This document shows positions 1 through 64,000 of a DNA stretch of 64,000 bases, in pieces. Source of the stretch: Gammaproteobacteria bacterium (GTDB taxonomy: Bacteria > Pseudomonadota > Gammaproteobacteria > Pseudomonadales > Azotimanducaceae); the NCBI GenBank assembly GCA_024640825.1, contig JAHEEG010000003.1, positions 1 through 64,000 on the forward strand, in the 5' to 3' direction. The notes under the pieces are model-generated. The model saw nothing but the letters and a program-made list of their open reading frames with translations. It was not told where the DNA came from and searched no databases. Position 1 is the stretch's first letter. Every line of letters begins with the position of its first letter. The translations under genes were made by a program, and so were the position numbers.

Positions 1-5
1 CCCCG

Positions 6-368
6 GTGCGGCAGTTGCTTCAGTCGGGCGCCATTGAAATGGGACATGCCAGAGCGCTTCTGACGCTGTCTCCGGCTGAGCAGGAAAGCCTAGCGCAGGA
101 AGTTGCCGCCCGGCATCTCTCGGTCCGCCAGACCGAGGCCCTGGTTCGTCAGCGTCAGAGCGCTTCGCAAGGACAGACGAATTCCCCAGCCGCCGGTCCC
201 GCCGTGAACCACGCTAAAGATCAGGATACCCGTCGTCTCGAACAGGAGCTGTCGGAACGCATTGGCGCGCCGGTCAACATTTCCCATGGTGCATCCGGCG
301 GAGGGCAGGTGGTTATCGCCTATACCAGCCTTGATGAGCTGCAAGGCATTCTCAAGCACATCAGATAG
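6..368 (+). CDS. parB: Chromosome partitioning protein ParB, C-terminal part (gene begins before the window)
   Basis: Protein matches the ParB C-terminal half (GHARALLTL..VRQTEALVR, then C-terminal dimerisation region); lies directly upstream of the atp operon as in Pseudomonas-type origins. Confidence 0.9.
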   Translation: MRQLLQSGAIEMGHARALLTLSPAEQESLAQEVAARHLSVRQTEALVRQRQSASQGQTNSPAAGPAVNHAKDQDTRRLEQELSERIGAPVNISHGASGGGQVVIAYTSLDELQGILKHIR

Positions 369-413
369 TTTTCTGGGTCATGCCAAGGGGTTGAAATTAG
401 CGTCGCGTTGCAA

Positions 414-442
414 TTGATTGTGCGGTGCGGCATCCCTATAAT
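414..442 (+). promoter_or_regulatory. Putative sigma-70 promoter of the atp operon
   Basis: TTGATT (414-419), 17-nt spacer, TATAAT (437-442), in the parB-atpI intergenic region. Confidence 0.6.
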
Positions 443-502
443 TTGCGCCGCATTTCGGCCGGTATTGTCGGTTGATCGGGCGGATAGAGCTCGCCGTGGG
501 CG

Positions 503-886
503 TTGCCGCATAACAATAATTCGGCCGTGAAGGGCCAAGGTCTGGTGCCGCTGTCTTATCGAATAGTGACCCTGCAGGCATTCGCAGCAATCATTGCTGC
601 GGTGGGTTTTCTGGTGGTATCCGTCGATGAGGCTTCAGCCGCGCTCCTGGCGGGTATCGTAGGGGTTATACCCAGCGGATATCTTGCCTGGCGAGCGCAG
701 GTTGAACGATCTCCGGGTCGACTGCTTGGGCAGGGCATGGCTAAGTTCGGCCTGACTCTGGTGCTCATGACACTGGCTTTCGCGTGGTTTAAGCCGCCGC
801 CGTTTGGTTTTTTTGCGACGCTGGTGCTGATGCAGCTGATGTACATAGTCGGCGCCCTTGGAACTTCAGGCAAACAGGCGGCGTAG
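503..886 (+). CDS. atpI: ATP synthase subunit I (start uncertain: TTG 503 or GTG 527)
   Basis: Small four-helix membrane protein immediately upstream of atpB. Confidence 0.8.
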   Translation: MPHNNNSAVKGQGLVPLSYRIVTLQAFAAIIAAVGFLVVSVDEASAALLAGIVGVIPSGYLAWRAQVERSPGRLLGQGMAKFGLTLVLMTLAFAWFKPPPFGFFATLVLMQLMYIVGALGTSGKQAA

Positions 887-987
887 AGATTGCGAGATTC
901 CGGACAACAGAGTTCCGGAAAACGAAGATGCGGGCCAAAAGCTCGAATCGACAAAGTTCGAATCGACAGGGCGCGGAACAGGAATGA

Positions 988-1848
<861 letters not shown>

Positions 1849-1897
1849 GGCAATAGCGCAGGAATCCGAAAGGGTTAAAAGCAACTCATACTCATAA

Positions 1898-2146
<249 letters not shown>

Positions 2147-2173
2147 TCGTCGAATTTCGATTGAGGTGACCCC

Positions 2174-2644
2174 ATGACACTCAACCTGACGCTGATCGGC
2201 CAGAGCATCACCTTCATGGTGTTCGTCTGGTTCTGCTGGAAGTTTATCTGGCCGCCGGTAATCAACGCCATGCGTGAACGTCAGAAGGCCATTGCCGATG
2301 GCCTGGCATCTGCCGAACGTGCAGAACGTGATCTAGAGCTGGCTCAAGATCGTGCCACCGATCAGCTGCGTGAGGCAAAAGAAGAAGCGCAGAAGATCAT
2401 TGATCAGGCGCGGCATCAGGCGAATCAGATGATCGAGACTGCGAAGAACGACGCCCGTGCGGAAGGCGAAAGGCTCAAAGAGGCGCAGATGGCGGAGCTG
2501 GAGCAGGAAGTAAACCGGGCCAAAGAGGCGTTGCGAGGGCAGGTAGCCACGCTTGCTCTGGTAGGCGCGGAGCGGGTGCTCGGCGCCAGCATAGATGCGC
2601 AGAAGCACAATCAGCTGCTGGAGCAGCTGGCGGCAGATCTTTAA
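2174..2644 (+). CDS. atpF: F0F1 ATP synthase subunit b
   Basis: N-terminal TM (MTLNLTLIGQSITFMVFVWFCWKFIWPPV) followed by a long charged helix; operon position. Confidence 0.96.
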   Translation: MTLNLTLIGQSITFMVFVWFCWKFIWPPVINAMRERQKAIADGLASAERAERDLELAQDRATDQLREAKEEAQKIIDQARHQANQMIETAKNDARAEGERLKEAQMAELEQEVNRAKEALRGQVATLALVGAERVLGASIDAQKHNQLLEQLAADL

Positions 2645-2657
2645 GGAGCTCTGAAAG

Positions 2658-3197
2658 ATGGCTGAACTGGCCACCCTTGCCAGACCTTACGCCAATGCGG
2701 TGTTTGACATCGCAAAAGGCGCGGGCGCCCTCGACGGATGGTCCCGCATGCTTGGCTGCCTTGGCGCTGTTGCCGCGGACACAGGTGTTCGGCAGCTGCT
2801 GGAGGCACCCGAGATGCCCGACGAGCAGAAGGCCTTTCGCCTGGCTGACATCTGCGGTGATGAGCTCGACGACCGTGCCCGCAAAATGATCCAGGTTCTT
2901 GCCCGCAATAAACGCCTTGGTCTTATTGGTGAAATCCGTGACCAGTTCGAAGAGCTCAAGGCTCAGGACGAGAAGGTGCTGGAGGTTGAAGTTGTCTCGG
3001 CGCGGCCGCTGTCGGCTGAGCAGGAGGAGAGCATTCGCGCGGCGCTGGCTAAGCGGTATCAGCGGGAAGTCACCATGTCCAGCCGCGTGGACGAGCAGCT
3101 CCTTGGTGGGGCTGTTATCAGGGCCGGGGATACCGTCATCGACGGTTCGGTACGCGGCAAGCTCGACAAGCTGGCGGAGACGCTGCAGCGGAGTTGA
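2658..3197 (+). CDS. atpH: F0F1 ATP synthase subunit delta
   Basis: LATLARPYANAVFDIAK start and VIRAGDTVIDGSVRGKLDKLAETL end. Confidence 0.96.
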   Translation: MAELATLARPYANAVFDIAKGAGALDGWSRMLGCLGAVAADTGVRQLLEAPEMPDEQKAFRLADICGDELDDRARKMIQVLARNKRLGLIGEIRDQFEELKAQDEKVLEVEVVSARPLSAEQEESIRAALAKRYQREVTMSSRVDEQLLGGAVIRAGDTVIDGSVRGKLDKLAETLQRS

Positions 3198-3310
3198 GGG
3201 GCATTGAGAGTGATCTGGCCCTTTTGAGCTGAAGGGTTGAGCCGGAGAAAGGATTTTGGCTGTGCGTACGAAGAAAAGTACGACCGCCTTGAAAAACTGA
3301 GGATTCCAAC

Positions 3311-4855
3311 ATGCAGCAACTGAACCCTTCTGAAATCAGCGACATCATCAAGGGGCGCATCGAAAGCCTCGACGTTCGTGCAGAGGCTCAGAACGAAGGT
3401 ACGATCGTCGGCGTTTCCGACGGTATTGTTCGTATCCACGGCCTGGCAGACGCCCAGTACGGGGAGATGATCGAATTTACCGGCGGCCTTTACGGGATGG
3501 CGCTGAACCTAGAGCGCGATTCCGTCGGCGTGGTCGTCCTGGGAGACTATCAGGGGCTGTCTGAAGGCATGACGGCTCGTTGCACCGGCCGCATTCTCGA
3601 GGTCCCCGTCGGTCCAGAGCTGTTAGGCCGTGTGGTGGACGCTCTGGGGAACCCGATTGACGGCAAAGGGCCGCTGAACGCGAGCCGCAGCGAACCCATC
3701 GAGAAAGTGGCACCCGGCGTCATCGCCCGCCAGTCGGTGGACCAGCCGGTTCAGATCGGTCTCAAATGTATCGACTCCATGGTACCTATCGGCCGCGGCC
3801 AGCGAGAGCTCATCATTGGCGACCGGCAGATCGGCAAGACCGCCATTGCCATCGATGCCATCATCAACCAGAAAGGTAGCGGCATTAAGTGCATTTACGT
3901 CGCTATCGGGCAGAAGATGTCCACCGTCGCCAACATCGTGCGCACGCTGGAAGAATATGGGGCTATGGACTACACCACTGTGGTCGCCGCGAGCGCAGCG
4001 GATCCCGCTCCCATGCAGTTCATCGCGCCTTACTCGGGCTGCTCCATGGGCGAGTATTTCCGGGACATCGGAGAGGATGCGCTGATCATCTATGACGACC
4101 TCACCAAACAGGCGTGGGCGTACCGGCAGATATCACTGCTTTTGCGACGCCCGCCAGGCCGGGAAGCCTATCCTGGCGACGTTTTCTATCTGCATTCCCG
4201 TTTGCTCGAGCGAGCCGCCCGGGTCAATTCGCAGTACGTCGAGCAGATGACCAACGGAGAGGTTAAAGGCAAAACGGGCTCCCTGACGGCTCTGCCCATC
4301 ATCGAAACCCAGGCCGGGGATGTGTCAGCATTTGTGCCGACCAACGTAATTTCCATTACGGATGGTCAGATCTTCCTTGAGATAGATCTGTTTAACTCCG
4401 GCATTCGACCTGCCATGAGCCCCGGCATCTCCGTGTCCCGGGTTGGCGGCTCGGCCCAGGTGCCGTTCATGAAGAAGATCTCCGGTGGCATCAAACTGGC
4501 TCTGGCTCAGTATCGTGAACTTGCCGCCTTTTCCCAGTTCGCTTCCGACCTCGACGAGGCTACCCGGCGGCAGCTGGAACACGGCCAGCGGGTGACCGAG
4601 CTGATGAAGCAGAAGCAATATCACCCTATGTCAGTTGCCGATATGGGCGTCTCTCTGTTTGCTGCGAACGAAGGCTATCTCGAAGATGTGCCGGTGGACC
4701 GGGTTCTGGACTTCGAGCAGGGTCTGTTGGGGTACATGAATACCGAGCATGCAGGGTTCATGCAGAACGTCAACGAGTCTGGTGCCTACAACGACGAAAT
4801 CGTCGGGCAGATGAAGCAGGCCATTGAAGCTTACAAGGCTTCGGCGAGCTTTTAA
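3311..4855 (+). CDS. atpA: F0F1 ATP synthase subunit alpha
   Basis: [20 protein letters not shown]-loop; full-length 514 aa. Confidence 0.98.
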
Positions 4856-4890
4856 AAGACCGGACATCGGAACAGCTACGGGAAAGACTC

Positions 4891-5751
4891 ATGGCCGTCG
4901 GCAGAGAGATAAAGAAAAAGATCGGCAGCGTGCAGAACACGCAGAAGATCACCAGCGCCATGCAGATGGTGGCGGCCAGCAAGATGCGCCGCACTCAGGA
5001 GCGCATGCGCCAGGGTAAACCGTACTCGGAGAAGATCCGCTCGGTGATCGGACATCTGGCGAACTCGAATCCCGAGTACCGTCACACCTACATGGAGCCG
5101 CGAGATATCAAGCGCATCGGGTATCTAGTTGTGTCTTCCGATAAAGGACTGTGCGGTGGTCTGAATGTGAACCTGTTTCGTGCGCTCGTGCGCGACATGG
5201 CCCAATGGCACAACCAGGGCATCGAGTCGGACCTTGGCGTAATCGGCAACAAGGCCAGCCGATTCTTCCGCTCTATTGGTGGCAATGTCCTTGCCGAACT
5301 CACAGATGTCGGCGAGGCGCCTTCGTTGTCGAGCCTGATTGGTGGCATCAAGGTCATGCTGGATGCGTACGAAAACGGTCAGATCGACCGGCTTTTCATA
5401 ATCAGCAACGAGTTTGTCAACACAATGACGCAGTCGCCGGTCATCCGCCAGCTGTTGCCGCTTGAGCCGGAACAGGGTGAATCTTCAGAGCACCGCTGGG
5501 ACTACATCTACGAACCGGACGCGCGCCATTTGATCGAAGGACTGGTGACACGATTCATCGAATCACAGGTCTATCAGGCCGTCATCGAGAACGGCGCCTG
5601 CGAACAGGCAGCCAAGATGATCGCGATGAAAAACGCCACGGAAAACGCCGAGAAGCTCATCGAAGAGCTGACGCTCATATACAACAATGCACGTCAGGCG
5701 GCGATTACCCAGGAAATAGCGGAAATTGTGGGCGGCGCTGCCGCGGTCTAG
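4891..5751 (+). CDS. atpG: F0F1 ATP synthase subunit gamma
   Basis: [71 protein letters not shown]. Confidence 0.98.
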
Positions 5752-7179
<1,428 letters not shown>

Positions 7180-7193
7180 CGGAGGATCTGATC

Positions 7194-7616
7194 ATGGCCA
7201 TGACCATGCATTGCGATATCGTGAGCGCGGAGCAGGAAATTTTCTCCGGCCGGATCACCATGGTTAGCGCCACGGGAACCATCGGCGAGCTTGGCATCAT
7301 GCCTGGTCACGCGCCGCTGCTCACGGGCATACGGGCTGGTCCGGTGCGGCTCAAGTTCGACAATGGTGAGGAAGAGATCTTTTTTGCTTCCGGTGGATTT
7401 CTCGAGGTCCAGCCGGGGGTCGTGACCATACTGGCCGATACCGCGCTTAGGGCTGAAGACATCGACGAGGCCGCTGCGCTTGATGCCCAGGCAGCAGCCC
7501 AGCGGGCGCTGGAAGATCGCACTGCTGACATGGAGTTCTCTGTTGCCGCCGCGCAGCTCGCAGAAGCCATGGCGCAGCAGCGCACCCTGGCCGAACTCAA
7601 GAAGCGACGCCGCTGA
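7194..7616 (+). CDS. atpC: F0F1 ATP synthase subunit epsilon
   Basis: MHCDIVSAEQEIFSGR..GELGIMPGHAPLLT. Confidence 0.97.
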   Translation: MAMTMHCDIVSAEQEIFSGRITMVSATGTIGELGIMPGHAPLLTGIRAGPVRLKFDNGEEEIFFASGGFLEVQPGVVTILADTALRAEDIDEAAALDAQAAAQRALEDRTADMEFSVAAAQLAEAMAQQRTLAELKKRRR

Positions 7617-7661
7617 TCCTGCCGGGCGTTACCTGGCCCGGCATCTGCGTACTCTACTTAC

Positions 7662-7691
7662 AAAGGGGGGTTACATCGGTAACCCCTTTTT
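7662..7691 (+). terminator. Rho-independent terminator of the atp operon
   Basis: Stem GGGGTTAC-ATCG-GTAACCCC followed by TTTTT, flanked upstream by an A run; 45 nt after the atpC stop. Confidence 0.85.
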
Positions 7692-7705
7692 CGTAGCTTC
7701 GCCGA

Positions 7706-7711
7706 TATAAT
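7706..7711 (+). promoter_or_regulatory. Candidate -10 element for glmU
   Basis: Perfect TATAAT just after the atp terminator; no good -35 found. Confidence 0.4.
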
Positions 7712-7755
7712 CCTGAGACTGGTGCTGAATCCGGCGAAAAGTCTCTGACAAACCG

Positions 7756-9150
7756 ATGAAAAAATTCGATCAACCCTTGGAAGTCGTTGTGCTGGCGGCG
7801 GGTCAGGGTACCCGCATGAACTCGGCGCTTCCCAAGGTGCTCCACCCGCTAGCCGGAAAGCCCCTGTTGCAGCACGTGGTGAATACCGCGGCTGCACTGG
7901 CTCCCTCGGCCATCCACGTGGTCGTGGGTCATAAGGCGGATCAGGTGCGTCAGGCCGTTGATGCTGACGTTCACTGGGTCGAACAGCTGGCGCAGCTGGG
8001 AACGGGTCACGCCGTGCAGCAGGCGCTGCCTTTCATAGCTGAGGGCGCGCTGGTGCTTGTTCTCTATGGGGACGTTCCCCTGGTTACTGCGGCTTGTCTG
8101 AACCCCTGCATTCAGGCTGCCAGGGGTGGAGACCTGGCGCTGATCACGGCCGACTTCTCCGATCCGGCAGAACTTGGGAGAATTCAGCGCGGCGGTGATG
8201 GGTCGATTCAAGGAATCGTCGAGTACCGCGATGCCAGCGAAAAGCAGCGGGCAATTTGCGAGATAAATTCAGGGATCATGGCCCTCAGTCAGCCCGGGTT
8301 CATGGATTACCTCTCCCGCATCAAACCGGCCAATGCCCAGGGCGAGTTCTACCTTACGGATGTGGTTGCCCTTGCAGTTGCCGATGGTCTGGCAGTTCAT
8401 GGACTCAAGGCCGAGTCACCGGAAGAAGTCATGGGTATCAACGACCGAGCCCAGCTGGCGACCATGGAGAGAACCTATCAACGTCGGGCGGTCGGCTCGC
8501 TCATGGCTCAGGGCGTGTCCGTAGCAGACGCGACTCGCGTTGACGTGCGGGGCACCGTTGAAGCTGGTCAGGACTGCTTCCTGGATGTCAACGTCGTACT
8601 GGAAGGCCAGGTAAGGCTTGGTCGGAACGTCTATCTCGGCCCTGGCGTGGTAGTGCGGGATTCATCTCTGGGTGATGGCGTTCGCGTGGAGCCGCACACG
8701 GTTGTTGAAGGGTCTCAAGTAGCCGCCAACTGCGTGTTGGGGCCCTTTGCCCATCTCCGCCAGGGTACCCGCCTCGAGGAGGCGGTAAAGATTGGTAATT
8801 TTGTTGAAACCAAGAAAACGGTCCTGGGTCGTGGCAGTAAGGCCAACCATCTCGCCTATCTTGGAGACGCCAGCCTCGGAGAAGACTGCAACGTGGGCGC
8901 CGGCACCATAACCTGCAACTACGACGGTATAAACAAGCATCCGACAGTCATCGGCAACGATGTTTTTGTCGGAACCAACAGCACCCTGGTAGCGCCGCTG
9001 GAAATCGGCAGTGGTGCCTTTATAGCAGCGGGCTCTACCGTCACCACCACGGTGAAAAGCGGCGAGCTTGCTGTAGGTCGAGGCCGTCAAAGGAATATCA
9101 AAGGCTGGGTTCGCCCCGACCAGCGCAAGAACGAACCAGAATCTAAGTAG
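7756..9150 (+). CDS. glmU: Bifunctional UDP-GlcNAc pyrophosphorylase / glucosamine-1-phosphate N-acetyltransferase
   Basis: LAAGQGTRMNSALPKVLHPLAGKPLLQHV and left-handed beta-helix hexapeptides NVGAGTITCNYDG. Confidence 0.97.
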   Translation: MKKFDQPLEVVVLAAGQGTRMNSALPKVLHPLAGKPLLQHVVNTAAALAPSAIHVVVGHKADQVRQAVDADVHWVEQLAQLGTGHAVQQALPFIAEGALVLVLYGDVPLVTAACLNPCIQAARGGDLALITADFSDPAELGRIQRGGDGSIQGIVEYRDASEKQRAICEINSGIMALSQPGFMDYLSRIKPANAQGEFYLTDVVALAVADGLAVHGLKAESPEEVMGINDRAQLATMERTYQRRAVGSLMAQGVSVADATRVDVRGTVEAGQDCFLDVNVVLEGQVRLGRNVYLGPGVVVRDSSLGDGVRVEPHTVVEGSQVAANCVLGPFAHLRQGTRLEEAVKIGNFVETKKTVLGRGSKANHLAYLGDASLGEDCNVGAGTITCNYDGINKHPTVIGNDVFVGTNSTLVAPLEIGSGAFIAAGSTVTTTVKSGELAVGRGRQRNIKGWVRPDQRKNEPESK

Positions 9151-9230
9151 GATCTCTTCTGAACTGAGGTTTCGCCTGTCAGGCCCCGGGCGTTGTCCGT
9201 CAACTCTGAGCGTTGGCCTGAGGTAAAGCG

Positions 9231-11066
9231 ATGTGCGGAATTGTAGGAGCGGTAGCCGACCGTCACGTAGCAGCGATTCTGCTGGAAGGCCTTCAGAGGC
9301 TCGAGTACCGCGGATATGACTCGGCTGGTCTGGCGGTCGTTCGTGAGCACGGTCCTGGGTTCGACTGTCGCCGCCAGGTCGGCAAGGTCAGGCAGCTCAA
9401 GGATGATGTGACGGCAAGCCCGGTCATGGGCCATACGGGAATCGCGCATACCCGCTGGGCTACGCACGGGGTACCCAACGAAACAAATGCGCATCCGCAT
9501 ATCTCCAGCGATCGGATCTGCCTGGTTCACAACGGCATCATCGAGAACTTCGAGGCGCTGCGCGAAGAAATGATGTCAGTTGGCTATGCCTTCAGGTCCG
9601 AGACCGATTCCGAGGTAATCGTACATCTGATAGATTTTTATCATCAGCAGAAGATGTCCCTCCTGGAAGCCGTGCGGGCGGCGGTAAAGCGCCTGGAAGG
9701 CGCCTATGCCATTGGCGTTATCGCGCATGACGATCCGGAACGTATCGTCGCCGCGCGCATGGGCAGTCCGCTGGTGATCGGCAAGGGTATTGGTGAAAAC
9801 TTCATCGCGTCGGACCCCCTTGCGTTGCGGCCCGTTACGGACCGGTTCGTGTTTCTTGAGGAAGGCGATCTGGTAGAGGTGACCAAGCAGGACATCTCGG
9901 TCTGGAACGTGCAGGACGAAACGGTCATTCGATCAACGGTCAAGGTTGAGCTGGGACATGATGATGTCGACAAAGGCAACTACCGTCACTTCATGCAGAA
10001 GGAGATTCACCAGCAGCCGTCGGTTCTCAAAGATACCCTGGAAGGCCGCATCGGCAGGACGCGGGTGCTTGAACCAGCATTCGGTGTAAAAGCGCCGGAC
10101 ATCTTCGATCGCGCCCAGGCCCTGACGATTGTTGCCTGCGGTACCAGCTTCTATGCAGCTTCCATTGCCCGCTATTGGGTAGAAGAGCTGGTGGGAATTC
10201 CCTGTCAGGTAGAGATCGCCAGCGAGTTCCGCTATCGGAAGGTAGCCGTCCGGCCGGACAGCCTGTTCGTCACCATTTCCCAGTCCGGTGAAACCGCCGA
10301 TACCCTGGCAGCCCTGCGCATCGCCCGAGATTTGGGCTACTACGCGACCCTGACCATCTGTAATGTACCGACCAGCTCCATGGTCAGAGAATCTGACCTA
10401 GCGCTGATGATTCAGGCTGGCACGGAAGTAGGCGTGGCTTCTACCAAGGCGTTTACCGCGCAGCTGACGGATCTGTTTCTGCTGACCATTCTGCTGGCCC
10501 GCCGACACGGCATGGCAGCAGAGAAAGAGACGGAACTGGTAGAGGCGCTGCACGGTCTACCCGATGCCGTTGATCAGGCCCTTGCGCTGGACCAGACGAT
10601 TCGCCAGCTGGCTGAGCGCTTCATCGATCGCGCCCACGCCCTCTACCTTGGCCGGGGACCTATGTTTCCAGTGGCCATGGAGGGTGCGCTCAAGCTTAAG
10701 GAAATTTCCTATATCCACGCGGAAGGCTATCCAGCCGGAGAGCTGAAGCACGGGCCTCTGGCGCTGGTTGACGAGGACATGCCGGTCATCGCCGTGGCGC
10801 CTAACGACGAGCTGCTTGAGAAGGTCCAGTCGAACCTGCAGGAAGTGCGTGCCCGGGGTGGCGAGCTCTACGTTTTTGCTGACGAAACTCTGGGCTTTAA
10901 GAACGAGCCGGGGGTTACCGTGATTCCGCTGCCCGCGGTTCACAAGGTGCTGGCGCCCATCGTATACGTGGTGCCCCTGCAGTTGCTGGCTTACCACGTC
11001 GCGGTACTCAAGGGCACGGACGTCGATCAGCCGAGGAATCTGGCGAAATCGGTGACGGTGGAATAA
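9231..11066 (+). CDS. glmS: Glutamine-fructose-6-phosphate aminotransferase (isomerizing)
   Basis: [25 protein letters not shown]-terminal [13 protein letters not shown]. Confidence 0.98.
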
Positions 11067-11257
11067 GCGCCTGTTGCTGCTGCACCTGAGCGTTGCCGGG
11101 TGTGAAACACCCTGGCAGGCTAAGTTACCTCGCGTACAATAGCCTGTCGACAGCTGATGGGTCTGCTTCCGCAGCAAGACCCGAATCTCATCGAGATCGG
11201 CCTTTCGTATTCCACATGAGCAGAGACCTTTCGATCCCTCCAGGAACTGGACATTCG

Positions 11258-13447
11258 GTGGACGTAACCCACATTCTTGAAAATTTGAACGAACGCCAGC
11301 GCGAAGCTGTAACGGCGCCCGTTGGAAACGCCCTGGTGGTGGCCGGGGCCGGCAGCGGCAAGACCAGGGTGCTCGTCCACCGCATCGCCTGGCTTATCGA
11401 GGCGGAGAAGGCATCTCCGCAGGGCATTCTTGCCGTTACTTTCACCAACAAGGCGGCGGCCGAGATGCGCATGCGCATAGAGGAGTTGTTGCGCATCTCC
11501 GTTCGCTCCATGTGGGTGGGTACTTTTCACGGTATTGCGCACAGGCTTCTGCGCATGCACTGGCAGGAGGCCGGTCTGCCACAGAACTTCCAGATTCTGG
11601 ATGCCGACGACCAATTGCGGCTGATCAAACGCGTCATGCGCGCGATGGATATCGACGAGCAGAAATGGCCCCCCCGGCAGGCGGTATGGTTCATCAACAG
11701 CCAGAAAGACGAGGGTAGGCGCGCCAGGGATGTTGCTGCAGGCGACGACCTTTTCCAAATCACTCACAAGCGCGTTTATGAGAACTACGAGGAGTTATGT
11801 AACCAGGGCGGATTGGTAGATTTTGCCGAGCTGCTGCTGCGCAGTCATGAGTTGTGGCTGCAGCAAGCTGATCTGCTGGCCCACTATCAGAGGCGCTTTC
11901 AGCACCTGCTGGTGGACGAGTTCCAGGACACCAACACCATCCAGTACGCCTGGCTGCGAGTGCTGGCTGGCCAGACCGGCCACGTGATGGCTGTAGGTGA
12001 CGACGATCAATCCATCTACGGCTGGCGCGGCGCTCGGATTGAGAACATTCATCGCTTCAGCGAAGACTTCGCGCCCGTTCAGGTGGTCCGTCTCGAACAG
12101 AACTATCGCTCGACAGGCAACATTCTGAGCGCGGCTAATGCATTGATCGACCGCAACACCGACCGGCTCGGCAAGGAGCTGTGGACCGAAGACGGTGAAG
12201 GAGACCTCATCCGTGTGTATTCCGGTTATAACGATCTGGACGAGGCACGCTTCATTGCAGAGCGCACCCAGGAGTGGATCGACGGCGGTGGCAGCCCGGA
12301 GGACGTAGCCGTTCTGTACCGGTCCAATGCCCAGTCTCGGGTGCTGGAAGAGGCGATGCTGCGGGCGCAGATTCCCTACCGGATTTACGGCGGCGTTCGG
12401 TTCTTTGAGCGCGTGGAAATCAAAAACGCGCTTGCTTACATGCGGCTGATGCTCGACCGGCACTCGGACCCCGCTTTCGAGCGCGTAGTAAATACGCCTA
12501 CGCGCGGCATCGGTGACAAGACCGTGGAAAGCGTGCGCGGGCTGGCGAGGTCACGTCAGATATCCATGTGGCAGGCCTGCAAGGAGGGCATCGCGGAAGG
12601 CCTCTTCACCACGCGGGTTGCGTCGAAGGTGACTGACTTTCTTGCCTTGATCGATGACATGGCCGCGACCACGGGAGAGATGGCGCTGCACGAGCTTGCC
12701 GATTTCTGCGTTCAGACCAGCGGGCTCATGGATTTCCACAGCAAGGAACGGGGTGAGCGGGGGCTGGCGCGCAAGGAAAACCTAGAAGAACTGGTCAGCG
12801 CCTGTCGGCAGTTCAGCGGTGAGCTGATTTTTCCCCTTACCGACGCCGATAGGGCCGAGGCGTCGATGCTCGAGGAGTTTCTCGATCAGGTGGCGCTGGA
12901 TTCCGGAGACCGTCAGGCAGAATCCGGTCCCAGCGCGCAGATGATGACGCTTCATTCAGCCAAGGGTCTGGAGTTTCCGCTGGTTTTCCTCACCGGTATG
13001 GAGGAGGGTCTGTTTCCGCATCGCATGTCCGCCGAAGAGCCCGGCCGAATTGAGGAAGAGCGGCGACTCTGCTACGTGGGCATCACGCGGGCCATGAAAA
13101 GCCTGTACCTGACGTATGCCGAGACCCGGCGTCTGCATGGTAACGATACCTACAACCGGCCTTCGCGGTTTCTTCTGGAGGTTCCTCAGGATCTTCTGCA
13201 GGAAGTTCGCATGGGCGGTGCGGTGCAACGCCCTTATGGTAAGGATGGCGCCGCTGGCGATGTCTGGAAAGATTCCGAGCTGCCAGGCGTACGCATGGGG
13301 CAGCGAGTACGGCACGCGAAGTTTGGCGAGGGCGTGGTACTGCAGAGCGAAGGCAGCGGTGAGCGGGCTCGGATACAGATCAATTTTGCGGATGTTGGCG
13401 CTAAATGGCTGATGGCGGGGTACGCGAACCTGCAGGCTCTGGATTAG
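11258..13447 (+). CDS. uvrD: DNA helicase II UvrD
   Basis: VAGAGSGKTRVLVHRIAWL, VDEFQDTN, GDDDQSIYGWRGA; GTG start at 11258 (VDVTHILENLNERQREAV) matches the UvrD N-terminus; C-terminal Tudor-like domain. Confidence 0.95.
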   Translation: MDVTHILENLNERQREAVTAPVGNALVVAGAGSGKTRVLVHRIAWLIEAEKASPQGILAVTFTNKAAAEMRMRIEELLRISVRSMWVGTFHGIAHRLLRMHWQEAGLPQNFQILDADDQLRLIKRVMRAMDIDEQKWPPRQAVWFINSQKDEGRRARDVAAGDDLFQITHKRVYENYEELCNQGGLVDFAELLLRSHELWLQQADLLAHYQRRFQHLLVDEFQDTNTIQYAWLRVLAGQTGHVMAVGDDDQSIYGWRGARIENIHRFSEDFAPVQVVRLEQNYRSTGNILSAANALIDRNTDRLGKELWTEDGEGDLIRVYSGYNDLDEARFIAERTQEWIDGGGSPEDVAVLYRSNAQSRVLEEAMLRAQIPYRIYGGVRFFERVEIKNALAYMRLMLDRHSDPAFERVVNTPTRGIGDKTVESVRGLARSRQISMWQACKEGIAEGLFTTRVASKVTDFLALIDDMAATTGEMALHELADFCVQTSGLMDFHSKERGERGLARKENLEELVSACRQFSGELIFPLTDADRAEASMLEEFLDQVALDSGDRQAESGPSAQMMTLHSAKGLEFPLVFLTGMEEGLFPHRMSAEEPGRIEEERRLCYVGITRAMKSLYLTYAETRRLHGNDTYNRPSRFLLEVPQDLLQEVRMGGAVQRPYGKDGAAGDVWKDSELPGVRMGQRVRHAKFGEGVVLQSEGSGERARIQINFADVGAKWLMAGYANLQALD

Positions 13448-13455
13448 GGGGTGCT

Positions 13456-14550
13456 ATGAGTTTTGGGCGTTTGGGGCTATTTGGATGTGTACTGCTTCTG
13501 CTGCTGGGATGTGGCGGCTCTGGTGGTGGCCCCGCGACGCAGACAGCGGATGCCAGCGCTCAGCAGGTTTTTCGCTGGAAGCTCATCACCACCTGGCCGA
13601 AAAACCTGCCGGCGCTCGGCATGGGTCCCGAACGCCTGGCGGAACTGCTCAGAGTCATGAGCAGCGGCCGACTCGACATCAAGGTTTACGGTGCTGGTGA
13701 GCTGGTCGGTGCGTTCGAGGTGTTCGACGCGGTTGCCCAGGGGACCGCGGAAATGGGTCACGGTGCCGCCTACTACTGGCGGGGCAAGATACCGGTTGCC
13801 GCTATGTTTTCGACCGTGCCCTTCGGTATGACCGCTCAGGAAATGAATGGCTGGCTGCACTACGGCGGAGGTATGGATCTTTGGCGTGAACTCTATGCGC
13901 CGTTCGGGCTGGTGCCTTTCGCCTGCGGTAACTCGGGGGTTCAGATGGCTGGCTGGTTTAATCGCGAGATAAATTCGCTGGCCGATCTGCAGGGTTTGAA
14001 AATGCGCATTCCCGGCCTGGGCGGCGAGGTGTTGAAACGGGCCGGCGGTGTACCGGTGAGCCTGCCCGGTGGTGAAGTTTTCACCGCGCTGCAGACCGGG
14101 GCCATTGATGCGACTGAATGGGTGGGCCCCTACAATGATCTGGCTCTTGGGCTCTACAGCGCCGCCCGCTTTTACTATTACCCTGGCTGGCACGAGCCGG
14201 GCCCGACGCTGGAGGCCATCGTCAACAAGGAAGCCTGGGAGTCTTTACCCCCGGACCTTCAGGCGATGATCGAGGCGGCGACGCGTATGATCAATGAGGA
14301 TATGCTCAGCGAGTTCACGGCACGCAACAACTCGGCGCTGCGAACTCTGGTGGATGAGCATGCCGTGGAGTTGAGGAAACTCCCCGATGACGTTATTGCC
14401 AGGCTGCGCGATCTCTCCACGCAGGTGGTGGCGGAGATGGCGGAGAGCGACCCCCTCGCCAGCAGAATCTACGACTCATACATGGAATTTGCGGCCGGGG
14501 TTCGCGATTATCACCGCATCTCCGAGCAGGCCTACCTGGAGACCCGTTAG
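13456..14550 (+). CDS. TRAP transporter solute-binding lipoprotein, DctP/TakP-like
   Basis: Lipobox LLLLLGC near the N-terminus; TakP-like ALQTGAIDATEWVGPYNDLALGL..YYYPGWHEPG. Confidence 0.88.
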   Translation: MSFGRLGLFGCVLLLLLGCGGSGGGPATQTADASAQQVFRWKLITTWPKNLPALGMGPERLAELLRVMSSGRLDIKVYGAGELVGAFEVFDAVAQGTAEMGHGAAYYWRGKIPVAAMFSTVPFGMTAQEMNGWLHYGGGMDLWRELYAPFGLVPFACGNSGVQMAGWFNREINSLADLQGLKMRIPGLGGEVLKRAGGVPVSLPGGEVFTALQTGAIDATEWVGPYNDLALGLYSAARFYYYPGWHEPGPTLEAIVNKEAWESLPPDLQAMIEAATRMINEDMLSEFTARNNSALRTLVDEHAVELRKLPDDVIARLRDLSTQVVAEMAESDPLASRIYDSYMEFAAGVRDYHRISEQAYLETR

Positions 14551-14564
14551 GCGCTCACACAGGT

Positions 14565-15395
14565 ATGGGCATGGAACTCAAAGTGACGGCTCTGGTGATG
14601 GAAGATGGCATTGCCACCATCTGGCTCAAGCGCCCTCATCGCCTGAATGCCTGGACCGGAAGGATGCATGCCGAGTACCGCTGGTGTCTGGCTGAGGCCG
14701 ATGCTGAGCCCGATGTGCGGGTTATCGTCATCACCGGCGAAGGTCGCGGTTTCTGTGTGGGAGGCGATACCGAAGCGCTTGCAGGGCACGTGAAGAAAGG
14801 CGGCTACGACCCTGGGACACCTGCCGAAATGTCGTTACCAGGATTTGGTATCGACGCGCTGTTCGATGCCAGCTTTGCTTACCATTTCGGTTTAAGCAAA
14901 CCGGTGATAGCGGCCATGAACGGTCCCGCTGCCGGTGTCGGGCTCGCCTTGGCCTGCTTCGCGGATCTGCGTTTTGCGGCCGCCGGTGCCCGGTTCACCA
15001 CCGCGCATGGCAAGCTCAACCTGCCTGCCGAGTATGGTCTGTCCTGGCTGCTGCCGCGCATGATCGGTTTGACGCGTGCCAACGAGCTGCTGCTGTCGAG
15101 CCGGGTTTTTGAAGCTGAGGAAGCCAAGACGCTTGGTCTGGTGAATGACGTGTTCCCGCGGGAGGCGCTTTTGCCCCGCGTCTATGACTATGCGAGAAAC
15201 CTGATCAGCACGGTATCGCCGAATTCTCTGCGGCAGACCCGGTGGCAGATCTATCGCGATCTGCACAGAGATGTGGCGAGCGCCGTGGAGGATTCGGAAG
15301 CCCTGATCGGCGAGATGATGCGGGAGGCCGATTACGGCGAAGGGGTGGCGGCCTTTTTACAGAAGCGCTCGCCGGTCTGGGATAAAGACGTCTGA
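14565..15395 (+). CDS. Enoyl-CoA hydratase/isomerase family protein
   Basis: VIVITGEGRGFCVGGD and KPVIAAMNGPAAGVGLALACFADLRFAA crotonase motifs. Confidence 0.9.
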   Translation: MGMELKVTALVMEDGIATIWLKRPHRLNAWTGRMHAEYRWCLAEADAEPDVRVIVITGEGRGFCVGGDTEALAGHVKKGGYDPGTPAEMSLPGFGIDALFDASFAYHFGLSKPVIAAMNGPAAGVGLALACFADLRFAAAGARFTTAHGKLNLPAEYGLSWLLPRMIGLTRANELLLSSRVFEAEEAKTLGLVNDVFPREALLPRVYDYARNLISTVSPNSLRQTRWQIYRDLHRDVASAVEDSEALIGEMMREADYGEGVAAFLQKRSPVWDKDV

Positions 15396-15431
15396 GCGCG
15401 CCAGCGTTCGAGCCAGCAATTTTTTGAGCCG

Positions 15432-16619
15432 TTAAGGCAGCCGGATGGCCCGTCCGCTAGCCCAGATCCCGACCGGTCGAGTGAGTGCTGACATATCTTC
15501 CAACGGGTCGCCGTCCACCAGCAGAACATCAGCCGCGAGGCCAGGTGCCAGACGTCCGGTGATGGCCGAAACGCCAAGCGCGCGCGCTGCGCCGGATGTG
15601 GCGGAGCGCAGCGTATCGGCATTGGAAAGCTCGGCAATGCGACCGAAAACGCCGAGTGCCTCGGGCAGGTGGTGATGGAACACCCCCGGTATGCCCGCGT
15701 CGGTTGACGCCACGAACGGAATGCCCATGTCCAGCATGGCACCATAGGCTGCACGGACCCGTCCGAGCACCGCGCCCGTCTTGCTGTCGAGCATGCGCTG
15801 CCAGCCGCGGTTGATGGTCGGGGAAACCCAGACCCCTTTGTCCAGGATGATCCGAGCGATTTCCTCCTGATAGTCCGAGGCCCATCCATCCTGGCCGACC
15901 CAGGAGCAGTGCTCGATGGTGCTTACGCCGGCCAGGGTCGCGTACTCGATGGCTTTGGTGCCATGACAGTGGGCGGCGACCGGCAATCCGTATTGTTTGG
16001 CGGCGGCAACGATTCCGCTCAGGGTGTCCACATCGAACTGCGGTTTCGACGGGTCGCTGCCGCTGGTCATGCGGCCCCCGCTCGCCATGACTTTTATCAG
16101 GTCGACACCCTTATTGGCCTGGCGCTTGAGCACGCCACGGGCCTGCTCCAGATTTGCCGCCTCCCCGCCCCAGAAATGGCAATGTCCGCCGGGGCTGGTT
16201 AGGGGTTGGCCGGCGCAGATGAGCCTCGGTCCCGGAACAGACCCAGTCGCGATGCGGTCGCGCAGCGCCAATTCCAGCCATGCGCCGCCTCCCAGATCTC
16301 GCGCTGTGGTGATGCCTGCCTCCACCATGTCCTTCGCGCGTTTTTCCATCTGTGGTCGCTGATTCAGGTCCGTGAAAGCTGGTGGCCTGGAATGTTCGGG
16401 GTTTAATTCCATGTGCACGTGAGCGTCCATCAGTCCTGGAATCGCTACAGCGCCGGCGCAGTCGATGATCGTCGTTTTGCCAGACAGATTACCGGCATGC
16501 TCCAGCGCGGCGATTCTGCCGCGCTGCACGCACAGGGTGTCAGCGTCGGTCCAGTTGTCACCGTCCCAGATTCGCAGATTTCGAAGGACGGTGATGTCGG
16601 CGTCGGGAATGGCGTTCAT
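15432..16619 (-). CDS. Amidohydrolase family metal-dependent hydrolase (imidazolonepropionase/prolidase-like)
   Basis: IPGLMDAHVHMEL, VAAHCHG, STIEHCSW, ASTDAGIPG, GRLAPGLAADVLLVDGDPL. Confidence 0.9.
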   Translation of the reverse strand: MNAIPDADITVLRNLRIWDGDNWTDADTLCVQRGRIAALEHAGNLSGKTTIIDCAGAVAIPGLMDAHVHMELNPEHSRPPAFTDLNQRPQMEKRAKDMVEAGITTARDLGGGAWLELALRDRIATGSVPGPRLICAGQPLTSPGGHCHFWGGEAANLEQARGVLKRQANKGVDLIKVMASGGRMTSGSDPSKPQFDVDTLSGIVAAAKQYGLPVAAHCHGTKAIEYATLAGVSTIEHCSWVGQDGWASDYQEEIARIILDKGVWVSPTINRGWQRMLDSKTGAVLGRVRAAYGAMLDMGIPFVASTDAGIPGVFHHHLPEALGVFGRIAELSNADTLRSATSGAARALGVSAITGRLAPGLAADVLLVDGDPLEDMSALTRPVGIWASGRAIRLP

Positions 16620-17989
16620 TGGTACAGCCTCGATGGCAGCCAGGTAGCCAGGTCCGGCCACAGGGCAATGATGAAGAGCAGCAACAGCTGCAGTACGACA
16701 AAGGGCACCACGCCGCGATAAATGTCACCGGTGGAGACCGAGGGCGGGGTTACGCCGCGCAGATAGAACAACGCGAAGCCGAACGGCGGCGTAAGAAACG
16801 AAGTCTGCAGGTTCAGCGCTATGAGAACGCCCAGCCACACCGGATCAACGCCCATTGCCAGGAGAACCGGTCCTACGATTGGGACAACCACGAAGGTGAT
16901 TTCGATGAAGTCGAGCATGAACCCCAGCAGGAAGATGACGAGCATTACGATTCCCAGCGCCCCCCACACGCCGCCGGGCATGTCGATGAACCAGCTGTGA
17001 ATCAGCTCGTCCCCCCCGTAGCCTCTGAAAATCAGCGAAAAGACAGACGCACCGATGAGGATGAAAAACACCATGGCGGTAGTTGTCAGCGTCGAGCGGC
17101 AGACTTCGCCCAAAACCGCCCGGGAAAGCGCGCGATATGCCAGGGCCAGAAGCAGCGCGCCGCCCGCGCCGACGCCGGCGGCCTCGGTAGGTGTTGCGTA
17201 ACCGCCGAGTATCGAACCCAGCACGGCGACGATCAATAGAAGTGGTGGCAGGAGGCCCTTCAACAGTGTGGTCAACGCGGGGCGAGGCGTTACTGTTGGG
17301 TCCGCACGCGGCGCCCGCTGCGGCTGAGTCGCGGCGATTACCAGGGTATATATCAGATAGAGGCCAACCAGAATAAGGCCGGGAACTATCGCTCCAGCAA
17401 AAAGATCCCCGACGGAGACGGTTTTCGGCGCAAAGATTCCCTGGCTTAGCTGAGCCTGCTGGTAAGCGTTGGAGAGCACGTCTCCCAGAAGAACCAGCGC
17501 GATCGACGGCGGAATGATCTGACCGAGGGTTCCCGTTGCGCAAATCGTGCCCGTGGCGAGCTTTGGGTCGTAACCCTGTTTGAGCATGGTAGGCAGTGAC
17601 ATCAGGCCCATGGTAACGACCGTTGCCCCGACAATTCCCGTGCTGGCGGCCATCAGCATGCCGACTACCACAACCGCCAGCCCCAGACCGCCGCGGAGGG
17701 TACCCATCAGTCCGGACAGGCTTTCGAGCAACAGCTCGGCAATGCGGGTTTTTTCCAGAACCACGCCCATGAAGACGAACAGGGGCACTGCAATCAGGGT
17801 CTGGTTGGTGATGATTCCGAAAAGGCGGCCCGGTAGAAATCCCAGGTCCCGACCGTCAAATGCTCCGGTGGCCATTCCTCCCAGGGCGAACAGCAGCGCC
17901 ACCCCGCCCAGTGTCAGAGCGACGGAGTACCCCGCCAGCAGCGCAGCGAACACCAGCAGGAACATGAACAGTGGGATGAGTTCAGCCAC
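16616..17989 (-). CDS. TRAP transporter large permease, DctM
   Basis: 12-TM DctM family: VPLFVFMGVVLEKTRIAELLLESL, GQIIPPSIALVLLGD, ATPTEAAGVGA, TPPFGFALFYLRG. Confidence 0.92.
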   Translation of the reverse strand: MAELIPLFMFLLVFAALLAGYSVALTLGGVALLFALGGMATGAFDGRDLGFLPGRLFGIITNQTLIAVPLFVFMGVVLEKTRIAELLLESLSGLMGTLRGGLGLAVVVVGMLMAASTGIVGATVVTMGLMSLPTMLKQGYDPKLATGTICATGTLGQIIPPSIALVLLGDVLSNAYQQAQLSQGIFAPKTVSVGDLFAGAIVPGLILVGLYLIYTLVIAATQPQRAPRADPTVTPRPALTTLLKGLLPPLLLIVAVLGSILGGYATPTEAAGVGAGGALLLALAYRALSRAVLGEVCRSTLTTTAMVFFILIGASVFSLIFRGYGGDELIHSWFIDMPGGVWGALGIVMLVIFLLGFMLDFIEITFVVVPIVGPVLLAMGVDPVWLGVLIALNLQTSFLTPPFGFALFYLRGVTPPSVSTGDIYRGVVPFVVLQLLLLFIIALWPDLATWLPSRLYQ

Positions 17990-18494
17990 CCTGGCCCTTC
18001 AGCACTGTCAGGCCGCGTAGAATCTCTGCGATCCCCTGAACCAGCACCAGTATGGCCATCGCGGGGATCAGGGTCTTCAGCAGGAACACTGCGGGCAGGC
18101 CGCCGACCTCGGCAGAACCCTCCATGATGCGCCAGGCGTTGGCGACGTATTCCCAGCTGTACGCCAGAATAAACAGGCTGAGCGGAATCAGGAAAAGTAC
18201 ATGGCCGGTCAGGTCGACCGCCGCTTTCCCTTGGGGGTTAAGCCGGGCGTAGACAATATCGACGCGAACATGAGCGTCTTCTTTTAGCGCGTATGGAATG
18301 CCCAGCATGAAAGCCAGACCGTGCAGATACATCACCGATTCCTGCAGGATGATTGCGCCCTGATCCAGGGCGTAGCGCAGTATCACGACCGCCAGCGTTG
18401 TAAGGACCATAGCCAGCATCAGCCAGGCGATTGCGCGGCCCAGCCCGTCGGTAAATTTGTCAATGCGCTCGGCCAGCCTGGCGGCTGCGTTCAT
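17982..18494 (-). CDS. TRAP transporter small permease, DctQ
   Basis: Four-TM DctQ-like protein with KEDAHVRVDIVYARLNPQGKAAVDL; start set at ATG 18494, overlapping the ubiA stop. Confidence 0.88.
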   Translation of the reverse strand: MNAAARLAERIDKFTDGLGRAIAWLMLAMVLTTLAVVILRYALDQGAIILQESVMYLHGLAFMLGIPYALKEDAHVRVDIVYARLNPQGKAAVDLTGHVLFLIPLSLFILAYSWEYVANAWRIMEGSAEVGGLPAVFLLKTLIPAMAILVLVQGIAEILRGLTVLKGQGG

Positions 18495-19375
18495 GTTTGC
18501 AGCTGGAATTGGAGCATGGTGTCCAGAACCACGCCGGCGAACAGGGAAAAACCGACCCAGACATTGTTCAGGAATGCCTTGAAGCAATCGTCCGCCCGGC
18601 GGTGGCGAATGAGATATTGCTGGTAACCGAACAGGGTGAGGCAGGCCAGAAGGCCCAGATAGTAAAACCCACCCAGATTCAGGCGCTGGCCCAGTAGCAG
18701 CAGGGTTAATATCGAGGAAAGCTGAAGCACGCCGACCATCAGGCGGTCTGCGGTACCGAATAGAATTGCCGTGGACTTGATTCCGACCTGCAGGTCGTCG
18801 TCCCGGTCCACCATGGCGTAGAGGGTGTCATAGGCCACGATCCACAGCAGGCTGGCAAGAAACAGCAGCCAGGCTTCGGAGGGAACCCGATCCTGGACAC
18901 TGGCGTACGCCATTATAAGGCCCCAGCTGAAGGCGGCCCCCAGGCCAACCTGGGGCAGGTAGGTCCAGCGTTTCAGGAACGGATAAAGCACAGCGATGGC
19001 GAAACCGCCCAGGGCAAGCCAGCGTGCCAGGGGGTTTAGAAACACGAGCAGAAAAGCTGCCGTCAGACTGAGGCCCGCGAACAGCAGCATTGCCTGACGT
19101 TCTGAAAGCCGTCCGGATGTCAGCGGCCGCGCCGCCGTCCGCCGGACATGTCGGTCCCAGCCGCGATCGGCGAAATCGTTGATTACGCAGCCGGCGGAGC
19201 GCATTACGAAGGTGCCTAGCGTGAAAACTAACAGCAGGTGCCAGGGCGGAAGCCCTTCGGCAGCCAGCCAAAGGGCCGCTAGCGTCGGCCATAGCAGCAG
19301 CAGTGTACCCACAGGCCGGTCAAGGCGCATGAGCTGCAAATAGGGTTGCACGGTAGCGGTCAGGGTATGTGTCAT
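18491..19375 (-). CDS. ubiA: 4-hydroxybenzoate octaprenyltransferase
   Basis: MRLDRPVGTLLLLWPTLAALW, NDFADRGWDRHVRRTAARPLTSG, AYDTLYAMVDRDDD. Confidence 0.94.
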   Translation of the reverse strand: MTHTLTATVQPYLQLMRLDRPVGTLLLLWPTLAALWLAAEGLPPWHLLLVFTLGTFVMRSAGCVINDFADRGWDRHVRRTAARPLTSGRLSERQAMLLFAGLSLTAAFLLVFLNPLARWLALGGFAIAVLYPFLKRWTYLPQVGLGAAFSWGLIMAYASVQDRVPSEAWLLFLASLLWIVAYDTLYAMVDRDDDLQVGIKSTAILFGTADRLMVGVLQLSSILTLLLLGQRLNLGGFYYLGLLACLTLFGYQQYLIRHRRADDCFKAFLNNVWVGFSLFAGVVLDTMLQFQLQT

Positions 19376-19533
19376 GATGCTGCCAGTGGCCAGGCAGTTT
19401 AGCGCCATAGTCGGGGTCAGACTAGCGCGGTGAGTGGCGATGCTCGTCGCATGTCCTAGGTCGCGTTGATTTTTGCGGGCTTCACAAGTAGCTTATCGCG
19501 CCTTGTGCAACGACCCTGTGGGGCAGACGACGA

Positions 19534-19701
19534 ATGCGTAAGTGGCAATGTATCGTATGCGGCTGGATTTACGACGAAGCCGAAGGATACGAAGAGGAGG
19601 GCATCGCGCCCGGTACTCGCTGGGAGGACGTTCCTGAAGACTTCGTCTGCCCTGAATGTGGCGTCAGTAAGGAAGACTTCGAGATGATCGAAGTAGGCTA
19701 G
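19534..19701 (+). CDS. rubA: Rubredoxin (55 aa, absent from the supplied ORF track)
   Basis: Translated by hand: [55 protein letters not shown]; two CxxC iron-binding motifs. Confidence 0.96.
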
Positions 19702-19769
19702 ACGCTATCACCGTTGACTCTGCTGATCCGGCTCGGGCTGCGTTGGCGGTCCAGAACAAGGCGCCCGAC

Positions 19770-21044
19770 ATGAATCTGACGGTACGCATCCTCATCGGCA
19801 TGGCAGCCGGTCTTGTCCTTGGCGTCGCTGTTCAGCAAACGGGCGTTTCGGAGTCCCATTGGCTGCGAAGCTTCTTTGTTGAAGGCATCATCGATGCCGG
19901 CGGCCAGATATTCATAGCCAGCCTGAAACTGATGGTCGTGCCTCTGGTGCTGGTATCGCTGATCTGCGGCGCTGCCAGCCTTGGCGATACAGGCAGCATG
20001 GGTCGCGTGGGAGGCAAGGCGATTGGCCTTTATCTGCTGACTACGGCGCTGGCAATCAGCATTGCGCTGATTTTGGCATTGCTGGTCAGCCCTGGTGTCG
20101 GCGGTGATCCCCCACCCTCAGATGTGACCTTCGATCCCGGGGCGCCCGCCAGCATCAAAGATACGCTGGTCGGCATTTTCCCTACCAATCCCGTGTCCGC
20201 CATGGCCGATGGCAACATGCTGCAGATCATCGTATTTGCGCTGCTGCTGGGCATTGCCATCAGCCACGCGGGAGAGGCGGGTGCCAGGGTGATGGGTTGG
20301 TTTCAGGACGTCAACGAGGTTCTGATGCGGCTGATCACGCTGCTCATCAAGCTGGCGCCATATGGGGTTTTCTGCCTCATGACCCGGCTGTTTGCTACCC
20401 AGGGTTGGGAGGAAATATTGAAGCTGCTGTCTTACTTCATGACAGTGGTGGCGGCTTTGATTGTGCAGATGTCAGTGGTTTACCCAACGCTGTTGATGCT
20501 TCTGGCCCGGGTCAACCCCCTGACTTTCATGCGCAAGATGCGTGAGCCCATGCTGGTGGCTTTTAGTACCGCCTCCAGCGGGGCGACCCTGCCGGTAACG
20601 CTGCGCACGGTGGAGCAGCGGGTCGGTGTCAGGAACGAAGTTGCCGCTTTTGTGGTTCCGCTTGGGGCGACCATCAATATGGATGGAACCGCCATCATGC
20701 AGGGCGTGGCGACGGTTTTTATTGCCCAGTTCTACGGCATTGATCTCGCCCTTGGGGACTATCTGATGGTCATTCTCACCGCTACGCTCGCTTCCATTGG
20801 CACCGCAGGCGTCCCCGGCGTGGGTCTTATCATGCTGACCATGGTGCTTACCCAGGTTGGGCTGCCCGTGGAAGGCATCATGCTCATCATCGGTGTCGAC
20901 CGGTTGCTTGACATGCTTCGCACGGCGGTAAACGTTACCGGCGACGGCACGGTGTCTGCCATCGTTGCCCGCAGCGAAGACGACCTGGATATGAATGTGT
21001 TCGATGATCCGGAAGCTGGACGAGTGGTGCCGGCCCGGGGTTGA
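19770..21044 (+). CDS. Dicarboxylate/amino acid:cation symporter (DAACS family)
   Basis: FSTASSGATLPVTLRTVEQRVGV, GATINMDGTAIMQGV, GVDRLLDMLRTAVNVTGD. Confidence 0.93.
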   Translation: MNLTVRILIGMAAGLVLGVAVQQTGVSESHWLRSFFVEGIIDAGGQIFIASLKLMVVPLVLVSLICGAASLGDTGSMGRVGGKAIGLYLLTTALAISIALILALLVSPGVGGDPPPSDVTFDPGAPASIKDTLVGIFPTNPVSAMADGNMLQIIVFALLLGIAISHAGEAGARVMGWFQDVNEVLMRLITLLIKLAPYGVFCLMTRLFATQGWEEILKLLSYFMTVVAALIVQMSVVYPTLLMLLARVNPLTFMRKMREPMLVAFSTASSGATLPVTLRTVEQRVGVRNEVAAFVVPLGATINMDGTAIMQGVATVFIAQFYGIDLALGDYLMVILTATLASIGTAGVPGVGLIMLTMVLTQVGLPVEGIMLIIGVDRLLDMLRTAVNVTGDGTVSAIVARSEDDLDMNVFDDPEAGRVVPARG

Positions 21045-21157
21045 ATCCGTCCGGCGGCGCTATGTTCGCCTTTCCGCTAGTTGCCGCGGGAAATCCGCCT
21101 GCTGTTGGCTTGCCTCGAGTACGGAGGCCGCTGGATACCGAGATCCGGTTCCTGCGA

Positions 21158-23176
21158 CTATACGGAAATGTGACCTGTGTCCGCCGGCGCCCAGGCGTCC
21201 AGAAGGGCTTGCACCGATTGGGGGGCTGACCTAAGCAGTTCGTCGCCCCGGGCGACGGCTTCCGGGATCAGGTGGGCGTGCTTGCGCAGATCCGCCAGAC
21301 GGAAACTCTGCTCGCCGGTCTGGCGGGTTCCCAGCAACTCGCCGCCACCGCGCAGGTTCAGGTCCTGCTCGGCGATGTAGAAACCATCCTGGCTGTCGCG
21401 GATGACCTGCAATCTTGCTTTAGCATTTGCCCCAAGCGGGGATTTGTAAAGTAAAATGCAGCTGGCGCGCGTGTCACCGCGCCCAACTCTGCCTCGAAGC
21501 TGGTGCAGCTGCGTGAGCCCCATGCGCTCGGGATTTTCGATGATCATCAGATTGGCGTTAGCCACGTCAACGCCCACCTCGATCACAGTCGTAGCAACCA
21601 GGACATCCAGCTCGCCGGCGCTGAACGATTGCATGACGTCGGCCTTTTTTGCGCTGCTCATTCGGCCGTGTAGCAGGCCCACTCGGTGCTCTGGCAGCGC
21701 TTCTGCGATGGCTGTCGCCGTGGACTCCGCGTCGGCCAGATCTAAGTGGTCGGACTTTTCGATCAGCGGGCATACCCAGTATGCCTGGCCGCCTTTGGCG
21801 AGTGAGTCTCGGAGCCGTGAGACCACTTCCGCGCGGCGGCTGTCGGCTACTACGCGGGTATCTATCGCCTGGCGGCCGCGCGGCAGCTCGTCGATCAGGG
21901 AAACAGCCATGTCTGCGTACAGCGCCATTGTCAGCGTGCGGGGTATAGGCGTCGCGGTCATCACCAGCTGATGGGGTACGAGGCCTTTGTTGCGCAGCGC
22001 CATGCGCTGGTGAACACCAAAGCGGTGCTGCTCATCGATGATAGTAAGCGCTAACTTTGCAAAACTGACATGCTGCTGGAAAAGCGCATGGGTACCCACG
22101 GCGACTAGCGCCTCCCCGCTGCTGATTTGCGTAGTCACCTGTCGGCGTTCTTTGGCGGGCTGGCTGCCGGTTAGCAGCACGACTGAGATGCCCAGAGGGC
22201 TCAGCCAACGACTGAAGTTGACGTAATGCTGCTCCGCCAGGATCTCTGTGGGCGCCATTATCGCGGTTTGAGTAAAGTGCTCGGCGGCACGAATAGCGGC
22301 AAAAGCGGCGACCACGGTCTTGCCGGAACCAACGTCGCCCTGTACCAGCCGAAGCATCGGTTGCTTGGTTTCAAGATCCTCAAGCACCTCCCGCACAACG
22401 CGCCGTTGTGCGCCAGTCAGCTGGAAGCCGAGGTTGTTGAGCAGCTGTCGGCCCAGTTGCTGAGCTCTGGGTAAAGCTGTGGTTGCCTGGCGCTGTCGTT
22501 CGAGCTGCCGTCCTCGCATGATCAGGTAGTAGGCGGTGAGTTCGTCCTTGGCGAGACGTTCCTGGACTGAGGCTATCTCTGTTGCGGTCATTTCGGCGGA
22601 TGGCTTGTGTAGAAGCAGAAGATCCGCATAAGGGGTTCCGTGGTCGGTCGACCAGGGCAACTTTTCGAGCTGGGCGGTCAGGGACCTTAGACGATTCTGG
22701 CCCAGGCCTTTGGTGGTGGGATATATGGGTGTCAGCCCTGCTTCGAGGGTGGGCGGATCTGAATCGAAAGCCCGGTAGTCCGGATGAATCATTTCGAAGC
22801 CACTCGGTCCGAAGCGGATCTCGCCGAAGGCCTGTACCTGGGTCCCGGTTTGCAGGCCGGCCTGCTGGCGTCGGGAAAAATGAAAGAATCTCAGCCCTAG
22901 ATAACCGGATCCATCCTCGATGGTAACCAGCAGGCTGCGCTTTCGGCCGAAAGATACCTTTGTGGTGACCACCCGTCCGCGAACCAGACACTCCTGGTCT
23001 GCTTCGATTTGGCCAAGGTTCGTCACATGACTGCGGTCCTGGTAGCGGGTCGGCAGATGCAGCAGCAGGTCCGTGGTGCGAAAAATGCCGATTCGTTCGA
23101 GGGTCGTTTTGAGGCTAGGACCGACGCCTCTCAGGCTGGTTACTGGTAGGTCGGCCCCGGGGTTGCCCGCGGTCAC
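21158..23176 (-). CDS. recG: ATP-dependent DNA helicase RecG
   Basis: LVQGDVGSGKTVVAAFAA, IIDEQHRFGVHQR, MTATPIPRTL, QLRGRVGRG. Confidence 0.96.
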   Translation of the reverse strand: MTAGNPGADLPVTSLRGVGPSLKTTLERIGIFRTTDLLLHLPTRYQDRSHVTNLGQIEADQECLVRGRVVTTKVSFGRKRSLLVTIEDGSGYLGLRFFHFSRRQQAGLQTGTQVQAFGEIRFGPSGFEMIHPDYRAFDSDPPTLEAGLTPIYPTTKGLGQNRLRSLTAQLEKLPWSTDHGTPYADLLLLHKPSAEMTATEIASVQERLAKDELTAYYLIMRGRQLERQRQATTALPRAQQLGRQLLNNLGFQLTGAQRRVVREVLEDLETKQPMLRLVQGDVGSGKTVVAAFAAIRAAEHFTQTAIMAPTEILAEQHYVNFSRWLSPLGISVVLLTGSQPAKERRQVTTQISSGEALVAVGTHALFQQHVSFAKLALTIIDEQHRFGVHQRMALRNKGLVPHQLVMTATPIPRTLTMALYADMAVSLIDELPRGRQAIDTRVVADSRRAEVVSRLRDSLAKGGQAYWVCPLIEKSDHLDLADAESTATAIAEALPEHRVGLLHGRMSSAKKADVMQSFSAGELDVLVATTVIEVGVDVANANLMIIENPERMGLTQLHQLRGRVGRGDTRASCILLYKSPLGANAKARLQVIRDSQDGFYIAEQDLNLRGGGELLGTRQTGEQSFRLADLRKHAHLIPEAVARGDELLRSAPQSVQALLDAWAPADTGHISV

Positions 23177-23646
23177 TCCGCCTCGCTGTTAGAGGACCCT
23201 TTAACGGCCCCCCCGCCAGGACCTCCGTCCCTGGATCCCTTCTGCAAAAGATGCATGATTCCTTCCACCTCAACTTCGGCCTCGCGTGGCAGATCCGCCA
23301 CGCCCACCGCAGCTCTGGCCGGGAACGGAGGGTCAAAAAACTCCTCCATGACGCCGTTGACGGTCTGGAAATCGGCCAGATTCTTTAGGTACAGGGTTAG
23401 CTTCACCATGTCGTTCAGAGTTCCGCCTGCAGCCCGCGCCACCGCTGCCAGGTTGCGGAAGACCTGGCGAGCTTGGTCGCCCACATCGCCAGGCACAAGC
23501 GTCATCGTCTGGGGGTCTAGGGGGATCTGCCCCGACACAAACACCATGTTGCCGACGATTACAGCCTGGGAATAGGGGCCGATTGCCGCGGGCGCCTCAT
23601 TGGTGCTTACGCTGCGGCTGTTGCCGGATTCAGGGTCTTGGCTCAT
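23173..23646 (-). CDS. ridA: RidA family reactive intermediate deaminase with a low-complexity C-terminal tail
   Basis: APAAIGPYSQAVIVGNMVFVSGQIPLDP, ARAAVGVADLPREAEVEVE. Confidence 0.92.
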   Translation of the reverse strand: MSQDPESGNSRSVSTNEAPAAIGPYSQAVIVGNMVFVSGQIPLDPQTMTLVPGDVGDQARQVFRNLAAVARAAGGTLNDMVKLTLYLKNLADFQTVNGVMEEFFDPPFPARAAVGVADLPREAEVEVEGIMHLLQKGSRDGGPGGGAVKGSSNSEAE

Positions 23647-23656
23647 GCCGCCGCCG

Positions 23657-25966
23657 TCAGGCGCTGACCCGATTGATGCTGATGATACCGCCGGTAATGC
23701 GAATGCGGCGCATCACGGCCGCGAGATGCGTGCGGTTTCTTACCGAAACCGTCAGACTTACGCTGGTGACCTCGGCGTTGCGCTCTTCGACGCTGATATT
23801 CTCCACACCGGCGTCCGCTTCGGCGACGGATGAAGCAATCTCTGCTATGACGCCCTTTCTGCGCTGCACCTCAATTCTCAATGCGGTGAGGAACTCGGCC
23901 GAAGTTTTCGGTGCCCAATGGGCAGGGATAATATCCCGGCCGCTGTGACGACGCCGTATCTCCACCATGTTGCGGCAGGTTTCCACGTGTACGACGAATC
24001 CTCGGCCCGGAGTCATGTGCCCGACGATCGGGTCGCCCGGAATGGGGCCGCAACAGCGACCGTAGTTGATCACCAGACCCTCGCCGCCGCGGATTGCCAC
24101 AGGCCCGATGCTGTCGACCGTTATACCCTGGAAATCGGGGTCGTCCGCTGCCAGCAGCTGTTGAGCGACCACGTATGCCATCAGTTCGCCGTTGCCGATG
24201 GCGGCAAGGAGTTCATTCAGGCGCCGTACACCGAACTCTTTGAAAACCCGCCGCAATCGTCGGAAGTCAAGATCGTTGATGCTTTTGTTGGCGCTTGCCA
24301 GTGAGCGGTTGAGCAGACGTCGCCCGAAGGCTACGGAGTCTACCTCCTGCTGAACCTTGAGCGCCTGGCGAATACCGGATCGAGCCTTGCTCGATACCAC
24401 GAACGTGAGCCAGTCGGGGTTGGGTCGAGCTTCAGGTGCCGTGATGATCTCTACGTTCTGTCCGCTTTGCAGCTGCTGTGACAGAGGCGCGAGATGCCGA
24501 TCGATGCGGCAGGCCACGCATCGGTTCCCAATGTCCGTATGCACGGCATAGGCGAAGTCAACCGGGGAGGCACCCCTGGGCAATTCCAGAATGTCCCCTT
24601 TGGGCGTGAAGACATAAACCTCGTCGGGGAATAGATCGATCTTCAGGCTTTCGATGAATTCCATCGGGTTGCCGGCGCGCTGTTGCAGATCGAGGAGGTC
24701 GCGAACCCACTGGCGGGCACGTTGCTGGCTACCTTGGAAGGCGTCATTGGTCGATTTGTACAGCCAGTGCCCGGCTATGCCGTTTTCTGCAACCGCGTCC
24801 ATTTGCGGCGTTCTGATCTGTACCTCGATGGGCACGCCGTGCATACCAAACAGTGTTGTGTGCAGAGACTGGTAGCCATTTACCTTCGGAATGGCGATGT
24901 AGTCTTTGAATCGGCCTGCGACCGGCTTGTATAAGTTGTGTACGACTCCGAGCGTCCTGTAGCAGTGGTCTACGCCTGGCACCACGATTCTGAATCCGAA
25001 AACGTCCATGATCTCAGAGAAGGATTTGTGCTGCGTGCGCATCTTCCGATAGATGGAGTAGAGGTGCTTTTCCCGTCCCTGCACTTCGGCCTCGATGCCT
25101 TCCTGCTGCAGCGCGTCAGTCAGAGATTTGCGCAGCTCATCCATCAGCTCTTTGCGATTGCCTCTCGCCGCTTTCACCGCGCGCTCTATGCGATCTGCTC
25201 TCAGCGGATACAGCGCACCGAAACCCAGTTCCTCGAACTCGACTTTGATGTGGTGAATGCCCAGACGGTTAGCAATGGGCGCGTAGAAATCGAGAGTTTC
25301 CCGAGCGATGCGTTTGCGCTGGTCATCGGACATCACCCCGATGGTTCTCATGTTGTGCAGCCGGTCTGCCAGTTTGACCATGATCACGCGAATGTCTTTG
25401 GCCATGGCCATGGCCATCTTCTGAAAGTTCTCTGCCTGAGCCTCCGCCCTGCTGCGAAATATAGTTGACAGCTTTGATACGCCGTCAACGATCTGCGCCA
25501 CGGATTCCCCGTAGCGGGCGCCGAGAACCGACTTGCCAATGTTGGTATCTTCGATGACGTCGTGCAGCAGCGCAGCCATTACCGTCTCGTGATCCATATG
25601 CATACCGGCAAGAATATTCGCCACTGCCAGTGGGTGTGTGACGTACGGGTGTCCCGTTCTTCGCCACTGATGCTGGTGCGCCTCGGCTGCGTGATAGTAA
25701 GCGGAGCGAACCTGTGCTATCTGCTCAGGCTGCAGGTATTCGGATAGGCGATCACAGAGCCCGTCAATAGTGACGGGAGCGGCGATTTCGGGGAGCCTCG
25801 CGCGTTCGGCAAGACGTGAGACGAAGTATGATTCCGGCTGCTGCGGGCGTTTGGTGCCCTTGCGCTTGCGGGGTTTTCGGCTTGGAGATGGCGCGGTGGG
25901 CGAAACGATGCCCTGGACCTCTTCTGAGGGGCCCGTGGTTGCCTCAAAGCTCGCGGGGTTCGTCAT
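23657..25966 (-). CDS. spoT: Bifunctional (p)ppGpp synthetase/hydrolase
   Basis: HD domain [11 protein letters not shown], RelA/SpoT synthetase, TGS and C-terminal ACT domains; next to rpoZ. Confidence 0.95.
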
Positions 25967-26216
25967 CTCCTATGCCGAAGGACACTTCCAAAACGTCATC
26001 CTGTGTGGACGCTTCCTGCTCGTCAAGCATTTCATGAGAAACAAGGCCCGCTGCGATCTCCCGCAAGGCCAGAACGCTGGGCTTGTCGTTCTCTATGGGC
26101 ACCAACGGCTCGGAACCGAAGCGGCGCATCTGGCGTGCCCGACGAGTCGCCAGCATAACCAGTTCGAATCGGTTATCCACGTGATCGAGGCAGTCTTCCA
26201 CTGTTATTCTTGCCAT
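25944..26216 (-). CDS. rpoZ: RNA polymerase omega subunit
   Basis: [30 protein letters not shown]. Confidence 0.96.
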
Positions 26217-26269
26217 GTCTTGGGAGCATCCGTGAGTGGGGGGGCGAGTTTAGCGGGGGGCCATCGCGC

Positions 26270-26959
<690 letters not shown>

Positions 26960-27826
26960 CTACTCGACGTTCTGAACCTGTTCCCTGATCTGCTCGATGA
27001 TGACTTTGAGGTCGACCGCGCGCTGCGACGTCTGGGCCAGCACCGATTTTGAGCCCAGGGTATTGGCTTCCCGGTTCAGTTCCTGAGTCAGAAAATCCAG
27101 ACGGCGCCCGTGGGGTCCCGGGCTCCTGAGGTTGCTTCGGGCCTCCTCCACATGGATGCTGAGTCGGTCCAGCTCCTCCGCGATGTCCGCCCGCTGGGCG
27201 AGCAGAGCTACCTCCTGCGTGAGGCGGTCAGGCTCCAGCTCTGTCCCTAGGTCCGCTATCCGCTGCTGCAGCTTGATCCTCAGCTGATGGGCGATTGAAA
27301 GGCTGTGGCGTTTGATTTCTCCAACCAGCCGATCTATTTCATCCAGGCGCTGTGTGATCGCCTCGTGCAGCTGGTTTCCTTCGCGCTGGCGATGGTCGAT
27401 GAGCTGCGTCAGGCAGGCCTCGAACAGGTCCGTGAGCGGCTCCTTCAGCGCTGTTTCGTCCATGACGGCCTCCGTGCCAAGGATCCCAGGCCAGCGCAGC
27501 AGGTCCATGGGGTTGGGCGCTCCTACCTCCGGCGCGTCGCGCCTCATCTGCTCCAGGACGGCCAGGATCTGCAGCAGCAGCGGCCGATTGAGTTCCAGCT
27601 GTGAGGCACCCTCCGTTCGGTCGACCCGCAGCGTGCAATCGACCTTGCCGCGCTTGAGATGTTTGCGCAGGGTTTCCCGCAGACCATGCTCGAGACCTCT
27701 AAGCGGTTCAGGCAGGCGCAGCTGAGTTTCCAGGAAACGATGGTTGACGCTGCGCAGCTCCCAGGTGAGGACCAGTGTCTGCTGAATGTCCTGAGCGCGC
27801 GCGAAGCCGGTCATGCTGTGCAACAT
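26960..27826 (-). CDS. yicC: YicC family protein
   Basis: MLHSMTGFARA..ELRSVNHRFLETQLRLPE; FLTQELNREANTLGSKS. Confidence 0.95.
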   Translation of the reverse strand: MLHSMTGFARAQDIQQTLVLTWELRSVNHRFLETQLRLPEPLRGLEHGLRETLRKHLKRGKVDCTLRVDRTEGASQLELNRPLLLQILAVLEQMRRDAPEVGAPNPMDLLRWPGILGTEAVMDETALKEPLTDLFEACLTQLIDHRQREGNQLHEAITQRLDEIDRLVGEIKRHSLSIAHQLRIKLQQRIADLGTELEPDRLTQEVALLAQRADIAEELDRLSIHVEEARSNLRSPGPHGRRLDFLTQELNREANTLGSKSVLAQTSQRAVDLKVIIEQIREQVQNVE

Positions 27827-27930
27827 GGTGAGAATTACCCGAATTTAGAAAGTCGAGTCTAATCCCAAATCGGGTCAGCTGTCGGATCAAAAGCCTTGTG
27901 CCCGCATCGCTCTCACCCCGAACCAGCGCT

Positions 27931-27936
27931 TATAAT
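27931..27936 (+). promoter_or_regulatory. Candidate -10 element for rph-pyrE
   Basis: Perfect TATAAT 33 nt upstream of the rph ATG, in the yicC/rph divergent spacer; -35 not clear. Confidence 0.4.
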
Positions 27937-27968
27937 ACGGGCTCCCCCGTTATTGAAGAGAGTTGCCC

Positions 27969-28685
27969 ATGGCCATTCAGCGCCCCAGCGGCCGGTCGCC
28001 CGGTGAGATGCGTCAGGTAAGGTTTACCAGAGGCTTCACAAAGCATGCCGCTGGGTCTGTGTTGGTGGAGTTTGGCGACACCAAAGTCATCTGCACTGCG
28101 TCGGTCGATCAGTCCGTACCGGGCTTTCTGCGAGGCAAAGGCGTGGGCTGGGTGACGGCCGAGTACGGCATGTTGCCGGGCGCGACCCATACTCGCTCGG
28201 ATCGAGAGGCGGCGAGAGGAAAGCAGGGTGGGCGCACGCTCGAGATTCAGCGGCTCATCGGGCGGTCGCTGCGTTCCATTGTCGACATGAAGGCCTTGGG
28301 TGAGCGTACCGTTCGTGTTGACTGCGACGTTATCCAGGCCGATGGCGGTACCCGGACGGCGTCCATTACGGGTGGTGCGCTGGCCTTGGCAGATGCGTTT
28401 CGCAAGATTGGGGTTCAGGATGCGTTCAGGGAGTTTGTGGCATCTGTATCCGTAGGCATCTGGCGCGGCGAACCGGTGCTGGATCTGGACTACGCGGAAG
28501 ACTCAACGGCGGAGACGGACATGAATGTAGTAATGCTCGAATCTGGTGGGTTCATCGAGGTGCAGGGCACCGCGGAAGGTGCTCCGTTCAGCGATGTGGA
28601 ACTCGAGCGGATGCTCGGCCTCGCAAAACAGGGAACCATGGCGCTCGCCCAACGCCAGCGGATGGCACTTCAGGACGCGCTCTGA
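27969..28685 (+). CDS. rph: Ribonuclease PH
   Basis: [43 protein letters not shown]. Confidence 0.97.
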
Positions 28686-29341
28686 TGAATGCCGCTTCCG
28701 CGTCACTTCTGAAACTGCTGATTGATCAGGCGGTGCTCCGTTTTGGCGATTTCACTCTGAAATCCGGGCGTCAGAGCCCTTACTTCTTCAATCTGGGCGC
28801 GCTGCATACCGGCGCGGCGACTCAGCAACTGGCCGAGGCATATGCGCAATGCATTGTGAAATCTGCGCCGTCCTTCGAGCTTGTCTTTGGTCCTGCCTAT
28901 AAGGGCATCCCGATTGCGGTAGCGGTCTCGGAAGCGCTCGCCCGGCGTGGACGAGATGTTGCCTGGGGATTCAACCGCAAGGAGGAGAAGGACCACGGCG
29001 AGGGCGGTCGTTTCGTTGGTGGAAGCATAGCAACGCGCGTTCTTCTGGTTGACGATGTCCTGACCGCCGGGACAGCTATACGTGAGGCAGTAGACCTCAT
29101 CGCCGGGGCCGGAGGCACGCTGGTTGGCGTGGTCATCGCGATGGATCGGCAGGAACTTGGCCCGAGTGGGAATACTGCCGTGCAGATCCTCCATGAGGAA
29201 CTCGGTGTACCTGTGCTGAGCTTGCTCAACCTGCAGAATGTGATTGAGTACCTTGACTCGAACGGCCGTCACGACAACTATCCCCAGGATCTATTGAAGC
29301 GGATACGGGACTATCAGCGGTCCCACTGCGCGCTCACCTAA
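28685..29341 (+). CDS. pyrE: Orotate phosphoribosyltransferase
   Basis: LKSGRQSPYFFNLGALHTG, GPAYKGIPIAVAVSEAL, VLLVDDVLTAGTAIREAVDLI. Confidence 0.97.
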   Translation: MNAASASLLKLLIDQAVLRFGDFTLKSGRQSPYFFNLGALHTGAATQQLAEAYAQCIVKSAPSFELVFGPAYKGIPIAVAVSEALARRGRDVAWGFNRKEEKDHGEGGRFVGGSIATRVLLVDDVLTAGTAIREAVDLIAGAGGTLVGVVIAMDRQELGPSGNTAVQILHEELGVPVLSLLNLQNVIEYLDSNGRHDNYPQDLLKRIRDYQRSHCALT

Positions 29342-29361
29342 GGAACGCTGAGATAAGCACT

Positions 29362-29985
29362 ATGGGAAAGTCAACGTTCATGTTTTTGGCAATCTGCCTC
29401 GTGCTGTCTACGGCGGTTAAGGTAGGGGCCGCTGACGTTCGGCTTTATCGCTACGTGAACGCCGATGGAAGTCTGGTGATTTCTCACGCCATTCCGGCGA
29501 GCAAAGTGGCCGGTGGCTACGATATCATCGACGCTGCCAGCGGCCGATTACTGGAGCGGGTTCCTGCACAGTTGACCCCCGAACAGCTGGCGATCAAACA
29601 GGCCCACGATCGAGAAAGGCAAGCCTGTTTGGATGATCTGGACAGAGTTCAGACGCTCTACAGCTCCGAAAAAGAGATCGGTCGCGCTCTGGAAGAGGCC
29701 CTCGAGTCCATCGACAGCCGTATCAAGAACGCGGAGGCCAACCTTACGCAAATGCGTTCCGAGCAGAGAAAGCTGGAGCGGGAAGCCGCGCAGCTCGAGC
29801 GCACTGGAGGGGCCCTGTCGGACATCCTCGTGAACAACATTGAGCGTACCCAGATTCAGATCGACACCCTGGAGGGGGAGATCGCGCAGCGTCATCGGGA
29901 CAAAGTCGGTGCCCGTGAGCGCTTCGCCAAGGATCGCGAGATATTCCTCAATGGCCACTGCCCCGAAATGGTAGCCAACTTCTGA
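29362..29985 (+). CDS. Secreted DUF4124-like N-terminus with a coiled-coil C-terminus
   Basis: Signal peptide, then LYRYVNADGSLVISHAIPASKVAGGYDIID and a long charged helical region. Confidence 0.75.
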   Translation: MGKSTFMFLAICLVLSTAVKVGAADVRLYRYVNADGSLVISHAIPASKVAGGYDIIDAASGRLLERVPAQLTPEQLAIKQAHDRERQACLDDLDRVQTLYSSEKEIGRALEEALESIDSRIKNAEANLTQMRSEQRKLEREAAQLERTGGALSDILVNNIERTQIQIDTLEGEIAQRHRDKVGARERFAKDREIFLNGHCPEMVANF

Positions 29986-30061
29986 AGCCGGCTTGAAATT
30001 ACGGGTCCCTGCAGAAACCTGCTTGCGCAAGCGCAAACGAATAAGGTTTCCGTATCCAGAC

Positions 30062-34254
<4,193 letters not shown>

Positions 34255-34285
34255 CTCAAGGGCCCTGTCTCCGGGTGCCTGTTTG

Positions 34286-35620
34286 TTACTCTGCCACGGA
34301 TTCGGGGTTTGCGGGCGCTAACTGGTCGACATAACAAGTAGCGATCCGGTCAATTATCCATTCCGCCAGCTGCGCTTTACTGGATTGCGGAAGCTTTTCC
34401 TCGCCCCCATGCCAGATCACCGCTACTGCATTCTCTTCGCTGTTAAAGCCAATGTCAGGGTTTGCGACGTCGTTGACGACGATCATGTCCATACCCTTAC
34501 GTTTACGCTTCTCTCTGGCGTTGCGGAGAGCATCCTGTGTCTCGGCAGCGAAGCCAACGACGAAAGGTCGGTTCTGGCTGCTGGAAACGCCGGCGATGAT
34601 ATCCGGATTCTCCACCAATAAAAGCCTCAAACCCTTTTCACCCCCGGGCAACTTTTTGATTTTCTGATCTTTTTTTTCGGCAGGTCGGTAGTCGGCCACA
34701 GCGGCAACGCCAATGAAGATGTCGGTTGCTGGCAGCTGTGCTTGAACCGCGTCGTTCATCTGCTGGGCGGTGGTGACCGATATCGTCTTCGCGCCGACGG
34801 GGGGCGCGATATTAACGGGGCCGCTTATCAGAGTTACCTCGCCCCCGACGCGCAGAGCTGCGCTGGCCAGGGCGTAACCCTGCTTGCCCGAGCTCTCGTT
34901 ACTTATATAACGGACCGGATCTATAGCTTCCCGGGTGGGACCTGCGGTGATCAGAAACTTTTTGCCCCGCAGCCCATCCAGATGGGGGGTTGAACGGACG
35001 GGCGTGGCGAGGCTGCCCCAGCTGGGGATCGACAGGCAGCAATCGCGAACCGCCGCGAAAAGCGCTTCTGGTTCCTGCATCCGACCAGGGCCCGTTTCCC
35101 CGCAGGCCTGGGGGCCGCTGTCAGGCCCGAGGATCGTGCATCCATCTTCTGTGAGCCTCCGCAGGTTTCTGCGGGTGGCCGGATGATCCCACATGACGTT
35201 GTTCATGGCTGGCGCCAGCAGCACGGGCGCGCGGCTGGCAAGGCGTAGCGTGCTCAGCAGGTCGTCAGCTCGTCCGGCCGCCAGCCGGCTGAGCGTATCC
35301 GCAGTGGTTGGCGCGATGACGATCAGGTCAGCCCAGCGGGCAAGCTCGATATGGCCCATCGCGGCCTCGGCCGCTGCGTCCCACAAGCTGTCTCTTACTG
35401 GCCTCCCGGAAACGGCTTGCAGGGTAGTGGCGGTGACGAATTGGCGAGCGTTGGCTGTCATCACCGCCTGAACTTCTGCGCCGGCCTCCCTCAGACGTCT
35501 CACAAGCATGGGCGTCTTGTACGCAGCGATGCCGCCGGAAACTCCGACTATGATGCGACATCCGGAAAGGATGCCGCCTTCGGAAAGCGAATCCTGGCCT
35601 TTGCTTCTGGTGTCGGCCAT
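34286..35620 (-). CDS. coaBC: Bifunctional phosphopantothenoylcysteine decarboxylase / phosphopantothenate-cysteine ligase
   Basis: RIIVGVSGGIAAYKTPMLVRRLREAGAEVQAVMT, LLAPAMNNVMWDHPAT, ITAGPTREAIDPVRYISNESSGKQGYALA; start set at ATG 35620 because the longer ORF runs antisense through radC. Confidence 0.95.
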   Translation of the reverse strand: MADTRSKGQDSLSEGGILSGCRIIVGVSGGIAAYKTPMLVRRLREAGAEVQAVMTANARQFVTATTLQAVSGRPVRDSLWDAAAEAAMGHIELARWADLIVIAPTTADTLSRLAAGRADDLLSTLRLASRAPVLLAPAMNNVMWDHPATRRNLRRLTEDGCTILGPDSGPQACGETGPGRMQEPEALFAAVRDCCLSIPSWGSLATPVRSTPHLDGLRGKKFLITAGPTREAIDPVRYISNESSGKQGYALASAALRVGGEVTLISGPVNIAPPVGAKTISVTTAQQMNDAVQAQLPATDIFIGVAAVADYRPAEKKDQKIKKLPGGEKGLRLLLVENPDIIAGVSSSQNRPFVVGFAAETQDALRNAREKRKRKGMDMIVVNDVANPDIGFNSEENAVAVIWHGGEEKLPQSSKAQLAEWIIDRIATCYVDQLAPANPESVAE

Positions 35621-35834
35621 GAAGGCTCCCGACTGACAATAGCTGCGGCAAAGATACCACCACCAACCTGTGCCCACTATGACGACGTCGGCATTAGTAC
35701 GGAACCGGGTTATCGGAATCGGAAATCTCGTGACCCGCCCGTTGATGGCACAGCGAACCTGACTCGGGGAAGCGTTGCGGAACCAGAAATCGGCCCAAAG
35801 GCCAATCCCCGAGGCAAGAGACAAGGAGGCCTGG

Positions 35835-36635
35835 ATGGCGCGTCGCCGGTTACCACCCAACTCAGAGCGACTCACTTCAGGGCGACTTTGGGTCGAGCCC
35901 TCGGCCGAACCTTCGGCCAAACCTTCGGCCAAACCTTCGGCCAAACCTTCGGCCAAACCAGTTCCCCTGTCCTGCTGGCCCAGCGGTGAACGGCCCCGGG
36001 AGCGTCTGCTGCGCCATGGGCCTGAAAGCCTCTCCGATGCCGAGCTGCTGGCTGTCTGCCTCGGATCAGGAGACGGCAGCATGGATGTGGTGGCCTTCTC
36101 CAGAAACCTTCTGGTGCGGTTCGGGGGTCTGCGGCCCCTGCTGGAAGCCCATCCCCGAAGGCTGGCGGAAGTGCGTGGGCTTGGGCCGGCCAAGATCGCC
36201 CAGCTGAAGGCGGTGCTTGGCTTGGGGTCGCGCCACGCCGAAGCAGGCATCGCTCATCGCCCGTTGCTCACTGACACGGTGGCGGTGCGCACGTACCTGC
36301 AGCATAAGCTTTCGGGTCTGGAACGGGAGGTCTTCGGCTGTCTGTTTCTGGATGCGCGTCATCGCCTGTTGGCTTTCGAGGTGCTCTTTCTGGGTTCCAT
36401 AGACCGCACCAGCGTTCACCCCAGGGAAGTCCTCAAGCAAGCGCTCGTGCACAATGCGGCTTCGGTCGTGCTCGCGCACAATCATCCCTCCGGGAATGCC
36501 GAGCCGAGCCCCAGCGATGTGCGTCTTACGGAAGAGCTTCGGCTGCTGCTGATGCGCCTGGAAATAAGGGTTCTGGACCACATTGTGGTCGGCCATGGGC
36601 AGACGGTTTCCCTCGCAGAGCGGGGCCTGGTCTGA
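35835..36635 (+). CDS. radC: DNA repair protein RadC (JAB/MPN domain)
   Basis: [58 protein letters not shown] 35835 preceded by AAGGAGG at 35823-35829. Confidence 0.95.
35898..35957 (+). repeat. 12-bp tandem repeat (CCTTCGGCCAAA) inside the radC 5' coding region
   Basis: Four perfect copies (910-921, 922-933, 934-945, 946-957) preceded by one degenerate copy (898-909); encodes PSAE(PSAK)4. Confidence 0.97.
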
Positions 36636-36679
36636 TCCCGTTGGCTCGGTCCGCAACCTGCGGGCCCTGTGCCCTCAGC

Positions 36680-36708
36680 TTGCCCCCTGCGAGGCTCTCT
36701 GGTATAAA
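36680..36708 (+). promoter_or_regulatory. Putative sigma-70 promoter of rpmB-rpmG
   Basis: TTGCCC (680-685), 17-nt spacer, TATAAA (703-708), ~30 nt upstream of the rpmB ATG. Confidence 0.5.
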
Positions 36709-36738
36709 CGCGCGTCTTTTTTTTCGGACCATCGAGCC

Positions 36739-36975
36739 ATGTCTCAAGTCTGTCAGGTGACGGGAAAACGGCCCATGGCGGGGAACAACGTCAGTCACGC
36801 GCAGAACAAGACGCGTCGGCGCTTTTCACCGAACCTTCACTACCACCGTTTCTGGGTGGACAGCGAAAAGCGTTTCGTACGACTGCGAGTCTCCTCCAAG
36901 GGAATGCGCATCATTGACAAGAAGGGTATCGATCAGGTGCTCGCGGAAATGCGTGGGCGAGGCGAAAAGGTTTAG
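36739..36975 (+). CDS. rpmB: 50S ribosomal protein L28
   Basis: [52 protein letters not shown]; start at 36739, internal to the listed ORF. Confidence 0.97.
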
Positions 36976-37062
36976 GGAGTGAGCGCCCGCACCGGGGCTT
37001 TCACGGGATCGCAATAACCGCGTCTCGGGCTGATCAGCAATGGATAATACGGACAACAGATA

Positions 37063-37218
37063 ATGCGGGAAAAGATCAAACTGGTTTCTAGTGCTGGCAC
37101 TGGCCATTACTACACGACGGACAAGAACAAGCGCAATACGCCGGATAAGCTGGAGATGAAAAAGTACGACCCCGTTGTTCGTAAGCACGTCCTGTATACC
37201 GAAGCAAAGATCAAGTAG
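37063..37218 (+). CDS. rpmG: 50S ribosomal protein L33 (51 aa, absent from the supplied ORF track)
   Basis: Translated by hand: [51 protein letters not shown]. Confidence 0.97.
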
Positions 37219-37329
37219 AGCCCCCTACAGGCCGCTTTCCTGCCTGGGATGCTTCCGGGGACAGGCGAGCGTCTCCTCCTTGGTCGTTTCATGCTGGCAC
37301 AGACTGTGAGCGAGGGGGCCTAACCTCAG

Positions 37330-38166
37330 GTGCCTGAACTTCCTGAAGTCGAAACCACGAGACGCGGCATCGAGCCCCATCTATCGGGTCGCCAACTCAA
37401 GGACTGGGTGATCCGCAACGCGGCGCTTCGCTGGCCTGTAAAAATCCCCCAAGCGCTGAAGGGTCAGCAGGTTCTTGGTGTCGGTCGTCGCGCCAAGTAC
37501 CTCCTTATACAGTTTGATCAAGGGGCCCTCATCATGCATCTGGGTATGTCCGGAAGTTTGCGGGTGCTCCCTGCAGACACCCCGTTGTTGAAGCACGATC
37601 ACATAGACCTGCTTTTCGACGATGGACGGGTTCTGCGTTTCAACGATCCCAGGCGGTTCGGCAGTATTCACTGGCAGCCTCACCCCGTCATGGAGCACTG
37701 GCTGCTGTGTGCGCTGGGCCCGGAGCCGCTATCGGATGCTTTTTCCGGTGCGTATCTCAAGACAACGGCGCGACGACGTAAGGTGGCGGTGAAGAATTTT
37801 CTAATGGATGCACATGTGGTTGTGGGCGTGGGCAACATCTACGCCAACGAAGCCCTGTTCATGGCCGGAATTCGTCCCTCTCTGCAGGCACACAGGGTGA
37901 CCCTCGCCAGCTACGAACGCCTCGCCAGCGCCGTTCAGGAGGTGCTGCAGCAGGCCATAGCCATGGGCGGAACCACGCTTCGGGATTTCGTCAACCAGGA
38001 TGGTCAGCCAGGGTATTTTAGACAGTCTCTTTACGTATATGGTCGGAGTGGGCAGCTCTGCAAAGTCTGCGAAACGCCGCTCAAGGGCCTCAGAATCGGG
38101 CAGCGGGCGACCGTTTTCTGCCCAAAATGCCAACGGTCCCAAGGTTTGCGGTCATATCGATGCTAG
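37330..38166 (+). CDS. mutM: Formamidopyrimidine-DNA glycosylase
   Basis: GTG start then PELPEVETTRRGIEPHLSG; C-terminal zinc finger CKVCETPLKGLRIGQRATVFCPKCQ. Confidence 0.97.
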   Translation: MPELPEVETTRRGIEPHLSGRQLKDWVIRNAALRWPVKIPQALKGQQVLGVGRRAKYLLIQFDQGALIMHLGMSGSLRVLPADTPLLKHDHIDLLFDDGRVLRFNDPRRFGSIHWQPHPVMEHWLLCALGPEPLSDAFSGAYLKTTARRRKVAVKNFLMDAHVVVGVGNIYANEALFMAGIRPSLQAHRVTLASYERLASAVQEVLQQAIAMGGTTLRDFVNQDGQPGYFRQSLYVYGRSGQLCKVCETPLKGLRIGQRATVFCPKCQRSQGLRSYRC

Positions 38167-38249
38167 AGTTAAAGGTGCTGGAAGGATATTCTAAAAATAG
38201 ACGGGTATCGTGCCTGTTGCTGAGACCTTTGGCTTGTAGGACGTTGAAA

Positions 38250-38555
38250 ATGAAGCGAATGGGCCTGATGCTGCTTTGCGTGACACTGATCGGAACACCC
38301 AGTTTGCCCGCATTTGCGGCCGATGAAGATCAACCCTCTGCAGGTGAGATGGCCGTGGATCTCGTGGTAGCCCGTCCCCTCGGCGTGGCGATAACCGCGG
38401 TGGGCTCAGCGGTCTTTCTGGTGAGCCTGCCGTTTACGGCATTGGCTGGTGGTGTTGGCCACGCGGCGGACGAGCTGGTCAAAAAGCCGGCGCAGGAAAC
38501 CTTTATGCGTTGCCTGGGATGCCCGGTTTCCGGACGTTATCAGGCGCCCCGTTAG
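38250..38555 (+). CDS. Conserved hypothetical small exported/membrane protein
   Basis: Signal peptide MKRMGLMLLCVTLIGTPSLPAFA, hydrophobic segment, C-terminal RCLGC; same position as a hypothetical near mutM in Pseudomonas. Confidence 0.65.
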   Translation: MKRMGLMLLCVTLIGTPSLPAFAADEDQPSAGEMAVDLVVARPLGVAITAVGSAVFLVSLPFTALAGGVGHAADELVKKPAQETFMRCLGCPVSGRYQAPR

Positions 38556-38561
38556 GCTGAT

Positions 38562-39032
38562 CTACTTGACGTAAGCCCGGACGACGGCCGGGTGGACGAA
38601 CTGTGAGATGTTGCCGCCTAGCGCGGCGATTTCGCGTACCAGGGTAGACGAGATGAACGAGCAATCCTTGGACGTGGGCAGAAACACGTACTCTATGTTC
38701 GGATCCAGCGACTGGTTCATTTCTGCCATCTGAAATTCGTAGTCGAAATCCGTAACGGTACGTAAGCCTCGCAGGATGAAGCGCGCATTTTTTGTTCGGA
38801 CGTAATCGACCAGCAGCGTGTTGAATCCGTCCACCGAAACCTTGTCGCCGAATTCTGACACCACCTCTCGACACAGGTCTATCCGGTCCTTGAGATCTAC
38901 CCGGGGATCCTTCTGAGCCGAGGTTCCGATGGCGACGACCACGTGGTCAAACAGATTCAGAGCCCGCTTTACCAGGTCTGTATGTCCATTGGTAATCGGG
39001 TTGAAGGATCCTGGGTAAACCACCACGTTCAT
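38562..39032 (-). CDS. coaD: Pantetheine-phosphate adenylyltransferase
   Basis: MNVVVYPGSFNPITNGHTDLVKRA, SFISSTLVREIAALGG; start 39032. Confidence 0.96.
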   Translation of the reverse strand: MNVVVYPGSFNPITNGHTDLVKRALNLFDHVVVAIGTSAQKDPRVDLKDRIDLCREVVSEFGDKVSVDGFNTLLVDYVRTKNARFILRGLRTVTDFDYEFQMAEMNQSLDPNIEYVFLPTSKDCSFISSTLVREIAALGGNISQFVHPAVVRAYVK

Positions 39033-39076
39033 GTCGCATCCCCCAAGGATGTGCGAAAGCGCCGGATGGTATCGAC

Positions 39077-39643
39077 CTACACCGTTGCTGGCAAGGAAAC
39101 GGGCGCCAGCAAGCCGAACCGGGTTTCCCCGGCAGCGCTTTCCTTCACCAGGGCCCATCCCCGCATTTCCAGGTGCGCTCGCCTCGACATCTCGAAATAG
39201 ACGAGCCCCCGATGGCTGAGTAAAGTTCGCTGTCGCAGATCGTCGAGCGTGATAGCCAGGCAGTTTTCGGCAAACGGCGGATCGAGAAAAACAATGTCCC
39301 ACGGCTGCGCCGCTCGAGCGAGAAATTTGTGGGCGACGCTGCGGACGATGATGCAGCCCTGCGCGTTCAGACGTGCCGCATTCCCTTGCAGCGCCTTGAT
39401 TACTTTCGGGTCCCGGTCGACAAAGGTTACCTCGGCGGCGCCTCTGGAAAGGGCTTCGAAACCCAGAGCGCCGCTGCCTGCGTAGAGGTCGAGGCATCTA
39501 CTGTCGACGACCTCTTCTCGCAGCCAGTTGAATAAGGTTTCCCGCACTCGGCCGAGGGATGGGCGAAGAGCCGGCGCAGAAGGAAAGCTGAGCTTTCGCC
39601 CTCTCCAGTTACCGCCGATAATGCGAACTTCGTTTGCGGCCAT
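39077..39643 (-). CDS. rsmD: 16S rRNA (guanine966-N2)-methyltransferase
   Basis: RIIGGNWRGRKLSFP, RVRETLFNWL, LDLYAGSGALGFEALSRGA, VFLDPPF. Confidence 0.94.
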   Translation of the reverse strand: MAANEVRIIGGNWRGRKLSFPSAPALRPSLGRVRETLFNWLREEVVDSRCLDLYAGSGALGFEALSRGAAEVTFVDRDPKVIKALQGNAARLNAQGCIIVRSVAHKFLARAAQPWDIVFLDPPFAENCLAITLDDLRQRTLLSHRGLVYFEMSRRAHLEMRGWALVKESAAGETRFGLLAPVSLPATV

Positions 39644-39733
39644 GAGTGAATGGAGAATGAGTGGAGTAGGTTGTGGGTTCTTTGCGATTTTAGGGGTGCA
39701 TGTTGATCCAAACGCGGTCAGTGAACAAGAACG

Positions 39734-40684
39734 TTGAGTGACACAAAGGAAAACGGCGGTAAGGGCGGTTTCTGGAAGCGTCTCAGCGCCAGCCTGGGCA
39801 AGACCCGCAGCCAGTTGGCTGCGGGCGTGGGAAATCTGCTACTTGGTGAGAAAGAAATTGATCAGGAGGTGCTCGACGATCTCGAAACAGCCCTGCTGCT
39901 GACTGACGTTGGCATCGATACGACGCAGGAAATCATGGCCGATCTTTCCAGGCGGGTACGCCGCAAAGAGCTCAACGATACCGTGGCACTGCACGGAGCC
40001 CTTGGATTGTTGCTTAAAGAGCTGGTGGATCCGCTGGTAAAGCCCTTCGAGGTACCCGCCGCCGACCGCCCCTTCGTGATTTTCATGGTTGGCGTAAACG
40101 GCGCGGGGAAGACCACCAGCATCGGCAAGCTTGCGCGTTACCTCAAGCAGCAGGGGTTGTCGGTAATGCTTGCGGCCGGGGATACCTTTCGCGCGGCGGC
40201 GGTGGAGCAGTTGCAGGCGTGGGGCGAGCGCAACGACGTTGCCGTTGTTGCGCAGGGGCAGGGCGCCGATAGCGCCTCGGTGGTCTACGATGCCGTGCAG
40301 GCCGCGGAGTCGAGAGGAATCGACGTGCTCATAGCTGACACTGCTGGAAGGTTGCAGGCCAAGACTAACCTCATGGAAGAGCTGGCGAAGATCAAGCGGG
40401 TCGTGCAGCGCCTTAATGCCAGAGCTCCGCATGAGGTTCTACTGGTTCTGGATGCCGGCGTCGGGCAGAACGCGCTTTCCCAGGTGCGGGAATTCGATGC
40501 CGCCACAGGTGTGACAGGACTCATCCTCACCAAGCTTGATGGCACGGCGAAAGCCGGTGTGGTGTTTGCGATTGCCCGTCAGGTTCGTAAGCCCATCTAT
40601 TTCATTGGCATCGGCGAGGGTATTGACGATCTCAAGCCTTTCGCCGCGGAATCTTTTGTCGACGCGCTGCTGGCGAACGAATGA
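39734..40684 (+). CDS. ftsY: Signal recognition particle receptor FtsY (short form, 316 aa, TTG start)
   Basis: MVGVNGAGKTTSIGKLARYL, AAGDTFRAAAVEQLQ, IADTAGRLQ, LTKLDGTAKAGV. Confidence 0.96.
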   Translation: MSDTKENGGKGGFWKRLSASLGKTRSQLAAGVGNLLLGEKEIDQEVLDDLETALLLTDVGIDTTQEIMADLSRRVRRKELNDTVALHGALGLLLKELVDPLVKPFEVPAADRPFVIFMVGVNGAGKTTSIGKLARYLKQQGLSVMLAAGDTFRAAAVEQLQAWGERNDVAVVAQGQGADSASVVYDAVQAAESRGIDVLIADTAGRLQAKTNLMEELAKIKRVVQRLNARAPHEVLLVLDAGVGQNALSQVREFDAATGVTGLILTKLDGTAKAGVVFAIARQVRKPIYFIGIGEGIDDLKPFAAESFVDALLANE

Positions 40685-40778
40685 TGTCGGGCCCCGAGGG
40701 AAATGTTGACCAGTCGCCCGCGCCTTGGGTAGCGGCTGGAGCCCCTAACGCGGTCGTTAGCCCCGGACGGGTAGTCCG

Positions 40779-41498
40779 GTGAGCCAGATAGAGTTCCATC
40801 AGGTGAGCAAGCGTTTCGAGAACGGGCATGAAGCGCTGCGGGACATAACGGCGGCCTTCGAAGAAGGCTCCATGACTTTTCTGACCGGCCATTCAGGCGC
40901 CGGGAAAAGTACTTTTCTCAAGCTGCTGCTGTGTCTGGACAGGCCAACCAGAGGCCAGATTCTGGTCAACGGTGTTAACGTGGCCCAGATTCCGCCGGTG
41001 CGCCTGGCCTACTACCGGCAGAATTTGGGAGCGGTGTTTCAGGACCATCATCTGCTGACTCACCGCACCGTGTTTGAGAATGTGGCGCTGCCTCTGAGGG
41101 TGGTGGGCTTGAAGGAAAAGGACATCGGTAAGCGAGTGCGGGCGGCGCTGTCTCGGGTAGGATTGTTGAGCAAGGAGGGTCTGTTCCCCCGTTATCTGTC
41201 GACTGGCGAACAGCAGCGGGTAGGCATCGCGCGCGCCGTTGTGACGCGACCTAAGATCCTCCTGGCGGACGAGCCCACAGGGAATCTGGATCCTGCCTTG
41301 TCCCGAGACATCATGCAGCTCTTCGAGCAATTTCATCAGTTTGGAACCACCGTAATCGTCGCCAGCCACGACCGCGAGCTGATAGAGACGATGGACGCCC
41401 GGATCATCGAGCTGAGCCACGGCGCGGTGGTGAGAGATGAGACTGAGTACGCTTCCGGAGAGGTTCTCTCGGACGAGTCCCACCATGTCGAAGTCTAG
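40779..41498 (+). CDS. ftsE: Cell division ATP-binding protein FtsE
   Basis: GHSGAGKSTFLKLL, STGEQQRVGIARAVV, LLADEPTGNLD. Confidence 0.95.
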   Translation: MSQIEFHQVSKRFENGHEALRDITAAFEEGSMTFLTGHSGAGKSTFLKLLLCLDRPTRGQILVNGVNVAQIPPVRLAYYRQNLGAVFQDHHLLTHRTVFENVALPLRVVGLKEKDIGKRVRAALSRVGLLSKEGLFPRYLSTGEQQRVGIARAVVTRPKILLADEPTGNLDPALSRDIMQLFEQFHQFGTTVIVASHDRELIETMDARIIELSHGAVVRDETEYASGEVLSDESHHVEV

Positions 41499-42462
41499 GG
41501 GTTCGAAGTCTAAGCTCAGCCGTGATCCCTGGCCGCGTAATCGATCTGGTCTCGCCGCTGGCGGTCGCGATCATCTGAGGGTCGCGCGGGAAACGCTGCA
41601 CTTCGTCAGCGCCCGGATGGGCACCAGCCTGCTGGTTTGGCTGCTGGTGGGCATCGCCTTGGCTTTGCCGGCGGGACTGTTTCTTTTGCAGGTCAATCTC
41701 GGAGCAATGACCGACGCCTGGGACGGTCGGCCCGGTCTATCCGTTTACTTCCAGCTCGACGCCTCGGATCCGGCGATTCAGGAGGTCGTTGAAACCCTGC
41801 GAGGCGATGCATCTGTTCATGGGGTCACGTTTATCTCCCAGGCCCAGGCCCTAGCGGAATTTCAGAGCTACGCCAGCCTGAGCGACGCGCTGGAGCTGCT
41901 GGATGAAAATCCTCTGCCGGCTTCGGCCCGGGCGGTGCTGGCGGGTGGTTCTGGCCTTGCCGATCTGCAGCGCCTCGCGGATATGGTCACTTCAGCCCCC
42001 GGGGTTGCCGAGGTGTCAGTCGAGAAAACCTGGCTGGAGCGGGTCACGGAAATTACCCGGGTGATCAGTCGGTTAGGCATCATGCTGGGGCTTCTGTTCG
42101 GTATAGGGGCCGTTCTGGTGACCGCCACTTCCGTGCGTCTGGCGATCGAAGCTCGCCTTGAAGAGCTGCGGGTGCTCAAGCTGGTGGGTGCCACCGATGG
42201 CCAGATCAGGCGACCATTCCTCTATTTTGGCGTGTTTTACGGCCTGGGTGGCGGGCTGGTTGCTGCCATGCTCATCAGCCTGAGCCTGCTGGTCGTTGAG
42301 ACCCCCCTCACGAACCTGCTCGGCAGTTATAGCCAGAATCTTGAACTGGCCGGTTTCGACCCCAGTTTCCTCGGCGTCCTCTTCGCGATAGGCGGCGTTC
42401 TCGGCGTCCTTGGCGCGCTTCTTGCGGCCAGAGCGCGTCTTGGAAATTTGGAAATACTCTGA
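41485..42462 (+). CDS. ftsX: Cell division permease FtsX
   Basis: Four-TM FtsX topology; overlaps the ftsE 3' end; start ATG 41485. Confidence 0.94.
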   Translation: MSKSRGSKSKLSRDPWPRNRSGLAAGGRDHLRVARETLHFVSARMGTSLLVWLLVGIALALPAGLFLLQVNLGAMTDAWDGRPGLSVYFQLDASDPAIQEVVETLRGDASVHGVTFISQAQALAEFQSYASLSDALELLDENPLPASARAVLAGGSGLADLQRLADMVTSAPGVAEVSVEKTWLERVTEITRVISRLGIMLGLLFGIGAVLVTATSVRLAIEARLEELRVLKLVGATDGQIRRPFLYFGVFYGLGGGLVAAMLISLSLLVVETPLTNLLGSYSQNLELAGFDPSFLGVLFAIGGVLGVLGALLAARARLGNLEIL

Positions 42463-42492
42463 AAACAAGCTCTTAGGGAACCATATTCAGGC

Positions 42493-42519
42493 TTAGCACT
42501 CTCATAAAGGGAGTGCTAA
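42493..42519. promoter_or_regulatory. Perfect CIRCE operator (predicted HrcA-binding inverted repeat) upstream of rpoH
   Basis: TTAGCACTC (42493-42501), N9 TCATAAAGG, GAGTGCTAA (42511-42519): identical to the consensus TTAGCACTC-N9-GAGTGCTAA. Confidence 0.92.
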
Positions 42520-42522
42520 AAT
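42493..42522 (+). promoter_or_regulatory. Candidate sigma-70-type rpoH promoter overlapping the CIRCE element
   Basis: TTAGCA (42493-42498), 18-nt spacer, TAAAAT (42517-42522), 29 nt before the rpoH ATG. Confidence 0.45.
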
Positions 42523-42551
42523 AAAAAGATTGGTGTTACCGGAGGTATCAC

Positions 42552-43409
42552 ATGGCTTCTGACATACTGTCGTTGAACGCCCTTTCGCCGGGTCGCGACC
42601 TCGATGCATACATGAGCACCGTGGGCGCTATTCCGGTGCTTACCGCGGATGAGGAGAAAGCCCTCGCGGAGCGCTTTTATTACGAGAACGACCTTCAGGC
42701 TGCCCGTGAGCTGGTGCTCAGTCACCTGCGCTTCGTTGTGCATCTGGCACGTTCTTATCGCGGCTACGGGCTTCCACTGGGTGACCTCATTCAGGAAGGC
42801 AACCTGGGGCTCATGAAGGCCGTCAAGCGTTTCAATCCGGAAGTTGGTGTGCGACTCATTTCGTTTGCCGTGCACTGGATCAAAGCCGAGATGCACGAGT
42901 TCATTCTGCGTAACTGGCGCATTGTGAAGGTGGCTACGACCAAGGCGCAGCGGAAGCTGTTCTTCAACCTGAGAAGCAGCAAAAAGCGCCTTGCCTGGCT
43001 GACCCAGGAAGAAACCCGCACCATGGCCAGCGAGCTGGGTGTCAGCGAAGAAGAAGTGACGCGGATGGAAGGTCGAATGGCCAGCAGCGATCTTTCTTTT
43101 GATGGTCTGGCTGCGGATGATGACGAGGATGGCGGCAGCGCGGCTCCTGTTCACTACCTCGAGCTGGAAGGTGCCGACCCCGCGGAGCTGGTTGCCGAAG
43201 AGGACGACAAGCGCATGGCGCTTGAAAAGCTTGGCGCGGCTTTGACCGTTCTTGATGACCGAAGCCGCGATATCATTCAACGGCGCTGGCTGGACGATGG
43301 CAAGTCAACGCTCCACGACCTGGCAGACAAATACCAGGTATCGGCGGAACGTATCAGGCAGATTGAGAAAAACGCCATGCAAAAGCTGAAGGGTGCTATG
43401 GCTGCCTGA
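42552..43409 (+). CDS. rpoH: RNA polymerase sigma factor RpoH (sigma-32)
   Basis: [71 protein letters not shown] (RpoH box); follows ftsYEX; SD GGAGG upstream. Confidence 0.97.
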
Positions 43410-43817
43410 GTGATGGCCCGCTGGCAACTTTGCGTGGGTGCCGGGGCGTTTCTAGGCGGGACGGGCGTAATTGCGGGAGCCTTCGGCGCTCATGCGCTAA
43501 AAGCTCGGTTGGGGGCAGACGCGCTGGAAACCTGGGATACGGCCGTATCCTATCAGCTTGTTCATGCGCTGCTGCTCGTCGCGGCGGGCCTCTGGCTGAA
43601 GCTCGATTCAGAGGTCTCACGGGCGCCCCCAGTCTCTCTTTCGGTAGCAGCACTTGCATTGATCGCAGGAATCCTTTTGTTCTCCGGCAGCCTTTACGCG
43701 CTGGCGCTCGGTGGGCCCAGGGCCCTTGGTCCTGTCACGCCGCTTGGTGGCGTGGCCTTTGTTGTCGGCTGGGGCTGCCTGATAGTGGCAGCCCGGCAGG
43801 GCGTCTCCAGGCGGTGA
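43410..43817 (+). CDS. DUF423 family membrane protein
   Basis: Four-TM protein with GTGVIAGAFGAHALKARLGADALETWDTAVSYQLVHALLL; initiates immediately after the rpoH stop. Confidence 0.85.
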   Translation: MMARWQLCVGAGAFLGGTGVIAGAFGAHALKARLGADALETWDTAVSYQLVHALLLVAAGLWLKLDSEVSRAPPVSLSVAALALIAGILLFSGSLYALALGGPRALGPVTPLGGVAFVVGWGCLIVAARQGVSRR

Positions 43818-44533
43818 AGTCTCCTCAGGCTTCTGGTCCCCAGGATCAGACCCAGGTCTATGTAAGGCGGCGAGGTCGCATGACGGTCGGGCAGGCCCGC
43901 GCCCTGGATGAACTCACCGACCGGTATTGCTTACCCGTGGACCTCGAACCCTCAGCAGCAGAAAATGCTTTTGGCAGACCAGGGCCGATAGGTCTCGAAA
44001 TTGGTTTCGGCATGGGGCAGGCGCTGCTTCGCTGGGCGGTAGAACGACCGGAGTGGAATCTCTTCGGCATCGAAGTCTACCAGCCGGGGATAGGGTCGCT
44101 GATGCTCGGTCTGGAGCGAGATCAGCTGACCAATGTTCGGATATTTGAAGCGCCGGCGGAAGACGTTCTGGCAAATTCTTTGGGTGGTGCCGAAATCGAT
44201 GAGGTTCGGATCTTCTTTCCTGACCCGTGGCCCAAGAAGCGTCACCACAAGCGGCGACTGATCCAGGCTGATTTTGTCGCCCTGCTGGTGGACAAGCTTC
44301 GACCCGAGGGCCGGCTCTGGCTCGCCACGGACTGGGAGCCCTACGCCCGTTGGATGTTGAACGTCCTGGAGGCGCAGTCCGATCTCGTGACCGAGTTGGC
44401 GGCGGGCCGAGAATTGTCCGATGGCCCCTATCAGCGTCTGGAAACGCGCTTTGAGGCCAGGGGCAAACGTCTTGGGCACAGGGTATGGGACTTGGTGTAT
44501 TACAAAAAGCGCTGCAGCACGGCATCCAGATGA
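43814..44533 (+). CDS. trmB: tRNA (guanine-N7-)-methyltransferase
   Basis: GPIGLEIGFGMGQALLRWA, VRIFFPDPWPKKRHHKRRLIQ; GTG start 43814 overlaps the upstream stop. Confidence 0.95.
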   Translation: MKSPQASGPQDQTQVYVRRRGRMTVGQARALDELTDRYCLPVDLEPSAAENAFGRPGPIGLEIGFGMGQALLRWAVERPEWNLFGIEVYQPGIGSLMLGLERDQLTNVRIFEAPAEDVLANSLGGAEIDEVRIFFPDPWPKKRHHKRRLIQADFVALLVDKLRPEGRLWLATDWEPYARWMLNVLEAQSDLVTELAAGRELSDGPYQRLETRFEARGKRLGHRVWDLVYYKKRCSTASR

Positions 44534-45621
44534 CGATATCCGAACGCGGTGGTGGCGATTCGGTCTTTGCGCATTAGCCCCATTTCCCTCAGCTCATTCC
44601 AGGAGGGTTCGAGACTGGCAAGCGGAAGTCCGGTTCGCGACGGGAAGACATCTGCGCTCACCCCCTCTGTCAGGCGAAGCGCGTTCATCAGGAACTCCAG
44701 GGGTATCTCGGTATCTGGCACCGCGTTATGCCTAGTTTCGAGAGGCTCAGCCAGGTACAGGCGGGGCTGAGCCGCTTTGCGGCTTCGCACGATCTGCAAC
44801 CCGGTGGAATCTTCGCGGGTTCGCTTGCCATGCGCGCCAGCCCCAATGCCGAGGTAATCTCCGAAACTCCAATAGTTGACGTTGTGCCGGCATTGACGCC
44901 CAGGTCGTGCCCAAGCGGAGACTTCGTAGCGGTGGAAACCACTGTCCTCCAGCAGGGCCCGTCCCGTGTCCTCTATAACTTCAATTTTTCTTTCGGAGGG
45001 AAGCGGCGGCTTATGTCTGGCGAACTCGGTTCGCGGCTCTATGGTGAGCTGATACCAGCTGATGTGCTCTGGGTTCAGAGCCAGGGCCTGGCTGAGATCC
45101 TCTATCGCCTCAGCCGTCGTCTGCTCCGGCAGCCCGTACATCAGATCCAGATTAACATTCTCGAAACCGCCCGCGCGGACACGTTCGAATGCGATGCGGA
45201 TTTCCCGGGGGCCGTGAATACGTCCCAGCCGCTTGAGATGAGCGGGGTTGAATGTTTGGGCCCCGAGGCTGATGCGGCTGATACCTGCGTCGCGGTAGGC
45301 AGAAAAGTCCTGATATTCGACGGTTCCGGGATTTGCCTCCATGGTGATTTCCGCCCCCGGCTCCAGCCATGGTTGCAGGTGCGTTAGAAGCTTCTCGAAG
45401 CTGTCCGCGTCGAAAAGGCTGGGTGTTCCGCCGCCCAGAAATACGCTGCTGATTCCCTGGGGCGGTACGTCCCCCAGCGCGGCGCCGGCATCAATGAGCA
45501 GCGCGTTCAGGTAGCCGGCTTGATCAAAGGCGCCGCGCACCGGGTGGGAATTGAAGTCGCAGTAGGGGCATTTGCGCACGCACCATGGGAAATGCACGTA
45601 GAGAGACAGCGGCAGGTTCAC
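44500..45621 (-). CDS. hemW: Radical SAM HemW (heme chaperone; formerly YggW)
   Basis: LYVHFPWCVRKCPYCDFNSH, SVFLGGGTPSLF, LDLMYGLPEQT. Confidence 0.95.
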   Translation of the reverse strand: MNLPLSLYVHFPWCVRKCPYCDFNSHPVRGAFDQAGYLNALLIDAGAALGDVPPQGISSVFLGGGTPSLFDADSFEKLLTHLQPWLEPGAEITMEANPGTVEYQDFSAYRDAGISRISLGAQTFNPAHLKRLGRIHGPREIRIAFERVRAGGFENVNLDLMYGLPEQTTAEAIEDLSQALALNPEHISWYQLTIEPRTEFARHKPPLPSERKIEVIEDTGRALLEDSGFHRYEVSAWARPGRQCRHNVNYWSFGDYLGIGAGAHGKRTREDSTGLQIVRSRKAAQPRLYLAEPLETRHNAVPDTEIPLEFLMNALRLTEGVSADVFPSRTGLPLASLEPSWNELREMGLMRKDRIATTAFGYRHLDAVLQRFL

Positions 45622-46205
45622 GGGCGCTGGCGCAACATATGGAGCAGCTGGGCGCTTGCCTGACCGCGGTGGCTCAGCCGGTTCTTCTCTTCAGGCGCCA
45701 TTTCCGCCGCGGTCCGGTTCAACCCTGGCACGAGAAAATGGGGATCGTAGCCGAAACCAAAAGCTCCCCGCGCGTCGGCTACGATCTGGCCGTGCCAGCT
45801 GCCGGTCGCGATCAATGGCGCCGGGTCTGCGGCATGTCGTAGGTAGACCAGCGCGCAATAGAAGTGAGCGGACGGAAGGCTGTATTCGGCTAGATCTGTC
45901 ATCAGCCGCGCGTTGTTTTCCGCATCGCTCGCGCCTTCTCCCGCGTAGCGGGCGGAGCGTATGCCTGGCCTGCCCTCAAGGCAGGGAACCACCAGGCCAG
46001 AGTCGTCTGCCAGTGCAGGCAACTGGACAGCCTTGCAGACGTGCCGGGCCTTGGCGATGGCGTTCTCCACGAAGGTCAGCGCGTCCTCGGCTGCACCTTC
46101 GATTCCCAGCTCGCTCTGGCTTACTAGATCCATATCCACCGCTGCCAGCATCGCGGCCAGCTCGGCCAGCTTGCCGGAGTTACCGCTGGCCAGGACCACT
46201 TTCAT
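45618..46205 (-). CDS. rdgB: XTP/dITP diphosphatase
   Basis: MKVVLASGNSGKLAELAAML, ADDSGLVVPCLEGRPGIRSARYAGEGASD, GFGYDPHFLVP. Confidence 0.96.
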   Translation of the reverse strand: MKVVLASGNSGKLAELAAMLAAVDMDLVSQSELGIEGAAEDALTFVENAIAKARHVCKAVQLPALADDSGLVVPCLEGRPGIRSARYAGEGASDAENNARLMTDLAEYSLPSAHFYCALVYLRHAADPAPLIATGSWHGQIVADARGAFGFGYDPHFLVPGLNRTAAEMAPEEKNRLSHRGQASAQLLHMLRQRP

Positions 46206-46648
46206 CGACCGTCCCAGTACATCGTCTGTTGGAACTGCAGGCGCTGGGCCGAGCCGTCCGGCGGTGTGATGTCTACGGCGAAGCGCAATACTTCCCGGTC
46301 CGTATGCTTTACCTCTGCCAGATAGTAGATTGCACGCCCTTCAGTGACCTCCCGGAAGTTGATGGGCTGGCGCTGACTGAGCAGGTTGGTGATTGTGCCG
46401 GAGATTTCCACTGCGACCGGGTTTCCGCCGTCATCCAGCACAGAGATGTTCAGCATCGCTCGGTCGCGTCCCCTGGTTACCCCGTAGCGGACGGCTATGT
46501 CCGGTTTCAGAAAGGAGGTGGGTACCAGCGCGTAGTGAGCCTCCCAGGCGCCCAGTTGCTGCTTCTGCTCGGCGTTTGCGTTCAGGCATGCAATGGCCAG
46601 AACCGATACCATTGCGGACGCGATAGCGAAATTTCTGGCAGCGGTCAT
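46202..46648 (-). CDS. DUF4426 domain-containing secreted protein
   Basis: Signal peptide from ATG 46648; HYALVPTSFLKPDIAVRYGVTRGRDRAMLNISVLD; between rdgB and metW. Confidence 0.85.
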   Translation of the reverse strand: MTAARNFAIASAMVSVLAIACLNANAEQKQQLGAWEAHYALVPTSFLKPDIAVRYGVTRGRDRAMLNISVLDDGGNPVAVEISGTITNLLSQRQPINFREVTEGRAIYYLAEVKHTDREVLRFAVDITPPDGSAQRLQFQQTMYWDGR

Positions 46649-47259
46649 ACAGCGTCCTCTCGTGCGTGCGGGCGTCCCAGTCGGTAGAAGGCATAGGTGC
46701 CAAAAAAGTTCGGGAAGCGATTCATCAGCGGTCGATTGACATGGTTGGCGTCGGATACGAAGCGCTCGATGATCCGCAGCGACTTCTCCGAGCACAGGCG
46801 CTCAAAGTCGTTGAACGTACACAGGTGAATATTGGGTGTGTCGTACCAGGAGTGGGGTAAATGCTGCGCCACCGGCATGCGCCCGAGAATCGACAGTTGT
46901 GCCCTGCATCGCCAATTACCGAAGTTGGGAAACGTTACCACGCACTCCCTGCCGATCCGCAGCATTTCATCCAGCGTCTGGTTCGGGTTTCTGACCGATT
47001 GCAGCGTTTCGGTCATGACTACCATATCGAAACTGTCGTCGGGAAAGTTGTCCAGCCCTTCATCGAGATTCTGCTCGATGACGTTTACGCCTTTTTCCAG
47101 ACAGGCAGTGATGTTGTCCGGATCGATCTCGAGGCCGTAACCGTTGACCTGTTTGTCAGTCTGAAGGTGTTCCAGGAGGTCTCCGGTACCGCAGCCGAGG
47201 TCGAGCACACGGGCCCCGGGGGCGACCAGTTCGGCAATGATTGCGAGGTCAGCCCGCAT
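46645..47259 (-). CDS. metW: Methionine biosynthesis protein MetW
   Basis: [46 protein letters not shown]. Confidence 0.95.
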
Positions 47260-48412
47260 CGCGCGCCTCTTCCGTCAGCCGGTTGAGGTAGGCTTTCAGG
47301 ACATCGAAGTATCTGGGTATCGGCAGCAGAAAAGAATCGTGACCGTGCTCGGATTCGATGATCGCGCTGGCCACGTTGCGCCTGGCCTCTACGAGGGAAT
47401 TCACGATCTCCTTGGAGTGCGCAACGGAGAAGCGCCAGTCGGACGTAAAGGAGATCACCAGGAATCTGCATTGGGCGGCGCTCAGGGCTTTGACCAGATT
47501 GTCGTCGTAGTCGCGTGCGGGATCGAAGTAGTCCAAGGCCCTGGTCATCAACAGGTAGCTATTCGCATCGAACTGGCTGGAGAACGACCGACCCTGGTGA
47601 TGCAGGTAGCTTTCAACCTGAAACTCCACGTCGCGGCCCCGGTTGAGATCCCCGGATTTCAACTCGCGGCCGAATTTCGAGCGCATCCCGTCATCGGAAA
47701 GATAGGTTACGTGACCCACCATTCGCGCCAGCATTAGCCCCAGGTCTGGGTTGACGCCCATTGACCGATAGTGGCCGTCGTGAAACTGAGGATCAGACGT
47801 TATGGCCTGGCGGGCGATCTCGTTGAACGCGATATTCTGTGCCGACAGCTTTGCGGTGCAGGCAATCAGCAACGCGGCCCGCAGCCTTTCAGGTTGATCT
47901 ATGGCCCACCGCATGGCCTGCATGCCACCAAGGCTGCCGCCGATTACGGCGGCGAAGCACTCGATGCCCAGGTGATCTGCGAGCAGTGTCTGGCTGCGTA
48001 CCCAGTCGGATACGGTGACCATGGGAAAGTCCGGACCATAGGGTTTGCCGGTCGCGGGATTATCCGACAGGGGACCGGTGCTGCCATGGCAACCGCCAAG
48101 GTTATTCAGGCTCACAACGAAAAACTGCCGAGTATCGATGGGCTTCCCGGGGCCGATACAGGCGTCCCACCAACCCGGCTTGGGATCTGCAGCGTCATGG
48201 TATCCGGCCGCGTGATGGTGACCGGAAAGCGCGTGACAGACGAGGATGGCGTTAGACCGTTCGGCATTGAGGCTGCCGTAAGTCTCGTAAACCAGCTCGA
48301 ATTTCGCCAGGGTCTCTCCGCACTGCAGGGCGAATGGGGCATCCCAGCGGAATTGCTGAGGTTGAATGATACCCACCGAATCTGGAGGAACAGCCATCGA
48401 CATGAGCGGCAC
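47249..48412 (-). CDS. metX: Homoserine O-acyltransferase
   Basis: [37 protein letters not shown]. Confidence 0.95.
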
Positions 48413-48565
48413 GGGTACAGGCGAAAGGGACGGCGAGTCTAAAGCAACGTCTCTGACGCCATCAAGATGCCATCAACTGGACAGCACTGAGTTTGGGGCT
48501 GTATGCAACGCTGCCCGTGACCTCGGTAACTGGCAGTCACCCCGGGTGATAAAAGGCTCGGTTGC

Positions 48566-49117
48566 TCAAAACATAGACATGAATATCTGGGGCAGCACGC
48601 GCTCGACCACCCCAAGTACCAGGAATGCCAGAATTGGCGAAAGATCCAGCCCACCCATGGCGGGTAGCAGTCGTCGCGCGGGCGCCAGCAGCGGCTCGGT
48701 TATCTGGTGCAGCAAGAGCAGCGCCGGGTGGTAGTTCCCAGGAGCGATCCAGCCGGCGATGATCACGATGAGGATGGACCACCAGAAAATTCGGATGCAC
48801 AGCATCAGTACCTGAAGTAGCCCGGATGCCAGAATGATGCCTACGCCACCGGCATACCCGCCCTGCAGGGCTGTCAGAGACATGATGAGAATGATCTCGG
48901 ACAGTACGGCGGCCAGAAACGCCGCGAAGTCAATGTTGCGATACCCGGGCAGCACGACTCTGAGCGGGCGGAGTATGGGGTCGGTGATCTTCACGATGCC
49001 TTGAGACACCGGATTGTAGAAGTCCACCCGGCAAGCCTGCAGCAGAAAGCGTGCGACAAACAGAAAGCTGACGATCTGCAGGACAAAACTGATCACATAG
49101 TTGAGCGCGTCATTCAT
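48566..49117 (-). CDS. yggT: YggT family membrane protein
   Basis: Two YGGT repeats (FYNPVSQGIVKITDPILRPLR and YHPALLLLHQITEPLLAPARRLLP). Confidence 0.92.
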   Translation of the reverse strand: MNDALNYVISFVLQIVSFLFVARFLLQACRVDFYNPVSQGIVKITDPILRPLRVVLPGYRNIDFAAFLAAVLSEIILIMSLTALQGGYAGGVGIILASGLLQVLMLCIRIFWWSILIVIIAGWIAPGNYHPALLLLHQITEPLLAPARRLLPAMGGLDLSPILAFLVLGVVERVLPQIFMSMF

Positions 49118-49929
49118 CGGCGGCCGAATTCCTCTGCAAGTTCACGGGACCTTTCCGCGGCGCCGGCTAGAGCGCGCCCTATGACGGCTCGCGAGTCGGC
49201 TGCATCTAGTATAGAGAGGGCGCGTTCCGTGGTCCCCCCCGGCGAGGTTACATTGCTGCGCAGTTGTGCGGGCGACAGCTCTCCCTCCTTTGCCATGAGG
49301 GCGGCGCCGTACGCGGTTTCGAGCGTAAGCGCCGTGGCTGTGTCGCGATCCAGGCCGAGGTTGGTTCCCGCCTCTACCATGGCCTCCATCAGGTAGAAGA
49401 AATAGGCGGGCCCGCTGCCCGAAACCGCCGTGACCGCGTCCAGAAGTGCTTCGGTGTCCACCCAGATAGTCTTACCCGCGGCGCCAAGGATCGCTTCCGC
49501 CGCACGCCTTTGAGCCATGCTCACCGCTGGATTGGGGAACAGGCCCGAAATGCCGGCGCCCAGCAATGCGGGCGTGTTGGGCATGCAGCGCACGATCGGC
49601 TGGTTGGCGCTGCTCCAGGCCTCCAGGCTTTGCAGCGGAACGCCTGCCGCGATGGAGATCAGTAGCTGAGTCTCGTTCAGTTTGAGGCCGGACAATACCT
49701 CGCCCAGCACCTGAGGCTTGACGGCCAGCACGACAATCTCGGCGTCTTCGACCGCCTCGCTGTTGGAGTCCATAGCGATGATGCCCGTGCTCCGAACGGC
49801 TTCCAACTGCGCGTTCATAGGGTCGCTCGCGCGAATGCGGTCAGCCGGGTGGCCGCTTCTGACAAGGCCCGTGATCAGGCTTCGAGCCATATTGCCGGCG
49901 CCGATAAAGGCAATGGTCTGCTTGCTCAC
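49114..49929 (-). CDS. proC: Pyrroline-5-carboxylate reductase
   Basis: IAFIGAGNMARSLITGLV, VRCMPNTPALLGAGISGLF, AVSGSGPAYFFYLMEAM; GTG start 49929. Confidence 0.95.
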   Translation of the reverse strand: MSKQTIAFIGAGNMARSLITGLVRSGHPADRIRASDPMNAQLEAVRSTGIIAMDSNSEAVEDAEIVVLAVKPQVLGEVLSGLKLNETQLLISIAAGVPLQSLEAWSSANQPIVRCMPNTPALLGAGISGLFPNPAVSMAQRRAAEAILGAAGKTIWVDTEALLDAVTAVSGSGPAYFFYLMEAMVEAGTNLGLDRDTATALTLETAYGAALMAKEGELSPAQLRSNVTSPGGTTERALSILDAADSRAVIGRALAGAAERSRELAEEFGRR

Positions 49930-49951
49930 GACGGTCTCCCTATGCCGATGA

Positions 49952-50644
49952 TCAATTTCTATCGCCGAAGACGGCGGTGCCGATGCGCACGTGCGTAGCG
50001 CCGGCTGATATGGCCGTCCGAAAATCCCCACTCATGCCCATGGAGAGCGTATCCCAGTACTGCCCGCCATCTGCCTTCAGGCTCTCCCAAAGCGTTGCCA
50101 GACGTCGGTAACCGTCTGTGGGATCCGAACCCTGCTGCAGAACGGTCATGAGCCCTCGGACGCGCAGGCGGGGCAGCGTAGCCACGAAATTCAGCAGCGA
50201 AGTGGCTTGGTCAGTGGCAACACCGGCCTTGTTTGGGTCCTGGTCTATGTTCACCTGCAGGCAGACGTCGAGCGTTTTCTCGCGCGGGCACTGATCAGAA
50301 AGGCGGCGGGCGATCTTTTCGGTCGACAGGGTATGTACCCAATGGAAATTCTCTGCGATCTGCTTTGTCTTGTTGGATTGAATAACGCCAATAAAATGCC
50401 AGGTGGCATTCAGATCCCTCAGGCTGTGGATTTTCGGAATGGCCTCCTGAAGGTAGTTCTCGCCGAAATTGGTGATTCCGGCTGCATAGGCGGCGCGGAT
50501 CAGGTCCACTGACTTTCTCTTGGAAACGGCGATTAGGTGAACCTCGGAAGGATCGCGCCCGCAAATTCTCGCGGCTTCGGCGATCTGATCCCTTACGAAT
50601 CGTATGTTGTTTGCCACTTCTGGGGAGACGGACTGCAATCTCAT
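49952..50644 (-). CDS. yggS: YggS family PLP homeostasis protein
   Basis: LIAVSKRKSVDLIRAAYAAGITNFGENYLQEA, WHFIGVIQSNKTK, SMGMSGDFRTAISAGATHVRIGTAVFG; start 50644. Confidence 0.94.
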   Translation of the reverse strand: MRLQSVSPEVANNIRFVRDQIAEAARICGRDPSEVHLIAVSKRKSVDLIRAAYAAGITNFGENYLQEAIPKIHSLRDLNATWHFIGVIQSNKTKQIAENFHWVHTLSTEKIARRLSDQCPREKTLDVCLQVNIDQDPNKAGVATDQATSLLNFVATLPRLRVRGLMTVLQQGSDPTDGYRRLATLWESLKADGGQYWDTLSMGMSGDFRTAISAGATHVRIGTAVFGDRN

Positions 50645-50759
50645 TGTGCCAACGGTGTCGCAGAATTCGCACCTGGACCGATTCGGAGCGATTACAGCGT
50701 GGTTTATGGGTGGGGCAGATAATACTATAAGGAAACCCCATTCAGAGCAGGGATCGCTC

Positions 50760-51794
50760 ATGGACATCACTGAACTGCTCGCGTTCAGCGCCAAGCAGGG
50801 CGCATCGGACCTCCACCTCTCGGCAGGGCTGCCACCGATGATTCGCGTCGATGGCGACGTGCGCCGAATCAACCTGCCGCCCCTCGAGCATCAGCAGGTG
50901 CACGCTCTGATCTACGAGATCATGAATGACAAACAGCGAAAGGACTTCGAAGAATTTCTCGAAACGGACTTTTCCTTCGAAGTTCCGGGCGTCGCCCGCT
51001 TCAGGGTAAATGCGTTCAATCAGAACCGCGGCGCCGGAGCCGTTTTCCGGACCATCCCCTCCAAGGTGCTGACCATGGAAGACCTTGGTATGGGACAGGT
51101 CTTCAAGGATGTGTCCATGATGGCCCGGGGTCTGATCCTGGTGACCGGCCCCACGGGCTCCGGCAAGAGCACGACCCTCGCCGCGATGATCGACTACATT
51201 AACGACAATCGATACGACCACATCCTCACCATCGAGGACCCCATCGAATTCGTTCATCAGAGCAAGAAGTGTCTTATCAATCAGCGCGAGGTGCACCGGG
51301 ACACCCATGGCTTCAGCGAAGCGCTGCGCTCCGCGCTTAGGGAAGATCCGGACATCATTCTCGTGGGTGAGATGCGAGACCTGGAAACGATACGTCTGGC
51401 GCTGACCGCGGCCGAAACCGGCCACCTGGTGTTCGGAACGCTGCACACCACGTCCGCTGCCAAAACCATCGACCGGGTGATCGACGTTTTCCCGGCGGAA
51501 GAGAAAGACATGGTTCGATCCATGCTTTCGGAGTCGCTGCAGGCGGTAATTTCCCAGACGCTTCTGAAGAGGGTGAATGGCGGTCGTATCGCGGCGCACG
51601 AGATCATGATCGGCACGCCTGCTATCCGGAACCTCATCCGCGAGGACAAGGTGGCGCAGATGTACTCTGCTATCCAGACCGGCGCTTCGCTCGGCATGAC
51701 GACCCTCGACCAATGCCTCAAAGATCTGGTGCAGAGGCGGGCTATTTCCCGGGAAACCGCCCGGGAGAAGGCCAAAATGCCGGACGAGTTCTAG
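50760..51794 (+). CDS. pilT: Type IV pilus retraction ATPase PilT
   Basis: MDITELLAFSAKQGASDLHLSAGLPPMIRVDGDV, GPTGSGKSTTLAAMIDY; start 50760. Confidence 0.96.
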   Translation: MDITELLAFSAKQGASDLHLSAGLPPMIRVDGDVRRINLPPLEHQQVHALIYEIMNDKQRKDFEEFLETDFSFEVPGVARFRVNAFNQNRGAGAVFRTIPSKVLTMEDLGMGQVFKDVSMMARGLILVTGPTGSGKSTTLAAMIDYINDNRYDHILTIEDPIEFVHQSKKCLINQREVHRDTHGFSEALRSALREDPDIILVGEMRDLETIRLALTAAETGHLVFGTLHTTSAAKTIDRVIDVFPAEEKDMVRSMLSESLQAVISQTLLKRVNGGRIAAHEIMIGTPAIRNLIREDKVAQMYSAIQTGASLGMTTLDQCLKDLVQRRAISRETAREKAKMPDEF

Positions 51795-51860
51795 GCGGCT
51801 TAGGCAATAGGCCCGAAGGCGCGCACGGCCCTTGGGATGCATGGCAAATCTGGAGATTAG

Positions 51861-53009
51861 ATGATGGAATTCGACAAGTTGCTCAGGTTGGTCGTAGAGA
51901 AGGGCGCCTCAGATCTCTTCATCACTTCCGGCAAGCCGCCCATGTTGAAGATCAACGGCAAGCTTTATGCCGCCGGCAAGAACAATCTGTCTCCGGATCA
52001 GTCGCGGGATATGGTGCGCGGCGTCATGAACAAGGATCAGCGCGACGTCTTCGACAAAGAGCACGAGTGCAACTTCGCGATCAACACTGCAGGCCTGGGG
52101 CGGTTCCGGGTCAGCGCCTTCTACCAACGCAACCTTGCGGGCATGGTGCTGCGGCGTATCGAAACAAACATTCCCACGATCGCAGATCTCAGCCTTCCAC
52201 CGATCATTGCGGATCTGGCCATGACGAAGCGGGGTCTCATCATCTTCGTGGGCGCCACCGGCACGGGTAAGTCCACCTCGCTGGCGGCAATGATCGGACA
52301 CCGCAATGAGAATTCCTCCGGGCATATCATCAGTGTCGAAGACCCCATTGAATTTATTCACCAGCACAAGGGCTGCATCATCACGCAGCGTGAAGTGAGC
52401 GTGGATACCGAAAGCTTCGAGGTCGCGTTGAAGAACACCCTGCGTCAAGCCCCCGATGTGATCATGATTGGTGAGGTGCGCTCACGGGAAACTATGGATC
52501 ACGCCGTGGCCTTTGCGGAAACTGGACACCTGTGCCTGTGCACGCTGCATGCCAACAACGCAAACCAGGCGCTGGATCGTATTCTGCATTTCTTCCCGAG
52601 CGATCGTCACACCCAGGTTTGGATGGATCTCTCCCTCAACCTGCGGGCCATGGTTGCTCAGCAGTTGTTGCCGACGGTAGATGGTCAGGGGCGTCGTGCC
52701 GCTATTGAGGTACTTATCAATACGCCGCTGGTCTCAGATCACATCCGTAAGGGCGAAGTGCATCTGCTGAAGGAGCTGATGAGCAAGTCTACCGAGCAGG
52801 GCATGCAGACTTTCGATCAGGCGCTTTACAACCTCTACAGCGAAGGCGACATTACCTACGAGGCGGCGCTGGCTCATGCGGACTCCCCCAATGATCTTCG
52901 CTTGATGATCAAACTGGGAGCCGACGCTGAATCCGATCCCATGTCGATAGCTGACGGGCTGTCTATGGAAGAGGAACCGGGGGACCAGGCGCTCAGCTTC
53001 CGGCGCTAA
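51861..53009 (+). CDS. pilU: Type IV pilus retraction ATPase PilU
   Basis: KGASDLFITSGKPPMLKINGKLY, GATGTGKSTSLAAMIGHRN; follows pilT. Confidence 0.95.
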   Translation: MMEFDKLLRLVVEKGASDLFITSGKPPMLKINGKLYAAGKNNLSPDQSRDMVRGVMNKDQRDVFDKEHECNFAINTAGLGRFRVSAFYQRNLAGMVLRRIETNIPTIADLSLPPIIADLAMTKRGLIIFVGATGTGKSTSLAAMIGHRNENSSGHIISVEDPIEFIHQHKGCIITQREVSVDTESFEVALKNTLRQAPDVIMIGEVRSRETMDHAVAFAETGHLCLCTLHANNANQALDRILHFFPSDRHTQVWMDLSLNLRAMVAQQLLPTVDGQGRRAAIEVLINTPLVSDHIRKGEVHLLKELMSKSTEQGMQTFDQALYNLYSEGDITYEAALAHADSPNDLRLMIKLGADAESDPMSIADGLSMEEEPGDQALSFRR

Positions 53010-53043
53010 TCTCCCGCTGTGGCTCTGCTGCGCCCGCACTGCA

Positions 53044-53460
53044 TTATGCTGGCGGCGCCGGCGTAGTACCCCGATCTGGCTCCGCCAGCCAGGTCTCGGC
53101 GATCAGTACCGCGGCCATTTCATGTGATCGACCCGAATCAGCCTGCCGGGACGCATAGCTGGTGAGGCGCTCATCCACCATCTGCACCTCCCTGGCGCTT
53201 CGGCGTGCCAGCGCGGCTCCGAATTGTCGGGCGCGCACCGACATCTCACTCTCGCTGTCGTCCATGTTGATAGGCAGTCCGACCAGCAGAAAGGCCGGCT
53301 GCCACTGACGAATCATCTCGTCGATCTCGGCCCAGTCGGGCCTGCCATTGCGGGCTTCGAGGGTCTTCAGAGGGTTCGCCGTGCTGGTAATCGACTGCCC
53401 GACTGCCACACCGATGTGGCGCAGACCGAAATCGAATGCGAGCACGTAACCAGTATTCAC
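53044..53460 (-). CDS. ruvX: Holliday junction resolvase-like protein RuvX/YqgF
   Basis: VLAFDFGLRHIGVAVGQ, LLVGLPINMDDSESEMS, MVDERLTSYAS. Confidence 0.94.
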   Translation of the reverse strand: MNTGYVLAFDFGLRHIGVAVGQSITSTANPLKTLEARNGRPDWAEIDEMIRQWQPAFLLVGLPINMDDSESEMSVRARQFGAALARRSAREVQMVDERLTSYASRQADSGRSHEMAAVLIAETWLAEPDRGTTPAPPA

Positions 53461-53476
53461 TGGGAAGTCAGAAGGT

Positions 53477-54037
53477 TCAGGCGTGACCAGCCTGGCCTGA
53501 TATCAGGCGGAAATCGATACCCAGGACCTCGGCCGCTTTGTTGACCCGATCTTCAAAGGGGGTTTCGAAAAGAACCGACGTGCTGACAGGGCAGGTTAGC
53601 CACGCGTTTTCCTTGATCTCGTTTTCTAGCTGGCCTTCTCCCCAGCCGGCATAGCCAAGAGCAACAAGGTAGTGATTCGGCCCGCCGCCCGCCGCGATTG
53701 CTTCGAGAATCTCTCTGGCGGCGGTCAGCATGAGGCCGTCGCCGAGGTCCAGGGAAGCCTCAAAGTGCCTGTCGTCGGTATGCAGAATGAAGCCGCGCTC
53801 GGTGGCGACGGGCCCGCCGTCGAGGACCGGGATATCGATCGATACGGCGCTGGAGTCCAGGCCGATCTGCGCAAGCAGTTCCACAAGCGTGAGTTCGCCC
53901 GGCTTGTTGATCACCAGGCCCATAGCGCCATCCGCGTTATGCTCGCAGATGTAGGTTATGCTGGCGCCAAAGTAGCTGCCCGTCAGGCCGGGCATGGCCA
54001 GCAGGAACTGGTTTTTCAGTGACGTATCAGCTGCCAA
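53477..54037 (-). CDS. yqgE: YqgE/AlgH family protein
   Basis: KNQFLLAMPGLTGSYFGASITYICEHNADGAMGLVINKP; likely TTG start at 54037 overlapping the tonB stop. Confidence 0.9.
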   Translation of the reverse strand: MAADTSLKNQFLLAMPGLTGSYFGASITYICEHNADGAMGLVINKPGELTLVELLAQIGLDSSAVSIDIPVLDGGPVATERGFILHTDDRHFEASLDLGDGLMLTAAREILEAIAAGGGPNHYLVALGYAGWGEGQLENEIKENAWLTCPVSTSVLFETPFEDRVNKAAEVLGIDFRLISGQAGHA

Positions 54038-54887
54038 GACGGTTCCCTGCCCGGGAGAACTGCCAGGTTCTGATGATTTCCAGCTGATCGTAATGCTTGC
54101 GCATTTCCACCGGGAAATCCGGGTAGGGGGCAGCGAGGCGGACGATGCGAAGGGCGGCATCGTCCAGCGCCTTTGTTCCAGACGAATCCAGTACGCGGAC
54201 CTCCCTGAGGGCGCCATCGTAGCTCAATACAACCAGCAGGCGCAGGTCGCCGTGTGCCCCGCCGGTCGGATAGTTCGCATTGCCGATTCTTTCGACCTTT
54301 TGGCGCCAAGCGTTCAGGTAAGCGGCTTCCGTAGCGGTCTTTGTGGATACGCTGGTAAGGCGCTTCACTCTGGGCGCTTTTGCCTGAGCCTGCTGTTCCT
54401 GAGCGATCCTGGCCTCAAGGCTGGCGATCTCGTGGGCCAACTCGTCGTAGGATAGATTGCGGGCGTCCAGTGGAGAAATGACCTCCTCTTCAGGAAGCTG
54501 ATCGCGGGCGGTTACCTCGTCCTCGGCTGTACTCTGGGTGGTCAGCAGCGCTCGCTGTCGAAAATCGATGGCCTCCGAACGAGCCAGCGGATCTGGTGCG
54601 ATTTCTTCCAGCTTGTTTGCATGGAAATCCGTTTCCTGTTCAGCCGTGGTTTCCAGCACTTCCGCTTCCGTGCCACTGCCCTGCTGATTTGCCTGGGCGA
54701 TAAAGTCTGCGTCGTCCGGCGCCTCGAGGTCGCTGTATTGTGCCAGGGTAACCTCGATGGTCGGGCTTGTGGCCTGGTTGACCTTGGCAGAGAAACTGAT
54801 TCCGAGAATGGCCGCTGCGTGAAGGGATACGGCCAGGAACAGCGTGAAGCTCAGTCTGTCTCTGGGTGTGATGCTGATGGACGCCAT
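54027..54887 (-). CDS. TonB-family energy transducer
   Basis: N-terminal TM, acidic/coiled region, C-terminal NYPTGGAHGDLRLLVVLSYDGALREVRVLDSSGTKALDDAALRIVRLAAPYPDFP. Confidence 0.9.
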   Translation of the reverse strand: MASISITPRDRLSFTLFLAVSLHAAAILGISFSAKVNQATSPTIEVTLAQYSDLEAPDDADFIAQANQQGSGTEAEVLETTAEQETDFHANKLEEIAPDPLARSEAIDFRQRALLTTQSTAEDEVTARDQLPEEEVISPLDARNLSYDELAHEIASLEARIAQEQQAQAKAPRVKRLTSVSTKTATEAAYLNAWRQKVERIGNANYPTGGAHGDLRLLVVLSYDGALREVRVLDSSGTKALDDAALRIVRLAAPYPDFPVEMRKHYDQLEIIRTWQFSRAGNRLGS

Positions 54888-55907
54888 TCAAGCAAGCTTA
54901 GTCGCTATCGTGTCCATGAGCATACCGCCGATGTCCAGGGAAAACTGTGCATCGAGTTCGCGGATGCAGGTCGGGCAGGTCACGTTCACCTCAGTGAGGT
55001 AGTCGCCGATGACGTCGATGCCCACGAAGACCAGGCCCCGACGTTTTACCTCCGGGCCGATCTGTGCGGCGATCCACCGGTCCCTCTCGGTCAGTGCCTG
55101 GCCGACACCCGTGCCGCCCGCGGCAAGATTGCCCCGGGCTTCGCCGGCCATGGGGACCCTCGCCAGCGCGAAAGGTACCGGCTCGCCGTCTACCAGCAGA
55201 ATGCGTTTGTCGCCATCGGCGATCTCCGGCAGGAACAGCTGCCCCATGATCTGTTCGGTACCACCCTTTGTGAGCGTTTCCAGCACGACGCCCAGGTTCG
55301 GGTCGTTCTCCATGATTCGAAATACCGACGTCCCACCCATTCCGTCAAGCCTCTTGAACACTACGTTTTTATGCTCTTTTTGAAACGCCCGCAATACGTC
55401 CTCGCGTCGGCTGACGACCAGTGGCGGGCAACATTCGGTAAATGCAGTGGCGAAAAACTTCTCATTACAATCGCGAAGACTCTCAGGTTTGTTGACGACC
55501 AGAACGCCCGCTTCCTCCGCCCGCTCCAGGAAATAAGTTGTATATATGTACTCCATGTCGAATGGTGGGTCTTTGCGCATCATGATGACATCGAGCTCGG
55601 CCAGCGGGGTTAGCACCCCGCCACCCATCTCGTACCAAGGGTCGAGGGCATCAGCCGGGTCCAGGGATTCCGCGAAGGCGCCCAGCAATCGCAAGGGGTG
55701 CAGATAACCGTGCGCCTGCCCTTGGTGAAGCAGCAGATCGTTCTGGCCGACGAAAAAAATCTGCCAGCCTCGACGCATGGCCGAGCGAATCATGGCTAAG
55801 GTGCTATCTTTCTTAAGAGACAGGCTCGGTAAGGGGTCCATGACGAAAGCGATCCGCACATCGGCGCTGGATTCGGGTTCATCGGCATAGGGTACAGAGT
55901 TTGTCAT
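54888..55907 (-). CDS. gshB: Glutathione synthetase
   Basis: AFVMDPLPSLSLKKDSTLAMIRSAMRRGW, KRLDGMGGTSVFRI, TEVNVTCPTCIRELDAQ. Confidence 0.95.
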   Translation of the reverse strand: MTNSVPYADEPESSADVRIAFVMDPLPSLSLKKDSTLAMIRSAMRRGWQIFFVGQNDLLLHQGQAHGYLHPLRLLGAFAESLDPADALDPWYEMGGGVLTPLAELDVIMMRKDPPFDMEYIYTTYFLERAEEAGVLVVNKPESLRDCNEKFFATAFTECCPPLVVSRREDVLRAFQKEHKNVVFKRLDGMGGTSVFRIMENDPNLGVVLETLTKGGTEQIMGQLFLPEIADGDKRILLVDGEPVPFALARVPMAGEARGNLAAGGTGVGQALTERDRWIAAQIGPEVKRRGLVFVGIDVIGDYLTEVNVTCPTCIRELDAQFSLDIGGMLMDTIATKLA

Positions 55908-56145
55908 GGATCAATCTGGGAACATGCTTATGAGGAGCGCTAAAAGTACCGGTATGGGTACGGGGCGGCAACTGAAATGCGAACGAATTCCCTTTCTGAT
56001 CCGATGCTTATAGATCGTTTCGGAGCAATCGTGATAAAACGCTCGGGCGAATTGACCGCGTCCGCGATGGCGTGGCCCCGCGTCCTGACGACTGCTAGCT
56101 GCAACGTACGGTAACAACCACCTGATTCTGGAGTGCTGGACTGAC

Positions 56146-56526
56146 ATGGAAGAGGATCTGCACGGCGTCAAGGTCCTGGTGATCGACGACAGTAAGACCA
56201 TTCGTCGGAGCGCGGAAAACCTGCTCACCAAAGAGGGCTACGACGTGATTACTGCCACAGATGGCTTTGACGCGCTCGCCAAGATTGCCGATTCGCGGCC
56301 GGAAATCATCTTTGTTGACATCATGATGCCCCGCCTGGATGGCTACCAGACCTGCGCGCTGATCAAGAACAACAGTGAGTTCAAGGCAACCCCGGTGGTT
56401 ATGCTGTCCAGTAAGGACGGGCTCTTTGATAAGGCCAAGGGCCGCATCGTCGGGTCTGACCGCTACATCACCAAGCCGTTCAGCAAGGAAGAGCTGCTCG
56501 GCACAATACGCACGCTGGTGCATTGA
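56146..56526 (+). CDS. pilG: Twitching motility response regulator PilG
   Basis: CheY-like receiver VLVIDDSKTIRRSAENLLTKEGYDV..FVDIMMPRLDGYQTCALIKN. Confidence 0.94.
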   Translation: MEEDLHGVKVLVIDDSKTIRRSAENLLTKEGYDVITATDGFDALAKIADSRPEIIFVDIMMPRLDGYQTCALIKNNSEFKATPVVMLSSKDGLFDKAKGRIVGSDRYITKPFSKEELLGTIRTLVH

Positions 56527-56546
56527 CTCGAAGGGGCACATTCATC

Positions 56547-56912
56547 ATGGCACGGATTCTCGTGGTTGACGATTCCCCCGCAGAGACGCACAAGTATGTC
56601 AACATACTGGCGAGGCATGGTCATCAGGTTCTCACCGCGACTACCGGCAGCGATGGCATAGATCTGGCGTCCGCCGAGCAGCCCGATGTGATTCTCATGG
56701 ATGTTGTAATGCCGGGAATTAACGGTTTCCAGGCGACCCGCCAGCTGACGCGTAACGACGCCACCTGCCACATCCCCGTGATCATCGTCTCATCGAAAAG
56801 TCAGGATGCGGATCGTGTCTGGGGTGAGCGGCAGGGAGCATGTGGCTATCTCACAAAGCCGGTGAACGACCGCCTGCTCATGGACGCTGTCAACGATGTG
56901 CTGAGCGCTTGA
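56547..56912 (+). CDS. pilH: Twitching motility response regulator PilH
   Basis: MARILVVDDSPAETHKYVNILARHGHQVLTATTG..LMDVVMPGINGFQATRQL; start 56547. Confidence 0.94.
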   Translation: MARILVVDDSPAETHKYVNILARHGHQVLTATTGSDGIDLASAEQPDVILMDVVMPGINGFQATRQLTRNDATCHIPVIIVSSKSQDADRVWGERQGACGYLTKPVNDRLLMDAVNDVLSA

Positions 56913-56916
56913 CGCC

Positions 56917-57462
56917 ATGGCCCAGAAACAGGCTCTCGACATTCTCAAGCAGATTCAGGCGGCTACCTTTCGCAACGCGGCACAGCTGCCGCTGAAGCAG
57001 GATGCGCATCCCGAGTGGCAGGGGATGGGGCTTCAGGTAGGCGGTTTGCGGCTGGTATGTGCCATGGGCGAGATCAGCGAGGTATTGAAGATTCCCAGGG
57101 TCACCGCTCTGCCCGGGGTTAAGTCGTGGGTGTTGGGCATCGCGAACATACGAGGCCGGCTCATTCCTGTGATCGACCTCCATGAATATCTGGGAATGTC
57201 ACCAACGCTGCCCATGGTCCAGTGGCGAGTGCTCGTGGTTGAGGATGAAAGCCTGATCGCCGGCCTGATGGTAGAGCAGTCACTGGGCATTCAGCATTTT
57301 TTGAAAGACAGTTTTGAAGAAGCCTCCTTCGAGGCCCTTGGCGCTCTGAAGCCCTATGTCAGTGGCGCGTTTCGACATGGTGGGCGTGTCTTCTATGAGG
57401 CGCACCTGAAATCAATTCTCAAGGATGAAAAGTTCCTCGACGTTGCGGAACTGAAACAATAA
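56917..57462 (+). CDS. pilI: CheW-like protein PilI
   Basis: CheW-type domain, VLGIANIRGRLIPVIDLHEYLG; operon position. Confidence 0.92.
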   Translation: MAQKQALDILKQIQAATFRNAAQLPLKQDAHPEWQGMGLQVGGLRLVCAMGEISEVLKIPRVTALPGVKSWVLGIANIRGRLIPVIDLHEYLGMSPTLPMVQWRVLVVEDESLIAGLMVEQSLGIQHFLKDSFEEASFEALGALKPYVSGAFRHGGRVFYEAHLKSILKDEKFLDVAELKQ

Positions 57463-57477
57463 GCGAGTTACAGGGAT

Positions 57478-58698
57478 ATGAAATCAGGAAAGTTGTCACC
57501 GTTGCAGGCGGTTTTGTTGGTCATGCTTGCGGGCACCATGGCCGGGATGGCCTACGTGATCCTTACGGACGAAACCGCCATCATAAACAATACCAGTCTA
57601 ATGTTTGCAGTCGCCGGAATGGTGATGGTCGCCGTCATCGCGGTGGTCATGATCCGCGATACGCGCAAGCAACTCGAAGAGCAGGCGTCCCAGAATGAGC
57701 GCAATCAGGCAGCGATATTGCAGTTGCTGGACGAAATCGCCGATCTCGCCGAAGGTGACCTGACGATTCATGCTTCGGTTACCGAAAACTTTACCGGCGC
57801 CATCGCCGATTCCATCAATTTCGCTATCGATCAGATGCGCGGGTTGGTCTCGAACATCAACGATCTCTCAGTTCAGGTAGCCAAGGCCGCCGCTGAAACC
57901 CAATCTACGGCTAGCAACCTGGCAAGTGCTGCGGAAAATCAGGCGAGAGAGATTGGGGCTGCGTCCCAGGCTATCAATGAGATGGCGGTTTCCATTGATC
58001 ACGTATCTTCCAACGCTGCGGAGTCCGCGGCTGTAGCCGACCGCGCTGTGGAGATTGCCAATAAGGGATCCGACGTAGTTCAGGATACCATCACCGGCAT
58101 GGACACGATCCGCGGTCAGATTCAGGAAACCTCCAAGCGCATCAAGCGACTCGGCGAATCCAGCCAGGAGATTGGCGACATTGTCTCGCTGATTAACGAC
58201 ATTGCTGACCAGACCAACATTCTCTCTCTCAATGCAGCCATTCAGGCGTCGATGGCGGGAGATGCCGGCCGGGGCTTTGCCGTGGTTGCAGATGAAGTAC
58301 AGCGTCTTGCTGAGCGTTCCTCGGCGGCTACCAAACAGATCGCAGCGCTGGTGAAGACTATTCAGACGGATACGAACGAGGCGGTTATTTCCATGGAGCA
58401 GACCACCACCGAAGTGGTGAATGGTGCCAAAAGGGCACAAGACGCTGGGGTCGCGCTGGAAGAGATCGAAAACGTTTCTACTTCACTTGCGGAGCTGATC
58501 CAGAATATTTCCAACGCGGCTCGTCAACAGGCCGCCTCTGCTGGCCATATATCCAATACGATGAACGTCATTCAGGATATTACCGCGCAGACTGTCAGCG
58601 CTACGGATCAGACGGCTTCTTCGATCGGCAAGCTGGCTGGCATGGCGAATCAGATGCGTGAATCGGTCGAAGGCTTTAACTTGCCCGATCACCATTGA
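57478..58698 (+). CDS. pilJ: PilJ-type methyl-accepting chemotaxis protein, short form
   Basis: HAMP-like LLDEIADLAEGDLTIHASVTENFTGAIADSINFAIDQMR; MCP hairpin IADQTNILSLNAAIQASMAGDAGRGFAVVADEVQRLAERS; only 406 aa. Confidence 0.9.
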   Translation: MKSGKLSPLQAVLLVMLAGTMAGMAYVILTDETAIINNTSLMFAVAGMVMVAVIAVVMIRDTRKQLEEQASQNERNQAAILQLLDEIADLAEGDLTIHASVTENFTGAIADSINFAIDQMRGLVSNINDLSVQVAKAAAETQSTASNLASAAENQAREIGAASQAINEMAVSIDHVSSNAAESAAVADRAVEIANKGSDVVQDTITGMDTIRGQIQETSKRIKRLGESSQEIGDIVSLINDIADQTNILSLNAAIQASMAGDAGRGFAVVADEVQRLAERSSAATKQIAALVKTIQTDTNEAVISMEQTTTEVVNGAKRAQDAGVALEEIENVSTSLAELIQNISNAARQQAASAGHISNTMNVIQDITAQTVSATDQTASSIGKLAGMANQMRESVEGFNLPDHH

Positions 58699-58721
58699 AG
58701 CTGCTTACAAAGGCACCCTTT

Positions 58722-61700
58722 ATGGCCACAAGCCGAGAAAACTTCGCCCTTGACTGGATCAAGAGCGAGCTTCTGGAAACGCTGAACCAGGCACGTCAGT
58801 CGCTTGAGGCGTATGCAGAATTGCTTGAGGAGGAACCGACCGTTGAGGGAGACCGTGCTGCCAGCAGTTTGCACGACTGCCTCAACAGTTTGCATCAGGC
58901 GCACGGCACGCTGGTAATGCTCGAGCTGACGGGCGTCACGTTGCTGGCGGATCATCTCGAACGACTTGCCGAGGCGTTGTCCGAGAGTCGGCTGGCCGAT
59001 GTGGCGGCTGCCTGCCAGACCTTGATGCAGGGGATTCTTGAGTTGCCTGGCTATCTGGATGAGCTGCAGGCAGGATTGCCTGATTCCACCTCACCCATGC
59101 TGCCGCTGGTCAATGAACTGCGCGCCTATCTCGGCGAGACGCCCATTGTCGATGAGACCAGCGTCGCCAGCCTCTCGGGTGCCGTTGGCGATGCTGCGGT
59201 AGAGCGTTTCACCGCTATCGACGGGATGGACAAGGCTCGCAGAATACGGGGCGTTTATCAGCAGGTGCTGCTCTCCGTGCTCAAGGGCGAGGATCTGTCG
59301 AAGTCCCTCGATACCCTGGGCAAAGTAGCTCAGGGCCTTCGGCGAGTTTGTGAAGGTACGCCGTTTGAGGCGCAATGGCAGGCTTTTGCCGTGTTCGTCG
59401 CAAGCCTGGCCGAAGCGGCCGGCGGTGAAGAGTTGGGCATTCTCGACAGCGATATGGTGAAGCTGTTGCGGCGAGTGGATTCAGAGATCCGCGAGCTGGC
59501 ACAGCGGGGCGGCGAGGCGCTGAGGCGGCCGGTTCCCATCGCTCTCGTCAGGCAGCTTCTCGATGCAGCCGAGTCGCGGGGCTATCGCAGCCCGCTGCTT
59601 TCCGATCTGAAGGGTGCCGCTGCTCGCTTCAAGCAGGCAGATGGGCTCAGCATCTCTGGTCGTCAGGCCCTTGTCAGTGCGGCGCTGGCATTGCGCGAAG
59701 AGCTTGCTCTGATAAAGGATAGACTGGACCTGTTTGTCCGTGCCGACAACGGGGAAATGGCGGAGCTGGACGCGCTTCTGGCGCCGCTGAAACAGATTGG
59801 CAGCACGCTGTCTCTGCTGGGATTTGAAAGCTCTCGCACCATGGTCTCTGACCAGGTCGATCAGATCAACGGAATGATCGAGTCCGGCAAGGTCGGGCAG
59901 GCAGAAATTCTCACCGTTGCTGGCGCGTTGATGAGGGTAGACGAAAATCTTGCCAGCTTTGCCCAGAGTGGCAAGAGCGAGGTGGCGCAGATCACCGATG
60001 ACGCGCACAGAGCTGTCGCCCTTGAAACTCGCCATGGCCTTGAGACGGTCAAGCAGTCCATTGTCGATTTTGTGACCTCTCAATGGGACGTGCGTCACAT
60101 CGAGATGGTACCCGCGGAGCTCGAAGAGCTCAGCGGTGCCTTACGGTTGATACCGCTGTCGCGGGGTGCCGAGCTTCTTGACCGCTGCAATCTCTATGTC
60201 AAACAGGAACTGTTGCAGGGCCATGTTCCCAACTGGGAGGAGCTGGATCTGCTGGCCGACGCGATCAGCGGAATCGACTACTACCTGGAGCGCTTGGCAG
60301 ACGACAATCCGGCTGGTGCCACCGATGTGCTGGAAGTGGTGCAGCGCAGCCTCGAGAGTCTGGGCTCCGGTGAGGACATGCCGTCAGTCGCCACGCCAAC
60401 GGGTGCAGCGCAGCCGGCAGAGACATCGAAGGAGGAGCCGGGCGCTGAATTTCTGAGCGTCCCTGAAGCAGAACCGTCCTTCGACAACGAGCTGGAAATC
60501 TCTCTGCCTGACGGAACGGAAGGCATGGAGACAACTCCGCTGGCCGCAGCTGCGGAAATTGACGCTGCAGCCGAGGATGCCCTGTATGGAGCGGCTGAGG
60601 AGGTCGATGTTGAGAGCGTCGGGGCCAGCGTGGAGGAACCCCCCCTGGAGATGGACAGCCACGCCAGTTTCGATCTGGCCAACGCCATCTTTGACGACCT
60701 GGCCATCTCTTCGAAGGATATCGGGGGCCCCTCTGGAGAAGCTGCGGACGAGCCCGACGAGTTTGAAGATTTCTCCGAGGACATGGCGGAGGCTGCCCCC
60801 GAGGCTCCGGCTCTTTCAGACGCCGGGAATGCGGCCTCAGAGGCGCTAGCGGAGTCCGGGGACGGCGAGCCAGAGCCTTTTGAGCAGCCGGGTTCGACCG
60901 CCGTCACGCCTGCGCCTAGGGCCGCACCTGTGGCCGCAGCCACACGCACGGCTTCCCTTGCAGATACGTTTGAGACCGATGATGAGATCGTCGAGATCTT
61001 CGTCGAGGAAGTAGATGAGGTCCTGGAAAGCATCGACCGCCATCTGCCCGCATGGGAGGCGGACCTCCAGCAGGAGCATCCGCTGGGAGAGATTCGGCGC
61101 GCCTTCCACACCCTCAAGGGTAGCGGACGGATGGTGGGTGCCAACGTGCTGGGTGAGCTGGCATGGTCCGTAGAGAACATGCTCAATCGCATTATCGACG
61201 CAACGGTGGTTGCGACGGCAGATTTCCCCGCGGTGATTCGCGATGCCCGGAAGCTGGCGCCTGTTTTGCGAGACGCTTACGAGGCAAAAACAGCGCCGGA
61301 CATGCAGCCTGTGGGTCAGATCATGGAGCACGCGGATGTGCTGGCTTCTGGGGGCAGCCTGGCGGAAGCTGCAAGCGCGGAGGCCGGTAAGCCCGCTCGC
61401 CACGCGGTGGATGAATCTGGATCCGCCCCCGCGGACCTTCAGGAGATCGAGACCGCGGCGACCTCAGCGCAAGCGCCGGAAGTCACGGTCTTGCCGGACG
61501 GCTGGGATCTCTTCGTAGTAGAGGCGGAACAGCACCTTGCCGCTCTTGGCGTCGCTGCAGACGAAAGCGGATTCCAGCTCGGCGAGGAGGCCATGCGCGC
61601 GCTCCACACGCTCGCGGGAAGCGCTGCGATGGCCGGAATTCAGACGATCGCCGAGCTGGCCAGCCCGGTTTACGAGCTCGCGCAGGCCGCGCGGCAATCG

Positions 61701-64000
61701 GGCAAGGAAACCAGGGTCGACGGCGAAGCTGGCGAGTTCTTCCGCCAGGTCGTGGCCGCGCTCTCGTCCATGGTTGAGGATTTGAAGAAAGGCTTGGAGC
61801 CGGAGGAACAGTTCCAGCTCATTGCGGAGGCGGATCGGCTGCTGATGGTTGCGCCTGAGGCTAGCCGGGGTCCAGACCCGCTGCTTGAGCTGAATGCCCT
61901 GGAAGTGGTCATCAAAGTGCCGGAGTTTTTGACGGCGTGGCACGAGGGTGCGGTCGACCTGTCATTCGGGGAACAGTTGAGAGAGGCGCTCGCCCATATA
62001 CAAAAAGTCGCCGAAGAGCGGGACCATCAGCCGGTTGCCAGTCTTTCGCTCGCCCTCAGGGAAGCGCATGAACGCTTTGAATTTGAAAGCCTGTGCGAAC
62101 GGGAACGTGATGTGTTCGCCAGGGGACATGAAAAGCTGCTCCAGTACGTCGACACCATTGCGGCGGATCAGGTCGTTAAGCCCGATCTGGAGGTGCAGGC
62201 CTCGGTAGAGGGCCTGACGCCGACGGAATCGGACGCGGAAGAGACGCTGGAAGCGGACGAGATGCTGGACAGCGATCAGTTCGAAACTCCCGATTTCAGC
62301 ATGGAAGAAACGGCGGCCGAGATCTTTACGATGCCGGGCCGCAAGCCAGCCTCTGAGGCGCCTTCGCCAGCACCTGTGGAAAAAGACTCGGAACAACAGG
62401 AAGCGCCACAACGGGAGGAGGGACAGGGGGCAGCACCGGAATCGGAAGCGCCGGCACCAGAGAGCCCGCAGCGGGAGGAGGTGCCCCACGGGGCGTCTCC
62501 GGAGGCCTCTGTGGTCGAGTCGTTCGAGGTGAACATTGATGATGTCGATGAAGAGATCATCGAGGTCTTCTTTGAAGAAGCGGAAGAGATTGCTGAGGAG
62601 TTGGACCAGGCTATTCATGAATGGTCCGAGACCCCGGACAACCTGCTGCATCTTGAGAATCTGCTGCGCAGCCTGCACACGCTTAAGGGCGGTGCCCGGC
62701 TCGCAGGGCTGGTCCTTCTGGGCGATCATACCCACGAGTTCGAGTCTTTCCTCATCGACTTCCAGGACAGCGGTTCCCCGGCCGACGCGACGCTCTTCGG
62801 CGCGCTGCACGCGAAATATGACGAGATCACAGGGCTGATCACGCGCTCTCGTGAGGCATTGGCCGGCGGAGATCCGACGCAACAGGCCGTGCCAATAGCG
62901 GCGAATGATCTGGCCACCCAGGACGACAACGAGGTGCCGCTCCTGCGTACCGTGGAGACGGCCGCCGTGGAGACGGCCGCCGTGGAGACGGCTCCAGCTG
63001 CCCCGACGACCGACGATCAGGATGTCGAGGCCGATGCCGACGAGCCCCTCGAACACCCGGCTGTTGCTGAGCTGCGTGTCGAGTCAGCTCGCGCAGCGGC
63101 CAACGAGGAGCCGGAGGCGACGCCTGCGACTGCGTTCACGGCGGGACCCTCGACGGTGCCCGCGACTGCTGAACCGCAGGTTGAACCTCGGGCCCCGCAG
63201 GAGATGGTCAGAGTCGGCGCCGGGCTCCTTGAAGAACTCGTGAACCTCGCGGGTGAGAGCAGCATTGTCCGCGCCCGAATCGAACAGGGTATGAGCGACT
63301 TCACCAGCTCGCTGGATGAAATGGAAACCACCATCGAGCGCCTTCGGGAGCAGCTGCGGCGGCTCGAGATCGAAACGGAAGCGCAGATACTGTTCCGCCA
63401 GGATCGTGTAGAAGGTCCCAGCTACGAAGAATTTGATCCCCTGGAGATGGACCGTTACTCGCAGCTTCAGCAGCTATCACGTGCCCTGTCGGAAAGCGCG
63501 TCCGACATGCTTGATCTCAAGGACACGCTTCTGTTCAAGGCCCGGGAGTCAGAGACGCTTCTGCTCCAGCAGGCCAGACTGAATACGGAACTGCAGGAAG
63601 GCCTGATGCGATCGCGCATGGTTCCGTTCAGCCGCCTACTGCCCCGGCTTCGGCGCACCGTGCGCCAGGTTTCCAAGGAGCTAGACAAGGAAGTGGAGCT
63701 GCACGCCTTCAATGTCGACGGTGAGCTTGACCGGAACCTGCTGGAGCGTATGGTGCCGCCGCTGGAGCACATGCTGCGCAACGCCGTAGATCATGGCATC
63801 GAATCTTCCGAACAGCGTAAGGCGTTCGGCAAGCCAGTCGCCGGGCGAGTGGATCTCCGGCTGGCCCGCGAAGGTGGCGATGTCGTCATCGAGATCAGCG
63901 ATGACGGCGCTGGTATCGATGTCGAGACCGTGCGCGCTAAGGCTGTCGAGCGTGGGCTTATGACCCCGGGTGCCGAGTTGCAGGACGACGAGATCAGCCA
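58722..64000 (+). CDS. chpA: Chemotaxis hybrid histidine kinase ChpA/PilL, 5' part (runs off the window end)
   Basis: Open frame from ATG 58722 (MATSRENFALDWIKSELLETLNQARQSLEAYAE), frame checked at 61593 and 63660; HPt motifs FHTLKGSGRMVGA, LHTLAGSAAMAG, LHTLKGGARLAG; CheA dimerisation/H-ATPase HMLRNAVDHGIE near the end. Absent from the ORF track because it has no stop in the window. Confidence 0.93.
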   Translation, partial: MATSRENFALDWIKSELLETLNQARQSLEAYAELLEEEPTVEGDRAASSLHDCLNSLHQAHGTLVMLELTGVTLLADHLERLAEALSESRLADVAAACQTLMQGILELPGYLDELQAGLPDSTSPMLPLVNELRAYLGETPIVDETSVASLSGAVGDAAVERFTAIDGMDKARRIRGVYQQVLLSVLKGEDLSKSLDTLGKVAQGLRRVCEGTPFEAQWQAFAVFVASLAEAAGGEELGILDSDMVKLLRRVDSEIRELAQRGGEALRRPVPIALVRQLLDAAESRGYRSPLLSDLKGAAARFKQADGLSISGRQALVSAALALREELALIKDRLDLFVRADNGEMAELDALLAPLKQIGSTLSLLGFESSRTMVSDQVDQINGMIESGKVGQAEILTVAGALMRVDENLASFAQSGKSEVAQITDDAHRAVALETRHGLETVKQSIVDFVTSQWDVRHIEMVPAELEELSGALRLIPLSRGAELLDRCNLYVKQELLQGHVPNWEELDLLADAISGIDYYLERLADDNPAGATDVLEVVQRSLESLGSGEDMPSVATPTGAAQPAETSKEEPGAEFLSVPEAEPSFDNELEISLPDGTEGMETTPLAAAAEIDAAAEDALYGAAEEVDVESVGASVEEPPLEMDSHASFDLANAIFDDLAISSKDIGGPSGEAADEPDEFEDFSEDMAEAAPEAPALSDAGNAASEALAESGDGEPEPFEQPGSTAVTPAPRAAPVAAATRTASLADTFETDDEIVEIFVEEVDEVLESIDRHLPAWEADLQQEHPLGEIRRAFHTLKGSGRMVGANVLGELAWSVENMLNRIIDATVVATADFPAVIRDARKLAPVLRDAYEAKTAPDMQPVGQIMEHADVLASGGSLAEAASAEAGKPARHAVDESGSAPADLQEIETAATSAQAPEVTVLPDGWDLFVVEAEQHLAALGVAADESGFQLGEEAMRALHTLAGSAAMAGIQTIAELASPVYELAQAARQSGKETRVDGEAGEFFRQVVAALSSMVEDLKKGLEPEEQFQLIAEADRLLMVAPEASRGPDPLLELNALEVVIKVPEFLTAWHEGAVDLSFGEQLREALAHIQKVAEERDHQPVASLSLALREAHERFEFESLCERERDVFARGHEKLLQYVDTIAADQVVKPDLEVQASVEGLTPTESDAEETLEADEMLDSDQFETPDFSMEETAAEIFTMPGRKPASEAPSPAPVEKDSEQQEAPQREEGQGAAPESEAPAPESPQREEVPHGASPEASVVESFEVNIDDVDEEIIEVFFEEAEEIAEELDQAIHEWSETPDNLLHLENLLRSLHTLKGGARLAGLVLLGDHTHEFESFLIDFQDSGSPADATLFGALHAKYDEITGLITRSREALAGGDPTQQAVPIAANDLATQDDNEVPLLRTVETAAVETAAVETAPAAPTTDDQDVEADADEPLEHPAVAELRVESARAAANEEPEATPATAFTAGPSTVPATAEPQVEPRAPQEMVRVGAGLLEELVNLAGESSIVRARIEQGMSDFTSSLDEMETTIERLREQLRRLEIETEAQILFRQDRVEGPSYEEFDPLEMDRYSQLQQLSRALSESASDMLDLKDTLLFKARESETLLLQQARLNTELQEGLMRSRMVPFSRLLPRLRRTVRQVSKELDKEVELHAFNVDGELDRNLLERMVPPLEHMLRNAVDHGIESSEQRKAFGKPVAGRVDLRLAREGGDVVIEISDDGAGIDVETVRAKAVERGLMTPGAELQDDEIS
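62951..62991 (+). repeat. 15-bp tandem repeat (CGTGGAGACGGCCGC) in the chpA linker
   Basis: Two perfect copies (62951-62965, 62966-62980) plus a partial third; encodes repeated VETAA in a Pro/Ala/Glu-rich linker. Confidence 0.9.

Follow-up and report, generated by a model that had tools for sequence, protein, structure and literature searches.

The spacer between ftsX and rpoH in the 64-kb stretch of gammaproteobacterial DNA analysed here (64,000 nucleotides, referred to below as the window) contains a perfect CIRCE, the operator of the HrcA repressor. The same layout is found before rpoH in most of the hrcA-bearing gammaproteobacterial genomes that we sampled, and conserved promoter-like sequence is interleaved with the repeat. 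The sequence evidence makes it very probable that the site functions as an HrcA operator, which represses the initiation of rpoH transcription over a sigma-E-type and a sigma-70-type promoter and which is tuned by GroEL. The first-pass annotation of this DNA treated the site as a local feature; the site is real, but the arrangement is class-wide, and the finding is more aptly seen as a composite regulatory element of the whole class than as something peculiar to the window.

The CIRCE site and its locus

The gap between the end of ftsX (42462) and the ATG of rpoH (42552) is 89 nt long and contains the sequence TTAGCACTCTCATAAAGGGAGTGCTAA (42493–42519). It has the form TTAGCACTC-N9-GAGTGCTAA, matches the CIRCE pattern with 0 mismatches and the canonical 9-nt spacer, exactly as had been reported in the first-pass annotation, and is followed by the rpoH ATG 32 nt downstream. 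By this inverted repeat the sequence belongs to the HrcA/CIRCE operators. At up to 3 mismatches it is the only match in the 64-kb window, against 0.01 expected from dinucleotide shuffles. The features of the locus are as follows.

41437–42462, plus strand: ftsX, the upstream gene, taken from the open reading frame list, start codon uncertain; FtsX-like, with a TIGR00439 score slightly below the cut-off (246.9 against 255 bits)
42477–42483, plus strand: sigma-E-like -35 element GGAACCA, corresponding to the class-wide GGAACTT block at -16 to -10 from CIRCE; kept in the congeners
42493–42519, no strand assigned: CIRCE (HrcA operator), TTAGCACTC-TCATAAAGG-GAGTGCTAA, pattern match
42493–42498, plus strand: sigma-70-like -35 element TTAGCA in the left CIRCE arm; TTRGCA is conserved class-wide
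42500–42504, plus strand: sigma-E-like -10 element TCTCA, made of the last 2 bases of the left arm and the first 3 of the spacer, 16 nt past the -35 element
42517–42522, plus strand: sigma-70-like -10 element TAAAAT, made of the last 3 bases of the right arm and AAT, with T at the sixth place
42533–42551, plus strand: conserved rpoH leader GTGTTACCGGAGGTATCAC, a short hairpin containing the Shine-Dalgarno sequence, from comparison with relatives and folding
42541–42545, plus strand: Shine-Dalgarno sequence GGAGG, from the sequence
42552–43409, plus strand: rpoH (sigma-32), identified by the NCBIfam equivalog TIGR02392 (396.9 bits, cut-off 323.1), which bears out the earlier naming of the gene 3' of CIRCE

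The first-pass annotation had placed the operator over a single sigma-70-like promoter, TTAGCA-N18-TAAAAT at 42493–42522. These elements are present and the overlap holds, but a sigma-E-like promoter, GGAACCA-N16-TCTCA at 42477–42504, had been missed. Sigma-E promoters of E. coli have a GGAACTT-like -35 element and a TCTGA- or TCAAA-like -10 element separated by 15–16 nt, and the window sequence conforms to this pattern. As far as sequence can tell, then, CIRCE overlaps promoter-like elements at a heat-shock gene, rpoH. Transcription is predicted to start at about 42510–42512 from the sigma-E-type promoter, giving a leader of about 41 nt, and at about 42528–42530 from the sigma-70-type one, giving a leader of about 23 nt.

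The leader sequence itself (42533–42551) is identical in two congeners and also in L004 and L005, and near-identical in L006–L008; its flanks diverge. It can be folded as GUG-U-UACC[GGA]GGUA-U-CAC, with the Shine-Dalgarno sequence in the loop and the 3' arm, and is possibly a translational layer or a protein-binding site. We considered an RNA thermosensor in this leader and rejected it, as the computed pairing is nearly constant from 20 to 50 °C and the hairpin is kept in close relatives and not class-wide. The search of 42300–43500 against Rfam returned no known RNA family; a SECIS_3 hit on the opposite strand was below threshold and was judged to be due to chance.

The first-pass annotation had proposed a search of the complete genome for hrcA and for further CIRCE sites, and both are there. 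The assembly (4.09 Mb in 296 contigs, 96% complete) has one hrcA gene (contig C295), intact and full length, which scores 306.1 bits with TIGR00331 (cut-off 197.2) and is followed by grpE. Across all 4.09 Mb there are only two CIRCE sites at up to 3 mismatches, the one before rpoH and another, with 1 mismatch, before groES; the reversed pattern used as a control gave 0 matches. The region upstream of hrcA(-grpE) has no CIRCE, its best match having 7 mismatches, so the predicted CIRCE set of this genome consists of groES(L) and rpoH. The search of the same 96%-complete assembly for RpoE (TIGR02939) gave nothing above the cut-off, the best ECF hit reaching 73.5 bits against 236, and weaker ECF sigma factors are present (L295–L298). 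Since RpoE is found above the cut-off in all four congeners, its absence here is likely to be an assembly gap.

Distribution of CIRCE before rpoH

Two of the four congeners could be read at this locus; no match to rpoH was obtained in G001, and in G002 the match was confined to residues 85–284. In both readable genomes, G004 (rpoH 91% identical) and G003 (78% identical), the repeat, whose fate in close relatives had been marked for checking, is kept with 2 mismatches and lies as far from the ATG as it does in the window, and GGAAC is kept as well. Within the family, CIRCE precedes rpoH in G006–G010 and is degenerate (4 mismatches) in G005 and G012; none was found before rpoH of G011.

Beyond the family, 29 of 80 named rpoH loci from GTDB genomes have CIRCE (at most 3 mismatches) before rpoH, the carriers including Alcanivorax, Haliea, Halioglobus, Luminiphilus, Parahaliea, Dyella and Luteimonas; none of the Acinetobacter loci among the 80 has it. 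For 50 genomes of the named set the site was present in 25/25 with hrcA versus 1/25 without it (Fisher p = 4e-13); one of the 25 hrcA genes is a fragment cut off by the end of its contig, and the single hrcA-negative carrier is a draft MAG.

For the class as a whole, 140 Gammaproteobacteria genomes at least 90% complete were taken in an even draw (essentially one per family), hrcA and rpoH were located, and the 500 nt upstream of every rpoH were scanned, mismatches being counted out of 18. At up to 3 mismatches CIRCE stands before rpoH in 91/99 genomes with hrcA versus 4/31 without it (Fisher p = 9e-17), the families of the sample being not fully independent; at up to 2 mismatches the counts are 86/99 versus 3/31 (p = 2e-15), and the site is perfect in 46 of the 91. 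The best site in 390 first-order random rpoH upstream regions had 4 mismatches and occurred once. In both sets the presence of the site thus tracks hrcA across species, a match with which clade-level inheritance is not easily squared. The HrcA control of rpoH predicted in the first-pass annotation draws support from the sequence of the locus and from this class-wide co-occurrence.

The exceptions are of both kinds. No CIRCE at up to 3 mismatches was found in the 500 nt before rpoH in 8 of the 99 hrcA-bearing genomes. In G166 (L179), a genome with hrcA that was scored negative, a CIRCE-like repeat lies about 75 nt upstream of rpoH; its arms are 8 nt apart (CTGGCGCTC-AAATTGCA-GAGTGCTAAAAT) and GAACTT precedes it, so that 91/99 is a lower bound. 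Conversely, G083 (L235), G187 (L242) and G180 (L203) have no detectable hrcA and a CIRCE with 0 or 1 mismatch before rpoH. A protein search for a missed hrcA in the CIRCE-positive genomes scored as lacking it found none, an empty answer that is weak evidence; missing contigs or recent loss are possible explanations for these three carriers. Two other genomes without hrcA, G136 and G134, have a decayed CIRCE-like sequence before rpoH, which is what one would expect once the repressor has been lost. Since the layout occurs in most hrcA-bearing gammaproteobacterial families, it is E. coli and Pseudomonas that would seem to be the exceptions.

The interleaved element and alternative readings

When 94 rpoH sites are aligned on CIRCE, three extra conserved blocks appear, and the window carries every one of them. 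GGAACTT occupies positions -16 to -10 from CIRCE; T-[A/C]-A fills the first three bases of the spacer and, with the TC that ends the left arm, makes TCTAA or TCTCA; AAT directly follows the right arm and, with the TAA of the arm, makes TAAAAT. The first two blocks are 16 nt apart, which is the geometry of a sigma-E promoter, and the third forms a sigma-70-type promoter with TTRGCA of the left arm at a spacing of 18 nt.

These blocks set the rpoH sites apart from the 25 groES CIRCE sites of the same genome set, which served as the control and which adjoin a CTTGAC...CTAT promoter, lying just downstream of it. GAAC starts exactly at -15 from CIRCE in 52/94 rpoH sites versus 0.3 expected, and in 62/94 if 1 nt either way is allowed, which leaves 32/94 that are without GAAC in the fixed register; it is in register in 0/25 groES sites. 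T and A at spacer positions 1 and 3 are found in 45/94 rpoH versus 0/25 groES sites, and the T completing TAnnnT in 83/94 versus 2/25. The distance from CIRCE to the rpoH ATG varies from 9 to 196 nt; the position of the promoter elements is fixed with respect to CIRCE, not with respect to the gene. In a few genomes (e.g., G120 and G070) GGAAC lies about 15 nt further upstream and TCTAA is found just before CIRCE. In 31% of the rpoH CIRCE sites, versus 3/25 groES sites, the left arm has G as its third base (TTGGCACTC, e.g., L194), a variant that shifts the putative -35 element towards TTGACA. Searching the phylum with the composite pattern, for which the position before rpoH was checked for part of the hits, we found GGAAC intact in six genomes including that of the window, all of the class Gammaproteobacteria, and in 0/135 genomes of other classes, a sample made up mostly of lineages that often lack hrcA.

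One may accept that the operator is real and represses rpoH and still hold that only one of the promoters matters, GGAAC belonging to another ECF sigma factor or being a relic, with no role for sigma-E. The assembly, with no RpoE above the cut-off and with other ECF sigma factors, and the window's own -35 element, which is GGAACCA and not GGAACTT, are in keeping with such a view. We regard it as unlikely, however, given that all four congeners have RpoE, that GGAAC is in place in the readable ones, that the spacing between it and the TC-N-N-A reaching into the spacer is kept across the class and that sigma-E control of rpoH is established in E. coli.

That the palindrome works mainly as an RNA hairpin, in mRNA stability, termination of ftsX or control of translation, and not as a DNA operator, seems very improbable. 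CIRCE does form a perfect inverted repeat, and in groE-type transcripts it has been described as acting at the RNA level too; the predicted starts, however, lie inside or past the repeat, so the full hairpin would not be present in the mRNA, no U-run follows it, and both arms match the HrcA consensus beyond what mere pairing would give, in a site whose presence tracks hrcA. It is hardly credible, finally, that the site arose by chance or is a dead relic without present function. Relics do occur, as the decayed sequences at the same place in some genomes without hrcA (G136 and G134) indicate, but the window site is perfect, the hrcA gene is intact and full length and the congeners keep the site, while chance is excluded by the shuffles, the co-occurrence and the random upstream regions.

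Proposed regulation and relation to known systems

Under the reading that we prefer, an HrcA operator set over both promoters, HrcA bound to CIRCE would cover the two promoters together. As long as GroEL is free, HrcA would be active and both rpoH promoters closed; when unfolded protein occupies GroEL, HrcA would be released and sigma-70 would transcribe rpoH, joined by sigma-E when the envelope is under stress. The sigma-32 produced would then raise the level of chaperones, including those of groESL with its own CIRCE site, which would restore HrcA activity and close the loop, and rpoH would integrate envelope stress with the demand for GroEL. In B. subtilis and H. pylori, GroE stimulates the binding of HrcA to DNA and its titration by unfolded protein lifts the repression (PMC6032397). 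Read-through from ftsX could yield rpoH mRNA that is free of repression at initiation.

Repression by HrcA and activation by sigma-32 are usually presented as heat-shock strategies that are alternatives or run in parallel, and in the textbook circuits of E. coli and Pseudomonas the feedback from GroEL and DnaK acts on the sigma-32 protein. HrcA placed above rpoH would unify both strategies: the amount of sigma-32 mRNA would depend on how far GroEL is occupied, and the envelope-stress signal would reach the same DNA through sigma-E. We lean slightly towards the view that this interleaved control is ancestral in Gammaproteobacteria, including the former Betaproteobacteria, and that the circuits of E. 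coli and Pseudomonas are derived, having arisen after the loss of hrcA. If so, repressor and sigma factor would form one GroEL-sensing cascade and not two parallel systems, and there would be a concrete account of loss and replacement for the time when Enterobacterales, Pseudomonas and Acinetobacter lost hrcA. The proposal is testable in harmless, culturable species with this element.

HrcA control of rpoH is not new as an idea. In the open-licence literature we found one paper on CIRCE upstream of rpoH, in which a perfect CIRCE was predicted in 2004 at -51 of the rpoH start in Geobacter sulfurreducens, together with sites at groESL and hrcA, with the profiles of Permina and Gelfand 2003 (Rodionov et al. 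2004, PMC545781); the same search gave no paper on a class-wide spread or on the interleaving of CIRCE with a sigma-E promoter. The Geobacter case concerns one deltaproteobacterium and has no reported overlap with sigma-E or sigma-70 promoters, whereas the element described here is gammaproteobacterial and class-wide. The 2003 study reportedly dealt with beta- and gammaproteobacteria, and CIRCE sites before rpoH may already be among those it gives for some species.

With the classic HrcA/CIRCE regulon of B. subtilis and many other bacteria (groESL and hrcA/dnaK), the window's genome shares the operator, its spacing and the repressor family TIGR00331. It differs in that the target is the sigma-32 gene, that the operator lies over both promoters, whereas the groES sites lie downstream of theirs, and that its hrcA-grpE has no CIRCE. 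The E. coli rpoH promoter region involves sigma-70, the sigma-E promoter P3, DnaA and CRP, and has, like the window, sigma-E-type and sigma-70-type promoters downstream of ftsX; in contrast to the window's genome, E. coli has no hrcA (a control search with the profile PF01628 gave no match) and no CIRCE before its rpoH. In Agrobacterium tumefaciens RpoH and HrcA reportedly act independently at groESL (Nakahigashi et al. 1999, as cited in PMC11764788). Both regulators are present in one proteobacterium, as here, and stand side by side on groE, whereas in the genome of the window HrcA would be placed above RpoH.
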